Part shown: in pieces, positions 1 to 64,000 of the stretch | Numbering within the stretch: position 1 is the stretch's first letter | How the letters are laid out: each line of letters begins with the position of its first letter | Origin: Oceanipulchritudo coccoides | GTDB taxonomy: Bacteria > Verrucomicrobiota > Verrucomicrobiia > Opitutales > Oceanipulchritudinaceae | Length of the DNA: 64,000 nt | Assembly (NCBI RefSeq): GCF_010500615.1 | Contig: NZ_JAAGNX010000002.1 | Span: forward strand, 920,990 to 984,989 | Direction of reading: 5' to 3' | Notes under the pieces: generated by a model | What the model saw: the letters and a program-made list of their open reading frames with translations, nothing else | What the model was told of the DNA's origin: nothing | Database searches by the model: none | Made by a program: the position numbers and the translations under genes

Positions 1-1
1 G

Positions 2-1015
2 CAGGTGGAAATCGAGGCGCGCTTCCTCGAGGTTCAGGAACGAAACCTTGAGGAGCTTGGATTCGAATGGACTCTCCTCGGGAATGGACAGGATCGGGTG
101 ACCACTGCTCCTGCGCGGAATCTGGCCAACGCCTTCACGGTCGGAGGGGATGAGAGTCGCATTGTCATCGACCGGTCCGGTGTGGACTTGCCAGCCATCG
201 CCCAAGGCGCTCCGGTTCTTCCCATATCCGTTGACTTGGCTGAGGATGCGGGAAATTTGGCACACTATGCCACAGCGCTTGGAGGCGGGGTTGATCTTGA
301 TCTGGTCATCCGGGCGCTTGAGCGCCAGTCCGGTAACGATCTTCTCAGCGCACCCAAAATAACCGTCCTGAGCGGCAAGACAGCCGAGATTGTCGTCGCC
401 GAGGAATTCCGGTATCCGGAAATGTATGGCGATACCAATGCGGAAGTGGGCAAGGGCGACAGTAGCAGCGGCTCGGCTGGAGTGGCGATTACTGCTGGTA
501 CGCCGCGCTCATTCACAACCCGCAATGTGGGGGTGGAGATGGAAGTCACCCCCACCGTCGAGGAAGATAATTCGATCAGTCTGTTGTTGAAGCCAAAGGT
601 GACCGAGTTTGAAGGCTTCGTTGAATACGGCGGCACGTCGGTGGCTATTGCCTCCGATACCACCGTCACCGTACCGAGCGGATTTTACCAGCCGGTCTTC
701 AGTATCCGCAAGATCCAGACGGAGGTCACTATCTGGGACGGGGCAACCGTTGTGATGGGCGGCTTAACGCGCGAGCAGTCCGTTCGCATCAATGACCGCG
801 TCCCCATCCTCGGCGACATTCCCCTCATCGGCCGGCTGTTCCGATCGGAGGGCGAGAGCACCCAGAAACGCAACCTGCTCATCTTTGTCACCGCCAACCT
901 GGTCAGCCCCGGCGGCTCCCCGTCATTCCAGCGCCTCCCCGGGGTTGAGCCAAATTCCTTGTTTCAGGTCCCCCGCATCAGTACCCCCGGTGGCCTCAGT
1001 CAGCGAGATGAGTAG
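2..1015 (+). CDS. Secretin (type II/IV secretion outer-membrane channel), C-terminal part
   Basis: This is the C-terminal 338 residues of a secretin; the reading frame is open at the window edge, so the gene begins upstream and the GTG at base 5 is only an internal valine. Secretins form the outer-membrane pore of type II secretion or type IV pilus systems. Seen directly: VEIEARFLEVQ at the cut edge, the stretch LLSAPKITVLSGKTAEI, and the secretin-core ending with GGLTREQSVRINDRVPILGDIP, then LIGRLFRS and RNLLIFVTANLV, all typical of the GspD/PilQ beta-domain. The tail after VSPGG is short and low in complexity. GspD, PilQ and the Akkermansia-type secretin cannot be told apart without the N-terminal N-domains. 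No other secretion gene is visible in the window. Confidence 0.93.
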   Translation, partial: QVEIEARFLEVQERNLEELGFEWTLLGNGQDRVTTAPARNLANAFTVGGDESRIVIDRSGVDLPAIAQGAPVLPISVDLAEDAGNLAHYATALGGGVDLDLVIRALERQSGNDLLSAPKITVLSGKTAEIVVAEEFRYPEMYGDTNAEVGKGDSSSGSAGVAITAGTPRSFTTRNVGVEMEVTPTVEEDNSISLLLKPKVTEFEGFVEYGGTSVAIASDTTVTVPSGFYQPVFSIRKIQTEVTIWDGATVVMGGLTREQSVRINDRVPILGDIPLIGRLFRSEGESTQKRNLLIFVTANLVSPGGSPSFQRLPGVEPNSLFQVPRISTPGGLSQRDE

Positions 1016-1056
1016 GGTTTTGAATTAAACCCTTGTCTTTTCAAAATCCTTTCTCG

Positions 1057-1335
1057 ATGCTTTCATCCCGGTTTGAGTATGATCCCTCGAAATCCAGATC
1101 CAATCTTGAGAAGCACGGGATCGACTTCAATCAGGCACAGTTAATATGGCAGGATCCGAGACGATTGCGATTCAAGGGTAATTCTTTCAAGGAACAAAGA
1201 TTTGCACTAGTAGGATCAGCATTGGGAAAGATCTGGTATGCCGTTTACACTGTCCGGAGGTATAAGATTCGTTTAATCAGTGTAAGACGGGCGCGAAGTA
1301 GCGAGGTAATGGCATATGAAAAAGAAGTTGAGTAG
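1057..1335 (+). CDS. brnT: BrnT-family ribonuclease toxin
   Basis: A 92-residue protein if started at the ATG at 1057; a TTG at 1033 would add eight residues but sits just behind the secretin stop and fits the family less well. BrnT toxins are RelE-fold ribonucleases that stop translation. The family pattern is visible: FEYDPSKSRSNLEKHGIDF near the N-terminus (the F-x-W/Y-D-x-x-K-x-x-x-N-x-x-K-H-x-I/V-x-F motif), a central W-x-D stretch, and the C-terminal IRLISVRRARSSEVMAYE, matching the usual I-R-[IL]-I-S-x-R-x-A. The gene overlaps the following antitoxin gene by 20 bases, the normal toxin-first BrnTA order. No clear Shine-Dalgarno site precedes 1057. Confidence 0.88.
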   Translation: MLSSRFEYDPSKSRSNLEKHGIDFNQAQLIWQDPRRLRFKGNSFKEQRFALVGSALGKIWYAVYTVRRYKIRLISVRRARSSEVMAYEKEVE

Positions 1336-1612
1336 CAGGGGCGGTGTTTGGAGTTTGGATGGGAAGCGGTTTATATCCTTGGAGGAATTCGACCGCATAG
1401 CCGATTCGGGTTCGGATGAAATCGACCAGTTCATAGATTTGACAAAGGGACAGCGTGGCGGTGCGCGGCCCGGCGCCGGCCGCAAGCGCAAGGAGGCCGT
1501 TCGGCTCGAAGTTCGGATACGGCCTGATCTGCGGGAAAAGCTTCGCCGCAAGGCAAAACAGACCGGTCGCACCCAAGTGGAGTTAGTGGAGGCCGCCCTC
1601 GAACAGTTGTGA
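1316..1612 (+). CDS. brnA: Antitoxin of the BrnT toxin, ribbon-helix-helix type
   Basis: A 98-residue basic protein starting inside the end of the toxin gene, so the two are probably co-translated. The C-terminal 35 residues (VRLEVRIRPDLREKLRRKAK followed by TQVELVEAALEQL) look like a ribbon-helix-helix DNA-binding unit, which in this class dimerises, represses its own operon and neutralises the toxin. The middle carries GGARPGAGRKRK, an Arg/Gly motif frequent in small RHH antitoxins. The N-terminal third (GVWSLDGKRFISLEEFDRIAD) is presumably the toxin-binding part. It is not a textbook BrnA sequence: the usual acidic N-terminus and the R-P motif before the RHH are absent, so the role as BrnT antitoxin rests on position and fold. 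Confidence 0.75.
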   Translation: MKKKLSSRGGVWSLDGKRFISLEEFDRIADSGSDEIDQFIDLTKGQRGGARPGAGRKRKEAVRLEVRIRPDLREKLRRKAKQTGRTQVELVEAALEQL

Positions 1613-1654
1613 GGGAATTGGCAAGGGGATAAGGAGTGAGAACCTCTTCTCCAA

Positions 1655-2122
1655 TTATTCCACCCGCCGGATGGTCCCCGAGACTCCACCGGGGATGGCG
1701 AAAGGCTGGCCGGCGCGTTTTCTGAGCAGGGCCGCTCCGAGCGGAGATTCGGGCGTGACGACGGTGATTTCGGCGCCATCAAGGGTGAGGTCGACGCCAC
1801 CGCAGCAGGGCAGGAGAAAGACATGTGATGTTTCGCCCGAAAAGTCGCATTCAACGAGGGCGCCGACCGCAATGGGCTGGTCAATATAGGAGACCAACTC
1901 GAGGCTTTGAAGGGATTTGGCCTGAGTGGACAAGAGGGCAAACTGCTGGGCGTAGCCGCGTGCCAGATAGGAGCTCTCGAGCCCTTGAGTATCCCACTTG
2001 GATTCAGCGCGTGCTTCCTCGTCGGTGGCGTTTGCGGCTGCCTGCTGGTTTGCGTTTTGCTGGCGGTGCAGCTCTGCCTCCAGCTCTGCCAGAATGGATT
2101 TTAGGATGAGCTGCTTGTCCAT
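1655..2122 (-). CDS. GreA/GreB-family transcription elongation factor-like protein
   Basis: A 155-residue protein starting at MDKQLILKSI (ATG at 2122; an upstream in-frame start would add 15 unlikely residues). Gre factors bind the RNA polymerase secondary channel and stimulate cleavage of backtracked RNA. The N-terminal half is helical and Gln/Ala/Glu-rich, consistent with the Gre coiled coil. The C-terminal third shows the FKBP-like Gre domain ending: VTPESPLGAALLRKRAGQPF then a Gly/Ile/Arg tail resembling the family's SP-x-G-x-ALLGK-x-x-GD. The acidic tip needed for cleavage is not clearly recognisable, so it may compete with GreA rather than cleave. It converges with the BrnTA pair and is divergent from the macroglobulin gene. 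This is a family-level call only. Confidence 0.65.
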   Translation of the reverse strand: MDKQLILKSILAELEAELHRQQNANQQAAANATDEEARAESKWDTQGLESSYLARGYAQQFALLSTQAKSLQSLELVSYIDQPIAVGALVECDFSGETSHVFLLPCCGGVDLTLDGAEITVVTPESPLGAALLRKRAGQPFAIPGGVSGTIRRVE

Positions 2123-2239
2123 GGGCAGAAATATGATTGGAATGCCCGCAAATTCAACCCGGCACATTGTTTCGCGGAAGGTTCCTGAAATTTTATTGTC
2201 CCCATGGGGGTTTCGGCTATTTCATGGAGGTTGAGTTTT

Positions 2240-5200
2240 ATGGCTCAATCTATGATGCAACGACTTTCCCGATCTGTCTCCTTCCTGCTGTTTTGTTTAC
2301 CGGTCCTTCTGCCGACTGCTTGCTTCGGGGTTTCCTACGATGAGTGGTTGAGGTCATGGGAGGATATTTCAGCCCAGGAGGACCTGAGCTCTTCAGGTCA
2401 ATTAATCGAGCAGACACGGCTACTCAAGGAGGCGATCTCGGCGGATTTTCCAGTAAATGAGGAATTGTGGGGGCTCATTGCGGAGGTTCTTGAGCAATGG
2501 GAGACTTCTGCCGATATTCAGGAGGCCCGCGATTCCTACGTCTCCTTGATCAAGGCCGTCTGCCTGAAGGCGGAAGGTCCCGATCTTGAAGTCCCCGATG
2601 AACCGGCTTTGAGGAGCTTTTTGCAGCGTGCGCTTTCGCTCTCCGAAACAAATGCCGAAGAGGGCGCTTTTCTGCTTTTTGTCGCAGAGTCATGGATCCG
2701 GTCTTCCTCAGTTTCAACTGCCTTGCTGAGGCGCGCCGAGTCACTCCTTCAGCAGTCGGTTATCCTTCTGGAAAATGAGCCCCCGCTGGACGCAGTCCAT
2801 TTTCGTCTTGGGCAATTGTATCAGCGCCTGGGAGCCGGTATCGATGCCGCCAGAGCTGCCTCCGAAGGGGCTGTATTCCTTTCCAAGGCTGTCAGCCATT
2901 TCGAGTTGGTCACCGGAATGGCCTTTGCCCGGGCCTATTTCAAGGAGGCTGCGACCGAGGCCTTGTCGGTCTTGCTTCAGCCGCAACTCGAGATCAAGCT
3001 CAACCAGCGGTTTCTGCCTGGTGACGATGTCCGCCTTGTCATGCGGAGCCGAAATCTTGAGTCGGTAACCGTGAGCCTTATCGCCATGCCCGCCGGGGAG
3101 GAGTGGATTCCCCGTGCGCTTGAGGGGTTGCGGCAAGTGCTCGCCATTGATCCGGATCCGACACAGATCCGCTTTGAGAAGACCTTTTCCACTCGCGGAC
3201 GTTTTACGCACGACTGGAGAGAGCGGGAAATTCGACTCGATTCGAACCTTGTCGGTGGCTGGTATGGTATTCGCCTGGAAGGGGGGGGCATTGCAATCGA
3301 TGACCTGCTGTTGATAAGTCCACTCGAGGTAGGAGCTTTCCCAAGGCAGGATGGTGGCCTTCTATTATGGGTTTCCGATGGGGAGACCGGGCAGCCGGTT
3401 CCGGGAGCTTCTGCATCCGTGCTTGCCTCGGACGGTAGCATTCTTGCAAGCGCAGTTTCCACATTGGACGGAATCATCAAACTCGATTCTGAAGGCTTGG
3501 AAGATTGGCAGGAAGTTCATTTCATGGCGGGCCCCAACCCGGCTCACTTACGCCGTGTGGATCTCCCCGAGCCCGAGTCCCAAATTCCCTGGATTGTCAC
3601 CAATCCATCTGAAATCCAGCCCGGGGGAACCTTCCATTGGGCTCTTCTTGGGATTGACCCTTCGATTTTGCAGGCCTTTGAGGCTGGCCCAGTGTTTCAT
3701 TTGCCCGGCGGTATCAAAATTCAAGCGGAACCAGTTGCCGAGGGTCCCGGTTGGCTAAGCGGCTCATTGCAAGTTCCCACAGGACTGACAAATGGTGGCC
3801 CCATCTATGTAGATCTTTCCCCCGAAATCCGCATTTTCGCGGGCCATGTTCGGTTGAATCGGGCGTATTCGCTCGATCTGGAGGTATCGGGAGAACAGCT
3901 TTCGGGAACAGCCAACCTGTATCATGCCTCCTCTCCCTTGGGCGTTTCCATCAACCCCGTCTTTGGCACGCAGGCTGTATTGCCGGATTTTATCCGTCTC
4001 CGGGTCATGCAGCTCCGGCGGGATCCGGTTCTTCAAAGGCAGGAATCACTCCAGCCCTTACCGGATTTGCTTTACGAGAGCATCCTCCCTTTTGATGCCC
4101 GCTCGCAAAAGGAGAACTTTGTCGAGCTGCCGGATCTTTTCTCGGGCAAGATGATTCAACCTTTGAAAATTGAAGTTCTGCCTCTCGATAGTGCCGAACC
4201 ACTTGCCGAAGCTGTTATTGGATTGGTCCCTTACCGTCGTCTGGTCGAGCTGAGCTTGAGCGAACAGATTGTTGATGCGGGGACCGCGCCAGTCATTTCC
4301 CTTGTCCAGAAAAACCCTGATCAATCCGACAGGCGATCTACAGAGGGCGATCTTGTTGTCTATCGTGAGACATGGCAAAATCGCTACATTCATCGCAGAC
4401 GTGGGACCCCCTTGTCGGAGAGCGAATACCAGGCCCTTCCTGACCGGTCACTTCTTGGGGCCGCCAAGACGGATTACCGCCTTTTGGAGGAAGGGTTTAT
4501 CCGGGAGGAGATGCAGCGGATACCGGTTGAAATCAGTGACGGGATAAACACAGTTGCCGTGCAACTTGAACAATCCGGCTACTACAATATTGAGTTCTCC
4601 GGTCGCGAGGTTGACACAGTGGCAAGCTACCCCGAGGGGCCGCTTGAACTTTGGGTAGTGCCCGATTCAGGTGACCTCCGGACCTTTCGCAGCGAGCAAC
4701 CCCGTTTGGTCATGGAGAGTGGTCCAGACGGTTTTCTCCAGATCCTTATCCTGCTTGACCGGTCCAATGCAGTTGTGCTGATGGACCTTGAGCGAGAAGA
4801 TGGAACGACTTTCACAAAAGTCACCAAGCCAGATCATCCGGCTTTGTACCTCGAATTGGAACAGCCTGAGGACTGCGGGCTTTCTGCTGTCCGGGCACTG
4901 ATTGTCGGAGACCGGCAGACCAACTTTCTTTCTGGAACGGCCGTTGCGAAATCACACGAGGATTGGGTGCTTTCCACAGAAAGTCTCTTTGGGCTGAATC
5001 CGGGTGTTGAATTCAGCTGGAGGGTCCTTGGGGACGAGATCCCGAGCAAAGGCCCGTCCTTGTGGGGCTTTTACACTGACAATTCCAATTCCCTTTCCCC
5101 TGCGCGTCTGCGCTGGCAAAAAGACCGGCAGTCTTCAGACCACCACCATCCCCAGACTGCAGCAACTTTTTCAAGCCGTTGGCTTCCTTTCGCTAACCCG

Positions 5201-7357
5201 TTTGAGCTGGAGTCTTCAAGCGAGTCTTCCAAGGAGGATTCCATTGCCAGTTCTCTGGGAGATCCGGATCTGTTCTTAAGTGTTTTTCCCGAAGTAAACC
5301 GTTTTCCCATTACCCTTAAGCCCCTCGGACCTTTCAAACAGGTCAGGGAGGTTGAGGGAACCGGTGAATTTGAAATCAGCGGTAACTTCCCTTCAACCGC
5401 TGGTCGATGGAACCTCACTCTCTTGAGCGCCGTCGGCCACCATGATTTAAAAGTCGAATCATGGCTGATTTCGACGGAGCTTCCTATTCGAAGCAGCATT
5501 AATGGCCCGGAGATCCTCCGTCTTGGTGACCGGTCCATGCTCCCGCTTACGCTTCAGAACACAACGGAGCGAGCAGTCACCCTGGAACTGAAAGCTCTTG
5601 CTTCGGATGTCATCCAAGCTACTCCGCTGGGGGCTCCCAAAATTGCTTTAAATGCGGGCAAAACGGACAAGGTGCAGTTGGAAATCCTGGCCACCGGGGT
5701 GGGGGTTGACAGCTTGGATATCCAGGTCGATGGGCCGGGCCTTTCCAGCGAAGCGGTCCATTCGCTTGAAGTCATTCAGTCCCTTCCGAGAGATGTCTTT
5801 GCCTTTAAACTTTTTCCGCCCGATGGCTTGGTGATTGAGAGTTCCTTTGAATTGCCGGGATGGTCCGATGCAGACCTAATCGTTGCTCCCGGGATTGGAG
5901 CGCTCTTACCGGAGATTTGGCCTGCAATTGGCAGCATTCAGGATCCCTCGGACGAGTTGTTGACCAAGCTATGCGAGTGGGCAATGGAGCATGTGCTCCT
6001 TCATCATGGAGAATTGTCGTTGGACGCACTCTCAATCAGTGATGAGGCCCTCGCCGTTATTCTCGAGGAGCAGCAACTTGAATCAGGAGGGTGGGGCTGG
6101 TTCCCGGATGGCAAGCCTGATCCCTGGTTGAGCGCGTGTATTACATGGACCTTGGGGCTGTTCCCGGAAGTTGAGGAACCCGCGTATCAGGCGGTCCTTG
6201 AGCGGGGCCACGAGTATCTGGAAACCGTGTTGATCGATGAATCCGTTGACTTGGAGAGCCGCTTGTTTGCCCTTCGCGCGCTTGCCATGCCAGCTTTCCA
6301 CTCGGATGACGTCCGCCCTTCAAGGATTCAGGCCAGAACCTTTCTTGATTATCTCCACCAGCAGAATGAATTGTCTGATGCTCATGTGGCCATTCTCCTG
6401 CAGGTTGCGAAGGCGTATCAATTCAAGCAGGAGGTTGCCCTATTAACGACCGAGCTGGTCAATCGTCGGTTGAAGGGTCTGCGCTTCTGGCCTGCCAGTC
6501 TCGTTTACCTGGCCCTGGATGACACATCAGGAAGCCACGAGCGACTTTTGCAGGCCCTTATGGCCATTTCTGAAAGAGGGCCTGCCCCGAGCTGGGAGCA
6601 GTTGGCTGGCTTCCTTAACCTGCTTGTGGCCTATTACTGGAATGGTGATTTCTTTGCCGACGGGGAAGTATCCGTCAGCCTTCCGAGTGGATTTGAGGGC
6701 AAGCTATCCCTGAATCCGGATATCGGGGGCGAGCCAATTCTAAAAACCCCATTCGAGCCGGGAGAGCTTATGGACGGGCAGGCCAACTTTAACTTGGATA
6801 TGAATTCTGCGCTGAGCCCTGTCCTTGTGGCCGCTATTGGCCACTCTTCGGAAAAGGAACCGGTACTACGGTCCATGGAAACAGGATCGAGGCAGTTCTC
6901 CAGGGAGTTTTATGAAAATACGCTTTTACAAGGGACACGGATTCGCTCTGTCGAGCTGGATGAGGAATTAAGCGGAATCCATGTGGGGGACACTCTTCGG
7001 ATTGCCTTTTCAATTGATCTTTCCGAGCCGCAGGCATTGACCCGTCTTGTCTTTCCCGTTCCGGGTGGCATGCAACTCAGTGCCGACAGTATCGGCCATG
7101 TTTGGGAGGCCCTCCCCGAAACCGAGTCGCTGGATTTGCCGATTGCAAAACTTCTTCGTGAATCTCAGCCCTCCCGCACACAGACTCTTTCCATCGGGCC
7201 ACTTCCAGCCGGGCGGCACTTGTTTAGCTTGTCTTACCGAGCTCTATGGGCAGGTACCTTCGACTGGCCGGAATGCCGGGTGATCAACCCGCGCACAGGG
7301 GAAACTTTCGAGCTCCTTGGTGCCCGGCAAATTCAGATATTTCCGCCGAAGTATTAA
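2240..7357 (+). CDS. Alpha-2-macroglobulin-like protein lacking a thioester motif
   Basis: A 1705-residue exported protein. The start at 2240 is chosen because GGAGG lies at 2226-2230; an in-frame ATG at 2204 lacks this. An N-terminal hydrophobic signal segment (about residues 8-28) ends in PTACFG, near a lipobox but with Pro at -3, so either a lipoprotein or a Sec-cleaved protein. The N-terminal third is helical, then a long run of beta-rich macroglobulin-type domains follows. Around residues 1090-1200 LRLGDRSMLPLTLQNTTERA resembles the central A2M domain. Near residue 1276 QQLESGGWGWFPDGKPDPW is the thioester-domain helical-barrel signature. The expected C-x-E-Q is absent: LLTKLCEWAMEHV lies at the corresponding place. 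Bacterial A2Ms are periplasmic protease traps often paired with penicillin-binding protein 1C; no such partner is adjacent here. Confidence 0.82.
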   Translation: MAQSMMQRLSRSVSFLLFCLPVLLPTACFGVSYDEWLRSWEDISAQEDLSSSGQLIEQTRLLKEAISADFPVNEELWGLIAEVLEQWETSADIQEARDSYVSLIKAVCLKAEGPDLEVPDEPALRSFLQRALSLSETNAEEGAFLLFVAESWIRSSSVSTALLRRAESLLQQSVILLENEPPLDAVHFRLGQLYQRLGAGIDAARAASEGAVFLSKAVSHFELVTGMAFARAYFKEAATEALSVLLQPQLEIKLNQRFLPGDDVRLVMRSRNLESVTVSLIAMPAGEEWIPRALEGLRQVLAIDPDPTQIRFEKTFSTRGRFTHDWREREIRLDSNLVGGWYGIRLEGGGIAIDDLLLISPLEVGAFPRQDGGLLLWVSDGETGQPVPGASASVLASDGSILASAVSTLDGIIKLDSEGLEDWQEVHFMAGPNPAHLRRVDLPEPESQIPWIVTNPSEIQPGGTFHWALLGIDPSILQAFEAGPVFHLPGGIKIQAEPVAEGPGWLSGSLQVPTGLTNGGPIYVDLSPEIRIFAGHVRLNRAYSLDLEVSGEQLSGTANLYHASSPLGVSINPVFGTQAVLPDFIRLRVMQLRRDPVLQRQESLQPLPDLLYESILPFDARSQKENFVELPDLFSGKMIQPLKIEVLPLDSAEPLAEAVIGLVPYRRLVELSLSEQIVDAGTAPVISLVQKNPDQSDRRSTEGDLVVYRETWQNRYIHRRRGTPLSESEYQALPDRSLLGAAKTDYRLLEEGFIREEMQRIPVEISDGINTVAVQLEQSGYYNIEFSGREVDTVASYPEGPLELWVVPDSGDLRTFRSEQPRLVMESGPDGFLQILILLDRSNAVVLMDLEREDGTTFTKVTKPDHPALYLELEQPEDCGLSAVRALIVGDRQTNFLSGTAVAKSHEDWVLSTESLFGLNPGVEFSWRVLGDEIPSKGPSLWGFYTDNSNSLSPARLRWQKDRQSSDHHHPQTAATFSSRWLPFANPFELESSSESSKEDSIASSLGDPDLFLSVFPEVNRFPITLKPLGPFKQVREVEGTGEFEISGNFPSTAGRWNLTLLSAVGHHDLKVESWLISTELPIRSSINGPEILRLGDRSMLPLTLQNTTERAVTLELKALASDVIQATPLGAPKIALNAGKTDKVQLEILATGVGVDSLDIQVDGPGLSSEAVHSLEVIQSLPRDVFAFKLFPPDGLVIESSFELPGWSDADLIVAPGIGALLPEIWPAIGSIQDPSDELLTKLCEWAMEHVLLHHGELSLDALSISDEALAVILEEQQLESGGWGWFPDGKPDPWLSACITWTLGLFPEVEEPAYQAVLERGHEYLETVLIDESVDLESRLFALRALAMPAFHSDDVRPSRIQARTFLDYLHQQNELSDAHVAILLQVAKAYQFKQEVALLTTELVNRRLKGLRFWPASLVYLALDDTSGSHERLLQALMAISERGPAPSWEQLAGFLNLLVAYYWNGDFFADGEVSVSLPSGFEGKLSLNPDIGGEPILKTPFEPGELMDGQANFNLDMNSALSPVLVAAIGHSSEKEPVLRSMETGSRQFSREFYENTLLQGTRIRSVELDEELSGIHVGDTLRIAFSIDLSEPQALTRLVFPVPGGMQLSADSIGHVWEALPETESLDLPIAKLLRESQPSRTQTLSIGPLPAGRHLFSLSYRALWAGTFDWPECRVINPRTGETFELLGARQIQIFPPKY

Positions 7358-7377
7358 TGATCCCCGGATCGGGCGAA

Positions 7378-8472
7378 TTACTTTCCGAGCGGGAGTGTGA
7401 TCGTGAAGATCGTTCCGCGGCCGGTTTCGGTCCGGAAAGTCAGGAAGCCTCCGTGTGCCTCAATAATCGAACGGGCGATAGCGGTCCCCAAACCAGTGCC
7501 TTCCCGTTTGCCATGCGAGACAAAGGGCTCAAAGAGGCGGTCCCGAATGGACTCCGGGATCCCTCCCGCATTATCCTCAATGAAAATCTGTACCTGGTTC
7601 TCCGAATGAACCACGGCCCCGGTAATCTTAACCAGCCCTTCTTTATCCTCAAAAGCTTCAATGGCATTCCCAATGAGGTTTTGCAGGACTCGGAAAAGCT
7701 TGGCCTTGGCTCCCAGAATAACCGCGTCCGGTACATCGATGGAAACTTCCACCTTCGTTGAGTCGAAGTAGGGGTTGTTCAAGGAGCGGAATTCGTCGAA
7801 TAGCTCCTTCAAGCGAATCTTGGCTTTGACGATGCTGTGCTCCCCGCGTGAATATTCGGCCAGCTCTGTCACCATGCTGACCATCCGGTCCACCTGCTTT
7901 TCGATATTCTGGCAGAGCTTCATGGATTCGTCGTCGCGGTGACGCTGCCTTAGCAACTGTGCGCTCAGGCTGATCAGGCAAAACGGGTTTTTGAAATCAT
8001 GGATGATCGTGTTCGTCATGTTTCCGATCAGGGCCATCTTCTCCTGGTGTACGCGGTCATCGATAAACTGCCGGGTGGTGCCCTTCAGGTGTGCAATAAT
8101 CGACTGCAGGAGTCCCTGCACGGGGCCCGGCATTTTTCGCAGGTAATTGACCACCGAGGCGCCCGGGATACAGGCGATGCTACAATCGGTCTTGGCCTCG
8201 GCACGAAGGGCGCGCCGATCGTTTGTCAGGACACCGATTTCGCCGAAAAACTCGCCTTTCTGGCTCTGGCTAATGCCAATATGGCCACGGTTGCGCACCT
8301 TTTTCCCGAATCCGATGGTGCCTTCCAGAATCAGGTAGAGCGAATCAGAGATGTCATTCTCCTCGAAAATCACTGTCCCGCGGGGCAACTTTTGAATGAG
8401 GGCGGAGCGCGTCAACGACTCGACACTCTCCTTGTCCATCTGTTTGAAAAACGGGTGTGCTTGTAACTCCAT
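7378..8472 (-). CDS. Sensor histidine kinase with N-terminal cyclic-nucleotide-binding domain
   Basis: A 364-residue soluble kinase starting at MELQAHPFFKQM (ATG 8472; a TTG four codons upstream is less likely). Residues about 8-120 form a CRP-like cNMP-binding beta-roll (LPRGTVIFEENDISDSLYLI, then KGEFFGEIGVLTNDRRALRA). Residues about 145-205 are the dimerisation/phospho-acceptor helices with H in NMTNTIIHDFKNPF. The ATPase domain follows with N box (NLIGNAIEAFED), G1 (DNAGGIPE) and G2 (GTGLGTAIARSIIEAHGG). There are no membrane segments and no receiver domain, so it is a cytoplasmic kinase whose partner regulator is not adjacent. It lies downstream of the psp genes on the same strand but is separated from pspC by a strong terminator. 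The ligand of the sensor domain is unknown. Confidence 0.92.
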   Translation of the reverse strand: MELQAHPFFKQMDKESVESLTRSALIQKLPRGTVIFEENDISDSLYLILEGTIGFGKKVRNRGHIGISQSQKGEFFGEIGVLTNDRRALRAEAKTDCSIACIPGASVVNYLRKMPGPVQGLLQSIIAHLKGTTRQFIDDRVHQEKMALIGNMTNTIIHDFKNPFCLISLSAQLLRQRHRDDESMKLCQNIEKQVDRMVSMVTELAEYSRGEHSIVKAKIRLKELFDEFRSLNNPYFDSTKVEVSIDVPDAVILGAKAKLFRVLQNLIGNAIEAFEDKEGLVKITGAVVHSENQVQIFIEDNAGGIPESIRDRLFEPFVSHGKREGTGLGTAIARSIIEAHGGFLTFRTETGRGTIFTITLPLGK

Positions 8473-8484
8473 GGCCCTGCTCAA

Positions 8485-8523
8485 TAAAAAAACCGATACA
8501 GCGCTTTATACACCGTATCGGTT
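8485..8523 (-). terminator. Rho-independent terminator after pspC
   Basis: Perfect 9-bp inverted repeat (AACCGATAC at 8491-8499 with GTATCGGTT at 8515-8523) around a 15-base loop. On the minus strand it is followed by seven T (8486-8492). It sits between the pspC stop and the histidine kinase start, so most psp transcription should end here. Confidence 0.85.
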
Positions 8524-8563
8524 ATTGTTTAAATCAGGCTTCTATCAACCGTCGAGGGAAAAA

Positions 8564-8956
8564 TCAGGTGCCGGACTGAAAGCGGCGGTCCCAGTTGAAT
8601 TCTCGGTTGGTGACCACATTCTCCATACGGCGGGTCCGGCGGTCGAGAACTTCACAGCGTTTACGCAACCGCATCAGGGCCCTTTTGCGGTCAGCGGTGT
8701 AAGCCTGGTAGAAATCCCAGTCCTCGTCGCTTGTGAATTCAATCACCGGGGCCGGCTTCAGGAAGATGGCGGCCACGATATAGATGAGGACCATTGGCCA
8801 GAAGCCCGTAAAGAGGCAGGCGAGAAAGGTGGCGATGCGGACCCAGAAGACGGGGATGTCACCATATTCGGCGAGCCCTTGGCAGACCCCGAAGATCCAA
8901 CCCTGGCGGGAGCGGTATAGTGTTCGTGAACTTTGTGAATAGTTAGGCATGTGCAT
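8564..8956 (-). CDS. pspC: PspC-domain membrane protein
   Basis: A 130-residue protein of the phage-shock C family, starting at MHMPNYSQ (the second Met, six bases in, is an alternative). PspC domains sit in the inner membrane and, with PspB, sense envelope damage and release PspA from its regulator. The family pattern is clear: LYRSRQGWIFGVCQGLAEY (the R-x-x-x-x-x-x-GVC-x-GLA-x-Y signature), then two hydrophobic segments covering about residues 37-65 (VRIATFLACLFTGFWPMVLI). The remaining 60 residues are charged and probably a cytoplasmic helix (ADRKRALMRLRKRCEVLDRR), longer than in minimal PspC proteins. It follows the PspB-like gene by six bases and ends before a terminator, so it is the last gene of the psp operon. 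Confidence 0.93.
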   Translation of the reverse strand: MHMPNYSQSSRTLYRSRQGWIFGVCQGLAEYGDIPVFWVRIATFLACLFTGFWPMVLIYIVAAIFLKPAPVIEFTSDEDWDFYQAYTADRKRALMRLRKRCEVLDRRTRRMENVVTNREFNWDRRFQSGT

Positions 8957-8962
8957 GAAAGT

Positions 8963-9220
8963 TTAGGATTTTGATTGTGGGTTATCGAGGACGATCGTTT
9001 CCAGTGAATCGATGCGTTTTTCGAGGCGCGAGAGGGTTTTGTGGATTTCCTGCATGATTTCCGCTTCTTCGCGGCTCGATCCAGACTTTGCTTTTGGGTC
9101 GCTGTTACCGCCGTGATCCCCTTTCATGATTCTTGCCAGTTTGATGAGGGTGCCACTCATAATGGGCAAACCGACGACGATGAAAACGATGAGAACGGGA
9201 ACTAGGAATTCTGGTGGCAT
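8963..9220 (-). CDS. pspB: PspB-like small membrane protein
   Basis: An 85-residue protein with one N-terminal transmembrane segment (FLVPVLIVFIVVGLPIMSG, residues 5-23) followed by a charged, partly coiled-coil tail (EEAEIMQEIHKTLSRLEKRI). This matches the layout of PspB, which partners PspC in the inner membrane and whose C-terminal leucine-zipper-like helix contacts PspC or PspA. The sequence is somewhat longer and more polar in the linker (GDHGGNSDPKAKSGSSREE) than the proteobacterial protein. Identification rests on topology plus its place between pspA and pspC. Confidence 0.85.
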   Translation of the reverse strand: MPPEFLVPVLIVFIVVGLPIMSGTLIKLARIMKGDHGGNSDPKAKSGSSREEAEIMQEIHKTLSRLEKRIDSLETIVLDNPQSKS

Positions 9221-9275
9221 GACTGGATTTGGTTGGAAATTATGGTGTGAGCATTAAGCCGTTGGAGCAAGCTCC

Positions 9276-9947
9276 TTAGGCGTTGTCTCCTTTTTCCTTC
9301 ATCGATTCCTTCATCGATTCGAGTTCCTTTTCAATCAGTTCATCCGTTTCCATCTTGCTGAATTCATCCTCAAGGTTGGAGCCCCGGTAATTGATCAGGT
9401 CGGCGTCAGCCTCCATCCGGTCAATCCGGCTTTCAAACTGCTCAAAGCGAACAAAGGCATCAGAACTGTCCGCATGGCGAATCTTGCTCTGGGCGGTTTT
9501 GCGGTGCCCGGCATGAATGTGGCGCTGGACGAGGATCCGGTGCTTGTTGCGGGCGGTCTCCAGCTTGTCTTCCAACTGCTGGATATCCTTCTGGTATTGG
9601 GTGATCAGGTTGTCGAAGTGCTCGACTTCCTTTTCCCGGTTGGTGGCCTCTTCCTGGCAGGCACGCTTTTCCAGAAGCGCCTCCCGGGCAAGATCCTCGC
9701 GTCCCTTTTCAATCGCCAGGCGAGCCTTCTTTTCCCATTTATCGACATTCCCGGCCGCGGCTTCGTGAGCCCGGCTGACCCGGGTCCGGTTGGCCATGGC
9801 CCCCGCGCAGGAAGCCTTCAGCTCGACCAGTGTGTCCTCCATTTCCTGGATCATCAGCTTGATCAGCTTTTCCGGATCCTCCGCCTTTTCCAACATGGCG
9901 TTAAGGTTGGAGTTAATTATATCTCTGAAGCGTGAGAAGATTCCCAT
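9276..9947 (-). CDS. pspA: Phage shock protein A (PspA/IM30 family, ESCRT-III-like)
   Basis: A 223-residue, almost wholly helical protein. The N-terminus (MGIFSRFRDIINSNLNAMLE) is the amphipathic membrane-binding helix, followed by DPEKLIKLMIQEMEDTLVEL, a strong PspA/IM30 signature, then long coiled coils up to about residue 185. PspA binds damaged inner membrane and, in the proteobacterial model, inhibits PspF when there is no stress. A good ribosome-binding site (AGAGGAAA) lies just upstream of the ATG. First gene of pspA-pspB-pspC and divergent from pspF; the 217-base gap between them carries a candidate sigma-54 promoter. There is no VIPP1-type C-terminal extension, so it is the stress-type protein. 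Confidence 0.97.
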   Translation of the reverse strand: MGIFSRFRDIINSNLNAMLEKAEDPEKLIKLMIQEMEDTLVELKASCAGAMANRTRVSRAHEAAAGNVDKWEKKARLAIEKGREDLAREALLEKRACQEEATNREKEVEHFDNLITQYQKDIQQLEDKLETARNKHRILVQRHIHAGHRKTAQSKIRHADSSDAFVRFEQFESRIDRMEADADLINYRGSNLEDEFSKMETDELIEKELESMKESMKEKGDNA

Positions 9948-10023
9948 GATTTGTTTCCTCTATTTTCGATGTTATGTGATTAAGGTTTTAGGCGTTATGT
10001 CTAAATTGACTGCCATTGCTTAA

Positions 10024-10039
10024 TCATTAAGCGTGCCAA
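10024..10039 (-). promoter_or_regulatory. Candidate sigma-54 promoter of pspABC
   Basis: Reading the minus strand, TTGGCAC (10033-10039) is a perfect -24 box; at the correct spacing lies ATGAT (10024-10028), a poor -12 box whose usual GC is GA. The -12 region is embedded in a near-perfect palindrome (GCTTAAT, one base, ATTAAGC). Support comes mainly from context: pspA is the classic PspF/sigma-54 target and pspF is divergent. Confidence 0.45.
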
Positions 10040-10164
10040 CTTTTTAGAGTGAAATCCTAAACAGTAGATAAACAATGATTTAAGAATATATTAATAGGGA
10101 CAGGTAAATTATCCACAATACGATTTTAGTGGACCCGACCAACTTCTGGTGAGATATACCAAGG

Positions 10165-11229
10165 ATGCGAAGCAATACAGAGGGCCCTTTCGAGGGAAGT
10201 GTGGGCAAGATGGAGGCACTCGGGGAGTCCGAGGCATTTGTTGACTTTCAAGAACGCCTTTCACGCGTTGCGCAAGTGGACCGGCCGGTATTGATCGTGG
10301 GCGAGCGGGGAACGGGAAAGGAATTGGCCGTTTCACGCTTGCATTACCTGTCGCGCCGGTGGCAGGGACCGCTGGTGGCGCTGAATTGCGCTGCCTTGTC
10401 CCCGACAGTGCTCGAGTCGGAATTGTTCGGGCATGAGGCAGGGGCCTTTACCGGAGCTGCAAAGCAGCGACTGGGACGATTTGAGGCGGCCAACGAAGGG
10501 ACTCTTTTTCTCGATGAGGTAGGCTTGGTCCCCGTGACAATTCAGGAGAAAATCCTTCGTGTAGTGGAGTACCGCCAGTTTGAGCGCGTTGGAGGGAGTC
10601 ACCCTGTGCGCGTGGATGTGCGGATCATCGGGGCGACGAATGCCGATTTACCCGGTTTGGCCTCACAGGGTAAGTTCAAGCGTGACCTGCTGGACCGCCT
10701 GAGTTTTGAAGTCCTTTTTTTACCACCTCTTCGAGAGCGTCGGGAAGATATCGAATTGCTTGCCCGTAATTTTGCAACGCGCATGGCAATGGAACTGGGT
10801 TGGAGAGAAACCCCGGAATTTTCAGACAATGCTATGGACTCACTCCACACATACAGGTGGCCCGGTAACATCCGCGAGCTGAAGAATGTAGTCGAGAGGG
10901 CTGTCTATGCGAGTGACGGGGTGAGTATCGATTCAGTGAATTTTGATCCCTTCGACAACCCCTTCGCCAAAGGGCCATTGGAAATTGAATCAGATGGACA
11001 GGAGAACGGCGGTACGGAGAGCTCGGCGGTGCAATTCATTCCCGGGGAGAGTTCACTTGAGGAGATGGTGCGTGAGCTTGAGGTCACGGCCCTCAAGGCG
11101 GCCCTTGAATCGGCAAAGTTCCACCAGGGGGAGGCGGCCAAGCTACTCGGCTTGACCTATCACCAGTTTCGGGGATTATTCAGGAAGCACAGAGACGTAA
11201 TAGACAAGGAATCGAATGCCCAGAAGTGA
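10165..11229 (+). CDS. pspF: PspF-type sigma-54-dependent activator
   Basis: A 354-residue AAA+ enhancer-binding protein with no receiver or sensor domain, as in PspF. Walker A GERGTGKE at about residues 46-53, the sigma-54 contacting loop GAFTGA at about 93-98, Walker B GTLFLDE near 112, and arginine-rich PPLRERREDIE near 190. The C-terminus carries a Fis-type helix-turn-helix (GEAAKLLGLTYHQFRGLFRK). The sequence follows E. coli PspF closely around RLHYLSRRWQGP, which argues for PspF and not a generic NtrC. A second possible start, MEALGESEAF, lies 15 codons in. It overlaps deoC by 14 bases, so deoC may be read through from this gene. Expected control is inhibition by PspA; expected target is the divergent pspA promoter. 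Confidence 0.95.
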   Translation: MRSNTEGPFEGSVGKMEALGESEAFVDFQERLSRVAQVDRPVLIVGERGTGKELAVSRLHYLSRRWQGPLVALNCAALSPTVLESELFGHEAGAFTGAAKQRLGRFEAANEGTLFLDEVGLVPVTIQEKILRVVEYRQFERVGGSHPVRVDVRIIGATNADLPGLASQGKFKRDLLDRLSFEVLFLPPLRERREDIELLARNFATRMAMELGWRETPEFSDNAMDSLHTYRWPGNIRELKNVVERAVYASDGVSIDSVNFDPFDNPFAKGPLEIESDGQENGGTESSAVQFIPGESSLEEMVRELEVTALKAALESAKFHQGEAAKLLGLTYHQFRGLFRKHRDVIDKESNAQK

Positions 11230-12115
11230 AATCCAGTTAAAAGTGCCGATTGATGCAGTCGGAGTGGCTGAGCGAACGAAGCGCTTTCAGTCCAGAAGCA
11301 TTAAAAAAGAGAGCAAGATGGGGGCATTGAAGTTGGCCTTGTCGATGGTGGACCTGACCACTCTCGAGGGGTCGGATACCCCGGGTAAGGTACGCCAATT
11401 GTGTCGCAAGGCATTGTTGCCTGATCCTTCAGATCCCACTCTCCCGCGGGTGGCCGCGATTTGCGTGTATCCCACGATGGTTCCCGCGGCGTATGAAGTC
11501 CTCAAGGGGACGGGTGTTCATCTGGCCAGTGTGGCGACGGCCTTTCCCAGCGGCCATGCGCCGATGGAGCTGCGGCTTGAGGAGGTCAGGTATTGTGTCG
11601 AGCAAGGTGCTGACGAAATCGACATGGTCATCAGCCGTGGCGCTTTTCTTGCCGGAGACAACGACCGCCTTTCAAGTGAAGTGGCTGCCTTCAAGGAAGC
11701 TTGTGGCGAGGCTCACCTGAAGGTCATCCTCGAAACGGGTGAGCTGGGCACACTCGACCGGATCCGGTTGGCCAGCGACATTGCCATGGAAGCCGGTGCG
11801 GATTTTATCAAGACCAGCACCGGGAAAATAGGGCAGGCGGCAAACATGGAAGTGACCCTTGTCATGCTTGAGGCTATTCGGGACTTTTATTGGCGCACGG
11901 GCAAAAAGATCGGGATGAAACCAGCGGGTGGTATCCGTACTGCAAAGCAGGCCGTGCATTACCTTGTCATGCTGCGTGAAACGCTCGGGCCGGAATGGCT
12001 GACGCCCGATCTGTTCCGCTTCGGGGCAAGCAGCCTGGCAAATGATATCCTCATGCAGGTCCGGAAACAGAAACAGGGAATGTATTCAAATTCTGAGGAC
12101 TTCACCAAGGATTAA
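11216..12115 (+). CDS. deoC: Deoxyribose-phosphate aldolase
   Basis: A 299-residue class I aldolase splitting 2-deoxyribose 5-phosphate into glyceraldehyde 3-phosphate and acetaldehyde. Catalytic features: Schiff-base Lys in ADFIKTSTGK, second Lys in GMKPAGGIRT, Asp in ADEIDMVI. The sequence resembles the eukaryotic DERA type more than the 259-residue E. coli enzyme: the N-terminal KRFQSRSIKKESK, IDLTTL-like MVDLTTLEGSDT, and ACGEAHLKVILETGELGTL all match that branch. This supports the early start at 11216, whose codon overlaps the end of pspF, over an internal ATG at 11318. The two downstream aldehyde dehydrogenase genes suggest that the acetaldehyde is oxidised onward. Confidence 0.95.
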   Translation: MPRSEIQLKVPIDAVGVAERTKRFQSRSIKKESKMGALKLALSMVDLTTLEGSDTPGKVRQLCRKALLPDPSDPTLPRVAAICVYPTMVPAAYEVLKGTGVHLASVATAFPSGHAPMELRLEEVRYCVEQGADEIDMVISRGAFLAGDNDRLSSEVAAFKEACGEAHLKVILETGELGTLDRIRLASDIAMEAGADFIKTSTGKIGQAANMEVTLVMLEAIRDFYWRTGKKIGMKPAGGIRTAKQAVHYLVMLRETLGPEWLTPDLFRFGASSLANDILMQVRKQKQGMYSNSEDFTKD

Positions 12116-12171
12116 ACTGCAGTCCTGGAAGGGAATCTGGAACCAGGGATAATTTAAGAGAAAGATATTCT

Positions 12172-13623
12172 ATGAGCGACAACCCATTCATCAATGAGCC
12201 TTATGCACCGGCACCTGAGTCAACGCCGGTCGGGATTCGCGACTCTTACGGGCACTTTATCGATAACCAGTTTATTGACTCGGAGGACGGGGCGACCCGC
12301 GAGACGATCAATCCGTCAAGCGGGAAAGTCCTTTCCCGAATTGCTGAGGGCTCCGTGGCGGATGTTGATAAAGCAGTGCGCGCAGCCAGACGCGCCTACG
12401 ATAAGACCTGGTCAAAATTGATTCCGGCGGAGCGGGGTAAATATCTCTACCGCTTGGCTCGCCTGATTCAGGAACATTCCCGCGAGTTGGCAGTTCTTGA
12501 GTCCATGGATGGAGGAAAGCCAATCCGGGAGTCTCGTGACATTGATATCCCGCTCGTTGCAGCTTACTTTTTCTACTATGCCGGCTGGGCCGATAAACTG
12601 GCTTATGCTTTCCCAAATCGACGGGTGAGTCCACACGGGGTGGCTGGACAGATCATTCCCTGGAACTTTCCCCTGTTGATGGCGGCATGGAAAATTGCCC
12701 CGGCGGTGGCATGCGGGAATACCGTTGTCCTCAAGCCGGCTGAATACACCCCGCTCACGGCATTAAAGCTTGCTGAGTTGGTCGCGGAGGCGGATTTCCC
12801 TCCGGGAGTTGTGAATTTTGTCACGGGCGGTTCCGCGGCCGGGAAGGCCCTGGTTGAGCATCCTGATGTTGATAAGGTCGCTTTTACCGGATCTACTGTC
12901 GTGGGTAAATCGATACAATCTTCATTGGCGGGAACGGGAAAACCCTACACGCTGGAGCTTGGCGGGAAGGCCGCCCATATCGTTTTTGAAGACGCAGCAA
13001 TTGACCAAGCTGTCGAAGGCGTCGTGAACGGGATCTTCTTCAATCAGGGCCATGTCTGCTGTGCGGGTTCGAGGCTACTGGTGCAGGAAGGGATTGCCCA
13101 GGATTTCTACAGGAAACTGGAGCATCGCATGAAAACCCTGGTTCTCGGTGATCCGCTCGACAAGAACACGGATATTGGGGCGATCAACAATGCCCCACAA
13201 CTCGAGAAAATCGGGACCTATCTGGACGAAGCGAGGGAGGAAGGTCTCGAAGTTGTCGACGGAGGACAATCGGTGCCGGAGCAAGGTTACTGGTGTGCCC
13301 CGACCTTTGTGAAAGACGCTCCGCAGAGTAGCCGGATCGTCCGGGAGGAGGTCTTCGGACCTGTCCTCACGGTGCAGACCTTCCGCACGCCGGATGAGGC
13401 AATCGAAAAAGCCAACAATACCCGTTATGGCCTGAGCGGAGGCGTCTGGACAGACAAGGGCTCCAAGATCTTCAGTGCGACAAGCAACATTCAGGCAGGA
13501 GTGCTCTGGGCCAACACCTTCAACAAGTTTGATCCAACCGCCCCGTTTGGAGGGTTCAAGGAGAGTGGTCTCGGTCGAGAGGGCGGGATGCATGGACTGG
13601 ATTCATATGTGAAGTTGAGCTAG
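12172..13623 (+). CDS. NAD(P)-dependent aldehyde dehydrogenase (catalytic, ALDH16-like N-half)
   Basis: A 483-residue complete aldehyde dehydrogenase. Key residues are present: IIPWNFPLLMAAWK (cofactor/Asn region), general base Glu in LELGGK (about residue 262), nucleophile in GHVCCAGSRLL (about residue 294), and the late EVFGPVLTV and FGGFKESGLGREGG motifs. It oxidises an aldehyde to its acid; given deoC 56 bases upstream, acetaldehyde or a related sugar aldehyde is a plausible substrate (inference). The Y-x-Y-AGWADKLAYAFP segment is mirrored in the next gene (YYAGWTDKAVQLF), so the two genes are homologous. Ribosome-binding site AGAGAAAG precedes the ATG. The ALDH16 link rests on the gene pair, not on this sequence alone. 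Confidence 0.95.
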   Translation: MSDNPFINEPYAPAPESTPVGIRDSYGHFIDNQFIDSEDGATRETINPSSGKVLSRIAEGSVADVDKAVRAARRAYDKTWSKLIPAERGKYLYRLARLIQEHSRELAVLESMDGGKPIRESRDIDIPLVAAYFFYYAGWADKLAYAFPNRRVSPHGVAGQIIPWNFPLLMAAWKIAPAVACGNTVVLKPAEYTPLTALKLAELVAEADFPPGVVNFVTGGSAAGKALVEHPDVDKVAFTGSTVVGKSIQSSLAGTGKPYTLELGGKAAHIVFEDAAIDQAVEGVVNGIFFNQGHVCCAGSRLLVQEGIAQDFYRKLEHRMKTLVLGDPLDKNTDIGAINNAPQLEKIGTYLDEAREEGLEVVDGGQSVPEQGYWCAPTFVKDAPQSSRIVREEVFGPVLTVQTFRTPDEAIEKANNTRYGLSGGVWTDKGSKIFSATSNIQAGVLWANTFNKFDPTAPFGGFKESGLGREGGMHGLDSYVKLS

Positions 13624-13655
13624 AAACAGGGATGAACCATTTGAGGAATTGAATT

Positions 13656-14507
13656 ATGGCAGAGCGAATTTCGGTTAAAAAGACTTACAAACTCTATGTG
13701 GGCGGGAAATTTCCCCGCTCTGAAAGCGGGGCCACCTTGGCGGTCAAGGATCGCAAGGGAAATGTCATTGCTTCCTGTTGCAAGGCCAGCCGGAAGGATT
13801 TCCGGGATGCTGTTCTGGCGGCTGCAAGCGGTGCGAAGGCATGGAAAAAGGCAACCCCCTATCTCCGTGGCCAAATTCTATACCGCGCAGCTGAAATGCT
13901 CGAAGGAAGATCCGCCCAGTTTGTAGAGGAATTACAGCTACAAGGATTGAGTAAATCAGCAGCCAGGAAAGAGGTGCAGTCCTCGATCGACCGGCTGATT
14001 TATTATGCCGGGTGGACGGATAAGGCGGTGCAGCTGTTTTCCTCGGTTAATCCCGTGGCGAGCCCGCATTTTTGCTTCACCGTGCCGGAGCCAACAGGGG
14101 TGATTGCCATTCTGTTGGGTGAGGGAGTCGGGTTTTCTGAATTAACCGAGGCGGTTGGACGAGTTCTTGCCGGTGGTAATTCAGCAATCCTTGTTTCCGG
14201 GAACACAATCCCGCTGACGGCTTCCACGATGGGTGAGGTCTGGCAAACCAGCGACCTGCCTGCGGGCGTGCTTAACATTCTCACCGGTCCGGTATCTGAC
14301 TTGTCCTCGACAGTTTCCAGCCATCGTTCAGTTGACGGGATTCTAGGCGTAGGACTCGAGGCGGAATTGGAAAAGTCAATTCAGGAGGCCGCATCGGATT
14401 CACTCAAGCGCTTGCGCTTTGAAGCGGCTGGCATTCCGGAAGGTTCTCCATATGCGATCCAGGATTTTCTTGAAATGAAGACTACCTGGCACCCTGTTGG
14501 AGTTTGA
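13656..14507 (+). CDS. Catalytically inactive aldehyde dehydrogenase-like partner protein
   Basis: A 283-residue protein that covers mainly the N-terminal cofactor-domain half of the aldehyde dehydrogenase fold and lacks the catalytic part. Seen: KLYVGGKFPRSESGATLAVKD at the start, YYAGWTDKAV in the middle, EPTGVIAILLGEGVG where active enzymes have P-x-G-V-x-x-I-x-PWNFP, and AGGNSAILVSGNTIPLTAS for GN-x-VVLKPAE. The Asn and Lys of the cofactor site are lost and no E-L-G-G-K or catalytic Cys region is present. This is the architecture of the C-terminal pseudo-domain of ALDH16-type proteins, here a separate gene 32 bases after the active enzyme. It is intact, so not a decaying pseudogene; a structural role in a hetero-complex is inferred. 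Confidence 0.8.
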   Translation: MAERISVKKTYKLYVGGKFPRSESGATLAVKDRKGNVIASCCKASRKDFRDAVLAAASGAKAWKKATPYLRGQILYRAAEMLEGRSAQFVEELQLQGLSKSAARKEVQSSIDRLIYYAGWTDKAVQLFSSVNPVASPHFCFTVPEPTGVIAILLGEGVGFSELTEAVGRVLAGGNSAILVSGNTIPLTASTMGEVWQTSDLPAGVLNILTGPVSDLSSTVSSHRSVDGILGVGLEAELEKSIQEAASDSLKRLRFEAAGIPEGSPYAIQDFLEMKTTWHPVGV

Positions 14508-14516
14508 TCCAGATCT

Positions 14517-15671
14517 TTATCCCAACCGGTTCCGGTAATCCTCGTAGCCAAACTTGCGGAGGACTTCCAAGCTGTCGGACTGCGGATCGTATACCGCGAT
14601 ATCAGGGAGCTTTATCCCATTGAAGGTGGTATTCTTGACCATTGTGTAATGGGCCATGTCGGTGAAAGCGAGGCGGTCCCCGGGCTTCAATGGAACTTCA
14701 AAAGACCAGTCCCCGATGACATCCCCGGCGAGGCATGTCATACCGCCAAGTTGGTAAGTATAAGCTTTTTCGCCTGGCTCAAATCCATCGATGATTCCCG
14801 GCCGGTATGGCATTTCCAATACATCGGGCATGTGGGCGGTGACGGAAGTGTCCAGAATGGCGATGTGCTTTTTTCTGGGAAGGATATCCATGACCTCTGT
14901 GACGAGCAGTCCCGTGTTGAGGGCGACGGCTTCCCCCGGTTCGAGAAAAACCTTCAGGTCGTATGTTTCCCGGAAGTGACGGATCAGGCGAACCAGCAGG
15001 TCGCGGTCATAATCTTCCCGTGTAATGTGGTGCCCCCCTCCGAAATTGACCCACTTGAGCCCGGGAAGGAATTCACCGAATTTCCTTTCAAACCCTTCAA
15101 GGGTTGCTTCCAGCGCATCGCTGTTCTGTTCGCAGAGTGTATGGAAGTGGAGCCCTTCAATGCCTTCCATGGACTGTCCATCAAACTCGCTGCGGAGGAT
15201 ACCGAGACGCGAATTAGGGGCGCACGGATCGTAGAGAGCGACGGCTCCGGTACTGACCTCTGGATTGACGCGTAGACCAACCGAAACAGGTTTTCCGGAT
15301 TGATTGATAAGCGGTCGGAATTTCCTCCACTGGGAAAATGAATTAAAGACAATATGATGGCTATGCTTCAGGCACTCCTCCAAGTCGGCCTGACTGAAGG
15401 CCGGGGCGAATGTATGAACCTGTCCGCCAAACTCCTCAGCGCCCAGTCGAGCCTCCTGCGGCCCGCTTGCGCAAATCCCGCTGAGGTATTGCCGGACAAG
15501 CGGGAAAACCCCGAACATGGCAAAGCCCTTCAGGGCGAGCAGAATGGTGGCCCCGCTTTGCTCCTGGACCTCCTGGAGAATCTTCAGGTTTTTCTCCAGT
15601 TGCCCGAGATGAACGACATAGGCCGGACTCGGGCTTTGACGCAGGATACTTACAATGTGGTCACGTTCCAT
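14517..15671 (-). CDS. nspC: Carboxynorspermidine/carboxyspermidine decarboxylase
   Basis: A 384-residue PLP enzyme of the alanine-racemase-fold decarboxylases. It removes the carboxylate from carboxyspermidine or carboxynorspermidine, giving spermidine or norspermidine. Visible: PLP-lysine in LLALKGFAMFGVFPL, the glycine loop NFGGGHHITREDYD, and C-terminal PGEAVALN and LGGMTCLAGD, where the Cys of CLAGD is the active-site Cys of the fold. The start overlaps the stop of the upstream dehydrogenase gene by 22 bases, so the two are translationally coupled. Final gene of thrS-speA-dehydrogenase-nspC and convergent with the ALDH-like gene. Confidence 0.94.
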   Translation of the reverse strand: MERDHIVSILRQSPSPAYVVHLGQLEKNLKILQEVQEQSGATILLALKGFAMFGVFPLVRQYLSGICASGPQEARLGAEEFGGQVHTFAPAFSQADLEECLKHSHHIVFNSFSQWRKFRPLINQSGKPVSVGLRVNPEVSTGAVALYDPCAPNSRLGILRSEFDGQSMEGIEGLHFHTLCEQNSDALEATLEGFERKFGEFLPGLKWVNFGGGHHITREDYDRDLLVRLIRHFRETYDLKVFLEPGEAVALNTGLLVTEVMDILPRKKHIAILDTSVTAHMPDVLEMPYRPGIIDGFEPGEKAYTYQLGGMTCLAGDVIGDWSFEVPLKPGDRLAFTDMAHYTMVKNTTFNGIKLPDIAVYDPQSDSLEVLRKFGYEDYRNRLG

Positions 15672-16828
15672 GGAAGGCCATATTTGTTGAGTGCGTCCAT
15701 GAATGGATCCGGATCAAACTCCTCCATATTGAAAACTCCTTCTCCGCGCCAGGTGCCGGTCAGCATCATCAATGCCCCGATCATTGCCGGAACACCGGTC
15801 GTATAGGAAATAGCCTGTGACTTAACTTCCTTGTAGCACGCTTCATGATCGCAGATGTTGTAGACGTACACTGTCTTCTCCTTGCCATCCTTGGTTCCCT
15901 TGGCAACACATCCGATACAGGTCTTTCCCTTCGTCAGGGGACCAAGTGAAGCAGGGTCGGGGAGGAGTGCCTTCAGGAATTGGAGGGGAATAATTTCCTT
16001 TCCTTCAAACATGACCGGATCGATACGTGTCATGCCGACATTCTGTAACACTTCAAGGTGCTTGAGGTAATTGTCCGAGAAGGTCATCCAAAAACGGGCT
16101 CGCTGGATCGAGGGGAAGTTCTTCACGAGTGATTCCAGCTCCTCGTGATACATGAGATAAATCTGTTTTGGCCCAATGCCTGCCGGAAAATCGAAAGACT
16201 TGTTGACGCTCAACGGATCGGTTTCCTGCCAGTCACCATTTTCCCAGAAGCGACCCTTGGCGGTCACTTCACGAATGTTGATCTCCGGGTTGAAATTTGT
16301 CGCGAAAGGTTGGCCATGGTCTCCTGCGTTGGCATCAATGATATCGAGCTCGTGGATCTCATCAAGTTCATGCTTGGCGATCCATGCTGTGAACACATTG
16401 GTCACACCGGGATCAAACCCGCTGCCTAAGAGGGCCATCAATCCCTTTTTCTTGAAACGGTCCTGATAAGCCCATTGCCATGAATATTCGAACTTGGCGG
16501 TTTCCGGAGGTTCATAATTGGCTGTATCCAGATAGTCGATACCCGCCTCAAGGCAGGCATCCATCAAGGGAAGGTCCTGGTAGGGAAGGGCAACATTGAG
16601 AACGAGGTCCGGTTTGATCCGCTTCAAGAGGGCGACAGTCTCCTCCACGTTGTCTGCATCCACCTGGGCCGTTTCAATCGGGTAATCTATTTGCGCAGCA
16701 ATGGCCTTGCACTTTTCCTCCCTCCGGCTGGCCAGCGTGATCTTTGAAAAGATGTCCCTGGCTTGGGCGCACTTGTGGGTAACAACGCTGCCGACACCGC
16801 CAGCTCCGATGATGAGTACGTGTTTCAT
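15650..16828 (-). CDS. Carboxynorspermidine synthase (saccharopine-dehydrogenase family)
   Basis: A 392-residue NAD(P)H-dependent enzyme that reductively couples aspartate beta-semialdehyde to a diamine (putrescine or diaminopropane), giving carboxyspermidine or carboxynorspermidine. The N-terminus is a Rossmann fold (HVLIIGAGGVGSVVTHKCAQ), followed by DYLDTANYEPP and GFDPGVTNVFTAW, typical of this subgroup of the saccharopine dehydrogenases (CASDH/Lys1 type). The role is fixed by context: the decarboxylase acting next in the same pathway overlaps it, and an arginine decarboxylase lies upstream. A lysine-catabolic function is less likely for that reason. Confidence 0.92.
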   Translation of the reverse strand: MKHVLIIGAGGVGSVVTHKCAQARDIFSKITLASRREEKCKAIAAQIDYPIETAQVDADNVEETVALLKRIKPDLVLNVALPYQDLPLMDACLEAGIDYLDTANYEPPETAKFEYSWQWAYQDRFKKKGLMALLGSGFDPGVTNVFTAWIAKHELDEIHELDIIDANAGDHGQPFATNFNPEINIREVTAKGRFWENGDWQETDPLSVNKSFDFPAGIGPKQIYLMYHEELESLVKNFPSIQRARFWMTFSDNYLKHLEVLQNVGMTRIDPVMFEGKEIIPLQFLKALLPDPASLGPLTKGKTCIGCVAKGTKDGKEKTVYVYNICDHEACYKEVKSQAISYTTGVPAMIGALMMLTGTWRGEGVFNMEEFDPDPFMDALNKYGLPWNVTTL

Positions 16829-16851
16829 AGGTCTAATCGTTCAGTTTTTTA

Positions 16852-16923
16852 ACTACGAATGGCACGAATCACACCAATTCATGCATCAACTTTGAATTTG
16901 TTTTGATTCGTGCCATTCGTAGT
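16852..16923. repeat. 20-bp perfect inverted repeat between speA and the carboxynorspermidine synthase gene
   Basis: Arms at 16852-16871 and 16904-16923 are exact reverse complements (left arm begins ACTACGAATGGCACGAA); the spacer of 32 bases is AT-rich. It fills almost the whole 97-base gap and ends two bases from the speA stop codon. There is no T-run of terminator type. The CACGAAT-rich composition resembles dispersed intergenic repeats seen in several bacterial groups, so a mobile REP/MITE-like remnant is likely, though it could also stabilise or attenuate the operon transcript. Confidence 0.8.
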
Positions 16924-16925
16924 CT

Positions 16926-18857
16926 CTATGCGTTTTCGGGTTCGTGATAAGTATATCCGCGCAGGCCTTCCTGGTAGAGGGCCATGATGGATTTCCGCTC
17001 AGGGCCTGAAATGACCTGTTTCTTGACGGCTCTCTCCGCCATTTCTCGAAAGCGGCGAACGAGATCCTTTGGATCATATTCAACATATTCGAGAACATCC
17101 GCGACAGTATCTCCTTCCAGTTCATGGAAATACTCGAGCTCTCCGTCCTCATCAAATCGTATCCCGACAACATTCGTGTCACCAAAAAGGTTGTGCAGGT
17201 CGCCAAGGGTCTCCTGATAGGCGCCAACCAGAAAGGCTCCCAGAATGTAATCTTCCCCATCTTTCAGTTCGTGCAGGGGGAGCGTAGGGCTCACATCGGT
17301 TTTGTCGATAAAGCGGTCAATCTTGCCATCACAATCACACGTGATGTCGGCTATGATGCCGTTCCGGGTCGGGGCTTCGTTCAAACGGTGGATCGGCATC
17401 AAGGGGAACAACTGGTCAATTGCCCAAGAATCAGGGATGGATTGGAAGACACTCAGATTTCCGTAATAAATGTCGGAAAGAGCGGACTCAAGATCCTCAA
17501 GATCACGAGGAGGCTGGCGCAGTTTTCCCATCCTTTCGCGAATCTTCAGCATCGTATACCAGAAAATTTCCTCGACAGTCGCTCGCTCGCGAATGCCGAT
17601 CTGTCCGTGTCGGAATAGGGTCCGGATCTCATCCCGGTAATAAATTGCGTCGTGAAATGATTCCTGCAGGTTCTTTGCAGTGATGGACTTTGCCGTGTAG
17701 TGAATATTGGAAGTCAGCTCGTGGGAGTTCTCTTCCACTTCCGGCAAGTCGCCAGCAACTGAGAATTTGCTGACTTCGAGAATGTTGAAGAGCAGGACTG
17801 AATAGTAGGCGACGGTGGCCCTTCCAGACTCGGTGATAATTCTTGGATGTTTGAGTTCTGCCTCATCGACGACGCCCTTGATGATCTCCACCATATCGCG
17901 GGCATACTCATCGAGCGTGTAGTTGCATGAACTGTTTGAATTTGTGTGTGAGCCATCGTAATCGACGGCCAGCCCGCCACCGAGATCCAGCATCGACATG
18001 GGGGCTCCCTCCTGCGCAAGTCCACAGTAAACCCGGCATGCCTCCGTCGCCGCGTTTCGTATATCGCGGATATTGGGCAACTGTGACCCGAGGTGGAAAT
18101 GAAGAAGCTGCAGGCAGTCCAAGGCATTTTCCGCCTTGAGGTCATCCACAACCTGCATGACTTGGTAGGTGTTGAGACCAAAGACACTTCTGTCACCGCC
18201 GGATTCCTTCCAATGGCCGCTTCCACTGCTGGAAAGTTTCATCCGTAAGCCGAGAACCGGGCGGATTCCCAACTTCTCGGACCTCTTTAGGATGAGCTGA
18301 ACTTCCTGAACGGTCTCAATGACAAAAATACAGTTGATACCCAGCTTTCGCGCGGAGAGCCCCAGGTCGATGAATTCCTCATCCTTGTAGCCGTTGCAGA
18401 TAAGCAGGGCCTCTGGATCGTTGAGAAAGGCCATGGCCGCGATCAGCTCGGGCTTACTGCCCGCCTCAAGACCATGATGGAACTCCTTCCCGTAGGTGCT
18501 CAGTTCTTCGATGACCTGCTGCTGCTGGTTAACCTTGATCGGGTATACCCCACGGTAGTCACCCGTGTATTTATATTCCTTGATGGCCTTTCGAAAGCTT
18601 TCGTTGATGGCCTTTATCCGCGAGTAGAGGATACCTTCAAATCGCAACAGGACAGGCAACGACCATCCGCGCTCCCGGATGTCTTGCATGATTTGCATCA
18701 TGCTGACCTTGGACCCGCCTTTTTCCCCGCTCGGTGTGACGATGACTTCCCCGTTTTTATCAATATGGAAGTAGCCATTGCCCCATGCGTCGATGCCGTA
18801 GGTGTCCTCGGCATCCTTAAGCGTCCACTTGTTGTGGATTTGCTGGAAACTGCTCAT
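16926..18857 (-). CDS. speA: Biosynthetic arginine decarboxylase
   Basis: A 643-residue PLP enzyme converting arginine to agmatine, the first step of putrescine synthesis. Full family length. Seen: GVYPIKVNQQQQVIEEL with the PLP lysine (about residue 106), LLHFHLGSQLPNIRDI, the glycine loop MLDLGGGLAVDYDGS, ITESGRATVAYY, and the catalytic Cys region DITCDCDGKIDRF near residue 525. The start codon immediately abuts the thrS stop, so translation is probably coupled. The agmatine-to-putrescine enzymes are not in the window and must be encoded elsewhere. Confidence 0.97.
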   Translation of the reverse strand: MSSFQQIHNKWTLKDAEDTYGIDAWGNGYFHIDKNGEVIVTPSGEKGGSKVSMMQIMQDIRERGWSLPVLLRFEGILYSRIKAINESFRKAIKEYKYTGDYRGVYPIKVNQQQQVIEELSTYGKEFHHGLEAGSKPELIAAMAFLNDPEALLICNGYKDEEFIDLGLSARKLGINCIFVIETVQEVQLILKRSEKLGIRPVLGLRMKLSSSGSGHWKESGGDRSVFGLNTYQVMQVVDDLKAENALDCLQLLHFHLGSQLPNIRDIRNAATEACRVYCGLAQEGAPMSMLDLGGGLAVDYDGSHTNSNSSCNYTLDEYARDMVEIIKGVVDEAELKHPRIITESGRATVAYYSVLLFNILEVSKFSVAGDLPEVEENSHELTSNIHYTAKSITAKNLQESFHDAIYYRDEIRTLFRHGQIGIRERATVEEIFWYTMLKIRERMGKLRQPPRDLEDLESALSDIYYGNLSVFQSIPDSWAIDQLFPLMPIHRLNEAPTRNGIIADITCDCDGKIDRFIDKTDVSPTLPLHELKDGEDYILGAFLVGAYQETLGDLHNLFGDTNVVGIRFDEDGELEYFHELEGDTVADVLEYVEYDPKDLVRRFREMAERAVKKQVISGPERKSIMALYQEGLRGYTYHEPENA

Positions 18858-20699
18858 TTATGCCTTTTCTCCTGAAGATGGGAGTGCCTTGTTGGCAATG
18901 CGTGTGAGAATCCTGTCAATCGCCTCGGCTTGAGACAGGGTTCCTTCATCCGCCTTGTCAGCCCGTGAACGAATTGTGACATTGCCCTCAGCGATTTCAT
19001 TCTTTCCGAGAACAAACATGTAGGGCACCCGGTCCATCTCAGCGCGCCGAATCTTGGCCCCAAACTTGTCCGAGTGCGAATCAATCGAGCAACGCACCCT
19101 GGCCGCTTTCAATTTGGCCTCTATCTCCTTCGCGACGGGAATTTGATCGTCGGTAATTGGGAGGATACGGACCTGCTCGGGAGCCAGCCAGACGGGGAAG
19201 TTCCCGGCAAAGTGCTCAATGAGAACGCCGGTGAAGCGTTCAAGGGAGCCAAATGGCGCCCGGTGGATCATCACCGGCCTGTGCTCCTGGTTGTCGGCGC
19301 CAATGTAGCTCAGGTCAAATCGGTTGGGCAGGTTGTAATCCACTTGGACGGTACCCAGTTGCCATTCGCGACCGATCACATCCTTGACAACAAAGTCAAT
19401 TTTGGGCCCGTAAAAGGCGGCTTCCCCGGGTTCCTCAGAATAGGGGACATCGAGTCCCTTGGCGACGTGCCTCAGGGCAGCTTCAGCCTTGTCCCAAAGG
19501 GCTGCATCACCGGTGTACTTTGAGGAATCCGGATCCCGGAGGCCAATGCGCACGCGGTAATCCGACATGCCGAGCGTGGAGAAGACGGTCTTGACCAAAT
19601 CGAGGCATCCCTTGATTTCCTGCTCTACCTGATCTTCGGTACAGAAGATGTGGGCATCATCCTGGGTGAATCCGCGCACTCGGGTCATTCCGCTCAGCTC
19701 GCCGGACTGCTCCCAACGATAGACAGTCCCGAATTCCGCCAGGCGCACGGGAAGATCACGGTAGCTGTGTGGCTGTGAATCAAAAATCTTGATGTGCATG
19801 GGGCAATTCATCGGCTTCAGGAGAAACCCGTCGACTTCCCCCTCATCGACCTTGTTGCTCAACTCGGCACAGGAGCATCCCTCGTCGGACAGGGCCTGCA
19901 TGGATTCCCGTTCAATGACCGGTGAAAACTGTGATTCCTTGTAATAGGGGAAATGCCCGCTGGTCCGATACAGGCCCAGTTTTCCAATATGTGGTGTGAA
20001 GACTTGGGAATAGCCCTGCTTGCGAAGCTCTTCAGCGATGAAATCCTGAAGTTCCTGCCGGATCACCGAACCTTTCTGGGTCCAAAGGACAAGGCCTTGT
20101 CCCACGGCTTCATCAATGTGGAAGAGTTGGAGTTCGCGGCCAAGTTTGCGGTGATCCCGCTTCTTGGCTTCCTCCAGCCGTTCCATGTGCTCGGCGAGCT
20201 CGGTCTTTGAAGGGTAGGCCGTTCCGTAAATCCGCTGAAGCTGTTTGTTTTTCTCGTCTCCCCGATGGTAGGCACCGGCTACGGAAAGCAGCTTGAAGGC
20301 CTTGATCTTCTTGGTGTAGTTGACGTGTGTCCCCGCGCAGAGGTCGACAAATTCCCCGTTCCGGTAGAAGCTAATGGCGTCTCCCTCCGGAATGTCCTCC
20401 AAGCGGCCCAGTTTATAGGCTTCCTGACCCCGTTCCTTGATCAGTTCCACGGCTTCCTCGCGGGTGGTCTCGAAGCGCTCAAAACGCTGGTTCTCCTTAA
20501 TGACCTTTACCATCTCTCCCTCGATCTTCTCCAGATCCTCCCCGGTGAATGCATGGTCGAGGTCGAAATCATAGTAAAATCCCGAATCGGTCGGCGGGCC
20601 AATATCGAGCTTGGCCTCTGGAAACAGGCGCAGGACCGCGGTAGCCAGAACGTGTGAAGCCGAGTGACGGATTTCCTCAAGTGGTGTCATTTCTTTCAT
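18858..20699 (-). CDS. thrS: Threonyl-tRNA synthetase lacking the TGS domain
   Basis: A 613-residue class II synthetase. It begins directly with the editing domain (IRHSASHVLATAV, HxxxH motif at about residues 11-16) and has no N-terminal TGS domain. The class II core is complete: KPMNCPMHIKIF (zinc Cys about residue 299), RLAEFGTVYRWE (motif 2), TQDDAHIFC (zinc His), IHRAPFGSLERF (motif 3 with zinc His), then an anticodon domain from about residue 520. Unusually, about 30 residues (roughly 260-291, including GCSC) are inserted just before KPMNCP. It heads the operon with speA. I saw no T-box leader in the 136 bases between it and the divergent MBL gene. Confidence 0.96.
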   Translation of the reverse strand: MKEMTPLEEIRHSASHVLATAVLRLFPEAKLDIGPPTDSGFYYDFDLDHAFTGEDLEKIEGEMVKVIKENQRFERFETTREEAVELIKERGQEAYKLGRLEDIPEGDAISFYRNGEFVDLCAGTHVNYTKKIKAFKLLSVAGAYHRGDEKNKQLQRIYGTAYPSKTELAEHMERLEEAKKRDHRKLGRELQLFHIDEAVGQGLVLWTQKGSVIRQELQDFIAEELRKQGYSQVFTPHIGKLGLYRTSGHFPYYKESQFSPVIERESMQALSDEGCSCAELSNKVDEGEVDGFLLKPMNCPMHIKIFDSQPHSYRDLPVRLAEFGTVYRWEQSGELSGMTRVRGFTQDDAHIFCTEDQVEQEIKGCLDLVKTVFSTLGMSDYRVRIGLRDPDSSKYTGDAALWDKAEAALRHVAKGLDVPYSEEPGEAAFYGPKIDFVVKDVIGREWQLGTVQVDYNLPNRFDLSYIGADNQEHRPVMIHRAPFGSLERFTGVLIEHFAGNFPVWLAPEQVRILPITDDQIPVAKEIEAKLKAARVRCSIDSHSDKFGAKIRRAEMDRVPYMFVLGKNEIAEGNVTIRSRADKADEGTLSQAEAIDRILTRIANKALPSSGEKA

Positions 20700-20835
20700 G
20701 TTAAATTGGGGGAACAGGTCTGGATTGCAAAGCTTCCGTTAAGAGCTTTTCGAGCCCTAGAGTCAAGGATGGGGCGAGCCCTTGCAAAAAACCAAGGAGA
20801 TGATTTGCCCATTTTTGTCCAGTTCCTACCTTACA

Positions 20836-21480
20836 ATGTCAATGGAAGTGGAAATCCGCAGTTTTGAGCTCCCCCCGATCGGCACACAGTGTTATACCGT
20901 CATCAACCCTGCAAAAGGGGTTTTTGCCGTCTTTGATGCCCCTTTGAATGCCTATGCCACGATGGAACGCCTTGCGGTTGAGACAGGATACCGCCTTGAA
21001 GGCTTGTATTTCACGCATGGCCATTGGGACCACACGCTCGACGGTGCCCGTTTCAATATGGAGGGGATTCCTGCCTTTGCGCATGCTGACGACCGGGAGT
21101 TCTTTGAGAATCCCGAAAGCATGGCCTCCTATTCCATTCCCGGATTACCGATGCCGGCGGTGAAAATCCAGACATGGCTGGAGGCAGGTCAATCGATTGA
21201 AATTGCCGGACGGCCTGTCGAGGTGCGGCATGTTCCGGGACACAGTCCGGGTAGTATTTTGTATTGGTTTTCTGAGGACAAATTTGCGGTTAGCGGTGAT
21301 GCTCTTTTTAACGGGAGTATCGGCCGGACTGACTTTCCCGGTTGTTCCTTTGACCAGCTGGCCCAATCTATCCGGAAACAAATCTATTCCCTTCCCGGGG
21401 AAACAATCATTTATCCGGGCCATGGACCGGAAACCACGGTTGGAGTGGAAGCCAGCGATAACCCATTTGTGGCAAGGTGA
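20836..21480 (+). CDS. Metallo-beta-lactamase-fold hydrolase (glyoxalase II-like)
   Basis: A 214-residue MBL-fold protein, taking MSMEVEIRSFEL as start (ATG 20836; an ATG six bases later is equally possible, and one at 20782 would add a poor N-terminus). The metal site is complete: THGHWDH, a second His in VRHVPGHSPGS, Asp in VSGDALFNGSIGRTDFPG, and the final YPGHGPETTVG. The GRTDFPGCS loop is typical of the YcbL/glyoxalase-II-like hydrolases that act on thioesters, but the exact substrate is unknown. ribD follows after seven bases, suggesting co-transcription without a clear functional link. Confidence 0.93.
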   Translation: MSMEVEIRSFELPPIGTQCYTVINPAKGVFAVFDAPLNAYATMERLAVETGYRLEGLYFTHGHWDHTLDGARFNMEGIPAFAHADDREFFENPESMASYSIPGLPMPAVKIQTWLEAGQSIEIAGRPVEVRHVPGHSPGSILYWFSEDKFAVSGDALFNGSIGRTDFPGCSFDQLAQSIRKQIYSLPGETIIYPGHGPETTVGVEASDNPFVAR

Positions 21481-21487
21481 TTTCCTG

Positions 21488-22609
21488 ATGAAAAACGAAG
21501 CGCTCATGCAGTTGGCTATTCTCGAGGCGGGCAAAGCGCTCGGGCGCACGCATCCGAATCCGGCAGTGGGGGCGGTTATTTGCCATCAGGATAAAGTTGT
21601 TGCGACCGGATTTACACAACCTGCCGGCCAGGATCATGCGGAAGTGCAGGCGCTCAAGGCCTTTCAGAAGGCCGGGTTCCGGGCCGATGAGTCAACCAGG
21701 CTCGTCGTCACGATGGAGCCATGTTCAACCACCGGCCGCACAGGGGCTTGTACGGACGCAATAATCGCTGCCGGTATCCCGGAGGTCGTGTCAGGAACAA
21801 TTGATCCGAATCCAAGCCATTCCGGCACGGGCTTCGAACGCCTGCGCGAAGCTGGTATTCGTGTGACCGAGGGCGTTCTCAAGGACGATTGCGAGGATCT
21901 CAACCTGATCTTCAATTGGCAAATGGCCCACGGGACGCCGTTTATTGCCGCGAAGGTGGCAACGACACTGGACGGGCGGATGGCAACCCGCAATGGATTA
22001 TCAAAATGGATCACCGGTGAAGCGGCGCGGGCTGATGTGCACCGGTGGCGTCGTTATTTTCCGGCCATAGCCGTTGGCGCCGGGACTGTTCTTGCCGACA
22101 ACCCATCCCTTACAGCACGCTTGGAGGGTGATGCGGAATGGTGCCCGATCCGTTTTGTCTTTGACCGCAACCTGGTCAGCTTCAAGGACAGACTACCAAA
22201 TCTTTATTCGGACAAATTCAAGGATCGGACGATCATTATTACCAGCAACAACCATTCATCCCGGCTAAGGCAGCTGGAGGACATGCATGGATTGCGGTTC
22301 TGGGAAATCGAGGATTCCACCAACGATGAGGGTCTCGGGGAATTTACCTCACGTTGCCGGGAGGAGGGGATTTCGGGAGTCTATATTGAGGGTGGGGCGC
22401 ATGTCTTGAGTGCCTTCCTGAAGTATCGACTTATCCAATACATCTTCGCCTACAGGGCGCCCAAGCTGCTGGCTGATTCCAGTGGCCTTTCCCCGTTTTC
22501 CGGGGAGGAGCCCGCCTCCATGCAGGAAACGGTTGGGTTGAAAACGGTGCGGCACGCGTCTTTTGGCGATGACCAGCTAATGCGAGGTTTTGTTGTTTAC
22601 CCAAGTTAG
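21488..22609 (+). CDS. ribD: Bifunctional riboflavin deaminase/reductase RibD
   Basis: A 373-residue protein starting at MKNEALMQLAILEAG (ATG 21488 with AAGGTG upstream); the open frame extends 97 codons further upstream only as an overlap with the MBL gene. It performs the deaminase and reductase steps on the pyrimidine precursor of riboflavin. The N-terminal deaminase has the zinc ligands: His/Glu in QDHAEVQALKAF and the two Cys in MEPCSTTGRTGACTDAI. The reductase half starts near residue 150 with PFIAAKVATTLDGRMAT and contains ITGEAARADVHRWR and YIEGGAHVLSAFL. Length is normal. The riboflavin genes ribE/ribBA/ribH are not adjacent. Confidence 0.96.
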   Translation: MKNEALMQLAILEAGKALGRTHPNPAVGAVICHQDKVVATGFTQPAGQDHAEVQALKAFQKAGFRADESTRLVVTMEPCSTTGRTGACTDAIIAAGIPEVVSGTIDPNPSHSGTGFERLREAGIRVTEGVLKDDCEDLNLIFNWQMAHGTPFIAAKVATTLDGRMATRNGLSKWITGEAARADVHRWRRYFPAIAVGAGTVLADNPSLTARLEGDAEWCPIRFVFDRNLVSFKDRLPNLYSDKFKDRTIIITSNNHSSRLRQLEDMHGLRFWEIEDSTNDEGLGEFTSRCREEGISGVYIEGGAHVLSAFLKYRLIQYIFAYRAPKLLADSSGLSPFSGEEPASMQETVGLKTVRHASFGDDQLMRGFVVYPS

Positions 22610-22631
22610 GGATTGGCTACGCTTTTCAATT

Positions 22632-23234
22632 ATGGACATCTTTCTGGCCAGCGGGAATCCACACAAGTTTGAGGAGTTCGTCGCAATTCTTCCGCAAGAC
22701 GGTCTAAAGATAAATTTTCATTCCGCGGAAGTCTTTGGAGGCATGCCGGAGGTTGAGGAGACCGGAAGCGTTTTTGAGGAAAACGCCCGTATCAAGGCGG
22801 AAGCGCTGGAGGAATTGCTTCCCCTCGACGCATGGGCCTTGGCCGATGACAGTGGCTTGATGGTGGATGCACTCAATGGTCAACCTGGTGTGCATTCCTC
22901 AAGGTATGCCGGACCCGCATGCAATGCAGTTGCCAATAACATCAAACTCTTGAATGAGCTCAGGGGTGTTCCCGGGGAGGAGCGAACAGCCCGGTTCAAA
23001 TGCGTCTTGTGCTTCAAGCAGAAGGGAGGCCCCTGCCACTTCTTCAGCGGCTCCTGCGAAGGACATATCCTTCTTGCTCCTACGGGAGAGATGGGCTTCG
23101 GCTACGATCCGCTATTTCAACCGCTGGGATATGATAAGTCCTTCGCGGAGCTGGGAAGTGCCCAGAAAAACAGTCTCTCCCACAGGGGACAGGCAATTTC
23201 CGAATGGGTTAAATTCCTGAAATCCGCGGAATAG
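22632..23234 (+). CDS. rdgB: XTP/dITP pyrophosphatase (RdgB/HAM1)
   Basis: A 200-residue house-cleaning enzyme hydrolysing non-canonical purine triphosphates such as XTP and dITP to monophosphates. Start at MDIFLASGNPHKFEEF (ATG 22632). Family signatures: LASGNPHKF for phosphate binding, ALADDSGLMVDALNGQPGVHSSRYAG (the acidic metal-binding segment), MGFGYDPLFQP and SHRGQA near the C-terminus. It lies 22 bases after ribD on the same strand and is convergent with ispH four bases beyond. Confidence 0.96.
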   Translation: MDIFLASGNPHKFEEFVAILPQDGLKINFHSAEVFGGMPEVEETGSVFEENARIKAEALEELLPLDAWALADDSGLMVDALNGQPGVHSSRYAGPACNAVANNIKLLNELRGVPGEERTARFKCVLCFKQKGGPCHFFSGSCEGHILLAPTGEMGFGYDPLFQPLGYDKSFAELGSAQKNSLSHRGQAISEWVKFLKSAE

Positions 23235-23238
23235 GCGA

Positions 23239-24132
23239 TCAGGACTTCTGTCCCGGATCGTGATCGATTGCAGCGAGCTGGTTGCAAACCTCACTAATCA
23301 GGAATTCCGGTGTTGAGGCACCGGCTGTGACCCCGACCTTGGCGTAGCGGCGCATCACATCCTGATCAATTTCCTTCGCTGTCTCAATGTGGTACACAGG
23401 CAAGTTTGTCTTCCGTGCCAGGAGGGCGAGTTTGCAGGTGTTGGCAGAGTGATGTCCACCAATGACGACAAAGGCTTCAACTTCCTGCTCGAACAAGACA
23501 GCAATATCCCCCTGCCGGTCCTTGGTCGCCCCGCAAATTGTGTCGAAGATCAAAGTATTGGGGAAGCGGGTCTTCAGATGGTCCGCTAACCGGCGGAAAT
23601 CATCTGTAAACATGGTCGTTTGTGAAACCATGACAACTTTTTCCCCGAGGTCGGGGAGCGCGTCGATGTCCTCCTCGGATTGGACTGGATGTCCCTTGCC
23701 TTCGGTATAGCCCATGAGGCCAATGACTTCCGGGTGCTTCTCATCTCCAAAAATGACGGTCGAGTAGCCCTTTTTGGCGTGCATGCGGATTTTTCCGGCA
23801 ACGATCCCCACATCCGGGCAAGTCGCATCCTTGAAATCGATCCCAATGCTTTTGAGGTATTTACGTCTTTCAGGAGAAATACCATGGGCGCGAACCACGA
23901 GCACGGCATTTTCCTCCGGGTCCGCCTTGAGATCGAGGTTGCTGGAGCTCTGGTAATCCCCGACCTCACGAATGCCGTCCGATTGCAGACGATCCATCAT
24001 CTGGCTATTGTGGATCAGGGGGCCATCCGTGTAGACCGGACGCCGACCTTTGGTGGCAAAATCGCGCGCGATGTCGATCGCCCGCTCAACGCCCCAGCAG
24101 AATCCTGCGCTCTGTGCCCGAATGACTTGCAT
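23239..24132 (-). CDS. ispH: 4-hydroxy-3-methylbut-2-enyl diphosphate reductase
   Basis: A 297-residue iron-sulfur enzyme for the last MEP-pathway step, giving IPP and DMAPP. Three cluster cysteines are visible: SAGFCWGVERAID (about residue 12), KDATCPDVG (about residue 99) and DTICGATKDRQ (about residue 197). The substrate-binding His appears in VVRAHGIS, and the E-T-A-K-E region HIETAKEIDQDV plus GVTAGASTPEFLI completes the family. It follows guaB 49 bases downstream on the same strand. Together with dxr and ispG near 37-42 kb it shows that this organism uses the MEP pathway. Confidence 0.97.
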   Translation of the reverse strand: MQVIRAQSAGFCWGVERAIDIARDFATKGRRPVYTDGPLIHNSQMMDRLQSDGIREVGDYQSSSNLDLKADPEENAVLVVRAHGISPERRKYLKSIGIDFKDATCPDVGIVAGKIRMHAKKGYSTVIFGDEKHPEVIGLMGYTEGKGHPVQSEEDIDALPDLGEKVVMVSQTTMFTDDFRRLADHLKTRFPNTLIFDTICGATKDRQGDIAVLFEQEVEAFVVIGGHHSANTCKLALLARKTNLPVYHIETAKEIDQDVMRRYAKVGVTAGASTPEFLISEVCNQLAAIDHDPGQKS

Positions 24133-24181
24133 GGTTCAAAGGTTGGTGAATTCCTCCGATTGTCAAAGATGGAAGGGACAA

Positions 24182-25759
24182 TTAGTCCTCCTTGGTCGTC
24201 TTGAGCTCGACGACATCGTGGGGGGAGGATTCCCTTTGTCCGGCGGGCGATACGCGGATGTAGCGGGCGCGTGAGCGCAATTCGGCCAGGTTGCTGGCTC
24301 CGAGGTAGCCCATCCCGCTTTGGAGGCCGCCAACCAGCTGCCGAAGGGTGTCGTCAAGGCTTCCTGAAACCTCCTTCAAGGCCTCAATGCCTTCGGCTGC
24401 CACCTTGTCGGATTTTTTGGCGTGGGATTCATGGCCGTAGCGAGCGGCCGAGCCTGCCTTCATCGCCGTAAGGCTCCCCATGCCGCGGTATTGCTTGAAG
24501 AGCTTGCCGTTAATTTCCAGGATACTCCCCGGAGCCTCCCGGCAACCGGCAAAGAGACTACCGCACATGACCGCATTGCCCAGGGTGAGCGCCTTGACGA
24601 TGTCCCCGCTCTTGGTAATGCCACCGTCAGCGATAATGGCCGTGCCCGTCTTTTCTGCAGCTTTTGAGCAGACATAAAGGGCGGTCAACTGGGGAATGCC
24701 GACGCCGGCGACGATACGGGTCGTACAGATTGATCCCGGGCCCTGGCCGACCTTAACGGCGTCCGCTCCGCATTTTGAAAGATATTCAACGCCTTCAGCG
24801 CTCGTCACATTGCCCGCGATCAGGGACAAATCCTTGAACTCGCCGCGCAGGAGCTTTACCACATCTCCCACCCCAGCTGAATGGCCATGGGCAGTCGAGA
24901 CGGCAAGGGCATCGATTCCTTCGCTGACAAGGTTGCTCGCATGCTCGAGAATCCGGTCCCGATCGAGCTCCCCAGCGGGAGTGCGTGTGGCGGATATGGC
25001 GGCTCCACAGACCAGTTGAAAGCTGGCATCGCGGGACGGTTTGACATCACGGCTCTCCTCTTCGCGGATGCGCTCAATATCTGACATCGTGAAAAGGCCC
25101 TTCAGATGCCCCCCCTTATCGAGAACAATCAGCTTATGAATTCCCATATGGTCATTGAAAAATCGGTCTGCTGCCCCGATTGGGTCGTCGGCAATATCGC
25201 TTTCCTGGATGGTGAAAACCTGTTCTAGCGGGGTCATCGCATCCGCCACCTTGACGCCGCGGTAGCGGCTTTTGACAACCCGGCCTCGAAGCAATCCAAC
25301 GAGTTTGTTCTGGATATCAACAACCGGGAAGGTGTGGAATTTGAAGCCGCGGATCTCAATCATTTCCAGAACATCCGCGATGTGGCTTTCCGGGCTGATG
25401 GCGATTGGTTCCTGAATTAGCCCATGAACATCGTTTTTGACCTTGGCCACTTCCCGTATCTGCCGCTTCTCGGGCATATTGTAATGGATGATTCCCAATC
25501 CGCCGTTGCGGGCCATGGCAGCCGCCATCTCTGCCTCGGTGACGGTATCCATATCAGCCGAAATAAGCGGGATATTGAGGACCAGCTGCTCGGAAAGACG
25601 CATGTCCACCTTGGTCAGGCGCGGCAGGATCTCGCTGTACCGGGTGGCCAGCGTGATGTCATCGAAAGTCAGACCGACCCGCGCGTTGTCGCTGAAAAAC
25701 GTGTCAGCGTTCTTGTAGAATTGGGAATCCGTATCCTCGTGGTGGGTTGCGTGCGCCAT
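24182..25759 (-). CDS. guaB: Inosine-5'-monophosphate dehydrogenase
   Basis: A 525-residue TIM-barrel enzyme oxidising IMP to XMP, the committed step of GMP synthesis. Two CBS domains interrupt the barrel (about residues 110-230, with [20 protein letters not shown] and [19 protein letters not shown]). The catalytic loop is [20 protein letters not shown] with the active-site Cys, followed by [15 protein letters not shown]. The enzyme is about 35 residues longer than the bacterial average; extra residues lie at both ends. It starts at [25 protein letters not shown] further in is internal. It precedes ispH and is divergent from the fasciclin gene. Confidence 0.96.
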
Positions 25760-25965
25760 TGTCCAGTTGAAAGAAGGCGCTATGCTTGAATCAAGCAGAA
25801 AGTGACCCTTTTGAGCAAAAGCCAGCCTTGGAGACTTTCACTAATCGTACGATCAACCGCTCAACAGGATGAGGACCCGTCGAATCCGATTAGCCACCTT
25901 CAAAATTAATTGTCGGACAGTTTTCCGGGTTTTGTGGGATTGTATGAGCGAAATTAAAAACAATT

Positions 25966-26475
25966 ATGAAACATATTAAATCAATTCTTCTCATTTGCAG
26001 TTTAATCTCAGCACCTGTGCTCGTCCAAGCCCACTGTGGTGCTTGCTGTGCGGGTCACGAAAAGCATGGCAAGGATATTGTCGAAACCGCAGTTGCCGCA
26101 GGCAGCTTCAATACTTTGGCCGCTGCGCTTCAAGCTGCTGGTCTTGTTGACACCTTGAAAGGCGAAGGCCCTTTTACGGTTTTCGCCCCAACCGACGAGG
26201 CATTTGCCAAGTTGCCGGCTGGTACGGTCGAAGATTTGTTGAAGCCTGAAAACAAGGATAAGCTCGTTGCGGTCCTGACATACCATGTTGTCGCCGGTAA
26301 GGTGAAGGCAAAGGATGTTGTCGAATTGACTTCAGCAACTTCCGTACAAGGTAGCGACATCGATATCAAGGTCATGGGTGGTAGTGTCTATGTGGACAAC
26401 GCCAAGGTCATCAAGACTGACATTAAGGCATCCAATGGGGTCATTCACGTGATCGATTCCGTGATTCTTCCCTAA
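25966..26475 (+). CDS. Exported fasciclin-domain protein with N-terminal HCGACC tag
   Basis: A 169-residue exported protein with a Sec signal peptide (residues 1-22, ending VLVQA). The predicted mature N-terminus is [15 protein letters not shown], rich in Cys and His. One fasciclin (FAS1) domain follows (about residues 36-169): [47 protein letters not shown] and [13 protein letters not shown] are its standard motifs. FAS1 domains mediate adhesion or ligand binding. The Cys/His tag recurs almost exactly in the 97-residue protein at 57825, suggesting a shared metal-binding or redox function for the tag (inference). A strong terminator follows, and the 206-base upstream gap is shared with divergent guaB, so it is monocistronic. 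Confidence 0.92.
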
Positions 26476-26510
26476 AGTCCGCAGACTCGATTCTATAATT
26501 TAACCAACTT

Positions 26511-26549
26511 ACGCGTCCTGGTCACACATTTGTGCGACCAGGGCGTTTT
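26511..26549 (+). terminator. Rho-independent terminator after the fasciclin gene
   Basis: Stem CCTGGTC (26517-26523) with GACCAGG (26536-26542), extended by ACGC/GCGT outside and CAC/GTG inside, followed by TTTT at 26546-26549. Confidence 0.75.
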
Positions 26550-26581
26550 GGGTTTTGGGGCAAAGGCGTTGAATCGCCGGT

Positions 26582-27286
26582 TTATGCAGTCCCGGCCTGT
26601 TGCCTTGCGATAAAGATCATGAGGATGCTGTAAGCCGCATTAGCGAAGAGGAAGAGGGGAAACTGGAGGCCCTGAGGCAGGGAATAGATGACCAACAGCA
26701 TGACGGGCCAGAATGTAAGGCAGGTTGCATACAAGGTCAGTACGCGGCGGACCATCGTCTTCGAAAAGACTACGCTGATCCAGTTTGCGGGCCGATATGC
26801 GGTTTCGTGGAGGAGAAAGCACGCAACAATGTAAGGTTGAGTGATAAAGGGCGCAAACAGGCCCTGATCCACGAAAACCTTTTGGAGCAGTATCACAAAT
26901 TCGGTACCATCACCAAAGAGATTGCTTTGCAGCTGGTAGATTTGATCGATCAAAATCCCGAGCCCGGCCCACATGGCGAATTGGTTGGCCAGTTCGCCGG
27001 GGCTGGAAGGAGTGACCCCAGCCGGGCGAAAGATCCGTTTAAGGATTTCGGGAACGATCCCTCCGCTGATGATCGTGCTCACCGCCACAAAAATCAGCCC
27101 GCCATTGGCCTTGACCTCTGCAATTATGGCGAAGAAATCGGCCGTGGCCTCAAGCTTGTAGTAACACACCACTACGATCAAGGCAAACGCCTGAATAACC
27201 AGAATTGGAGGCCAGTAAATGCGGAGTGCCTGGGCGGCGGGTCGGAGCAGGACCTTTATCGAGGTATGTAGCATGGAAAGGATCAT
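26582..27286 (-). CDS. Mpv17/PMP22-like multi-pass membrane protein
   Basis: A 234-residue membrane protein with about five or six hydrophobic segments. Two stretches recall the eukaryotic Mpv17/PMP22 family: KVFVDQGLFAPFI (compare the family's VDQ-x-x-FAP motif) and CLTFWPVMLLVIYSLPQGLQ (compare the FWP-x-x-x-x-x-x-F/Y-x-x-x-P motif near the C-terminus). That family forms small membrane channels or metabolite pores in mitochondria and peroxisomes; its bacterial members are uncharacterised. The start is MILSMLHTSIKV; a second Met four residues in is possible. It stands alone between two terminator-like or non-coding gaps. The family call rests on two motifs read by eye. Confidence 0.55.
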   Translation of the reverse strand: MILSMLHTSIKVLLRPAAQALRIYWPPILVIQAFALIVVVCYYKLEATADFFAIIAEVKANGGLIFVAVSTIISGGIVPEILKRIFRPAGVTPSSPGELANQFAMWAGLGILIDQIYQLQSNLFGDGTEFVILLQKVFVDQGLFAPFITQPYIVACFLLHETAYRPANWISVVFSKTMVRRVLTLYATCLTFWPVMLLVIYSLPQGLQFPLFLFANAAYSILMIFIARQQAGTA

Positions 27287-27446
27287 GCTTCACGCTGCGG
27301 GCGCTGGGTCAAGCAATGGGCATGGAAAATTTGGCAAGCAAAGTGATTTTTGCCCCAGCTTCTGGAACGTCTTGGGGATTTGATCCTGGGCGGCTATTGT
27401 CGCGAATCGAGTCAGCCTTTCGATGAATCTGACAGAGCTGATTCAA

Positions 27447-29027
27447 TCAGGGAGAGTCCTGTCGTTTGAGAATATAGAAAGCCGAATCCGTGAACGGGTA
27501 GCTTCGACCCGGCAAAAATGGCTCTGAGCGGACTTCTTCGCGCCGGTCAATGATCGCAAATGCTGTGTAGTGTCGATCTATCTCCGGAGACTTGCGCATC
27601 GCCTCCCATTCATGAGGTCGGAGGACCATCCATTCAGGCTTCAGATATTTAGGAGCGTCGATGAAGCCAACCGAATAGGTCTCCCTTGCCGCAACGGTCT
27701 CCGGGGCCACCAACCCGGGGAAATCCAGGATGCGTGCCCCGCTGAAGTAACCGATGTATCCCATGGGCTCAAGATACACGCGCTCACCGGCTTGGACGTT
27801 CTCCTTGAGGTATAGCCCGACTTCACGCCGGACGCCGTTCTCGACCACTCGCTGTTGAAATTCAATCTGACGCACCGAGGCGGCAAAGCTGATTAACAAC
27901 GCAATAATTAAGGCAACTGGAAGAAAGCGCTTAGCCGGATGGCTGTCCGGGGACTGCAGTTGGAATATCCGGGCAAGGGACAGCGCCCCAAAGTAGGCCG
28001 GTGGAATATAGTACCACGGAAATGACCGGGCTGTTAGTTCCATAAATTCAAGATACACCAGGGATCCGCTGAAGAGGAACGAGCTGAGCCGCACAAGACG
28101 GTCTTTTATGAAAACGGGGGAGAGAATGATGACCAGCGAGCAGCCGGCAAAAAATATGCCGAGGACCGCTGGCCAGTCAAATGGTTCGTAGTAAAGCGGA
28201 AGGAAAGGCGCCCCGAGTATGCCGAGACCTTTTTGTATCCACTCAACGGGCGTTAGACCAAAATCGAGCAAGCCTCTGTAAGCGCCCGACTTGGCCATCA
28301 CCGTATGGGGAATCGGGCTTCCATAATACCACCAGGTCCAACTGAACCACGGCAGGTAAACAACCGTGCACGTCACACCTGCCTTGAGGATCCCGATCAG
28401 CTCGGCCTTGCGGGAGTGGATGGGAATCATGAGGGCTAGTAATCCGAAGAGCGTGATATGCAGAGGGGAGTCCGGTCGGGTCATCATGAGTCCACCCCAT
28501 CCAAGACCCGCGAGAATCCAACTTGAGCCGTATCCACGGAACGCGGCGATGAAGGAAATGGAGAGGAAGAGCACCCAGAAGCCGGCCTCCTGCCCGTTCA
28601 CAGTGAAGGCAGTGACCCGGACACACAAGACAAGGATCAGAGGGAAACAGAGCACCGTCCAGGAAGGGGTTTCAGTCTCTCCTTGCTTGATGAGAAATTG
28701 CACTGTCAGGATTCCCCCTGCAGCGAAACAACTGATCGAAACCACATTGTACAGGAGTAGGGGAATGGTATAGTCCACCGAACCGGTTACCCAAGCCATG
28801 AAGGCCGGCACAAGAACATTTAAGGGCGAGGTAAAGCTGTGAAGCAATTCCCCCTCATGGTAGGTCAGTCCGTTCCCCTGAATAAGGTTTGCCGCTTGGC
28901 GGAAGGTTATCAGGAAATCCTCCCAGACCTGGCCCGTGATCATCCAGAAAAGTGCTGGTATGAGGACCAGCGCGCCGATAGTACCAACGCGAATCCCCAG
29001 ACTTGCTCGTTGCTGTGGGCGCATCAT
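27447..29027 (-). CDS. GT-C-fold membrane glycosyltransferase-like protein
   Basis: A 526-residue integral membrane protein with roughly ten to twelve hydrophobic segments and a soluble C-terminal part. After the first membrane helix comes WEDFLITFRQAANLIQGNGLTYHEGE; the acidic E-D pair in the first loop is the usual catalytic mark of GT-C transferases that use lipid-linked sugar donors, and the ITFR-x-A-x-N-x-x-x-GNGL pattern is common in the arabinofuranosyl/mannosyl-transferase-like group. Donor and acceptor are unknown. It lies 11 bases after menE on the same strand, so it is probably co-transcribed with menC-menE, though no functional link to menaquinone is evident; envelope polysaccharide or glycolipid work is more likely. 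Confidence 0.72.
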   Translation of the reverse strand: MMRPQQRASLGIRVGTIGALVLIPALFWMITGQVWEDFLITFRQAANLIQGNGLTYHEGELLHSFTSPLNVLVPAFMAWVTGSVDYTIPLLLYNVVSISCFAAGGILTVQFLIKQGETETPSWTVLCFPLILVLCVRVTAFTVNGQEAGFWVLFLSISFIAAFRGYGSSWILAGLGWGGLMMTRPDSPLHITLFGLLALMIPIHSRKAELIGILKAGVTCTVVYLPWFSWTWWYYGSPIPHTVMAKSGAYRGLLDFGLTPVEWIQKGLGILGAPFLPLYYEPFDWPAVLGIFFAGCSLVIILSPVFIKDRLVRLSSFLFSGSLVYLEFMELTARSFPWYYIPPAYFGALSLARIFQLQSPDSHPAKRFLPVALIIALLISFAASVRQIEFQQRVVENGVRREVGLYLKENVQAGERVYLEPMGYIGYFSGARILDFPGLVAPETVAARETYSVGFIDAPKYLKPEWMVLRPHEWEAMRKSPEIDRHYTAFAIIDRREEVRSEPFLPGRSYPFTDSAFYILKRQDSP

Positions 29028-29038
29028 AGGGAAAGGGT

Positions 29039-30145
29039 TTAGGAACCGGACTCCTGCGCGTCAATGCCTTTGCCCGGGGGCAGGCTTTTGACCGGATGGA
29101 TCGCTTTCGGGACTGCGTAATGGGGAAGTCGTTCTTGGAGCTCCGCTCTGAGGCTGCCCATGGAACCACTGGCCTCGGGTTTCATCACGACCTCAAGCTC
29201 GACACGCGTGCCCCAATCCGGGTCAGGAACGCCCCGGCAAAGCGCGCTCTGTATCAAACCAGTCGCTACAGCTGCTGCTTCAATTTGTTCGGGGTGGACA
29301 TTTTCCCCGCCGGTAATGATGACCCGGTCGGCCCTGCCGCCGATATGAAGGTGGCCTGTCTCATTCATGGCTCCAAGATCTCCCGTGGGAAAGGGGTCCC
29401 GAGAAAAAAGTTCATTCGTAGGAATGTAGCCCATTGCAATTGATCCAGACCGGACAAGGATTCGCCCTGTTGAATCAATGGATATCTCCGCATGAGGAAG
29501 GGCGGTCCCGACTCCCGTTTGGCCTGCGAGGAACTCCTCCGGATCCAGGGCCGTGACCATCGCAGCAGTCTCGGTTGAACCGTAGCAGGGGCACAGGCGG
29601 ATTTCTTCCCTGCGGGAAATTTCAAGCAGGTCGGGAGGACAGGCCGCACCCCCCACGAGGATTAGTCCGAAACGCCGTAAAACCCGGGTTCCGCGTTGGC
29701 TGGCCAGCATGCGGCGAAGTTGGGTGGGAACCAAGGAAATACTGGCCTCCTCAAGCGGGAACGGTGCCGACTGGAAGCCGTCACTATTACGGTAATCAGC
29801 GTAATGGAGGCGTCCGGAACATTCCATCGACCGGATTATCGGCATCAACCCGCCCACATGGTGGCCGGGAAGGACATTGACCGCGTGAACAATGCCTTGC
29901 TTGCCAAATCTTTCAGCAAATCCACGTGCGGAGCAGAAAAGTGTATCGGAAGTATGAATACAATATTTGGGAACCCCGGTCGTACCACTGGTGGGAATCA
30001 GGATGGCGGGTGGATGTTCGGCTTTATATTGGGCAGCAATTCCTGAAAGGGCATCCTTCCAGTCCCCGGGCCAGTGAGGATCCTCCAAGGCGAGAAATTC
30101 CCGGTTTTCCAGAGCGGTCTTCAGCTTTCGGGCAAACGCTTCCAC
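29039..30145 (-). CDS. menE: O-succinylbenzoate-CoA ligase (MenE-like), short form
   Basis: A 368-residue adenylate-forming enzyme. It has the AMP-binding P-loop ILIPTSGTTGVPKYCIHT, the ChaperH motif CPCYGSTETAAMVTAL, the hinge region GGRADRVIITGGENVHPEQI and a C-terminal Lys near PPGKGIDA. MenE activates o-succinylbenzoate to its CoA ester in menaquinone synthesis. The protein lacks much of the usual N-terminal subdomain (family length is about 450-490). The menC gene overlapping it by 25 bases upstream supports the assignment over other acyl-CoA ligases. The remaining men genes are outside the window. Confidence 0.87.
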   Translation of the reverse strand: MEAFARKLKTALENREFLALEDPHWPGDWKDALSGIAAQYKAEHPPAILIPTSGTTGVPKYCIHTSDTLFCSARGFAERFGKQGIVHAVNVLPGHHVGGLMPIIRSMECSGRLHYADYRNSDGFQSAPFPLEEASISLVPTQLRRMLASQRGTRVLRRFGLILVGGAACPPDLLEISRREEIRLCPCYGSTETAAMVTALDPEEFLAGQTGVGTALPHAEISIDSTGRILVRSGSIAMGYIPTNELFSRDPFPTGDLGAMNETGHLHIGGRADRVIITGGENVHPEQIEAAAVATGLIQSALCRGVPDPDWGTRVELEVVMKPEASGSMGSLRAELQERLPHYAVPKAIHPVKSLPPGKGIDAQESGS

Positions 30146-31032
30146 AGGTCCTCCTGTTCTTCAATGGTCAGGGCATTCAAGACGGGACCCTGTTGGGGAA
30201 CCCCGAAGTCATCATCAAAAAATGCCTGCGTTCTCAGCCCGTGATCAGTTTCAGGAAAAGCTTGAGCCAGATGGATGAGAGAGCTTAAGCCGATTCCTGT
30301 TTCAAAGACAGAAGAGATGACGACCCGGCTCTTTGCGTCGAGAAGCCGCTTCCACCAGACTTCCGGATCCTCGAGAATTGTCGGCTTGATGACCCAGTAA
30401 CCTGTCCAGCCCTTGTCCAGCCAGTCCACTAACCCTGCGCCGGCAAGGGACTCATCAAGGGCCAAAGGCACAGGGGAGGATTCAGCCTGACGGAGCATGT
30501 CATCAGAGGATAATTGTTCCTTGAAGGGTTCCTCGATAAATTCGATCGATTGGGAGATTCCGTTCAAACGGGGCTTCCAGAAAGACCAGGTCCCCGTGTC
30601 CCATGAGCGGTTGGGATCCAGACGGAGCTTATCTCCGGCTTTGAGGCTGAGGACAACTTTCTGGAGAAAGTCCCATTCATCATCTGGCTTGTTCAGACCG
30701 ACCTTCAGCTTGAAGGTGCGGTATCCTGCTTCTCGGAGATTGGCCACGGCCTCTGGAGTGGATTCGGAAAGCGAGAGCAGGGCAGCCGTGCGAGCCGTGG
30801 GAGATGCGGCAGGGGTGGGGGAAGGAATAGAAGGAATGAGTGGAATCTCGGGTGTCGCCGGGGGCAAGGGTGCAATTTCCGAAAAGACAAATGAACCGGT
30901 CGCTGAATCTTGATGGCGTAGAATCAACCCATCCCGTACGGCCCACGTGCCCCACGCCGCCTTGAGCGGCCTTGAAAAAGGCCGCTTGTAGAAGAGTGAG
31001 GAAAATTCTCCTTTGTGAATACAATCAGACAC
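30121..31032 (-). CDS. menC: o-Succinylbenzoate synthase
   Basis: A 303-residue enolase-superfamily enzyme dehydrating SHCHC to o-succinylbenzoate in menaquinone synthesis. The barrel signature residues are seen: K-x-K in YRTFKLKVGLN, metal-binding Asp in LRLDPNRSW, Glu in EFIEEPF, Asp in LALDESLAG, and the second catalytic Lys in GYWVIKPTILEDPE. A Pro/Ser-rich segment (around PATPEIPLIPSIPSPTPAA) replaces the linker between the cap and the barrel, unusual but in frame. The gene overlaps menE by 25 bases, so the two are coupled, and is divergent from the DegT aminotransferase gene. Confidence 0.93.
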   Translation of the reverse strand: MSDCIHKGEFSSLFYKRPFSRPLKAAWGTWAVRDGLILRHQDSATGSFVFSEIAPLPPATPEIPLIPSIPSPTPAASPTARTAALLSLSESTPEAVANLREAGYRTFKLKVGLNKPDDEWDFLQKVVLSLKAGDKLRLDPNRSWDTGTWSFWKPRLNGISQSIEFIEEPFKEQLSSDDMLRQAESSPVPLALDESLAGAGLVDWLDKGWTGYWVIKPTILEDPEVWWKRLLDAKSRVVISSVFETGIGLSSLIHLAQAFPETDHGLRTQAFFDDDFGVPQQGPVLNALTIEEQEDLWKRLPES

Positions 31033-31140
31033 AGCGTAACAAATAGTCCATTTTCAGTCTTCCGCAAGGGTTTGATGGGAAGCTCCGCACGGATGATGGT
31101 TCTTGTTGAAATTCCCCGCCAAACCTGTTGAAAGAGGAGT

Positions 31141-32256
31141 ATGCCAGTACCATTACTTGACCTGACTCGCCAGCACACTCCTCTTGAGGATGAATTCAAG
31201 GCAGTCTTTGAACGGGTCTTCAAAAGCAATGCCTTTGTCCTTGGCCCGGATGTGAAGGCTCTTGAAGAAGAGATTGCGAGCTACTGTGATTGTTCGCATG
31301 CGGTCGGATTGAGCTCGGGAACCGATGCCCTGCTGGTTGCCCTGATGGCCTTGGGAATTGGCCCCGGTGATGAGGTGCTCTGTCCGTCATTCACCTTTTT
31401 CGGGACTGCCGGAAGCATTGCGCGCTTGGGTGCTGTGCCTGTATGGGTGGACGTGCTGCCAGATACCTTCAATATCGATCTGGCAGACGCCATCGACAAG
31501 GTGACAGACAAGACCAAGGCCATCATGCCGGTGCATCTCTATGGACAGTCTGCCGAGATGGAATGTGTGCAGGCCTTTGCCAGGAAATTTGGAGTTAAGA
31601 TTATTGAGGATGTCGCCCAGGCGATTGGGGCGACCTATGGCGGGCGAAAAGTGGGGAGCTTCGGCGACTTCGGAGCGCTGAGCTTTTACCCGACCAAGAA
31701 CCTTGGTGGCTTTGGTGATGGCGGCATGCTGGTGACCAACGATGCCGAACTTGCCGAGAAGGCCGTCTGGCTTCGCAACCATGGCATGAATCCGAAGTAC
31801 TATCACAAGTACATTGGCGGAAACTTCCGTCTCGATTCACTCCAGGCAGCTCTCCTGCGCGTCAAGCTGCCACACTTGGAAAGCTACCACACAGCAAGGC
31901 GGGCTAATGCGGAGGCTTACACCGAAAGACTTGCCGGCCACTCCGGGGTCCTCTGCCCGCGAATCATTCCCAAGGCGCAATCCGTCTGGAACCAATACAC
32001 ACTCAGGATCCTGGACGGCAAGCGCGATGCCTTCCGTGAATTTCTTTCCGACCGGGGAATCGGAAATGACATTTACTATCCGTTGGGACTCCATGACCAG
32101 GAATGCTTTCAGGGAATCGGCCGCGGCGGGGAAAGCCTGACTGTCACTCCGATGCTCGCCAAGGAAGTTGTCAGTATCCCCTGCTTCCCGGAAATGACCG
32201 TGGATGAGCGGGAGGAAGTCCTCAAGGCAGTCTGGGACTTTGGCTACGCAAAGTGA
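31141..32256 (+). CDS. DegT/DnrJ/EryC1/StrS-family sugar aminotransferase
   Basis: A 371-residue PLP enzyme. Family features: GLSSGTDALLVALMALGIGPGDEV, PVHLYGQSAEM, EDVAQAIGATYGGRKVGSFGD and the PLP-lysine motif SFYPTKNLGGFGDGGML (Lys near residue 185). These enzymes transaminate nucleotide-linked keto-sugars or serve in related pathways, supplying amino sugars to LPS O-antigen, capsule or glycans. No sugar dehydratase or oxidoreductase lies beside it, so the substrate cannot be fixed. The ATG follows AAAGAGGAGT, a strong ribosome-binding site. It is the only plus-strand gene between the menC operon and pdxH. Confidence 0.94.
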   Translation: MPVPLLDLTRQHTPLEDEFKAVFERVFKSNAFVLGPDVKALEEEIASYCDCSHAVGLSSGTDALLVALMALGIGPGDEVLCPSFTFFGTAGSIARLGAVPVWVDVLPDTFNIDLADAIDKVTDKTKAIMPVHLYGQSAEMECVQAFARKFGVKIIEDVAQAIGATYGGRKVGSFGDFGALSFYPTKNLGGFGDGGMLVTNDAELAEKAVWLRNHGMNPKYYHKYIGGNFRLDSLQAALLRVKLPHLESYHTARRANAEAYTERLAGHSGVLCPRIIPKAQSVWNQYTLRILDGKRDAFREFLSDRGIGNDIYYPLGLHDQECFQGIGRGGESLTVTPMLAKEVVSIPCFPEMTVDEREEVLKAVWDFGYAK

Positions 32257-32353
32257 TTTCTTGAGTTTGAAATATCTTTGCCGCGCTAAACAGCGCCCAC
32301 TTCCTTCGCATGCCGGGGCCGAGGTTTTGGGATTGGTCGAGGGAAGAAAAGTC

Positions 32354-32989
32354 TCAGGGCTGGAGCCGCTCGACCTGCCAGGTGTCACCGGATTTTGAAT
32401 ACATGAACCGGTCGTGCAGGCGGCTTTGGCGGCCCTGCCAGAATTCGTAGGACTCGGGAACGATCCGGTAACCTCCCCAGAAGGAGGGCAGGGGAATCTT
32501 TCCATCGGCAAATTTGCGCTTCATCTCTTCAAGTTTCGCCTCGAGAAGTGAACGCGACTTGATGACCGAAGACTGTTGGGAAGTCCATGCACCGAGGCGG
32601 CTGCCCAGCGGACGTGTGACAAAGTAGGCGAGTGACTCGCTGGTTGGGATTTTCTCGGCGGTACCGTTGATGCTGATCTGGCGCTCAAGATCGAGCCAGA
32701 GAAAGAGAATGGAGACCTTGCCATTGTGCTGGATATGCCTGGCCTTACGGCTCTCGAAATTGGTGAAGAAAATCAGCCCGCTGGGATCGAGTTTCTTGAG
32801 GAGCACGGTGCGTGTCCATGGCTGGCCATCGGAATCGACGGTTGAAAGCACCATGGCGTTGGGTTCCTTGATTTCGGATTCCCGCGCCTGTCCAAACCAG
32901 AACTTGAATTGCTCCATGGGGTCGGCATGGAGGGTCTCCTGGTTGAGTGCCTCGCGGCGGTATTCCTCTCTGAGATGCGTGACGTCCAT
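32354..32989 (-). CDS. pdxH: Pyridoxamine/pyridoxine 5'-phosphate oxidase
   Basis: A 211-residue FMN enzyme that makes pyridoxal 5'-phosphate. Start at MDVTHLREEYRREAL (ATG 32989), which matches family length; the frame continues upstream only into uppP. Motifs: DPMEQFKFWF, PNAMVLSTVDSDGQPWTRTVLLK, GLIFFTNFESRKARHI, FWGGYRIVPESYEFWQGR and RLHDRFMY (the conserved W-x-G-x-x-x-R-x-HDR). It follows uppP by 11 bases and is the last gene of the long minus-strand run. It would supply cofactor to the many PLP enzymes here, but that is general metabolism, not evidence of a pathway. Confidence 0.96.
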   Translation of the reverse strand: MDVTHLREEYRREALNQETLHADPMEQFKFWFGQARESEIKEPNAMVLSTVDSDGQPWTRTVLLKKLDPSGLIFFTNFESRKARHIQHNGKVSILFLWLDLERQISINGTAEKIPTSESLAYFVTRPLGSRLGAWTSQQSSVIKSRSLLEAKLEEMKRKFADGKIPLPSFWGGYRIVPESYEFWQGRQSRLHDRFMYSKSGDTWQVERLQP

Positions 32990-33000
32990 TGAGAGTAGTG

Positions 33001-34005
33001 TTAGCGGACAAGGAAGAAAATGACAAGGCCGGCCAGGACAAAACGGTACCAGGCAAATATCGCCAGTCCGTGGCGGGTCAGGTAAGAAACGAGCCATTTG
33101 ACGGCCAGGGCCGCAGAGACGAAGGCCACGAAAATTCCGAGCAAAAGCGGGCCCATGTCGATCGCCAGAAAGAGGGCCGGCCCGCTGCTGACGGCCTTGT
33201 AGCCCGCCGCTGCGGTCAAGGTAATGAGCCCGAGAAGAAAGCTGAACTCAGCCGCTTTGGTGGGGCGCAGGCCGGCAACATACCCGCCGACAATGGTCAT
33301 CATGGAGCGGCTTGTTCCCGGCCACATGGCGATACATTGCATGAATCCGATAAAGAGGGATTGCCGAACACCGAGGGTGTGCAGGTCCACAATGTCATCA
33401 TCATCGGGAAGCTGATGCTTGCGCCAGGATTCCACGGCCAGCATAAGGAAGCCGCCAACGATCAGGGCGATGGCGATGGGCAAGGGAGCGAAGAGCATGG
33501 ACTCAATCCAGTCATCAAGCAGTAGGCCGAGGACTGCGGCCGGAAGAAATGCGACAATCAGGTTCCGGGCCAGGAGCCGTCCGTTGGGACTCAATCCGAG
33601 CACCCCGAGAATGACTTGCCAAACGCGACTCCAATACAAGAACAAGACGGCCAGAATGGCACCGGCCTGGATGACGATGGCATAGGCATCGGCAGCGGTC
33701 TTCAGCGTCACAGCCTCTCCGTCGGGCGTCATGAGAGGCGCCCCGGATTCGTCCAACATGGGGACTTCTGAATTCAGTTTGAGGACCTCATTGGTGATCA
33801 ATAAGTGACCTGTGGAGGAAATGGGCAGGTATTCAGTGATGCCTTCGACAAGCCCGAGGATGACCGCATCCGTCCAGCCCAGCTCAGCCGGTGGCTCTGC
33901 AACCGGGGCAGTGCCGTCCTCGCCATGGATTGATCCAGCGGCAACAAGGAGACTAATCGATAGACACGAAAGGCGACAAAGCCGGCTAAGATTAAAACGA
34001 TTCAT
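33001..34005 (-). CDS. uppP: Undecaprenyl-diphosphatase with N-terminal extension and insertion
   Basis: A 334-residue BacA/UppP phosphatase that recycles undecaprenyl pyrophosphate to the monophosphate carrier for peptidoglycan and O-antigen. Catalytic motifs are intact: GLVEGITEYLPISSTGHLLI and WPGTSRSMMTIVGGYVAGL. The start MNRFNLSRL (ATG 34005) is preferred over a TTG seven codons upstream. It is about 65 residues longer than the usual 270: an N-terminal extension carries a signal-peptide-like segment (about residues 10-28, ending GSIHGED) and a Pro/Ala linker, and about 22 residues (around VPMLDESGAPLMTPDGE) are inserted after the first motif. It belongs with uppS further upstream in the same minus-strand run. 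Confidence 0.95.
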   Translation of the reverse strand: MNRFNLSRLCRLSCLSISLLVAAGSIHGEDGTAPVAEPPAELGWTDAVILGLVEGITEYLPISSTGHLLITNEVLKLNSEVPMLDESGAPLMTPDGEAVTLKTAADAYAIVIQAGAILAVLFLYWSRVWQVILGVLGLSPNGRLLARNLIVAFLPAAVLGLLLDDWIESMLFAPLPIAIALIVGGFLMLAVESWRKHQLPDDDDIVDLHTLGVRQSLFIGFMQCIAMWPGTSRSMMTIVGGYVAGLRPTKAAEFSFLLGLITLTAAAGYKAVSSGPALFLAIDMGPLLLGIFVAFVSAALAVKWLVSYLTRHGLAIFAWYRFVLAGLVIFFLVR

Positions 34006-34053
34006 GTATGTGATGGGTTGATCCAAATATTGGCGGGTATGGCAGCGGGTATC

Positions 34054-34302
34054 TTAGTTGTCAGAGGGAGGACTGGGTTGCTGTTCGTAGAAAGGGACGA
34101 GTGTTTCGAGATGGCCCTGCACGATTTTCCCAACGGTTGCTGCTGGAAGAAGCCCCTTGTGGAGCTCAAAGACAGCGGTAATCAGGGCCAGCTCAATATC
34201 CACCTTCTTCGGGCTGACGGCCTTCATTTCGGCTAGCAGTTCCATCGCCTTGGCCTCCGCCTTTTTGTAGTCTTCGAAATTCTGTTCCTGTGGAGTTGTC
34301 AT
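34054..34302 (-). CDS. Hypothetical 82-residue soluble protein
   Basis: A small acidic helical protein (MTTPQEQNFEDYKKAEAKAM, then LLAEMKAVSPKKVDIELALI and HKGLLPAATVGKIVQGHLET). No domain I recognise, no signal peptide and no membrane segment. It sits between the MFS transporter and uppP on the same strand, with short gaps, so it is likely expressed with them. The in-frame length and the position inside a dense operon-like run support it being real. Confidence 0.6.
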   Translation of the reverse strand: MTTPQEQNFEDYKKAEAKAMELLAEMKAVSPKKVDIELALITAVFELHKGLLPAATVGKIVQGHLETLVPFYEQQPSPPSDN

Positions 34303-34335
34303 TGGGCTGAGATTGGAGAGGACCGTGGCGACCGG

Positions 34336-35664
34336 TCAAGCTTGTGCTTGCTTGGACGGGTTCTGGGAGAAAACACTGCCGATGGCAAGAAGGAGATAGA
34401 TTGCCATGCTCCCGTAAATGGCCGCCTCATAGCCTCCCATATAGTCTTTGCTGAGACTGAAAAACAAGGGTCCCACGGCACTTCCCCAGACCAGCCAGGC
34501 CATGGAGGCACCGTTGATCGCGCCAATATGGGCCCGTCCAAAATAGCGTGCATAGCCAACGGTGCTGAGGATTGGGAAGATGCCCCAGCTGATGCCCATT
34601 CCAATGACAAGAACGATCATTCCAATTTGGGTGGGAAGCATTAGCAGACTGCCACAAAAGACAAATCCGCCCAGGCAGAAAACGGTAATGACAAAGCGCA
34701 GCCGGATCCGGTCAGTTATGTAACCGACAACAAAATTTGCGGTGACTGAGAGGAAACTGGAATAGATGAAAAAGTTCAGAATGGTCTCACGCGGGACTTT
34801 GAAACTGCGCGCAAGGTCAATGACGTGGAAAGTGTAGGCCGTGGTGAACAGACCATGAAAGGAGAGGGAAATCGTGATAATCCAGAAGGAATAGGTCTTC
34901 ATCGCCTCACCCCGTGTGAATTCCTTCAAAAGCAAGGTGTCTGGATTTTCATGACGCTTTTCCGGGCGCCAGCCATTGTCCATTTCCAACCCGCATTCCT
35001 CCGGGTTGTCGCGGAAGAAGACCCAGGCCAGGGCCGAGAGACCAAAAAACAGCAAGCCACCATTGACAAGGAGGCTTCCCCTCCAGCCGAAGAGCTGTAT
35101 CTGCCAATCGAGGACACGCGGGGCGAGCGAGAATCCGAAGGCGACAAAACATCCACTGATGGCGACCATCCTCCCGCGTCTCAAATTCCACCATTTGGAG
35201 AGCATTGAACGGGAACCAAGGGTGACCATTCCCTGTCCGAAAAAGCGAATGCCCGTGAAGCCGAGTGAAGCCACGGCAAGCGCGAAGACAGTTGACCCCG
35301 TCATTCCGAAGAGGCTGATAATGCGGTCCATCTGGCTCATGTAGGCAAGGGCCACCCCGAAGAGCATCACGGAGACAACAAAGAACTTCCTCGCCCCCAG
35401 CTTGTCAAAAAGCACACCTCCTGTGGAAACCAGAAACCCGCTCAGGCCGGTGCCAACCAGATAGGCAGTCGTCATCTGCACACGGTCCAGACCAAGGGCC
35501 TCGATATAGGTGTCGGTGTAAACGCTCACCCCCATTGTCTGGCCAGGGATGCTGGCAATGATGCCGATTGTTGAGGCCGCGACAATAACCCAGCCGTAGA
35601 AGACAGGGAACTTCGCCGGATCAAAGGGGATCCGGGGATCCCATGGTGTTTTTGAAATTCCCAT
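34336..35664 (-). CDS. Major facilitator superfamily transporter
   Basis: A 442-residue membrane protein with about twelve hydrophobic segments. MFS signs include GGVLFDKLGARKFFVVSV (the G-x-x-x-D-x-x-G-R/A-x-x loop between helices 2 and 3), GYITDRIRLRFVITVF in the second half, and MGISWGIFPILSTVGYARYF. The style (YGWVIVAASTIG, PGQTMGVSVYTD) is that of the OFA/oxalate-formate-like and related monocarboxylate MFS groups, but the substrate is not determinable. Its start codon abuts the stop of the ABC permease gene, so it is probably co-transcribed and may share the same nutrient theme. Confidence 0.9.
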   Translation of the reverse strand: MGISKTPWDPRIPFDPAKFPVFYGWVIVAASTIGIIASIPGQTMGVSVYTDTYIEALGLDRVQMTTAYLVGTGLSGFLVSTGGVLFDKLGARKFFVVSVMLFGVALAYMSQMDRIISLFGMTGSTVFALAVASLGFTGIRFFGQGMVTLGSRSMLSKWWNLRRGRMVAISGCFVAFGFSLAPRVLDWQIQLFGWRGSLLVNGGLLFFGLSALAWVFFRDNPEECGLEMDNGWRPEKRHENPDTLLLKEFTRGEAMKTYSFWIITISLSFHGLFTTAYTFHVIDLARSFKVPRETILNFFIYSSFLSVTANFVVGYITDRIRLRFVITVFCLGGFVFCGSLLMLPTQIGMIVLVIGMGISWGIFPILSTVGYARYFGRAHIGAINGASMAWLVWGSAVGPLFFSLSKDYMGGYEAAIYGSMAIYLLLAIGSVFSQNPSKQAQA

Positions 35665-36474
35665 TTAGTTTTGCTCGGGAAAGGAGGATTCGTGCCACTT
35701 GCGCAAGGCAAGTTGACGAAAGTAAAGGACAACCGCGACAAAGCAGAACCCAAGCAGGCAGCAAAGCAACGTGGCCGCATAGATGGCGGAAATCTTCAAT
35801 TCCGACTTGTAGATCATGATCATGAAGCCGAGCCCGCCAGCCCGGTTCGTGGAGCCCGCAAAAATCTCCCCGGTAACCGAACCGATCACGGCAAGGGTGG
35901 CGGCAATTTTCGCCCCGGTGAAAAAGTAGGGCAGGCTGTAAGGAACCCGGAGGAGAAACAATTCCTGCCATGGGCTTGCCTTGTAGATCCTGAACATCTC
36001 GCGTTGACCCTCGGGAACGGACATCAATCCCTGAAGTGTACTTGCAACAACGGGAAAAAACCCGATCAGGAAGGCAATGAGGGCGACGCTCTGGAGCCCG
36101 ACATCGAAAAATATGACCACGATTGCCGCCATCGCAAGGATGGGAATCATCTGCATGAAAATGACAAATGGATACAGGCTGTACCGGAGGATGCGGATAG
36201 AGGCCATGGCAAGGCTGATGGCAAAGCCGATACTGATTGCGGCGATAAAGCCAATCATGGCCCCCATGAAGGTCACCCCGGTGGCCCTGAAGAGTGTTTC
36301 CCGCTCGCTGGCAAAGGCGATCAGGACATCGTGCGGTGCGGGCAGGATGAAGTCATGGAGGTTCCAATGCCCCTTGATCCAGTACCAGAGGGCGAGTAAC
36401 AGGCATCCTGTAATGACCGGAAGGACGATCCGGCTTATCCTGTCGTTACGCGCTTTCACAGCCAAGGACCTCAT
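35665..36474 (-). CDS. ABC transporter permease (SsuC/TauC/ThiX-like)
   Basis: A 269-residue permease taken from MRSLAVKARNDRISRI (ATG 36474), which overlaps the ATPase gene by 29 bases. About six membrane segments and the inner-membrane EAA-like loop MFRIYKASPWQELFLLRVPYS place it in the BPD_transp family of taurine, sulfonate, nitrate and pyrimidine-precursor importers. The stretch GEIFAGSTNRAGGLGFMIMI is typical of the group. A substrate-binding protein is not encoded here; it must be elsewhere or be replaced. Substrate unknown; thiamine precursor or sulfonate are only family-level possibilities. Confidence 0.9.
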   Translation of the reverse strand: MRSLAVKARNDRISRIVLPVITGCLLLALWYWIKGHWNLHDFILPAPHDVLIAFASERETLFRATGVTFMGAMIGFIAAISIGFAISLAMASIRILRYSLYPFVIFMQMIPILAMAAIVVIFFDVGLQSVALIAFLIGFFPVVASTLQGLMSVPEGQREMFRIYKASPWQELFLLRVPYSLPYFFTGAKIAATLAVIGSVTGEIFAGSTNRAGGLGFMIMIYKSELKISAIYAATLLCCLLGFCFVAVVLYFRQLALRKWHESSFPEQN

Positions 36475-37204
36475 GTAAGCGGGCAGTGGTTTCAGCCACC
36501 CGTTGTTGGAATTCAAGCGATTCCCGTGTATGGGAATCACGGGGGAATTGTAGCGGATTTTCAATGACAGCACTCACCCTTCCCGGATTCCTGCCGAGGA
36601 TGATGATCCGGTTGGACAGGAAGACCGCCTCGTTGACCGAATGCGTCACGAAAAAGGCCGTCCAGTCCGTGTCCCGGTGCAAATCTAGAAGCTCTTCATT
36701 GAGCCGGTTGCGCGTGATGGCATCCAATGCGCCAAACGGTTCATCGAGAAGGAGCAGGTTGGGGGAGAGGCTCAGGGCACGCGCAATGGAGACCCGCATT
36801 TGCATGCCGCCACTGAGTTGGCGCGGATAGTAGTGCAGAACCTCTTCCAGTCCGACACGTCCGGCCCAGTGCCTGGCAACTTTTTCCTGCTTCTTCCGCG
36901 AATGTCCTTTCAAGCGCAGGGGCAGGGCGATGTTCTGTTCGACGGTGGCCCAAGGCAGGAGGGTGGCATCCTGAAAGATGAAAGCCGGGTTAATCTCCGG
37001 TCCGGCCTGTTCAATGGAGCCATTGCTCGCCTTCAGCAAACCGGCAACAAGGCGCAAAAGCGTCGACTTCCCGCATCCCGAAGGCCCGACAATGGCGACA
37101 ATTTCACCGGGCTGGGCGGACAGGGAAACATGGTCGAGGACAAGGGGTCCATCGCCAAACCGTTTGCTGATCTCGGTGAGGGCGATGGCTGGTCCAGAAT
37201 GCAT
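36446..37204 (-). CDS. ABC transporter ATP-binding protein (SsuB/TauB-like)
   Basis: A 252-residue ATPase. Walker A GPSGCGKSTLLRLVAG (about residues 39-54), signature motif QLSGGMQMRVSIARALS, Walker B LLLLDEPFGALDAITR and the H-loop VTHSVNEAVFLSNRI are all intact. GALDAITRNRLNEELLDLHRD is characteristic of the taurine/nitrate/sulfonate-type importers. It lies 17 bases after ispG, and the permease gene overlaps its end, so it energises that permease. Confidence 0.95.
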   Translation of the reverse strand: MHSGPAIALTEISKRFGDGPLVLDHVSLSAQPGEIVAIVGPSGCGKSTLLRLVAGLLKASNGSIEQAGPEINPAFIFQDATLLPWATVEQNIALPLRLKGHSRKKQEKVARHWAGRVGLEEVLHYYPRQLSGGMQMRVSIARALSLSPNLLLLDEPFGALDAITRNRLNEELLDLHRDTDWTAFFVTHSVNEAVFLSNRIIILGRNPGRVSAVIENPLQFPRDSHTRESLEFQQRVAETTARLHEVLGCESA

Positions 37205-37221
37205 GAGTCTTGGAGAAAAAG

Positions 37222-39279
37222 TTAATCCTGTTCGGGGTCAGTCCACTTGTCGTGTTTCTTGATCAATGCGATGAGTGCGTCCACAGCTTCCGCTGCAGGA
37301 ATGTGGTATTGGACGCATTCCTTGCCAACATAAAGATTCACCTTGCCCGGGGCACCACCGACATAACCAAAGTCGGCATCGGCCATTTCGCCGGGCCCAT
37401 TGACGATACACCCCATGACAGCAATTGTGACGCCCTTGAGGTGACCTGTCGCCTCCCGGATTCGCTGGGTGGTGGATTGGAGGTCAAACAAGGTGCGCCC
37501 ACAGCTCGGGCAGGCAACGTACTCAGTTTTAGTCGAACGGGTCCGGGCTCCTTGAAGAATATCGTAGGCCAGCGTGGTTGACTGACGGATCGAAGGCACC
37601 GTTTCCACACTGATCATATCGCCAATGCCGTCACACAGGAGTGCGCCGCTGAGCATGCTTGCCTCGAGAAGCCGGTCACCAAAGTGATCTTTTTCCCGGT
37701 CGATCGAAGTCGCGGAACTGTTCCTGATCCAGACGGGATTGCGACTGTCCAATGCCGAGACAACCTCCGCAAGTTGCCGGTAGCGGCCGAGGGCGTGCGG
37801 CTTGGCATGTACGATCGCTGAGTCCGGTAAAGTGACTATGGCCGGCGATCCGGCGGCATCCAAGTCACCGGGAAACAATTTGGTCAAGCTCTCGGGCGAG
37901 ATGGCGAGCGCTACCCGTGCCTTGGCCTCTGCCGCTTCAGTACAGAAGGAAATCCATTCACCCCTGTCGGTGTAGGTGGTCATCCATACATCGCCGGGAC
38001 GGGTTCCCGCTTTCAGGGATTGTATCCATGAAGATTCGTATTCCAATCCGCTGCTGTCCCAGACCATGAATTCAACTACGCCGGACAACTTATTCCGCCA
38101 ATCTGCCAAATCACCAAGCAATTCAGGCGTCAGTTTCAGGAGGAGGCCTTCAATGCGGGCATCCTTGAGCGCTTGCTGGGCGGAGTTCAGGCCGTCGATG
38201 TATGCCTCCATGGAAGGAACTGATTCCGGTGGCGGACCCGGTTGTATGACAAGCGGTGGCTCGAGTGGACCAAGCTTACAGGATGTCCCGAGAGAGCCTT
38301 CCTCAACGGCGCGGCGCTTGTAAGTGTATGGATCGACAGGGTCCGGGCTGGTGCGCTCTGCTGATTCCTCCCACAGCGCCATTGCCTTGTCGGCGAGCGC
38401 TTGCGCCACCGGGACTTCCGCTACCGGATCCTCCGTGAGGGAGACCCGGATCGTGTCACCCAAGCCATCATAAAGCAAGGACCCGATACCGATCGCACTC
38501 TTGATGCGGGCATCATCTCCATCACCGGCTTCAGTCACTCCCAGATGAAGGGGGTAATGCATATTTTCCTCGAGCATTTTGGCGACCATCAAACGGTATG
38601 CCTGTATCATCACCTTCGGGTTGGAAGCCTTCATGGAGAGGATGATGTCGTGGAAGCCGTGCGACTCGGCGATACGGATAAATTCAAGGGCGCTCTCACA
38701 CATGCCAAGCGGCGTATCCCCGTAGCGGTTCATTATGCGGTCGGAAAGGCTGCCGTGGTTGGTCCCGATTCGCATGGCCCGACCGAGCTCCTTGCACCGC
38801 TTGACAATTGGCGAGAAGGATTCGTGCAAGCGCTGGATTTCGGAATCGTACTCAGAATCTGAATACTCCTTGACTTGAAACTTTTTCTTGTCGGCGTAGT
38901 TGCCCGGATTGATCCGGACCTTTTCCACATGCTTTACCGCCTCCATGGCGGCCTGCGGAAGAAAGTGGATGTCCGCCACGAGGGGAGTTTTCCCAAAACC
39001 GGCCGCGGTGAATTGCTTGCGGATCTCCCCCAGCGCTTCCGCCGCCTTGACGTTCTGGGCCGTGATACGGACGACTTCACATCCCGCCTCCGCGAGATCA
39101 ATGCTCTGCTTCACGGTAGCCGCCACGTCCTGCGTGGGCGTTGTGGTCATTGACTGGACCACGAGCGGGTGCTTTCCCCCGATCACAATATCCCCGACCC
39201 GTACCTCGCGGCTGGCCCGCCGCACCGTCTGGAACCGGGATTGGCAATAAGGCAGTGGATTAGTCGTGGATGACGGCAT
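37222..39279 (-). CDS. ispG: (E)-4-hydroxy-3-methylbut-2-enyl-diphosphate synthase, long three-domain form
   Basis: A 685-residue MEP-pathway enzyme converting MEcPP to HMBPP. The N-terminal TIM barrel begins about residue 25 (VRVGDIVIGGKHPLVVQSMT) and runs to about 300 (LLYDGLGDTIRVSLTEDP). The C-terminal [4Fe-4S] domain is at about 590-670, with the cluster cysteines in YVACPSCGRTLFDL and AVMGCIVNGPGEMADADFGY. Between them is an extra domain of about 270 residues (roughly 300-570), which occurs in the plant, Chlamydia, Bacteroidetes and Verrucomicrobia type of the enzyme, whereas the E. coli form is about 372 residues. It follows rseP by 10 bases and belongs to the uppS-cdsA-dxr-rseP-ispG isoprenoid/envelope cluster. 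Confidence 0.97.
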   Translation of the reverse strand: MPSSTTNPLPYCQSRFQTVRRASREVRVGDIVIGGKHPLVVQSMTTTPTQDVAATVKQSIDLAEAGCEVVRITAQNVKAAEALGEIRKQFTAAGFGKTPLVADIHFLPQAAMEAVKHVEKVRINPGNYADKKKFQVKEYSDSEYDSEIQRLHESFSPIVKRCKELGRAMRIGTNHGSLSDRIMNRYGDTPLGMCESALEFIRIAESHGFHDIILSMKASNPKVMIQAYRLMVAKMLEENMHYPLHLGVTEAGDGDDARIKSAIGIGSLLYDGLGDTIRVSLTEDPVAEVPVAQALADKAMALWEESAERTSPDPVDPYTYKRRAVEEGSLGTSCKLGPLEPPLVIQPGPPPESVPSMEAYIDGLNSAQQALKDARIEGLLLKLTPELLGDLADWRNKLSGVVEFMVWDSSGLEYESSWIQSLKAGTRPGDVWMTTYTDRGEWISFCTEAAEAKARVALAISPESLTKLFPGDLDAAGSPAIVTLPDSAIVHAKPHALGRYRQLAEVVSALDSRNPVWIRNSSATSIDREKDHFGDRLLEASMLSGALLCDGIGDMISVETVPSIRQSTTLAYDILQGARTRSTKTEYVACPSCGRTLFDLQSTTQRIREATGHLKGVTIAVMGCIVNGPGEMADADFGYVGGAPGKVNLYVGKECVQYHIPAAEAVDALIALIKKHDKWTDPEQD

Positions 39280-39289
39280 TCTGGTTCAA

Positions 39290-40771
39290 CTATTGTTCAG
39301 GTTGATCCTCAATTGTCTTTTCGACCGGCCCTCTAAACTGGATAGGAACGCGCTCGTCCATCGATTGCTCACCTTCTGTAATGGCAGATTCATTACGTCT
39401 CACTCGTCCCACATCGAAGAAAGTCACATAAATGAAGATCATCAGGAAGATCAGCATGAAGGCGCCTTGTGCCGATGCGATGACATTGGCAGGGATCGCC
39501 TTCCTGCGGATCTTGGCGATGGTCGCGAAGGCCATGTGCCCGCCATCCAGCACGGGAATGGGGAGCAAGTTGAGGATGGCCAGGTTCACGTTGATGAGGA
39601 CAACGATGGAGAGCACCTCGAGGATTCCGATTTGGGATATGACGTAGAGCGTGTAGCTGATGCCGACCGGTCCCGATAGATTGCGGATACCGACATCCGA
39701 TTGCGGATGTATCAAGGCTCCAAGAACGCGAAAAGTGACTTTGACCGCATCGACAACCTGAGCGACCGGATTGTAGTGACGGGTATCGAGAACTTGCTGC
39801 CAGCGCACCCCGATCATCGGCGTGGTGTCACCCGCCTTGTTGTAGATGACTTGCTCCGGAGTCAGACTTATTACGCGCTCATTCCCGTCATTTTCAATTG
39901 TGAGTTGCAGTTCCTTTTCCGGATTATCCCGAATGAGCCGACTGAGGGCAACTGTATGAAAAACCGGTTCCCCATTGACGGCCTTGATCTCATCGCCTTT
40001 CCCGAGACCTGCTCGTTCTGCCGGGGAGTTTTCCATGACATCGCCGATGAGGAGCGAATTTGCCGGGGCCATGCCAATCCGCCGGATATTCTCGAACTCA
40101 TCAAGGATGGGGAAGACTTCGAGATTCAATTGCTCGCCTGCACGCTCGACAAGGATGTCCGTTTTGGGATTTCCCGATGCGGAACGGCGGACTCCGGTTG
40201 TGATTGCATAGGTGATGTCCTCCCAGTTTGAAATAGGTTGGTCATCAATCGCCAGGATTGTGTCGCCCGGTTGGATGCCCGCCCGGATGGCCGGTCCCTC
40301 GCGTTCCATGCCATCCGAGTCAACCAACTGGCTGGAGACATATCCGACGGTCGTGGACTCATATTGCTCTGAGACAGGAATACCCGTGACCCAGAGAATG
40401 CTTCCGAGCCCAAGGGCAAAGAGGATATTGAAAAAGGCCCCGGCAGCAGCGACGATCATTTTGTCGGCGTAGGAAATTGGTGGAAGCGGATCAGCTTCAT
40501 CGTCCGGCGCCCCCTCAATGCCACGCAGGTCCGCAAGCTGTGGAAGGGCGACATATCCGCCCAGCGGGAACAGGGAGACGCGCCAGTCCACACCCTGCTT
40601 GTCCTTCCATCCGAACAAGCGTGGCCCAAATCCGATCGAGAAGCGCTCGATCTTCAGTTTGCGCCACCGGGCCGCAATGTAGTGTCCGTATTCGTGGATA
40701 AAGATAGAGGCCCCGAAAAACAGGACTACCAGGACGATCGCAAAGGGATCTGAAAGGATTCTTAGAAACAT
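39290..40771 (-). CDS. rseP: RseP/SpoIVFB-type site-2 membrane metalloprotease
   Basis: A 493-residue intramembrane zinc protease. The N-terminal membrane helix carries HEYGH in SIFIHEYGHYIAARWRKLKI, and the late helix has the LDG motif in NLLPIPVLDGGHMAFATIAK. Two PDZ-like regions lie between: IRAGIQPGDTILAIDDQPIS (about 165) and PAERAGLGKGDEIKAVNGEPV (about 250). In proteobacteria RseP cleaves anti-sigma factors after envelope stress; here the sigma factor is not encoded nearby. The protein is longer than the 450-residue norm, with a charged C-terminal tail. It sits between dxr and ispG, a common conserved neighbourhood. Confidence 0.96.
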   Translation of the reverse strand: MFLRILSDPFAIVLVVLFFGASIFIHEYGHYIAARWRKLKIERFSIGFGPRLFGWKDKQGVDWRVSLFPLGGYVALPQLADLRGIEGAPDDEADPLPPISYADKMIVAAAGAFFNILFALGLGSILWVTGIPVSEQYESTTVGYVSSQLVDSDGMEREGPAIRAGIQPGDTILAIDDQPISNWEDITYAITTGVRRSASGNPKTDILVERAGEQLNLEVFPILDEFENIRRIGMAPANSLLIGDVMENSPAERAGLGKGDEIKAVNGEPVFHTVALSRLIRDNPEKELQLTIENDGNERVISLTPEQVIYNKAGDTTPMIGVRWQQVLDTRHYNPVAQVVDAVKVTFRVLGALIHPQSDVGIRNLSGPVGISYTLYVISQIGILEVLSIVVLINVNLAILNLLPIPVLDGGHMAFATIAKIRRKAIPANVIASAQGAFMLIFLMIFIYVTFFDVGRVRRNESAITEGEQSMDERVPIQFRGPVEKTIEDQPEQ

Positions 40772-40790
40772 ATCAGTTAGTTGAAATTAC

Positions 40791-41909
40791 TCAGTCAGCG
40801 ATCTTCTCGATTTGAGCCCCGGCAAATTGCAACAGCTCATTTTCGAGATCAAGCAGCTCCTCCAGGGAACCGGGTTCCTTGAATGACGCAGACTCCAGAC
40901 AATGCCTGATCACTTTGGGAATGGCAAGAAAGCCCAGTTTTTTTTCAAGGAAGGCATCTACTGCGGCTTGGTTGGCAGAATTGTAGACAGCCGGGGCGAT
41001 TCCGCCCTGTTGCAGGGCTTCGCGAGCCAGGGCGAGGCAGGGAAATTTATCCAGATCCGGCGGCCGAAGCTCAAGATTGTGAATTTTGGTGAAGTCCAGT
41101 CCCTCTTGGCAGGGCTCAACCTTGTCGGGCCAGGCAAGAACGTGCTGGATGGGGAAGGTCATCGACGGCGGCGCAAGCTGGGCCATGACGGATCCATCAC
41201 GAAATTCGGTCATGCTGTGAATGATGCTCTGCGGATGGATAACGACATCGATTTGTCCGGGTTGCAGGCCAAAGAGCCATTTTGCCTCGATCATCTCCAG
41301 CCCCTTGTTGGCCATTGTGGCCGAGTCGATAGTCACCTTCGGGCCCATGTCCCAATTGGGATGGTCCAATGCCTGCTCAAGCGTGACTTCCTCCAGCTCG
41401 CGCTTCGTGTGGTGGAGGAAGGGGCCGCCGGAGGCAGTCAGCAAAATCCGTTTCAGGTTGGTGCGGTCCTTCAATCCCTCAAGGCACTGGAAGATGGCAT
41501 TATGCTCGGAATCAACGGGAAGGATGCAGCCCTTGGATCGGGCCGCGGCTTCCATCACGAATTTCCCGGCAAGGACAAGGGTCTCCTTGTTGGCGAGGCC
41601 AACTGTCTTGCCGGCTTCAAGAGCGGCAATCGTGGGTCTAACCCCGACCGTTCCCGTGGTGGCGACAACGACCACATCGGCCTCCGGGAGAGTTGCCAGC
41701 GCCATTAATCCATCAAGACCGTCTTTCTTGTAAAGCGCACTGTGCGCCACCTTGAACTCTTCTTTGATAGCCTCAATGGCCTCCGAATTCTGGTTGGCGG
41801 CGATCCCGATCAATTGGAATCGCTCCGGATTATTCCGAATAACGGCGAGGGTGCTTTCCCCGATCGAACCGGTGGCTCCAAGGAGGACGACTTTTCTAAG
41901 TTCAGCCAT
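40791..41909 (-). CDS. dxr: 1-deoxy-D-xylulose 5-phosphate reductoisomerase
   Basis: A 372-residue NADPH enzyme making MEP, the committed step of the MEP pathway. Seen: cofactor motif VVLLGATGSIGESTLAVI, GLANKETLVLAG, the catalytic/metal segment ILPVDSEHNAIFQCLEG, ILLTASGGPF, and PNWDMGPKVTIDSATMANKGLE. Normal length. It lies six bases after cdsA and 19 bases before rseP on the same strand. Confidence 0.97.
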   Translation of the reverse strand: MAELRKVVLLGATGSIGESTLAVIRNNPERFQLIGIAANQNSEAIEAIKEEFKVAHSALYKKDGLDGLMALATLPEADVVVVATTGTVGVRPTIAALEAGKTVGLANKETLVLAGKFVMEAAARSKGCILPVDSEHNAIFQCLEGLKDRTNLKRILLTASGGPFLHHTKRELEEVTLEQALDHPNWDMGPKVTIDSATMANKGLEMIEAKWLFGLQPGQIDVVIHPQSIIHSMTEFRDGSVMAQLAPPSMTFPIQHVLAWPDKVEPCQEGLDFTKIHNLELRPPDLDKFPCLALAREALQQGGIAPAVYNSANQAAVDAFLEKKLGFLAIPKVIRHCLESASFKEPGSLEELLDLENELLQFAGAQIEKIAD

Positions 41910-41915
41910 ACTGTG

Positions 41916-42722
41916 TTAAAAAAGAAGCCAGTTGATGAAGTAGGCAGTCGGGAAGGCAAGAATCAGGCTGTCGGCCAAATCAAAAACGCCGCCGATACCC
42001 CGAATGATGGTGCCGGAATCCTTCACCTTTGCTTCACGCTTGAAGGCGCTCTCAATCAGGTCCCCGATTACGCCGGCCAGGCAGATCAATACCCCTGAAA
42101 TAGCCGCGGTTAAAATGGTCAGTCCCGCGGGCAGGGAATCCTTGGCCATGAGGACAAAGCCGACGCTGACCAAGACGGATAAAACAACTCCTCCGGCCAG
42201 TCCCTCCCAGGTTTTCTTGGGGCTGAATGCTGGCGCCATTTTTGTCTTTCCGATCCAGAGGCCGGTCAGCAAGGCACCCACATCGCCAAACTTGGCGACG
42301 GCAACGACCCAGACCGCGAGGATGATGCCAGATTCATGGACCATCAGGGCGGCGGTGAAAAACGGCATCAGCATGAGGATAAGTGCGCCGACAGTAATCA
42401 TGGCGACGGAACCAAAGCTCCCGACACCAGTCTTGAAAAGGCTTGCGATAAAGGTGATGGCCAACCCGGCAGCGAGAATCGCCACCGGTGGCAATATCCA
42501 TGGAGGGATCAGGATAGCGGCCAGAAGAATGACCACAAAAGCGGGTAGGGCGACATTGCGGTCCACCGGCCGGCCGGCCTGCCGCAGTAGCTCAAGCAGC
42601 TCATAAAAAGCCCCGGTTCCGAAGGCGGCGATTAGAATGAAAGCCCCCCATTTACCCAGAAGTAGCGGCAGGGTAATGACAATTGCCCAGAGGATGGCGG
42701 TAGCGATGATGCGTTGTTTCAT
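41916..42722 (-). CDS. cdsA: Phosphatidate cytidylyltransferase with a deviant signature
   Basis: A 268-residue membrane protein with about seven hydrophobic segments, making CDP-diacylglycerol for phospholipids. The C-terminal signature region reads FKREAKVKDSGTIIRGIGG then VFDLADS. The K-R-x4-K-D part is canonical, but the usual P-x-H-G-G-x-x-D-R-x-D appears as R-G-I-G-G-V-F-D-L-A-D, so the conserved His and Arg are replaced by Ile and Leu. Genomic position (ATGA overlap with uppS upstream, dxr next) is the classic CdsA neighbourhood. The function is therefore likely but the active-site variation is worth noting. Confidence 0.88.
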   Translation of the reverse strand: MKQRIIATAILWAIVITLPLLLGKWGAFILIAAFGTGAFYELLELLRQAGRPVDRNVALPAFVVILLAAILIPPWILPPVAILAAGLAITFIASLFKTGVGSFGSVAMITVGALILMLMPFFTAALMVHESGIILAVWVVAVAKFGDVGALLTGLWIGKTKMAPAFSPKKTWEGLAGGVVLSVLVSVGFVLMAKDSLPAGLTILTAAISGVLICLAGVIGDLIESAFKREAKVKDSGTIIRGIGGVFDLADSLILAFPTAYFINWLLF

Positions 42723-43480
42723 GATGACGGGGATTGGATTTGTTCACCGGTCAGGCCGAAGCGGCGCTCCCGGGCGCAGTAGGCGTCGATAGCCCGGCGG
42801 AAGCATTCCGGGCCGAAATCAGGCCAGTTTTCCCGGGCGAAGTAGTATTCCGCGTAGGCACTTTGCATGAGAAGAAAATTGGAAATCCGGTGCTCGCCGG
42901 AGGTCCGTATGACAAGGTCCGGATCGGGCATGTTCCCGGTGTAAAGGTAGGATTGCAGGGTCTCCCAATTGAGTGCATCGGGATCTTCACTTCCTCTTTG
43001 CACCGCCTTGGCGTAGCTTTGAACGGCATCCAGCATTTCCGTACGCGACCCATAATTCAAGGCGAGCGAGAGGGTCCACTGATCAAAGTCCTTTGTTTCC
43101 TCGATTGTCTTCTCAAGAAGTTTACCAACCCGTTTGGGCATGTCCTGAAGGCGCCCGATGACCCGGAAACGAATCTTCTTTTCCACTAAATCCGTGGCCT
43201 GTGATTTGAGAAAGCTCTCAAGCAACCGCATCAGGGCATTCACTTCATGCTTCGGGCGGTTCCAGTTTTCGACCGAAAAGGCGTAGAGTGTGAGGTAGCG
43301 CAGATCCAGAGACTGGGCACATTCGACGATTTTTTTGACATTCTCGACCCCTTGCCGATGCCCTTCCTCGCGGGGCAAACCGCGCGCCTTTGCCCAGCGG
43401 CCGTTTCCGTCCATGATCACGGCGACATGGAGCGGCATGGGCTTGCTCGGTTCGGTTGGCTGTTTTTTCCGTTTTAACAT
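42719..43480 (-). CDS. uppS: Isoprenyl (undecaprenyl) diphosphate synthase
   Basis: A 253-residue cis-prenyltransferase extending FPP with IPP to the C55 carrier lipid. Start at MLKRKKQPTEPSKP (ATG 43480), since the frame upstream overlaps the cysE side and would give an unlikely N-terminus. Motifs: LHVAVIMDGNGRWAKARGLP (catalytic Asp), EGHRQGVENVKKI, YLTLYAFSVENWNRP, and the C-terminal PDPDLVIRTSGEHRISNFLL and YAEYYFARENWPDF. It precedes cdsA with a four-base overlap. Confidence 0.97.
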   Translation of the reverse strand: MLKRKKQPTEPSKPMPLHVAVIMDGNGRWAKARGLPREEGHRQGVENVKKIVECAQSLDLRYLTLYAFSVENWNRPKHEVNALMRLLESFLKSQATDLVEKKIRFRVIGRLQDMPKRVGKLLEKTIEETKDFDQWTLSLALNYGSRTEMLDAVQSYAKAVQRGSEDPDALNWETLQSYLYTGNMPDPDLVIRTSGEHRISNFLLMQSAYAEYYFARENWPDFGPECFRRAIDAYCARERRFGLTGEQIQSPSS

Positions 43481-43532
43481 GGATTGGTATGCGGGGTGTA
43501 GCAAAAGCGCCCGCAAAGGCAAGGCAACGGAT

Positions 43533-44327
43533 TTAGATGTTATGGTCCATACAGCCAGCGGGATCTTCAGCGGCAACCCCGACAACCTTCGCCGGCACGC
43601 CGGCAACCGTCATGTGAGCTGGCACGTTTTCCAGGACGACGCTCCCCGCTCCGACGCGGGCGCATTCGCCGATGACGACATTGCCGAGAATCTTTGCCCC
43701 GGCCCCGATGAGCACACCCTGCCGCACCTTCGGGTGACGGTCGCCCCGGGCCTTCCCCGTTCCGCCAAGTGTCACCTCATGCAGAATGGAGACGTGATCG
43801 TCGATGACCGCGGTTTCCCCAATGACAATGCTAGTTGCGTGGTCGAAAAGGATACCGGAACCGATGCGGGCGGCCGGGTGGATGTCGACTGCAAAGACTT
43901 GAGAGATAATGCTTTGCAGATACAAAGACATCTCCCTGCGGTTGTTTTTCCAGAGCTGGTGGGCAATCCGGTAGGCCGTTAGGGCCTGGAAACCCTTGAA
44001 ATAGAGGACCGGGGACAGGTAGCCCCTTGAGGCAGGATCGCGCTCATCAATCGCAACAATATCCTTTCGAGCCTGTTGTCCGATCTCCGGGTTGGCTTTC
44101 AAGGTTTCCTCAAACAGGTCGTGTAGATAGGGCTCGGAGACTGCATGGTGACCGAGCTTGCGGGAAATCCGGTGAGCCAGACTGGCCTCGAGGCTGTCGC
44201 AATCCAGGATACTTTCATGAATAAGCTCTGAGAGTACAGGCTCAGACTCAGCGGCCACCCGGGCCTCCTGGAGTAATTGTGCCCATACAGGGTCATCAGC
44301 GGTGTTGGTTGCGGATGGAATTGCCAT
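43533..44327 (-). CDS. cysE: Serine O-acetyltransferase
   Basis: A 264-residue enzyme making O-acetylserine for cysteine synthesis. Start at MAIPSATNTADDP (ATG 44327); the open frame upstream reads unlikely basic sequence. N-terminal helical domain with DPASRGYLSPVLYFKGFQAL, then a left-handed beta-helix of hexapeptide repeats: IHPAARIGSGILFDHATSIV, IGETAVIDDHVSILHEVTLG and RHPKVRQGVLIGAGAKILGN. The catalytic His occur in FDHATSIV and ILHEVTLGG. It is the first gene of the long minus-strand run, 52 bases before uppS, and is divergent from the peptidase gene. Confidence 0.95.
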   Translation of the reverse strand: MAIPSATNTADDPVWAQLLQEARVAAESEPVLSELIHESILDCDSLEASLAHRISRKLGHHAVSEPYLHDLFEETLKANPEIGQQARKDIVAIDERDPASRGYLSPVLYFKGFQALTAYRIAHQLWKNNRREMSLYLQSIISQVFAVDIHPAARIGSGILFDHATSIVIGETAVIDDHVSILHEVTLGGTGKARGDRHPKVRQGVLIGAGAKILGNVVIGECARVGAGSVVLENVPAHMTVAGVPAKVVGVAAEDPAGCMDHNI

Positions 44328-44431
44328 TATCTTAAGTCTTTTTCCACAGTATCTGGCTTTCAGAATTATTGGCAAAAATCTTTTACAGAAATCTTTTGCC
44401 ATTAAAAATTACGCTTTAAAACTCACGATAC

Positions 44432-46312
44432 ATGAGGCGTTTTTACGAAGTTGTATGCTTGTTTCTTCTTGTTTCAGTAGGGCTAAATTTGTTTGGTTCC
44501 AGTGATACCGATCAGGAAGATCTCATTGATGCCCTTTTTTCCAATCCCCAGTTCCTTTATGCCCAGCTCTCCCCAAATGGTCAATACCTGGCCTCTCTCT
44601 CACATTACCGGGGAAAACGAAGTGTCCTCGTACTGGATCTGAACACGAAGGAAATAAACGGTGTCACGGTAAGTAGAGGGGATGATGTCAGCAGTTTCCA
44701 GTGGATCGATGAAGATCACTTCATTTACCATGTAGCGAAGTGGGAGATTTATACCAAGGGTATTTATATCTACTCGGTGAGCAAACGGCGTGCGCAAAAG
44801 ATTCTGGATCCATATGAGTCTGGATTACTCTACCGGGGTGTTGTGGATCCGATGGTTCATCACAAAGACAAATTCGCTTTAAAAATCACAAAAGGCCATT
44901 ACACGAAACCTCCGGATCTGTATGTGATGAACCCCATTTCTCTGAGCCTCCGGAAAATGGCTGACAATCCGGGTGAGGTAAGTCGCTACATTGTCGATGA
45001 GGATGGCAACCCGCTTTTTGCCCTTGGTTGGGTGGATAGGAAGCCGTTTGTCCTACAATCTAATGAAGGCGAAGGCTGGCAGTTGACGGATTCATTCAAT
45101 GAAGAATTCAAACCTGTCGATATGCTTCCCGGCAACCGCTATCTTTTGACAGAGTTGACTAACGGGGAGGGTTTTAGGGGGGTGAATCTCCTCGACTTGA
45201 AAACGGGTGAATTTCCCAATGCCCCGCGTTTCATGCCCGGATACGATCTGTTAGGTGGGAGTTCTTCCCCGATTATTGACAACATGAATGGGTATGTCAT
45301 CGGCTTGCACTACCATCGGGAAAAACCGGGGAATTTCTGGTTTGACCAGAAACCACGTGAAATCGAGAGCCTGATTGCTTATGCCTTCCCGGATCACAAC
45401 CTTCAGTTTCTGGGTTACAATCCACAGTCACAATGTGTCTATTATACGATTTCCAGTGACACACTTCCCCCGGCAATTTTCCAAGTCGATCTACAAGCCG
45501 GGAAATTCGCCAGAGTGTATAACCAGTTTCCGGAGGCCACTGGTCTTGATTTCCGCCCAATGCAACCAGTCAGTTTCCGCAGTGGGCAAGATGGTCCGTT
45601 AATCCATGGTTACTTGACCTTGCCGGAGGGACCGGGTCCGCATCCCACCGTCATGCTGATTCACGGTGGTCCACATGTTCGTGACACCTGGGGCTTTAAT
45701 CCCGAGGTTCAATTTTTTGCGCTCAACGGCTATGCTGTCATGCAGGTCAACTACCGTGGCTCGGCTGGATACGGCAGTGATCATGCGCTTTCTTCTTTGG
45801 GCGAGGTAGCCGCCCTCTCGGTCGAGGATGTGATTCAAGGCGCTAAGTGGATGATTGAGGAAGGCGTTGCCGACCCGGAACGACTGGCCATAATGGGGGG
45901 AAGTTTCGGTGGTTTTATCAGTCTTGCTGCTGCGGCCCGTGAACCATCGCTTTGGAGTGCGGTCATTGGGTATGCTGGTGTGTACGACCTGAATGCATTG
46001 TACAAGCAGGACTCCCGACGGGATTTTAATTGGGTCGATGATTTTTTTGTGGATTATGATGAGGATCTTTATTCCAGCCTTTCCCCTGTTCACCTGGCGG
46101 CAGGCATGGAAGCGCCCGTATTGATTATTCATGGAAAAAACGATCAGCGAGTAAGAGTCTCGCAGGCAAAGAGCATGATTCGGGCCCTTAAAAAAGAGGA
46201 CAAGCAGGTGGATTCGCTTTTCATTGGCTGGGGGGTTCACGGATTGCCTGAGGAAAAATATCGTAAGAAGTTTTTCTTGAAGATAATCAGTTTTCTAGAC
46301 GAGCACATGTGA
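44432..46312 (+). CDS. S9-family peptidase (prolyl oligopeptidase/acylaminoacyl-peptidase type), exported
   Basis: A 626-residue serine peptidase with an N-terminal hydrophobic signal segment (MRRFYEVVCLFLLVSVGLNL). The first 380 residues form a beta-propeller-like region beginning DLIDALFSNPQFLYAQLSPN. The alpha/beta-hydrolase domain has the oxyanion strand VMLIHGGPHVRDTWGF, nucleophile GGSFGGFISLAAAA (Ser near residue 490), Asp in LIIHGKNDQRVRVSQAKSMI and His in WGVHGLPEEKY. Such enzymes cleave short peptides in the periplasm. The ATG at 44432 is preceded by a 104-base AT-rich gap shared with cysE. A 6-bp hairpin lies right after the stop (46314-46330), without a clear T-run. Confidence 0.93.
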   Translation: MRRFYEVVCLFLLVSVGLNLFGSSDTDQEDLIDALFSNPQFLYAQLSPNGQYLASLSHYRGKRSVLVLDLNTKEINGVTVSRGDDVSSFQWIDEDHFIYHVAKWEIYTKGIYIYSVSKRRAQKILDPYESGLLYRGVVDPMVHHKDKFALKITKGHYTKPPDLYVMNPISLSLRKMADNPGEVSRYIVDEDGNPLFALGWVDRKPFVLQSNEGEGWQLTDSFNEEFKPVDMLPGNRYLLTELTNGEGFRGVNLLDLKTGEFPNAPRFMPGYDLLGGSSSPIIDNMNGYVIGLHYHREKPGNFWFDQKPREIESLIAYAFPDHNLQFLGYNPQSQCVYYTISSDTLPPAIFQVDLQAGKFARVYNQFPEATGLDFRPMQPVSFRSGQDGPLIHGYLTLPEGPGPHPTVMLIHGGPHVRDTWGFNPEVQFFALNGYAVMQVNYRGSAGYGSDHALSSLGEVAALSVEDVIQGAKWMIEEGVADPERLAIMGGSFGGFISLAAAAREPSLWSAVIGYAGVYDLNALYKQDSRRDFNWVDDFFVDYDEDLYSSLSPVHLAAGMEAPVLIIHGKNDQRVRVSQAKSMIRALKKEDKQVDSLFIGWGVHGLPEEKYRKKFFLKIISFLDEHM

Positions 46313-46400
46313 GCCGGAATTGTTTTCCGGGATTTCTTCTGCGAAATCTTGCGGAACGTGCGAGCTGTGCAATCTTAGGAGCTAAATCTAAAAATATATT

Positions 46401-46991
46401 ATGAAATTTATCACATTTGTTATTGTTTCTCTCCTCTCGATTCCTCTCTTTGCCGCTGTTGAAACTGGCCAGGTTGCACCGGCCTTCACGTTGGAAGATA
46501 TTGAGGGTAATACCGTGTCACTGAGTGAGTTCGCTGGCAAAACAGTTGTCCTTGAGTGGGTCAATCCCGGTTGCCCGTTTGTCCGGAAGTTTTACGATAA
46601 CCAGGATATGCCTGCCTTCCAGAAGGCCGCTGCCGAAATGGGTGTTGTTTGGCTCTCCATCAACTCAACCAATCCCGGGCACAAGGATTACCTGACAAAT
46701 GCCGCCGCTGCAAGTTGGGCCTCCGAGCACGGCTTCGCTGCCACATGGTTGGTGGATTCTGATGGCAAGGTCGGCCAGGCCTACGGTGCCCGAACCACTC
46801 CGCACATGTTTATCATCGATGCTGAGGGCAAAATTGCCTATCAGGGTGCCATTGACAGTGTTCGCGACGCGAAACCCTCCAGTATTGCCGGGGCGACCAA
46901 TTATGTCATGGATGCGCTCAAGGCGCTTGACGCAGGGGAGCCTGTCTCCGACGCTCAGACGCGTCCTTACGGTTGCTCGGTTAAGTATTAA
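46401..46991 (+). CDS. Exported thioredoxin-fold redoxin (AhpC/TSA-like)
   Basis: A 196-residue exported protein with a signal peptide (residues 1-18, ending PLFAA). The fold is redoxin-like: GQVAPAFTLEDIEGNTVSLS, then WVNPGCPFVRKFYDNQDM with a single Cys at position 58 where thioredoxins have CxxC, and RTTPHMFIIDAEGKIAYQGA. The second Cys is at position 192 in the C-terminal ending PYGCSVKY, a tail that also marks related planctomycete/verrucomicrobial redoxins to my knowledge. This suggests a peroxiredoxin-like peroxidatic/resolving pair rather than a thiol-disulfide exchanger. It is followed 25 bases later by the ABC transporter genes, without evident functional link. Confidence 0.9.
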   Translation: MKFITFVIVSLLSIPLFAAVETGQVAPAFTLEDIEGNTVSLSEFAGKTVVLEWVNPGCPFVRKFYDNQDMPAFQKAAAEMGVVWLSINSTNPGHKDYLTNAAAASWASEHGFAATWLVDSDGKVGQAYGARTTPHMFIIDAEGKIAYQGAIDSVRDAKPSSIAGATNYVMDALKALDAGEPVSDAQTRPYGCSVKY

Positions 46992-47016
46992 CCAATTCCG
47001 TTCGGTTGGAATTGGA

Positions 47017-47949
47017 ATGGTTAAGCTGGAAAATGTAACGAAGCGCTTTCGCGAGCATCTCGCGGTCGACTCATTTGATCTGGAGGTTCCGGAAGGGGCT
47101 TTGTTCGGCTTTATTGGACCCAACGGTTCGGGTAAGACGACAACTTTGCGGATGATCCTCCGCATTATTGAGCAGGATTCCGGATCAATTAGCGTGATGG
47201 GTGAGCCCCATCATTCATCGGCGAACGACGCCATCGGGTACCTTCCCGAGGAGCGTGGATTGTATCGCAAGATGACGGTTTTGCGCCAGCTGATGTATTT
47301 CGGCAATCTCAAGGGATTGACAAACCGGGCGGCCAAGGCGGCCGCGCTGGAGTGGTTGGAGCGTCTTAACCTTCTTGAGTGGAAGGATAAAAAACTGGAA
47401 ACCCTTTCCAAGGGAATGAGCCAGAAAATCCAGTTTATCGCGACTGTTTTGGGCAAGCCGCGTCTGCTCATACTGGACGAACCCTTTTCCGGCCTGGATC
47501 CGGTGAATCTGGAAGTCCTCCGCGATGCGCTTCTCGAGATGCGGAAGTCCGGGACGACAGTTATCTTCTCGACCCATGACATGCACATTGCGGAACAGCT
47601 CTGTGATCACATTTGCATGATCTACAAGGGACAGAAGGTTTTGGACGGTTCCTTGGAGTCTATTCAATCCAAGTATGGCCAGGACACTTTACGGCTCCAC
47701 TTCAGGAGCGGCACCGGGCTTGAGGAAGGTCAGATTCCCGGCGCAAGCGGAGTTCGTTACACCGGGCGCTTCTGGGAAATGCGCTATGCCGGTGATCCGC
47801 ACGACGCCCTTCAGGCCGCCATGCAGGTTGGCAGGGTAGACCACTTTGAGGTCGTCCATCCATCCTTGCATGATATCTTTGTGCGGATAGCCCAGCCTGC
47901 TGATTTGCCGGAAGAAGCTACAATAAAGCAGGAGGTATCCGATGCGTAA
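47017..47949 (+). CDS. ABC-2-type transporter ATP-binding protein (NatA-like)
   Basis: A 310-residue ATPase starting at MVKLENVTKRFREHLAV (ATG 47017); the frame extends far upstream only through overlap with the redoxin gene. Walker A GPNGSGKTTTLRMIL, Q-loop region YLPEERGLYRKMTVLRQL, signature LSKGMSQKIQFIATVLG (L-S-K-G in place of L-S-G-G, usual in this subfamily), Walker B LLILDEPFSGLDPVN and H-loop FSTHDMHIAEQLC. The C-terminal 80 residues are a divergent regulatory tail. It resembles NatA of the sodium exporter NatAB. The permease gene overlaps by eight bases. Confidence 0.94.
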   Translation: MVKLENVTKRFREHLAVDSFDLEVPEGALFGFIGPNGSGKTTTLRMILRIIEQDSGSISVMGEPHHSSANDAIGYLPEERGLYRKMTVLRQLMYFGNLKGLTNRAAKAAALEWLERLNLLEWKDKKLETLSKGMSQKIQFIATVLGKPRLLILDEPFSGLDPVNLEVLRDALLEMRKSGTTVIFSTHDMHIAEQLCDHICMIYKGQKVLDGSLESIQSKYGQDTLRLHFRSGTGLEEGQIPGASGVRYTGRFWEMRYAGDPHDALQAAMQVGRVDHFEVVHPSLHDIFVRIAQPADLPEEATIKQEVSDA

Positions 47950-49255
47950 GATTCTTGCTGTAGCGAAAACTGAATACAAGCAGGTTGTCCTCACCAAATC
48001 CTTTCTGGTCAGTCTCCTGTTCCCGCTCATCATTTATGGAGGGGTCTTTGTCCTCAGCGCACTGGTCGGTGACAAGACCGATCTTCGTGACCGGGTCCTT
48101 GTTGTGGCAGACCGTACAGAGGCGATCACGGAGGGTCTCATTACTGCGAATGAGGAACGCAATCTTAGCGATGCCGTTTTGCAGGATGGCAAGCAGGTGG
48201 GCCCGCGTTTTGTCATTCAGGTTTATGAAGGTGAGCTCTTGAGCGATACGCGCCAGCTACTCGTGGAGCTGAGCGACCAAGTCCGGGACGGGGATATATT
48301 CGCCTTTGCCCTGATCGGGAGTGACTACCTGGCCGTTGAAGGGGGAGACGATGATCTGCTCCAGTATTATTCAGACAGCCCGACTTTCAGTCGCCTCCCC
48401 AACTGGCTTTCCCGCACGACCCGGGAAATCGTCGAGGAAAGCCGTTTCCTTGAGGCTGGCTATGATGCGCGTGAGATCAACTTGCTGACCAGCCACAATG
48501 GGATTGAGCGCTTCAGCCTCGCGGAAGTCGACGAGGAGGGGAACATTACCGAACCCAAGGAAGAAAATCCTCTTGCTGCGTTCCTCATTCCCTTCGGGCT
48601 TGTGATGCTCATCTTTATCTCGATTCAGATGACTACCCCGATTCTCTTGAATTCGGTCATTGAGGAAAAGATGCAGCGCATCGCCGAAGTCCTCCTGTCG
48701 AGCTTATCTCCCTTTCAATTGCTTGCTGGCAAACTCATCGCCGGCGTGTCCGTGGGGCTGACTTTCAGCGCTGTTTATGTCCTCAGCCTCTCCTTGTCCC
48801 TGCGCTATTTTGAGCGGATGGAATGGGTTCCCCAAGGCACCTATTTCTGGTTCTTCCTGTTCCTGCTGACCGGGATGCTGGCTTTCGGGTCACTCTTTGC
48901 CGGTGTCAGCTCAGCGTGTCAGGATTTGAAGGATTCCCAGAATTTTGCCGGACCGATTATCCTGCTCATGGTCATTCCCATGATGCTTTCACTGGTGACG
49001 ATCGAGAGCCCTGACGGACCCTTTGCCGTTTCCCTCAGCTTGATTCCGCCTTTTTCCATCATGGCCATGATGACCCGGATTGCCGTGCCGCCGGGTCCAC
49101 CGGAATGGCAGATTTTTCTCTCTCTCGGACTGAATTTGGCCTTTGCCTTCCTTGTCGTCTGGGCCTCCAGCCGGATGTTCCGCATCGGGATCCTGTCCCA
49201 GGGCAAGACGCCTACGTGGAAGGAACTGGTCCGCTGGATTTTCCAGCGTAATTGA
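47942..49255 (+). CDS. ABC-2-type transporter permease (NatB-like)
   Basis: A 437-residue membrane protein paired with the preceding ATPase. An N-terminal membrane segment (SFLVSLLFPLIIYGGVFVLS) is followed by a large extracytoplasmic domain of about 180 residues, then six or so C-terminal membrane helices beginning with AAFLIPFGLVMLIFISIQMT. The inner segment ILLNSVIEEKMQRIAEVLLS is the ABC-2/NatB signature (EEK-x-x-R-x-x-E-x-LLSS). Export of Na+, a drug or another substrate is possible; the family does not settle it. Convergent with vapC. Confidence 0.92.
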   Translation: MRKILAVAKTEYKQVVLTKSFLVSLLFPLIIYGGVFVLSALVGDKTDLRDRVLVVADRTEAITEGLITANEERNLSDAVLQDGKQVGPRFVIQVYEGELLSDTRQLLVELSDQVRDGDIFAFALIGSDYLAVEGGDDDLLQYYSDSPTFSRLPNWLSRTTREIVEESRFLEAGYDAREINLLTSHNGIERFSLAEVDEEGNITEPKEENPLAAFLIPFGLVMLIFISIQMTTPILLNSVIEEKMQRIAEVLLSSLSPFQLLAGKLIAGVSVGLTFSAVYVLSLSLSLRYFERMEWVPQGTYFWFFLFLLTGMLAFGSLFAGVSSACQDLKDSQNFAGPIILLMVIPMMLSLVTIESPDGPFAVSLSLIPPFSIMAMMTRIAVPPGPPEWQIFLSLGLNLAFAFLVVWASSRMFRIGILSQGKTPTWKELVRWIFQRN

Positions 49256-49276
49256 GGACAAGTCCCTTCGCGGGAA

Positions 49277-49708
49277 TTACTTGCCCAGAGGATTCTGCCA
49301 CTTGACTTTCGGAAAGCGTCCGAAGTCTGAATCGACGCTGAACACTGTTCCCCCGAGACGGATTGCTGCGGCTGCAATCTGAGCATCGCTAACCAGATTG
49401 CCGCCAGTTCCCGCCACTTGTAGCAGATTTTCGGCGACAGGCAGGTCTTCCAAGGTGGCATCCACCCAGTTGACTACTGAGAATTCCAGCCAGTTCTGAA
49501 TATAGGCAAAGGCTTCCCCAACCATGAGAGGGTGTGTGAAAACCCGGCGATTCGTGGATAACCGAACAAATGAGAAGGCAACCCCTGAGTAGAGGCCGAT
49601 CGGAGCGCCGCTATGCAGCAATTCCTCCCACCATCGGTAAGCTGCTGCGTGGTCGGGACTGTCCACGTTGACCGTATACAGCAGAAGGTTGACGTCCGGG
49701 ATTATCAT
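49277..49708 (-). CDS. vapC: VapC-type PIN-domain toxin
   Basis: A 143-residue PIN-domain protein. Acidic metal ligands: Asp in MIIPDVNLLLYTVN, Glu in VGEAFAYIQNW or nearby, and two late Asp in LVSDAQIAAAAIRLGGTVFS followed by VDSDFGRFP. PIN toxins are Mg-dependent RNases that cut tRNA or rRNA. The start overlaps the antitoxin stop by four bases (ATGA), the normal VapBC order. Confidence 0.9.
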   Translation of the reverse strand: MIIPDVNLLLYTVNVDSPDHAAAYRWWEELLHSGAPIGLYSGVAFSFVRLSTNRRVFTHPLMVGEAFAYIQNWLEFSVVNWVDATLEDLPVAENLLQVAGTGGNLVSDAQIAAAAIRLGGTVFSVDSDFGRFPKVKWQNPLGK

Positions 49709-49980
49709 GATTTCCCGCGATTGTACGCTTTTGGGTCTTCCGCTGCCAGATGTGCCTCCAATTCAAGTTCGTCAGCCAGCTCGCTCAAACGCCTGTGATC
49801 GATTCCAGGAGCCAGTCCCATTGAACGCGGCTTGAGGAGAGTGGGCTCAGGGCCGGTTACCGGTTTCAGAGAGGCTCGCAAGGCGTCGTTTACAACACGC
49901 TTGAAACTGGCCTTCCGTTTATGGCAGGCCTCACGAATGTACTGTTCGACATCCGGATCCAATGTCAGTGTTGTGCGCAT
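49705..49980 (-). CDS. vapB: VapB-type antitoxin, ribbon-helix-helix
   Basis: A 91-residue protein with an N-terminal ribbon-helix-helix unit (MRTTLTLDPDVEQYIREACH) that should bind the operon promoter, then KRKASFKRVVNDALRASLKP. The C-terminal half, with the acidic helix SELADELELEAHLAAED, is the likely toxin-binding arm. Directly overlaps vapC. The pair is flanked by unrelated housekeeping genes, as expected for a mobile TA module. Confidence 0.85.
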   Translation of the reverse strand: MRTTLTLDPDVEQYIREACHKRKASFKRVVNDALRASLKPVTGPEPTLLKPRSMGLAPGIDHRRLSELADELELEAHLAAEDPKAYNRGKS

Positions 49981-50051
49981 TATGGCATCAAAACATCAGA
50001 ATAAATTGCTGTCAAGCTGTCTGATCACCCTGCAGGGTGTAATAGGAAACT

Positions 50052-50648
50052 TCACACTGACCGAGGAGTGAATTCCTCTTGTGCAATCAGCCACCAGACG
50101 GGACCCGGGCGCTCTTTGCTGCCGGTTTCCACAAATTGCCGGCAGGTCCAGGGCTGTGGCAAGGTCGCGACAAAATGCTCAACTGCCTCGGTCTCTTCCA
50201 TGGCCCCGGCATGTCCACGATAGGCCATGATCGAGAGGGCTCCTGAGGGCTTCAATAATTTCAGGGATTCCTTGATGGCCCGCAGGGTTGTTAAGGGTCG
50301 CGTGGTCACAGAGTGATCCCCACTGGGGAGATATCCCAAATTGAAGCAAATCAGATCAATCCGCGAATGGCTACTGCATGGCAAGTGTCCCGAAAGTTCC
50401 GCGTGATCCGCCTTAATGAGCGTAACCCGGCTCAGCAAGCCCGCCTTGTCCAGCCTGCCAGCTGTCGACTTGATGGCGGCGTCCTGAATATCATAGGCAA
50501 AGACCCGCCCCGTTTCAGAGACCGCCCGGGCAAGGAATTCCGTATCCAGCCCGTTGCCAGCCGTAGCGTCGATAGCCCATGCGCCCGGACGCAGGTAGGA
50601 GAGCCATGCCTGTTGGGCAATTTCAGTGAGAGGAGTCATGGGCGGCAT
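50052..50648 (-). CDS. YtqB-like SAM-dependent rRNA methylase
   Basis: A 198-residue Rossmann-fold methyltransferase. SAM-binding motif AIDATAGNGLDTEFLARAV with the T-x-GNG-x-D-T pattern, acidic YDIQDAAIKS, and the catalytic-region motif ICFNLGYLPSGDHSVTTRPL (F-N-L-G-Y-L-P-x-G-D) are typical of the YtqB/putative rRNA methylase family. The product and exact RNA target are unknown. Start may be MPPMTPL or the second Met three codons later. Fourteen bases separate it from the lipoprotein gene upstream. Confidence 0.9.
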   Translation of the reverse strand: MPPMTPLTEIAQQAWLSYLRPGAWAIDATAGNGLDTEFLARAVSETGRVFAYDIQDAAIKSTAGRLDKAGLLSRVTLIKADHAELSGHLPCSSHSRIDLICFNLGYLPSGDHSVTTRPLTTLRAIKESLKLLKPSGALSIMAYRGHAGAMEETEAVEHFVATLPQPWTCRQFVETGSKERPGPVWWLIAQEEFTPRSV

Positions 50649-50662
50649 TCGCGGCCGTCCCT

Positions 50663-50977
50663 TTAATCAATCGGGGTGAACTCCCAGCGCTGGTTTTTTT
50701 CGCTCCACTTTTGGGATGTGCCCTCGGGCACATACTCAATCTTCTGGGTTTTCGTGTTGAACGCCCTTGTCGGCTCCTTATCCAGCTCAAATTGTTCATC
50801 GGCGCGGGCTTGCTTGTTGGCCTCAGTGACGGCGCCAAGATATTCATCGGCCTGAAGCTCACCGCGCAGGAGGGCTCCCGTGGGAGAACTGCGGCGTGGA
50901 GTTTCCTCCTCGGGATTTGGAGAGGCGCAACCAATTAGAAAGAGTGGGAGAATCAGGAGAATTAAAACAGCTTTCAT
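50663..50977 (-). CDS. Small lipoprotein of unknown function
   Basis: A 104-residue protein with a lipoprotein signal: MKAVLILLILPLFLIGC has a good lipobox (L-I-G-C, Cys at residue 17). The mature part is hydrophilic and charged, with NTKTQKIEYVPEGTSQKWSE and WEFTPID at the end, where the pattern K-W-x-x-x-x-x-R-W-E-F resembles short verrucomicrobial repeat proteins, but I cannot name a family. It precedes the rRNA methylase on the same strand and is divergent from aspS. Confidence 0.75.
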   Translation of the reverse strand: MKAVLILLILPLFLIGCASPNPEEETPRRSSPTGALLRGELQADEYLGAVTEANKQARADEQFELDKEPTRAFNTKTQKIEYVPEGTSQKWSEKNQRWEFTPID

Positions 50978-51108
50978 TGACTTAATACCTTAGGCTTTCC
51001 CGGGTTGAGGACAACTGCAAAAGGCTTTTGTGTCGGCCGTTGGATAAATTCTTGCCCCCTTGTGCAATTTACTCATCTTCGGGCGTTTCATTTGAACAGC
51101 GAAGGATC

Positions 51109-52899
51109 ATGAAACGCACACATACTTGTAATGCCCTGAGGAAGAACGATGTCGGTAAATCCGTCACCCTGATCGGTTGGGTCGACACATTGCGCGACCA
51201 CGGCGGAATCCAGTTTGTCGACCTGCGCGACCGGACCGGGCTGACCCAGGTTGTCTTTGATCCGCAACATGCCGCCTTGAAGGAAGACTTGCACCACCTC
51301 CGTCACGAATCAGTGATTGAGATCAGTGGAACCGTTTCCGCCCGCGGGGAGGCCGAGACCAATTCCAAATTGCCAACCGGTGAAATCGAGGTCAGCGCGG
51401 AGTCGCTGATCATTCACAATACCTCCGAGACCCCGCCATTCCCTCTCGATGACGAGAAGACCGACAAGGTCAACGAGGACCTGCGCCTGCATTACCGCTA
51501 CCTCGACCTGCGCCGGCCAAGTATGTACAACAATTTGTTTGTGCGCAGCAAGGCCTCCAAGGCGACCCGCGATTTTCTTGACGAACAGGAATTCCTTGAG
51601 ATCGAGACCCCCTGCCTTTTCAAGAGCACCCCCGAAGGCGCGCGCGAGTTTCTTGTCCCCAGCCGTCTCAATCCAGGCAAGTTCTACGCGCTTGCGCAGA
51701 GCCCGCAGCAGTACAAGCAAATGCTCATGGTGGCAGGTGTGGAGCGCTATTACCAGCTTGCCCGCTGTTTCCGCGACGAGGACCTGCGGGCCGACCGCCA
51801 GCCTGAATTTACCCAGATCGACCTCGAGATGTCCTTTATCGACCGTGAGGACATGTATGAATTGATCGAAGGCCTCCTCAAGCGGATTTGGAAGGATTGC
51901 CTGAATGTCGATATCCCGACCCCGTTTCCCCGGATGTCCTTTGAGGACGCCATGAACCAGTACGGTGTCGATAAGCCCGATACGCGCTTTGATCTGAAAA
52001 TTGAGGATTTCTCAGACTGTTTCAAGAAGAGCGGTTTCAAGGTCTTCCAAGGCACGATTGCCTCGGGCGGGGTTGTGAAGGCCTTCAATGCGAAAGGCCT
52101 CTCGGACGCCACCCAGGGTGAAATGCGAGAGCTCGAAAACACGGCTAAGAGCCTTGGGGCAAAGGGGTTGGCCTTCATCCGGATCACCGAGGAGGGGGAA
52201 TGGAAATCACCGATTTTGAAGTTTTTCAGCGAAGAGGAAAAAGCCGAGCTCCAGGAGCGCCTGAATATTGAAAACGGCGACTTGGTCTTTTTTGGCGCTG
52301 CCGAATGGGACCGCACCTGTGCCATTCTTGGCCGCATTCGTCTGGAAGCAGCCCAGCTGCTCAAGAAGCGCGGACGCCTTTCCATCCCGGACGACCAATA
52401 CAATTTCCTCTGGGTGATCGAGTTCCCGCTCATGCTCTTTGATGAGGAGGAAGGCCGCTACATGGCGACGCACCATCCGTTCACCTCCCCGGTTCCGGAG
52501 GATATCGAGCTTCTCGATTCCGATCCGAAGGCGGTTCGCGGACAGCACTACGATTGCGTCCTCAACGGGATGGAAATCGGCGGCGGATCCATTCGTATCC
52601 ATCAGCCAGCCCTCCAGAAGAAGGTCTTTGAGGATATTTTGAAGATCCCGGTGGATATTGTAGAGGAGCGCTTTGGCTACATGCTCAAGTCCTTCAAGTA
52701 TGGCGCCCCGCCGCACGGAGGCATTGCCCTTGGCTTGGACCGGATTGTCAGTATCTTGACCAATCGGCCCTATATCCGCGATGTCATTGCTTTCCCGAAG
52801 ACCCAGCGCGGCCAGGATCTCATGAATGATGCTCCCAGCACCGCCACTCCGGCCCAGTTGCGAGCCCTTCATATTGAGGTCAACGATCTCGAGGACTAG
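51109..52899 (+). CDS. aspS: Aspartyl-tRNA synthetase
   Basis: A 596-residue bacterial-type class II enzyme, starting at MKRTHTCNALRKNDVG (ATG 51109 with GAAGGA upstream). OB-fold anticodon domain to about residue 110 (LIGWVDTLRDHGGIQFVDLR), then the catalytic core: FLEIETPCLFKSTPEGAREF, FRDEDLRADRQPEFTQIDLE (motif 2), the bacterial GAD insertion from about 280, and GIALGLDRIV (motif 3). Residue 31 is His (RDHGG), as in non-discriminating AspRSs that also charge tRNA-Asn; discriminating enzymes such as that of E. coli have Leu here. If so the organism also needs GatCAB. A hairpin with T-run follows the stop. Confidence 0.97.
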   Translation: MKRTHTCNALRKNDVGKSVTLIGWVDTLRDHGGIQFVDLRDRTGLTQVVFDPQHAALKEDLHHLRHESVIEISGTVSARGEAETNSKLPTGEIEVSAESLIIHNTSETPPFPLDDEKTDKVNEDLRLHYRYLDLRRPSMYNNLFVRSKASKATRDFLDEQEFLEIETPCLFKSTPEGAREFLVPSRLNPGKFYALAQSPQQYKQMLMVAGVERYYQLARCFRDEDLRADRQPEFTQIDLEMSFIDREDMYELIEGLLKRIWKDCLNVDIPTPFPRMSFEDAMNQYGVDKPDTRFDLKIEDFSDCFKKSGFKVFQGTIASGGVVKAFNAKGLSDATQGEMRELENTAKSLGAKGLAFIRITEEGEWKSPILKFFSEEEKAELQERLNIENGDLVFFGAAEWDRTCAILGRIRLEAAQLLKKRGRLSIPDDQYNFLWVIEFPLMLFDEEEGRYMATHHPFTSPVPEDIELLDSDPKAVRGQHYDCVLNGMEIGGGSIRIHQPALQKKVFEDILKIPVDIVEERFGYMLKSFKYGAPPHGGIALGLDRIVSILTNRPYIRDVIAFPKTQRGQDLMNDAPSTATPAQLRALHIEVNDLED

Positions 52900-52926
52900 A
52901 CTGAGACCTGCCTGATTCCAATTTAG

Positions 52927-52979
52927 CCGGCTCCCTGCCGTCCCATTCAAGGGATTCTTCGCGGGAGGCGGTTTTTTTT
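52927..52979 (+). terminator. Rho-independent terminator after aspS
   Basis: Imperfect stem of CCGGCTCCCTGC with GCGGGAGGCGG around an inner TCCC/GGGA pair, followed by eight T (52972-52979). It separates aspS from amt. Confidence 0.75.
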
Positions 52980-53005
52980 ATCCTGATTTGGAGCTTCGCC
53001 TGAAG

Positions 53006-53023
53006 TTGGCATGCCCGTTGCTT
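53006..53023 (+). promoter_or_regulatory. Sigma-54 promoter of amt-glnK
   Basis: TTGGCATG (53006-53013), four bases, then TTGCTT (53018-53023): both boxes match the sigma-54 consensus, with GG and GC ten bases apart as required; the only departure is T for C at the end of TGGCAC. It lies about 70 bases before the amt ATG and just after the aspS terminator. No clear NtrC-binding site was seen in the short upstream region. Confidence 0.88.
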
Positions 53024-53089
53024 AATTTCGGGTGTTCTTTTTTCGAACAACCAAAGTATCTCCAAATAAAACGAAACAAGGTAAAGGAA

Positions 53090-54445
53090 ATGATTAACAA
53101 ACGAAAACTTGCAACTTGGGCTCTTCTGCCTGCGTTGATGGTCCTTATGGCGGGTTCCGCTTTTGGGCAGGAGCTTGCGGTGCCGGAAGTCACCTATGAG
53201 ACCTACATGGGAACGGCTGCTTCGGCCTTCTTTACAGTCAGCAATTTGTGGCTTCTGATCGCCGCCGGTCTGGTGTTTATTATGCACCTTGGCTTTGCGA
53301 CGCTCGAGTCCGGGCTCACCCAGTCCAAGAATACGGTGAATATTCTCTTCAAGAATGTCTTCATCATCTGCATGGGTGTGCTGACCTACGCCGTCTGGGG
53401 TTTCAATTCAATGTATCCGGGCGATTTCAATGGCTTCTTTGCCATGGGATCCCCGATTCCGAACAGCTTTAGCGGAGCCGATGTTGTCGCCAACATGACC
53501 GGCGAGTACGCTGACTACACTTACTGGACTGACTTTATCTTCCAGGCGATGTTTGCCGCAACTGCCGCGACCATCGTTTCTGGTGCGGTTGCTGAGCGTA
53601 TCAAGCTTGGCAGTTTCATGATCGGGGCAACCCTTCTGGTCACTATCTGTTATCCGATCACGGGTAGCTGGCAGTGGGGCGGAGGCTGGCTCGCAGAGAA
53701 CGGCTTCTACGATTTTGCCGGTTCATCCCTGGTGCACGCCTTTGGTGGTTTTGCCGCTTTGGCCGCTGTTATAATTCTCGGAGCTCGTAAGGGCAAGTAT
53801 CTCGCTGGTGGCAAGATTCGTCCAATTCTTGGCCACAGCATGCCTCTGGCAACGATTGGTGTCTTCCTGCTCTTCCTGGGTTGGTTTGGTTTCAATGGGG
53901 GTTCCGTCCTCAGTGCAGACCCACAGCTGGTTTCCTTGGTTTTCGTAACGACAGCCATTGCAGCTGCTGCCGGTGGACTTGTTTCCATCCTCGTGAGCTG
54001 GGTTGTTATCAAGAAGCCTGATCTTTCAATGGCCTTGAATGGTATCCTCGCCGGTCTGGTAGGGATTACTGCCGGTGCCGACTCAATGGGCCCTTGGGCT
54101 GCTGTTGCCGTCGGCGGCATTGCCGGTGCAATCGTGGTCTTCGCCATCCTTTTCTTTGACAAGATCAAGATTGACGACCCGGTTGGTGCTATCTCCGTGC
54201 ACGGTGTGTGCGGCATGTGGGGCACGATCGCCGTTGGTATCTTCGGTGGTGCAAGCCTTCTCTGGCAGATTATCGGTACCGTTTCGATCTCGATTTTCGC
54301 CTTCGTCACCAGCTTCATCGTCTTCACAGTCGTGAAGTTGATCTTCGGTCTGCGCGTCAGCGAGGAAGAAGAAGTGGAAGGGCTCGACATTGGCGAGCAC
54401 GGACAGGAAGCTTATCCGGATTTCCAGGTTGCCAGCAAAGGCTGA
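53090..54445 (+). CDS. amt: Ammonium transporter
   Basis: A 451-residue Amt-family channel starting at MINKRKLATWALLPALMV (ATG 53090). It has a cleavable-type N-terminal signal (to about residue 24, GSAFGQ), then the eleven-helix core. Motifs: LESGLTQSKNTVNIL, TDFIFQAMFAATAATIVSGA with AVAERIK, DFAGSSLVHAFGGFAALAAV (first pore His), LGWFGFNGGSV and DDPVGAISVHGVCGMWGTIA (second pore His). The cytoplasmic tail is about 35 residues. Sixty-five bases later comes the PII gene, the standard amt-glnK pair, expressed from a sigma-54 promoter and so likely induced under nitrogen limitation. Confidence 0.97.
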   Translation: MINKRKLATWALLPALMVLMAGSAFGQELAVPEVTYETYMGTAASAFFTVSNLWLLIAAGLVFIMHLGFATLESGLTQSKNTVNILFKNVFIICMGVLTYAVWGFNSMYPGDFNGFFAMGSPIPNSFSGADVVANMTGEYADYTYWTDFIFQAMFAATAATIVSGAVAERIKLGSFMIGATLLVTICYPITGSWQWGGGWLAENGFYDFAGSSLVHAFGGFAALAAVIILGARKGKYLAGGKIRPILGHSMPLATIGVFLLFLGWFGFNGGSVLSADPQLVSLVFVTTAIAAAAGGLVSILVSWVVIKKPDLSMALNGILAGLVGITAGADSMGPWAAVAVGGIAGAIVVFAILFFDKIKIDDPVGAISVHGVCGMWGTIAVGIFGGASLLWQIIGTVSISIFAFVTSFIVFTVVKLIFGLRVSEEEEVEGLDIGEHGQEAYPDFQVASKG

Positions 54446-54495
54446 TTCAAGTTATGCTTGAGCAATCCATTTAAGTCCATTACTGAAACAATTGA

Positions 54496-54849
<354 letters not shown>

Positions 54850-54880
54850 GGCTCTCGAGTCTGAATCATCTTATCCAAGT

Positions 54881-54917
54881 CCCGATCCCGCTTGAGCGGG
54901 ACCGGGGCTTTTTTTTT
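54881..54917 (+). terminator. Rho-independent terminator after glnK
   Basis: Stem CCCGATCCCGCT with AGCGGGACCGGG (one mismatched position) followed by nine T (54909-54917). Confidence 0.88.
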
Positions 54918-54973
54918 GACTCCGCGCGGGTGGAGGCTTGCTAATACCCGCTTTTCAAACGAATTACAGAACC

Positions 54974-57736
54974 ATGGCGACAATTGATAAGGCCTATAAT
55001 GCGCACAGTGTGGAAGATCGCTGGTACAAGCGCTGGGAAGAAAGTGGAGCATTTCGCGGGGAAGCGCGGGATGATGCCGATCCGTATTGTATAATGATTC
55101 CGCCCCCGAATGTGACCGGCATGCTGCACATGGGGCATATCCTGAACAACACCCTGCAGGATATTTTCATCCGTCGTGCCCGTCTGGAAGGAAAGGCTGC
55201 GCTCTGGTTTCCGGGGACGGACCACGCCGGGATTGCCACGCAGACACGTGTCGAGAAGAAGCTCCGTGAGGAGGGCCTGCACCGCCGTGACCTTGGCCGG
55301 GAAAAGTTTGTCGATGAAGTCTGGAAGTGGCGCGACGAGCATGGGGGAATCATTCTGGGCCAGCTCAGGAAGTTGGGAGCCAGTTGTGACTGGGACCGGA
55401 CCTCATTCACCCTGGATGAGCACTATTCAAAGGCTGTTTTAACATCCTTTGTGGAGCTTTACAAACGGGGCTACCTGTATCGCGGTCTGCGGATGAGCAA
55501 TTGGTGCCCTGTCAGCCAGACGGCTTTGAGCAATGAAGAGGTGATCATGAAGCCCCAGCGTGGCCTCTTCTACAAGATGCGCTACGAGATTGCGGAGCTC
55601 CCGGGCGAGTATGTACAAATTTCGACCACCCGCCCGGAAACAATCATGGGAGATGTGGCGGTTGCGGTGCATCCGGATGATGAACGCTACGCCCACCTGG
55701 TTGGAAAGCATGTGTGGCGACCCTTCCCGCGCGGGAAAATCCCGATCATCGCGGATGAGGCGGTGGAAAAGGACTTTGGAACCGGCGCCTTGAAGGTGAC
55801 CCCGGCACATGATCCGGTCGATTTTGATATTGGTAAACGCCATGATCTGCCGATCGTGGACGTCTTCAACCCCGATGGCACCCTGAATGAACTGGCCGGT
55901 GAGCCCTTCGTCGGCATGGACCGTTTCAAGGCGCGCAAGGTCGCGGCCAAGATGCTCGAGGAGCAGGGCAACCTTGTTGAGACTGAGCCCTACGAGAACA
56001 ATGTCGGCTATTCCGAGCGGGCGGATGTCCCGGTCGAACCGCGCCTGACGATGCAGTGGTGGCTGCGCTATCCGAAGGTGGCGGAGGCCAAGCAGGCGGT
56101 CCTGAAAGGCCACATTAAATTCCATCCGAAACGCTGGGAGAAGACCTACCTGCACTGGCTGGAAACGATGGAGCGGGACAAGATTGACTGGTGTATCAGT
56201 CGCCAGCTCTGGTGGGGTCACCGGATTCCCGTGTGGTACAGGAAGGGGCTTTCGCGCGATCAACTGGATTTTGAGAATCCCGATCATGTCCACGTCTCGG
56301 TCGAGGGTCCGTCGGATTCGGAGAACTGGGAACAGGAAGAGGATGTTCTGGACACCTGGGCCTCCTCGTGGCTCTGGCCTTTCGCCAATTTTGGCTGGCC
56401 GGATGGCAAAGGGGAGAAAGCCCGTGAACTGTCCTATTTTTATCCGACGCAAACCCTCGTGACAGGATTTGACATTATTTTCCTCTGGGTGGCCCGGATG
56501 GTCATGGCGGGGCTTGAATTCATGGGTGATTCCAAGGAGTCCCTGACCGATGAGGAAATCGCCGAGCGAATCCCCTTCAGCAACGTTTACATCACCGGCC
56601 TGATCCGCGACGAGAAGGGGCGAAAAATGTCCAAGAGTCTTGGGAATTCGCCGGATCCGCTGGATTTGATCAAGCGTTTCGGGGCCGATGGCATGCGTTT
56701 CGGGATCGTCAATATCGCTCCGAGTGGACAGGACATCCTTTTCAGTGAGGACCGGATCGAAGTCGGCCGCAATTTCTGTAATAAGCTCTGGAATGCCGCC
56801 CGATTCCGTCAGATGAGCGGTGAAATTGCCGATAATTCATCGGAATCAGCGATTCTGAAGCGGATTGAACCGGCACGGTTGTCGGCTTACGACAAGTGGA
56901 TCCTGAGCCGGTTGGTGGACGTGACCGCGGAAATTGAGCGCTGCTTTGAGCGATACGAGATACACGCCTATCCGCACGGCCTGTATGAATTTTTCTGGAG
57001 TGATTATTGCGACTGGTATGTGGAAGCCTCCAAGTCGCGGATGAAGGACGAGGCCACCAAGGGAACAGTCCTTGCCGTGCAGGATCTCGTCATGCGGCAG
57101 GTGCTTTTGCTCCTACAGCCGATTATTCCCTTTATCACCGAGGAGCTGTGGCAGGGACTGGGCTACGCTGCTGCTGAATCGGCCCTTTTGCAGGATTCCA
57201 AGTTGCTGAAATCCAGCGAGTTAAAGAACTTGATTGAAGCTGCCGCCGGGGCCTTTGAATCGTCCTCCAGCGAGGAAATTGAAGCCGTAAAGGAATTGAT
57301 AACCCGCATTCGCGCAATGAAGGCCGAGTACAACGTCGCCAGCCGGCGGGATGTTCCCTTCTTCATTCTTCCAGATAAAGCGGCCAGTGAGGTGATTTCC
57401 GGGCACTCGGAAACAATTCTCACCCTGGCGCAGATCCAATCCCTTGAAGTGGTCGAAACGCGCCCGGAAGGCATGCCGGCGGGCGTAACCCACTTGGGAA
57501 CCGCCTTTCTGGACCTGGCCCATTCGATTGATGTCGCGGCTGAGCGGGAGCGGCTTGAGAAGGAATTGGCCAAGCTCGAAAAGGGTATCAAGGCCGGTGA
57601 AGCCAAGCTGAATAACCCGAAGTTTGTCGATAATGCCCCGGAGGCCGTTGTCGCGGGGGCTAAGCAACAGCTTCAGGCAACCAAGGGGCGATTTGAGGAA
57701 ATACAAAACCTCCTCAAGAACTTGCCAATGAGCTGA
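54974..57736 (+). CDS. valS: Valyl-tRNA synthetase
   Basis: A 920-residue class I synthetase starting at MATIDKAYNAHSVEDRWY (ATG 54974; the frame upstream adds 12 residues lacking support). HIGH motif appears as PPPNVTGMLHMGHILNNT, the KMSKS motif as DEKGRKMSKSLGNSPDPL, and the editing (CP1) domain runs about 190-340 (ISTTRPETIMGDVAVAVHPD). The C-terminal helical anticodon domain ends in a coiled coil (AERERLEKELAKLEKGIKAG) as in bacterial ValRS. The glnK terminator lies upstream and a weak hairpin (57767-57786, no T-run) downstream. I saw no T-box leader in the 56 bases before the gene. Confidence 0.97.
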   Translation: MATIDKAYNAHSVEDRWYKRWEESGAFRGEARDDADPYCIMIPPPNVTGMLHMGHILNNTLQDIFIRRARLEGKAALWFPGTDHAGIATQTRVEKKLREEGLHRRDLGREKFVDEVWKWRDEHGGIILGQLRKLGASCDWDRTSFTLDEHYSKAVLTSFVELYKRGYLYRGLRMSNWCPVSQTALSNEEVIMKPQRGLFYKMRYEIAELPGEYVQISTTRPETIMGDVAVAVHPDDERYAHLVGKHVWRPFPRGKIPIIADEAVEKDFGTGALKVTPAHDPVDFDIGKRHDLPIVDVFNPDGTLNELAGEPFVGMDRFKARKVAAKMLEEQGNLVETEPYENNVGYSERADVPVEPRLTMQWWLRYPKVAEAKQAVLKGHIKFHPKRWEKTYLHWLETMERDKIDWCISRQLWWGHRIPVWYRKGLSRDQLDFENPDHVHVSVEGPSDSENWEQEEDVLDTWASSWLWPFANFGWPDGKGEKARELSYFYPTQTLVTGFDIIFLWVARMVMAGLEFMGDSKESLTDEEIAERIPFSNVYITGLIRDEKGRKMSKSLGNSPDPLDLIKRFGADGMRFGIVNIAPSGQDILFSEDRIEVGRNFCNKLWNAARFRQMSGEIADNSSESAILKRIEPARLSAYDKWILSRLVDVTAEIERCFERYEIHAYPHGLYEFFWSDYCDWYVEASKSRMKDEATKGTVLAVQDLVMRQVLLLLQPIIPFITEELWQGLGYAAAESALLQDSKLLKSSELKNLIEAAAGAFESSSSEEIEAVKELITRIRAMKAEYNVASRRDVPFFILPDKAASEVISGHSETILTLAQIQSLEVVETRPEGMPAGVTHLGTAFLDLAHSIDVAAERERLEKELAKLEKGIKAGEAKLNNPKFVDNAPEAVVAGAKQQLQATKGRFEEIQNLLKNLPMS

Positions 57737-57824
57737 ATTGATGAATCTTATTATTTCTTGGAATAAAGAAGCGGGTTTACGCTTCTCATGAGTCCATAGC
57801 TAAAATTCAAATCAAATCATATAT

Positions 57825-58118
57825 ATGAAAAAGTTCCTTCTTATTACTGTTCTCGGATTATTCTTTGCCGCTGGTAGCGCTTTCGCTCACTGTGGCGCCT
57901 GTGGTGCTGGCGATGCCGCCCATGCTGACAAAGCCGACAAGGCTGCTTGCAAGGCTGAGTGTGCCAAGGAGTGCTGTGGCAAGGAAAAGGCCAAGTGCGA
58001 GTCAGAATGCAAAAAGTCCTGCTGTGCCAAGGAAAAGGCTGAAAAAGCAGCTGACGACACTGCCGCTACCAAAGCCGGTGCTTGCTGTGCAGCCAAGAAG
58101 GCTGCCAAGCCTGCTTGA
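57825..58118 (+). CDS. Small exported Cys/Lys-rich protein with HCGACG tag
   Basis: A 97-residue protein with a Sec signal peptide (residues 1-21, ending AGSAFA). The predicted mature form starts HCGACGAGDAAHADK and has 12 Cys in 76 residues, with many Lys, Glu and Ala. A 16-residue tandem repeat is visible: ECAKECCGKEKAKCES followed by ECKKSCCAKEKAEKAA. The CC pairs and Lys/Glu spacing suggest metal binding or a disulfide-rich structure; a metallothionein-like or copper-chelating role is possible but not shown. No family I recognise. Its first eight mature residues match the fasciclin protein at 25966 in seven positions. A strong terminator follows, so it is monocistronic. Confidence 0.85.
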   Translation: MKKFLLITVLGLFFAAGSAFAHCGACGAGDAAHADKADKAACKAECAKECCGKEKAKCESECKKSCCAKEKAEKAADDTAATKAGACCAAKKAAKPA

Positions 58119-58148
58119 GGCCTGGTTTAGCGCTTACATTATTTACCG

Positions 58149-58182
58149 ACCGGTTTCGCCTTGTGCGAAGCCGGTTTTTTTT
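58149..58182 (+). terminator. Rho-independent terminator after the Cys-rich protein gene
   Basis: Stem ACCGGTTTCGC with GCGAAGCCGGT (one G-T wobble), then eight T (58175-58182). Confidence 0.85.
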
Positions 58183-58243
58183 ATGGGCAAATTCTTCCAT
58201 TCCCTGCTTTTCAGGGCTGGTGTCGCCTGTATAAACTAGGCTC

Positions 58244-59164
58244 ATGATCGAGGGTGGAGAACTTTGTCCCGCAAGACCGGAGGAGCGGATCAGTTTTTGG
58301 GATACTCATGTCCACTGCTATCCTCCCGAAGTCATTGCTGATCCGGTGGCCTGGGCGCGTGCTCATGGCGAGCCGCATTGGGAGAGGCTGGTGACGGATG
58401 GTCCGCAGGGCTGGGCCGATCCTGAGGGGCTCCTGCGCGCCATGGATGCCGCCAGCGTGGAAAAGGTGCTCCTTCAGGCATGGTATTGGGAGAATCCCAG
58501 CACAGCGGAGTTACAGAATTCGTGGCACGCGGAATGGATGCAACGGTATCCTGACCGTTTTGCCGCCTGCGCCGCCTTGCATCCAGGGCTACACGACTTG
58601 GAAGGCGCCCTCCAATCCGCGAAAGAGTGGGGCGCCTGCGCTGTGGGCGAATGCCTGCCTCAGGTTCAGTCGCCGGATGGTTGGAAGCATCCCGGATGGG
58701 AGACAATCCTTGAGTGGACAACTGCACAGGGGTGGCCCTTCTGCCTGCATTTGACGGAGCCTGCCGGGCATGACTATCCCGGTCGTGTTGAGACGCCTCT
58801 GATGGAAGCAGTCGCCCTCTTTGAAAAGCATCCTGCTCAGAAGTGGCTTTGTGCGCACTGGGGTGGGGGCCTGCCCTTTCATTCCTTGAATCGACGGGTT
58901 AAAAAGGCCCTCAAGAATGTCTGGTTCGATACTGCCGCAAGCCCCCTTTTATATGATTCCCGTATTTGGCGTCTCGTATGCGATCTCATCGGACCGGAAA
59001 GAATCCTTTTCGGATCAGATTTTCCCCTGCGGGTTTATCCTCGCAAGCAAACCCTTCCCAGCTGGGATTTGCTCCTCGAGGAATTTAGCCAGAGCGGACT
59101 CAGCGTTGATGAGCAAAGGCTTATCAGCCGGGATAACATGGCCAGGCTCTTTAAGCTCGGGTAA
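58244..59164 (+). CDS. Amidohydrolase-2-family metal-dependent hydrolase
   Basis: A 306-residue TIM-barrel hydrolase of the amidohydrolase superfamily. Metal-site candidates: HxH in SFWDTHVHCYPPEVI, His in FCLHLTEPAGHDYP, His in WLCAHWGGGLPFHSL and Asp in ILFGSDFPLRVYP. These fit the PF04909-type group, which includes decarboxylases and lactonases, but the substrate is unknown. Start MIEGGELCPARPEERI is a plausible ATG after the Cys-rich gene's terminator. No partner gene points to a pathway; kdsB follows 73 bases on. Confidence 0.88.
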   Translation: MIEGGELCPARPEERISFWDTHVHCYPPEVIADPVAWARAHGEPHWERLVTDGPQGWADPEGLLRAMDAASVEKVLLQAWYWENPSTAELQNSWHAEWMQRYPDRFAACAALHPGLHDLEGALQSAKEWGACAVGECLPQVQSPDGWKHPGWETILEWTTAQGWPFCLHLTEPAGHDYPGRVETPLMEAVALFEKHPAQKWLCAHWGGGLPFHSLNRRVKKALKNVWFDTAASPLLYDSRIWRLVCDLIGPERILFGSDFPLRVYPRKQTLPSWDLLLEEFSQSGLSVDEQRLISRDNMARLFKLG

Positions 59165-59237
59165 GTTTGATCAATATCGCCGTCTCCGGCTTTTCCCATT
59201 CTTGACCTGCGGAGTTCCCGGACTATGACCTTTGAGC

Positions 59238-59972
59238 ATGCTTGACTGCGCCATAGTTGTTCCGGCCCGTTTGGGATCCCAGCGATTTCCAAGAAAGCTT
59301 CTGCAGGAGGTCCACGGGAAGCCCCTTATCCTTTGGACGGCTGACAACCTGCTGAGAATTGCCCCGGATGTTCCGCTCTTTTTCGCTGTTGCCGAGGATG
59401 AGCTGGCAAGTGCCCTCGAAAAGGCCGGACATTCCTGTATCATGACGGATCCGGACCTGCCCAGCGGGACCGACCGGATCGCCATTGCCAACCGTGAGGT
59501 CAATGCCCGCCAGGTCGTCAATGTCCAGGCGGATGAGCCCATTCTCGCCGCCGAACATATCAGCCAGCTCCTGGCAGTATTACGATCCGGACCGGATGTC
59601 GCGACTTTGGCCACACCGTTTGACAGGGCAGCGGATTTTGCCGACCCCAATAAAGTGAAAGCTGTTGTAGCGGAGAATGGCCAGGCCCTTTACTTTTCGC
59701 GTGCTCCCATCCCCTATGACCGGGATGTGAAGGGCGGTTTGCCTCCACAGGCTTACTGGCACCTTGGGCTTTACGCCTACAGTGCCGAGGTGCTCGAGAA
59801 GTTTCTCGCGTGGAAGGCCAGTCCACTCGAACAGACCGAGAAGCTGGAGCAGCTCCGGATCCTTGAAAATGGCGGTCGGATCGGGGTCGGAATTACGGCC
59901 AGCCGGACGATTGGGGTCGATGTACCGGAGGATCTGGTCCAGCTGGAAGAGTTTCTCGCCAAGCAGCAGTAA
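59238..59972 (+). CDS. kdsB: 3-deoxy-manno-octulosonate cytidylyltransferase
   Basis: A 244-residue enzyme activating Kdo to CMP-Kdo for LPS inner core. Start at MLDCAIVVPARLGSQRFP (ATG 59238; a TTG two codons upstream is less likely). Signatures: PARLGSQRFPRKLLQEVHGKP, MTDPDLPSGTDRI, VNVQADEPILAAEHI, FSRAPIPYDRDVKGG and the late YSAEVLEKFLAWKAS plus TIGVDVPEDLVQLEEF. Its presence implies Kdo-containing LPS. The preceding amidohydrolase and following regulator are not obviously linked. Confidence 0.96.
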   Translation: MLDCAIVVPARLGSQRFPRKLLQEVHGKPLILWTADNLLRIAPDVPLFFAVAEDELASALEKAGHSCIMTDPDLPSGTDRIAIANREVNARQVVNVQADEPILAAEHISQLLAVLRSGPDVATLATPFDRAADFADPNKVKAVVAENGQALYFSRAPIPYDRDVKGGLPPQAYWHLGLYAYSAEVLEKFLAWKASPLEQTEKLEQLRILENGGRIGVGITASRTIGVDVPEDLVQLEEFLAKQQ

Positions 59973-59987
59973 GCGCTTGGGATTCGC

Positions 59988-60299
59988 TTACTCAGCGTCC
60001 GCAAGCGACATTACCAGAAGGTCTCCCACCACGCATTTGGATTCGATCGGGCTGGGCAGGGGTTGCTTCCGATGGATTTCATAATGGTTGCGACGCCCTT
60101 CGCGTTTGCGCGACAAAGCCCCCACTTTTTCCAGGTCGGAAACGATAGTCTGCACGGCACGCTCAGTGATCCCGATCCGCAAGGCGCATTCCCGAAGGCG
60201 CATGTCCGGATCCTCCGACAGCAACATCAGTACGTGCGTATGGTGTGTCAAAAATGTCCAGGTCGGGGTCGCCGACGGCTTACTTTCAGCCGATTCCAT
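59988..60299 (-). CDS. Small winged-helix transcriptional regulator
   Basis: A 103-residue protein with one winged helix-turn-helix: HVLMLLSEDPDMRLRECALR then IGITERAVQTIVSDLEKVGA and the wing LSRKREGRRNHYEIHR. This is an ArsR/MarR-like fold without metal ligands or a sensory domain, so its ligand and targets are unknown. It lies 30 bases after an unknown gene on the same strand and is convergent with kdsB; the pair may form a small regulatory operon. Confidence 0.85.
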   Translation of the reverse strand: MESAESKPSATPTWTFLTHHTHVLMLLSEDPDMRLRECALRIGITERAVQTIVSDLEKVGALSRKREGRRNHYEIHRKQPLPSPIESKCVVGDLLVMSLADAE

Positions 60300-60329
60300 A
60301 GGACGACTGAAGGCGTAGCGGGATTTAAG

Positions 60330-60716
60330 TCAATCTAATGCACGAATTATTTTTCGTAACTTAGACAGCGCATTTTCACTAATAAGGGCCTCTTCGCAGG
60401 CAATATCGATTTCCCCTGAAAGGATGACGGGGATTACCTGAATGCGGAGGACGAGGGCGGCGTAGAGGGCGGCGGGATTTTCCTCAATGGGATGTTCGGG
60501 GATTTCAATGCCGGGAATACCGAGGTTGATATGGAGATGTCCTTGCAGGCCCTGACGGAGGATGCGGTGCCAGTCGGGCGGGTTGGCGGGATTGATTTGG
60601 AGGAGGGAGAGGAGATGCCTGACGGGATCCGGTTGACCGGTTCTCCGGGCGATAAAACGGAGCAGGTTCCGTGTGGGAATGGAAACAAGGATCTGGTCTT
60701 CGGTAAGAGAATTCAC
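60330..60716 (-). CDS. Hypothetical protein upstream of the winged-helix regulator
   Basis: A 128-residue protein with a mixed helical sequence (RNLLRFIARRTGQPDPVRHL, then HINLGIPGIEIPEHPIEENP and a C-terminal ENALSKLRKIIRALD). I recognise no family, signal peptide or membrane helix. It is the upstream partner of the winged-helix gene and divergent from rpsP across a 220-base gap. Its length and codon usage look ordinary; the function cannot be given. Confidence 0.55.
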   Translation of the reverse strand: MNSLTEDQILVSIPTRNLLRFIARRTGQPDPVRHLLSLLQINPANPPDWHRILRQGLQGHLHINLGIPGIEIPEHPIEENPAALYAALVLRIQVIPVILSGEIDIACEEALISENALSKLRKIIRALD

Positions 60717-60936
60717 GGCAGGAATTAGGGTGTATTTTCAGGCTGTGAACTATATCCGGGAGTAAAAGTCCCAAGGCTGGGTGGAATTAGGGAAATTGGA
60801 AATTTGACTTTGCGAAGCCTTTAAATCGGATGTGTGAATATGGCACGCCAGTATTCCTGACGAAGACGCTTGACAGTGTAAGAGCGGTAACCTTTCTTCT
60901 TCCTTTTTTCTTCAAACGACAGGAATCTAGTAGCAA

Positions 60937-61308
60937 ATGGCAGTTAAAATCAGAATGCAGCGCGGCGGTGCCACGCATAACCCGCATTACCGTGTGGTCG
61001 TGACCGATAGCCGTTCCCCCCGGGACGGTCGATTTGTGGAGAAGGTCGGTACATACGACCCGAAAAACAAGGACGCGAGCAAGCACATCAATCTCAATCT
61101 TGAGCGGATTGATTACTGGGTCAGTGTGGGTGCCAAGCCTTCCGACACGGTACGTTCACTCATCAAGAAGGCGCGGAAGGGTGCCGTTGAAGTGGAAGCT
61201 CCGGCAGTCAAGGCAGAAGCTGCTCCGGTTGCCAAGGCAGAAGCTCCAGCAGCCGAGGTGGCTGAAACGGTTGCCGCTGAAGCACCGGCCGAAAAAGCTG
61301 CTGAATAA
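60937..61308 (+). CDS. rpsP: 30S ribosomal protein S16
   Basis: A 123-residue ribosomal protein. The core is typical ([20 protein letters not shown], then [20 protein letters not shown] and [20 protein letters not shown]). After about residue 85 it carries a long Ala/Glu/Lys/Val-rich tail ([20 protein letters not shown]) that makes it some 40 residues longer than the usual 80-90. It starts the rpsP-trmD-rplS set, with a terminator immediately after it. Confidence 0.97.
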
Positions 61309-61320
61309 ATAAATTTATCT

Positions 61321-61359
61321 GGCCCGCGTTGCCGGTTTGATCCGGACGCGGGCCTTTTT
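61321..61359 (+). terminator. Rho-independent terminator between rpsP and trmD
   Basis: Stem GGCCCGCG (61321-61328) with CGCGGGCC (61347-61354), an inner CCGG/CCGG pair, then five T (61354-61358). It probably attenuates rather than stops the downstream trmD-rplS genes unless these have their own promoter. Confidence 0.8.
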
Positions 61360-61386
61360 GTGTCCGGATTTTTCCCTTCGAGAGTC

Positions 61387-62067
61387 ATGCAGATCGACAT
61401 TATCACCCTTTTCCCAGCCATGCTGACCGGTTTTTTATCGGAGAGCATGATGGGGCGTGCCCAGGAAAAGGATCTAGTGAAAATTGAGACCCACGATCTG
61501 CGAAAATGGGGAGAAGGGAAGTGGCAGATAACGGACGACCGGCCTTTTGGCGGAGGTGCCGGGATGCTTCTCAAGCCGGAGCCGCTTTGCGAAGCCATTG
61601 ACTCGGTCCGGAAGAAGGAATCATTGACCATTTACCTGACTCCCGACGGGGAACCATTCAACCATGAGATGGCAGTGGCCTTGTCCAAGGAATCTCACTT
61701 GGTTTTGGTCAGTGGGCACTACGAAGGAATCGATCAACGGGTCCGGGAAAGTCGCATTGACCGGGAGGTGAGTATCGGGGATTACGTGCTGACCAACGGG
61801 ACCCTTCCGGCGGCAGTTCTGGTTGATGCGGTGGTCCGGCAAATTCCGGGTGTTTTGGGTGCGGAAAAGTCCTTGACGCAAGATAGTTTCCAACGCAATG
61901 TCCTCGGTTTTCCTCAATACACGCGGCCTGTCGAATTCGATGGAATGCGGGTTCCCGAGGTACTTTTATCAGGCAATCACAAGGAGATCGAGCGCTGGCG
62001 TGAAGAGCGGGCACTTGAGAAAACCAGGGAGCGCCGCCCAGATTTATTTTCAACAAAGGATACTTAA
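61387..62067 (+). CDS. trmD: tRNA (guanine37-N1)-methyltransferase
   Basis: A 226-residue SPOUT-fold enzyme making m1G37 in tRNA. Start at [18 protein letters not shown] (ATG 61387); the frame adds nine residues upstream. The knot region is evident: [58 protein letters not shown], then [20 protein letters not shown] and [17 protein letters not shown]. Normally rimM lies between rpsP and trmD; here it is missing. rplS begins one base after the stop. Confidence 0.97.
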
Positions 62068-62068
62068 C

Positions 62069-62440
62069 ATGAACGCGGTCATTAACGAAATCACTGAGGA
62101 ACAATTACAACCCGGACGGGAGAAATTCAAAGTCGGGGACGGGGTACGGGTACACACCCGGGTCAAGGAAGGTAACAAGGAGCGAATTCAGGTTTTTGCT
62201 GGCATCGTCATCGCCCGCAAGGGCAGTGGCATCCACGAGACCTTCACAGTCCGCCGTATCAGCTTTGGCGAAGGTGTTGAGCGTGTTTTTCCAGTGCACA
62301 GCCCAAGCATCGACAAGGTGGAAGTCGATCGCGAGTCCATCACGATGCGTGCCCGGATGTACTATCTCCGTGACCGGATTGGCAAGGCGGCCAACAAGGT
62401 GAAGGAAAAGCGCATCTTCGAGGCATCGAAGCACAAGTAG
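62069..62440 (+). CDS. rplS: 50S ribosomal protein L19
   Basis: A 123-residue ribosomal protein, starting at [18 protein letters not shown] (ATG 62069). The L19 pattern is clear: [60 protein letters not shown], then [18 protein letters not shown]. It ends with a terminator. Confidence 0.97.
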
Positions 62441-62462
62441 GCTCCTTTCAGGTGAAACTTTG

Positions 62463-62497
62463 ACCGGTAGTTGATTAGCATCGACTACCGGTTTTTT
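62463..62497 (+). terminator. Rho-independent terminator after rplS
   Basis: Perfect 8-bp stem ACCGGTAG/CTACCGGT (62463-62470, 62485-62492) followed by six T (62492-62497). Confidence 0.85.
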
Positions 62498-62515
62498 ATT
62501 TCCAATCATGAGGAT

Positions 62516-63124
62516 ATGCGGGTGTTGAAATTCCTTGCAAAACTGTTCATCGCGTTCTTGGCGGTCGCTCTGACTTTTGTGATTTTGTTCTTCTTCGTCC
62601 CGTCGTGGCAGAAAGCTGCGGTCGAGGAGGTCCTTTCCCACGACCAGGCGCGGCGCTGGCAGATTGGAACAGTGGGGCTTGGACCGGTGCGAGTTGAAGC
62701 GAGCGACATATTTGTCCTGGAAGGTCCGGTCGGGATCGAGGTCGCAAGTCTCCAAGTGGATGGACCGTTCTGGCTCAGTCCCGCATCCGGCGTCATCGAG
62801 ATTGAATCAGGCCATATCAAGGGCTTCAACCTGGACGCCAGCCGGCTTCGTGTTGGCGACCTGACCTCGGAAGACTGGCAGACCTTCTTGAAACGGATTT
62901 CCACCGATGCGAGCTTCTGGGAAGAACGCACCGGGCTTGTTTTGCAGAAGCTGGCAGCGACCGGATGGGATGTTTCCATGACGGAAGTCCTCCTCGAAGG
63001 CAGCGTGCTCATGCCGGGAAACACCGTGGTTCCAGTTTCCATGAAGATCATTCAGGCCGACAGTCGAGGTCGTGCCCTCCCGCGGATCAAGCTACTATCC
63101 TCTGAACCCCGGCAGTCCCTCTAG
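62516..63124 (+). CDS. Membrane-anchored hypothetical protein
   Basis: A 202-residue protein starting at MRVLKFLAKLFIAFLAVA (ATG 62516, just after the rplS terminator). One N-terminal membrane anchor (to about residue 32, ILFFFVPSW), then a soluble beta-rich domain (about 40-200) with IGTVGLGPVRVEASDIFVLE and IESGHIKGFNLDASRLRV, in the style of AsmA/DUF748-type periplasmic domains. No catalytic motif. The family link is tentative. It lies 58 bases before sufU and may be co-transcribed with it. Confidence 0.65.
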   Translation: MRVLKFLAKLFIAFLAVALTFVILFFFVPSWQKAAVEEVLSHDQARRWQIGTVGLGPVRVEASDIFVLEGPVGIEVASLQVDGPFWLSPASGVIEIESGHIKGFNLDASRLRVGDLTSEDWQTFLKRISTDASFWEERTGLVLQKLAATGWDVSMTEVLLEGSVLMPGNTVVPVSMKIIQADSRGRALPRIKLLSSEPRQSL

Positions 63125-63182
63125 AAGCAGGATCTGCTTTTTCCGTTTGGCACGCGAAACCTGATTCAACTATCATTAGTGT

Positions 63183-63647
63183 ATGGCCTCGCTGGAAGAC
63201 CTCTATCAGGAAATAATCCTTGATCACAACAAGCACCCGCGCAACTTCGGGCCGCTGCCGGGTGCAACACATCGGGCGGATGGCAATAATCCCCTTTGTG
63301 GCGATGAGCTGAAGGTGTCCCTGTGCCTGTCTGAGGGGCTTGTGGAGAAGATTCAGTTCCAGGGGCAGGGGTGCGCCATCTCCAAGGCTTCAGCCTCCCT
63401 GATGACGGAGGCCATTGCGGGAAAGACTCTGGAGGATGCCTGCTACCTTGCTCGTTCCGTCATTGAAGGGATCACGGCGTGTGAAGAGGGCCTCAAGTTT
63501 GAGGAAGCCGGTGACCTTGCCGCGCTCTCCGGTGTGCGCAAATTCCCGGCCCGCGTCAAATGCGCGACCTTGGCCTGGCATGCCTTGCTCTGTGCCCTTG
63601 ATGGAGGCGACCGTGTTTCGACGGAGCAAATTGGTCCCGCCGCCTGA
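63183..63647 (+). CDS. sufU: SufU-type iron-sulfur scaffold/sulfur-transfer protein
   Basis: A 154-residue NifU/IscU-like protein. Three conserved Cys are visible: NPLCGDELKVSL (with following Asp), FQGQGCAISKASASLM and FPARVKCATLAWHAL. The extra residues in the segment ending LAALSGVRKFPARVKC are the SufU-specific insertion that separates it from IscU. SufU binds zinc and passes sulfur from the SufS desulfurase. No other suf gene is in the window to the right; an aldo/keto reductase begins two bases after the stop. Confidence 0.95.
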   Translation: MASLEDLYQEIILDHNKHPRNFGPLPGATHRADGNNPLCGDELKVSLCLSEGLVEKIQFQGQGCAISKASASLMTEAIAGKTLEDACYLARSVIEGITACEEGLKFEEAGDLAALSGVRKFPARVKCATLAWHALLCALDGGDRVSTEQIGPAA

Positions 63648-63649
63648 GT

Positions 63650-64000
63650 ATGGACACACGGACCCGAGAGCACCTTGAACAATGTCAAAGGACACCCTTG
63701 GCCCTTGGTTGTTGGGCCCTCGGGGGTAAGGGCTGGGGAGGCCAATCTGAAAAGGATTCCCTTGAGGTGATGGAAGAGGCTTACCGCCGAGGTATTCGCC
63801 ATTTCGATACAGCTCAAGGATATGGTTGTTCCGAAAAACTGGTGGGCAAGTTTATCGGGAACGAGCGCGGGAAATTTTTTCTGGCATCAAAGGTCTACCC
63901 CGGGCAAGAGCCCGGTTGTATCCGGGAGGCGCTCCATCGAAGCCTTGAGAACCTGTGCACGGACCGCATTGACCTGTATTACCTCCACTGGCCGCGTGAA
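63650..64000 (+). CDS. Aldo/keto reductase, N-terminal part
   Basis: The first 117 residues of an aldo/keto reductase, cut by the window end. Start MDTRTREHLEQCQRTPLA (ATG 63650). The catalytic tetrad is already visible: Asp and Tyr in HFDTAQGYGCSE, Lys in FLASKVYPG and His in LYYLHWPRE. The GCWALGGKGWGG segment is the first strand of the (beta/alpha)8 barrel. Substrate not determinable. Two bases after sufU, so possibly co-transcribed. Confidence 0.93.
   Translation, partial: MDTRTREHLEQCQRTPLALGCWALGGKGWGGQSEKDSLEVMEEAYRRGIRHFDTAQGYGCSEKLVGKFIGNERGKFFLASKVYPGQEPGCIREALHRSLENLCTDRIDLYYLHWPRE

Follow-up and report, generated by a model that had tools for sequence, protein, structure and literature searches.

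An exported, cysteine-rich miniprotein family of Opitutales, defined by its mature N-terminus and possibly acting as a thiol-based metal buffer

We found that the open reading frame (ORF) at 57825-58118, on the forward strand of the stretch of Oceanipulchritudo coccoides DNA analysed here (64,000 nucleotides, hereafter the window), is a real gene for an exported, Cys-rich miniprotein of 97 residues, and that the family to which this miniprotein belongs is genuine and has no entry in the libraries we searched. The family is defined by [H/G]CGxCG at the start of the mature chain and not by the internal 16-residue repeat that the original prediction had put forward; the repeat is present in the window protein, yet the repeat region turns over fast, whereas the N-terminus is constant across relatives. 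We judge the chances somewhat better than even (a probability of about 0.55) that the miniprotein acts outside the cytoplasm as a thiol-based metal buffer, a sponge that takes up soft ions, for instance Cu(I), Zn or Cd.

Architecture of the miniprotein and its gene

The gene runs from an ATG at 57825 to a TGA at 58116-58118, and its product consists of a signal sequence, MKKFLLITVLGLFFAAGSAFA, followed by a mature part, HCGACGAGDAAHADKADKAACKAECAKECCGKEKAKCESECKKSCCAKEKAEKAADDTAATKAGACCAAKKAAKPA. The Sec-type signal peptide (residues 1-21, MKK...AFA; 57825-57887, forward strand) has a hydrophobic core with a mean Kyte-Doolittle value of 2.85 over 8 residues, and by the AxA rule it would be cleaved directly before the first mature residue; the junction of AxA with [H/G]CG is found in most relatives too. 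With the cut placed after A21 (AFA), the mature part is 76 residues long and includes 12 Cys (16%), at positions 23, 26, 42, 46, 50, 51, 58, 62, 66, 67, 87 and 88, which bears out the original description of an exported Cys-rich miniprotein. Cys accounts for 12.4% of the complete ORF, the highest content among window ORFs of at least 50 residues (the runner-up reaches 7.8%).

The mature chain opens with HCGACG (57888-57905, forward strand), which the alignments identify as the constant family motif, and its C-terminal region carries a vicinal Cys pair (residues 87-88; 58083-58088, forward strand) that most aligned relatives have in common. Between the two lie the repeat units CKAECAKECCGKEKAK (residues 42-57; 57948-57995, forward strand) and CESECKKSCCAKEKAE (residues 58-73; 57996-58043, forward strand), two copies of C-x3-C-x3-CC with a period of exactly 16 residues. 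This is a better description of the unit than the C-x3-CC pairs first proposed, of which the two copies stand. Self-matching of the protein peaks at an offset of 16 (12 matches; offsets 8-29 compared), and the repeat is clear at the protein level and barely so at the DNA level. Two C-x3-C-x3-CC sites arose in 0.038% of 200,000 composition-preserving shuffles of the mature part, a figure that is indicative only, the pattern having been chosen post hoc.

The mature part is built solely from A, K, C, E, G, D, H, S, T and P. As I, L, V, M, F, W and Y are all absent from it, it cannot fold around a hydrophobic core; judged by composition, such a chain must be either disordered, or ordered by metal or disulfides. 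AlphaFold2 run without an alignment returned helices only (4-16, 31-49 and 55-93), with the block-mean pLDDT of the repeat region reaching at most 79, and the run with nine aligned sequences was worse (mean pLDDT 47). Both models are of low confidence and we claim no fold from them.

An intrinsic-terminator-like hairpin with a T-run follows on the 3' side of the gene (58148-58183, forward strand; 12-pair stem). The terminator scan after the gene found 1 site against 0.9 expected by chance, and a hairpin with a T-run, read by eye, also lies 3' of the gene occupying this slot in three congeners. Rfam placed no RNA in the region of the miniprotein gene.

Relatives, synteny and the constant part of the family

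We count the ORF as a gene because it has relatives, because its position is syntenic, and because a group of its relatives is under purifying selection. Among 17 genomes of the family searched, G007 (E 4.7e-9) and G006 (E 1.9e-8), two of the three congeners, proved to have orthologs. The gene is preceded by valS in the window and in both of these congeners, and an amidohydrolase-like gene comes next downstream in the window and in G006. The remaining congener, G005, has in this slot an ORF whose N-terminus resembles a signal peptide and which contains 9 Cys and repeats rich in Lys and Ala (MTKRLLSAVAIL...GCCPGAAKTEAK...); its sequence is too divergent for a homology call by itself. This ORF (L010, 926-1360, reverse strand), with its AKMAKAGSSC repeats, may represent either a replacement or extreme divergence. 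In the 13 other genomes of the family, valS was not followed by an ORF of this kind, although a few of these loci stop near valS. The neighbours across genomes comprise valS and genes of amidohydrolase-like, MFS-type transporter, dus (tRNA-dihydrouridine synthase-like), hisG-like and response-regulator-like type; an obvious metal gene beside the miniprotein gene was found in none of the genomes examined.

A contig scan with the window protein alone recovered zero relatives, whereas an alignment of relatives from family f11 did recover them. The order-level profile, built from the three orthologs (window, G006 and G007), reached 11 more genomes of the same order, all of family f11, at E-values from 5e-10 to 8e-4; named records carrying relatives include Puniceicoccaceae, Opitutaceae and Opitutae MAGs. 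Six of the relatives (L027, L031 and L034-L037) adjoin dus, which gives the gene a second stable genomic location. The protein of one of these, L036, is 100% identical to that of L096 (JANQXM010000069.1). Two candidates were set aside: a paralog-like match in the organism's own genome (L002; E 0.2, with an internal stop), and L005 in genome G011, which a single sequence detected at E 4.8e-4 and the order-level profile did not recover.

A close group of f11 relatives (L099-L105) has a pooled pN/pS of 0.22, with third codon positions accounting for 508 of 830 differences; in this group, therefore, the protein and not the DNA alone is under purifying selection. A broader profile gave further matches at class level, among them short proteins that share the N-terminus and have few Cys in the tail. 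Three of the class-level sequences (L051, L053 and L054) keep an HCGxC N-terminus with few or no tail Cys, and the Cys-rich tail is thus not retained in all lineages. We treat these distant relatives as leads only, because their E-values owe much to composition and to the signal peptide.

Throughout the alignments, the constant elements are a signal peptide, [H/G]CGxCG directly after it and, in most cases, CC or C at the C-terminus. The motif itself tolerates some change: G006 has CDTC and lacks the His, and Gly takes the place of His at the mature start of L035, L042 and L044. The tails differ far more. The layout of 2+4+4+2 Cys seen in the window protein recurs in L036/L096, which has two CAEGCEKACCTK units, and C-x3-C-x3-CC units occur also in G006 and, in another family, in L034/L036; those of G006 number three, one of them minus a Cys. 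Elsewhere the tail consists of near-identical KAECSKD-type heptads, with a period other than the 16 residues of the window protein (L098, 3001-3300, forward strand), or is rich in Ser and Asp (L099-L105). Aromatic residues number 3 in 1641 mature residues (22 relatives and look-alikes). With its signal peptide, [H/G]CGxCG start, tail of Cys, Lys and acidic residues and near lack of hydrophobic residues, the miniprotein fits this family.

Similar N-termini on other proteins

The window encodes a second protein with a comparable start, a FAS1 (fasciclin, PF02469) protein at 25966-26475 (forward strand) in which a signal peptide is followed by a mature HCGACC, close to that of the miniprotein. 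In relatives of this fasciclin protein the N-terminus reads AGSCGSCG or AGSCSSCG, or is Cys-free. The FAS1 protein of one relative, L128 (1474-2316, reverse strand), bears Cys/Lys/Asp repeats (AKKDCS...) between a signal peptide and FAS1, like the tails of the miniproteins. Other AHCGxC matches in the organism's own genome, beyond the FAS1 protein and the miniprotein, included no signal-peptide protein.

Across the phylum, AHCGxCG was preceded by a signal peptide in only 4 of the 30 loci read (L061, L077, L078 and L086). Most of the matches look like chance and were discarded, the signal peptide missing from 26 of the 30. In distant parts of the phylum, a signal peptide and AHCGxCG stand before a rhodanese domain (L061, 1432-1959, forward strand) and before DUF2059 (L086, 1438-2100, forward strand); L077 and L078 continue from the same start into short Cys-rich tails. 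The HCGxCG N-termini found on different domains may reflect either one module or convergence.

Proposed function and alternative readings

Searches of Pfam, NCBIfam and PDB sequences with the miniprotein and its relatives returned nothing significant, in keeping with the original prediction that no known family would be recognised. In particular, the metallothionein match that had been named as its refutation was not found: neither the window protein (E<=10) nor any of 13 relatives (E<=1) matched the metallothionein models (PF02069 and NCBIfam). A profile of the 13 relatives likewise had no match at E<=1 among PDB chains, the solved Csp structures included. The weak hit of an NCBIfam model for a Cu/Zn efflux transporter (E 0.51) was put down to chance or composition. 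A literature search, in a library lacking most subscription journals, found no account of such a family.

The miniprotein is comparable, in the way it might work and not by descent, with bacterial metallothioneins of the SmtA/PF02069 and MymT types, which like it are small, Cys-rich and practically devoid of aromatic and hydrophobic residues. Unlike them it has a signal peptide, its Cys are spaced as C-x3-C-x3-CC and CC, and CxC is absent. In Csp proteins, Cys recur four apart along a helix, a possible parallel to the miniprotein. Csp1 is likewise exported and Cys-rich, and the miniprotein might share its capacity for Cu(I); however, Csp1 leaves by the Tat route as an already folded four-helix bundle and takes 13 Cu(I) per monomer (PMC7558416), and the composition of the miniprotein, without hydrophobic residues, does not seem to suit a bundle of this kind. 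A closer model of action may be SilE, a periplasmic silver 'molecular sponge' that is disordered without metal and folds upon binding six Ag+ (PMC5008109). Without claiming a sequence relation, we note that both are small and exported, use short repeated motifs and are probably disordered when metal-free; yet SilE relies on His/Met motifs and belongs to a resistance operon, whereas the miniprotein relies on Cys and is encoded by a stand-alone gene. Motifs of the SilE/PcoE type were not found in the mature miniprotein, which has 2 His and zero Met. We favour a metallothionein-like composition combined with a SilE-like mode of action as the best reading.

Under this proposal, the signal peptidase cut after AFA would free the His-Cys-Gly-x-Cys-Gly N-terminus to serve as one cluster of ligands. 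Further thiolate clusters would come from the C-x3-C-x3-CC units, rich in Lys, Glu and Ala, possibly on short helices formed upon loading, and the C-terminal CC would contribute another pair of ligands. Gain or loss of repeats could tune metal capacity, which would account for the variation in tail length, repeat period and Cys number alongside a constant motif and composition. The metal-buffer reading is weakened by neighbours without an obvious metal gene, by the low-confidence structural model, by the Cys-poor tails of L051, L053 and L054 and by the possible enzymatic oxidation of thiols beyond the inner membrane. Metal-type P-ATPases are present; they point to no particular metal because every score lies under the curated cut-off for Cu-ATPases.

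A different fate of the exported Cys, cross-linking within or between molecules, would make the miniprotein a disulfide-rich structural or surface peptide and part of a rigid or polymeric envelope component. Export, the many Cys and their even number (12) in the window protein would suit this role, the Lys/Ala-rich repeats resemble those of some structural proteins, and the Cys/Lys/Asp repeats of L128 precede a fasciclin domain, which is often adhesive. We nonetheless regard it as unlikely: the number of Cys is odd in 12 of the 22 listed sequences and their spacing varies among aligned relatives, whereas fixed disulfide frameworks usually need conservation. In addition, the search for DsbA-family proteins (PF01323), which was positive in 8 of 14 genomes as a control, found none in five genomes, the window's own (G000) and those of four relatives (G007, G121, G078 and G026); thiols beyond the inner membrane may still be oxidised by VKOR or other enzymes. 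Odd Cys counts in relatives, the absence of hydrophobic residues and the lack of a DsbA homolog in the search together favour metal or thiol chemistry over fixed disulfides.

Thiol chemistry could also serve an extracytoplasmic redox, persulfide or electrophile buffer, in which HCGxCG and CC cycle between dithiol and disulfide or persulfide and guard against oxidants or sulfur species. CGxCG and CC are possible redox dithiols, and the rhodanese (sulfur-transferase) domain of L061 bears a similar exported N-terminus. Neither a thioredoxin fold nor a partner reductase adjoining the gene was found, however, and expansion and loss of repeats fit a capacity buffer more than a catalyst, so this reading appears rather improbable.

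Bufferins, which carry a Sec signal and have a role in copper handling, include Buf2 proteins with 6 or 12 conserved Cys, and some precursor genes stand alone (PMC12452194). The miniprotein has a Sec signal peptide and 12 Cys, the agreement with Buf2 being one of count alone, and could by this token be the precursor of a RiPP whose Cys an MNIO converts into copper-binding heterocycles. Such an origin is very improbable because an MNIO gene (PF05114) was found in none of 22 genomes, that is, 0 of 4 in the genus and 0 of 18 others with relatives or look-alikes (the control search was positive in 2 of 14 genomes); DUF2282, which marks Buf1, was likewise unmatched in Pfam. To a chance, low-complexity or mis-called ORF with no selected function we give next to no credence: the Ala/Lys low-complexity composition, the fast divergence of the tail and the lack of a sigma-70-like promoter match in the scan of the gene would fit it, but syntenic relatives in the genus and profile matches in several genera speak against it, and the pN/pS and third-position excess in L099-L105 contradict it for the family.

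Returning to the metal-buffer reading, we tentatively propose, as a possibility that we hold with considerable doubt, that the miniproteins form an undescribed Verrucomicrobiota family of exported, SilE-like thiol metal sponges in which the HCGxCG made by cleavage serves as a common module, for ligand binding or for targeting, and Cys repeats come and go to set capacity, the same module also fronting fasciclin, rhodanese and DUF2059 domains. Metallothioneins are typically cytosolic, thiols being prone to oxidation outside the cytosol. A selected family of exported, Cys-rich peptides with almost no hydrophobic residues, in genomes that gave no DsbA, would suggest that some Gram-negative lineages hold free-thiol metal buffers in the envelope. 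The family is also a set of proteins that lends itself readily to testing and that current family libraries have missed.
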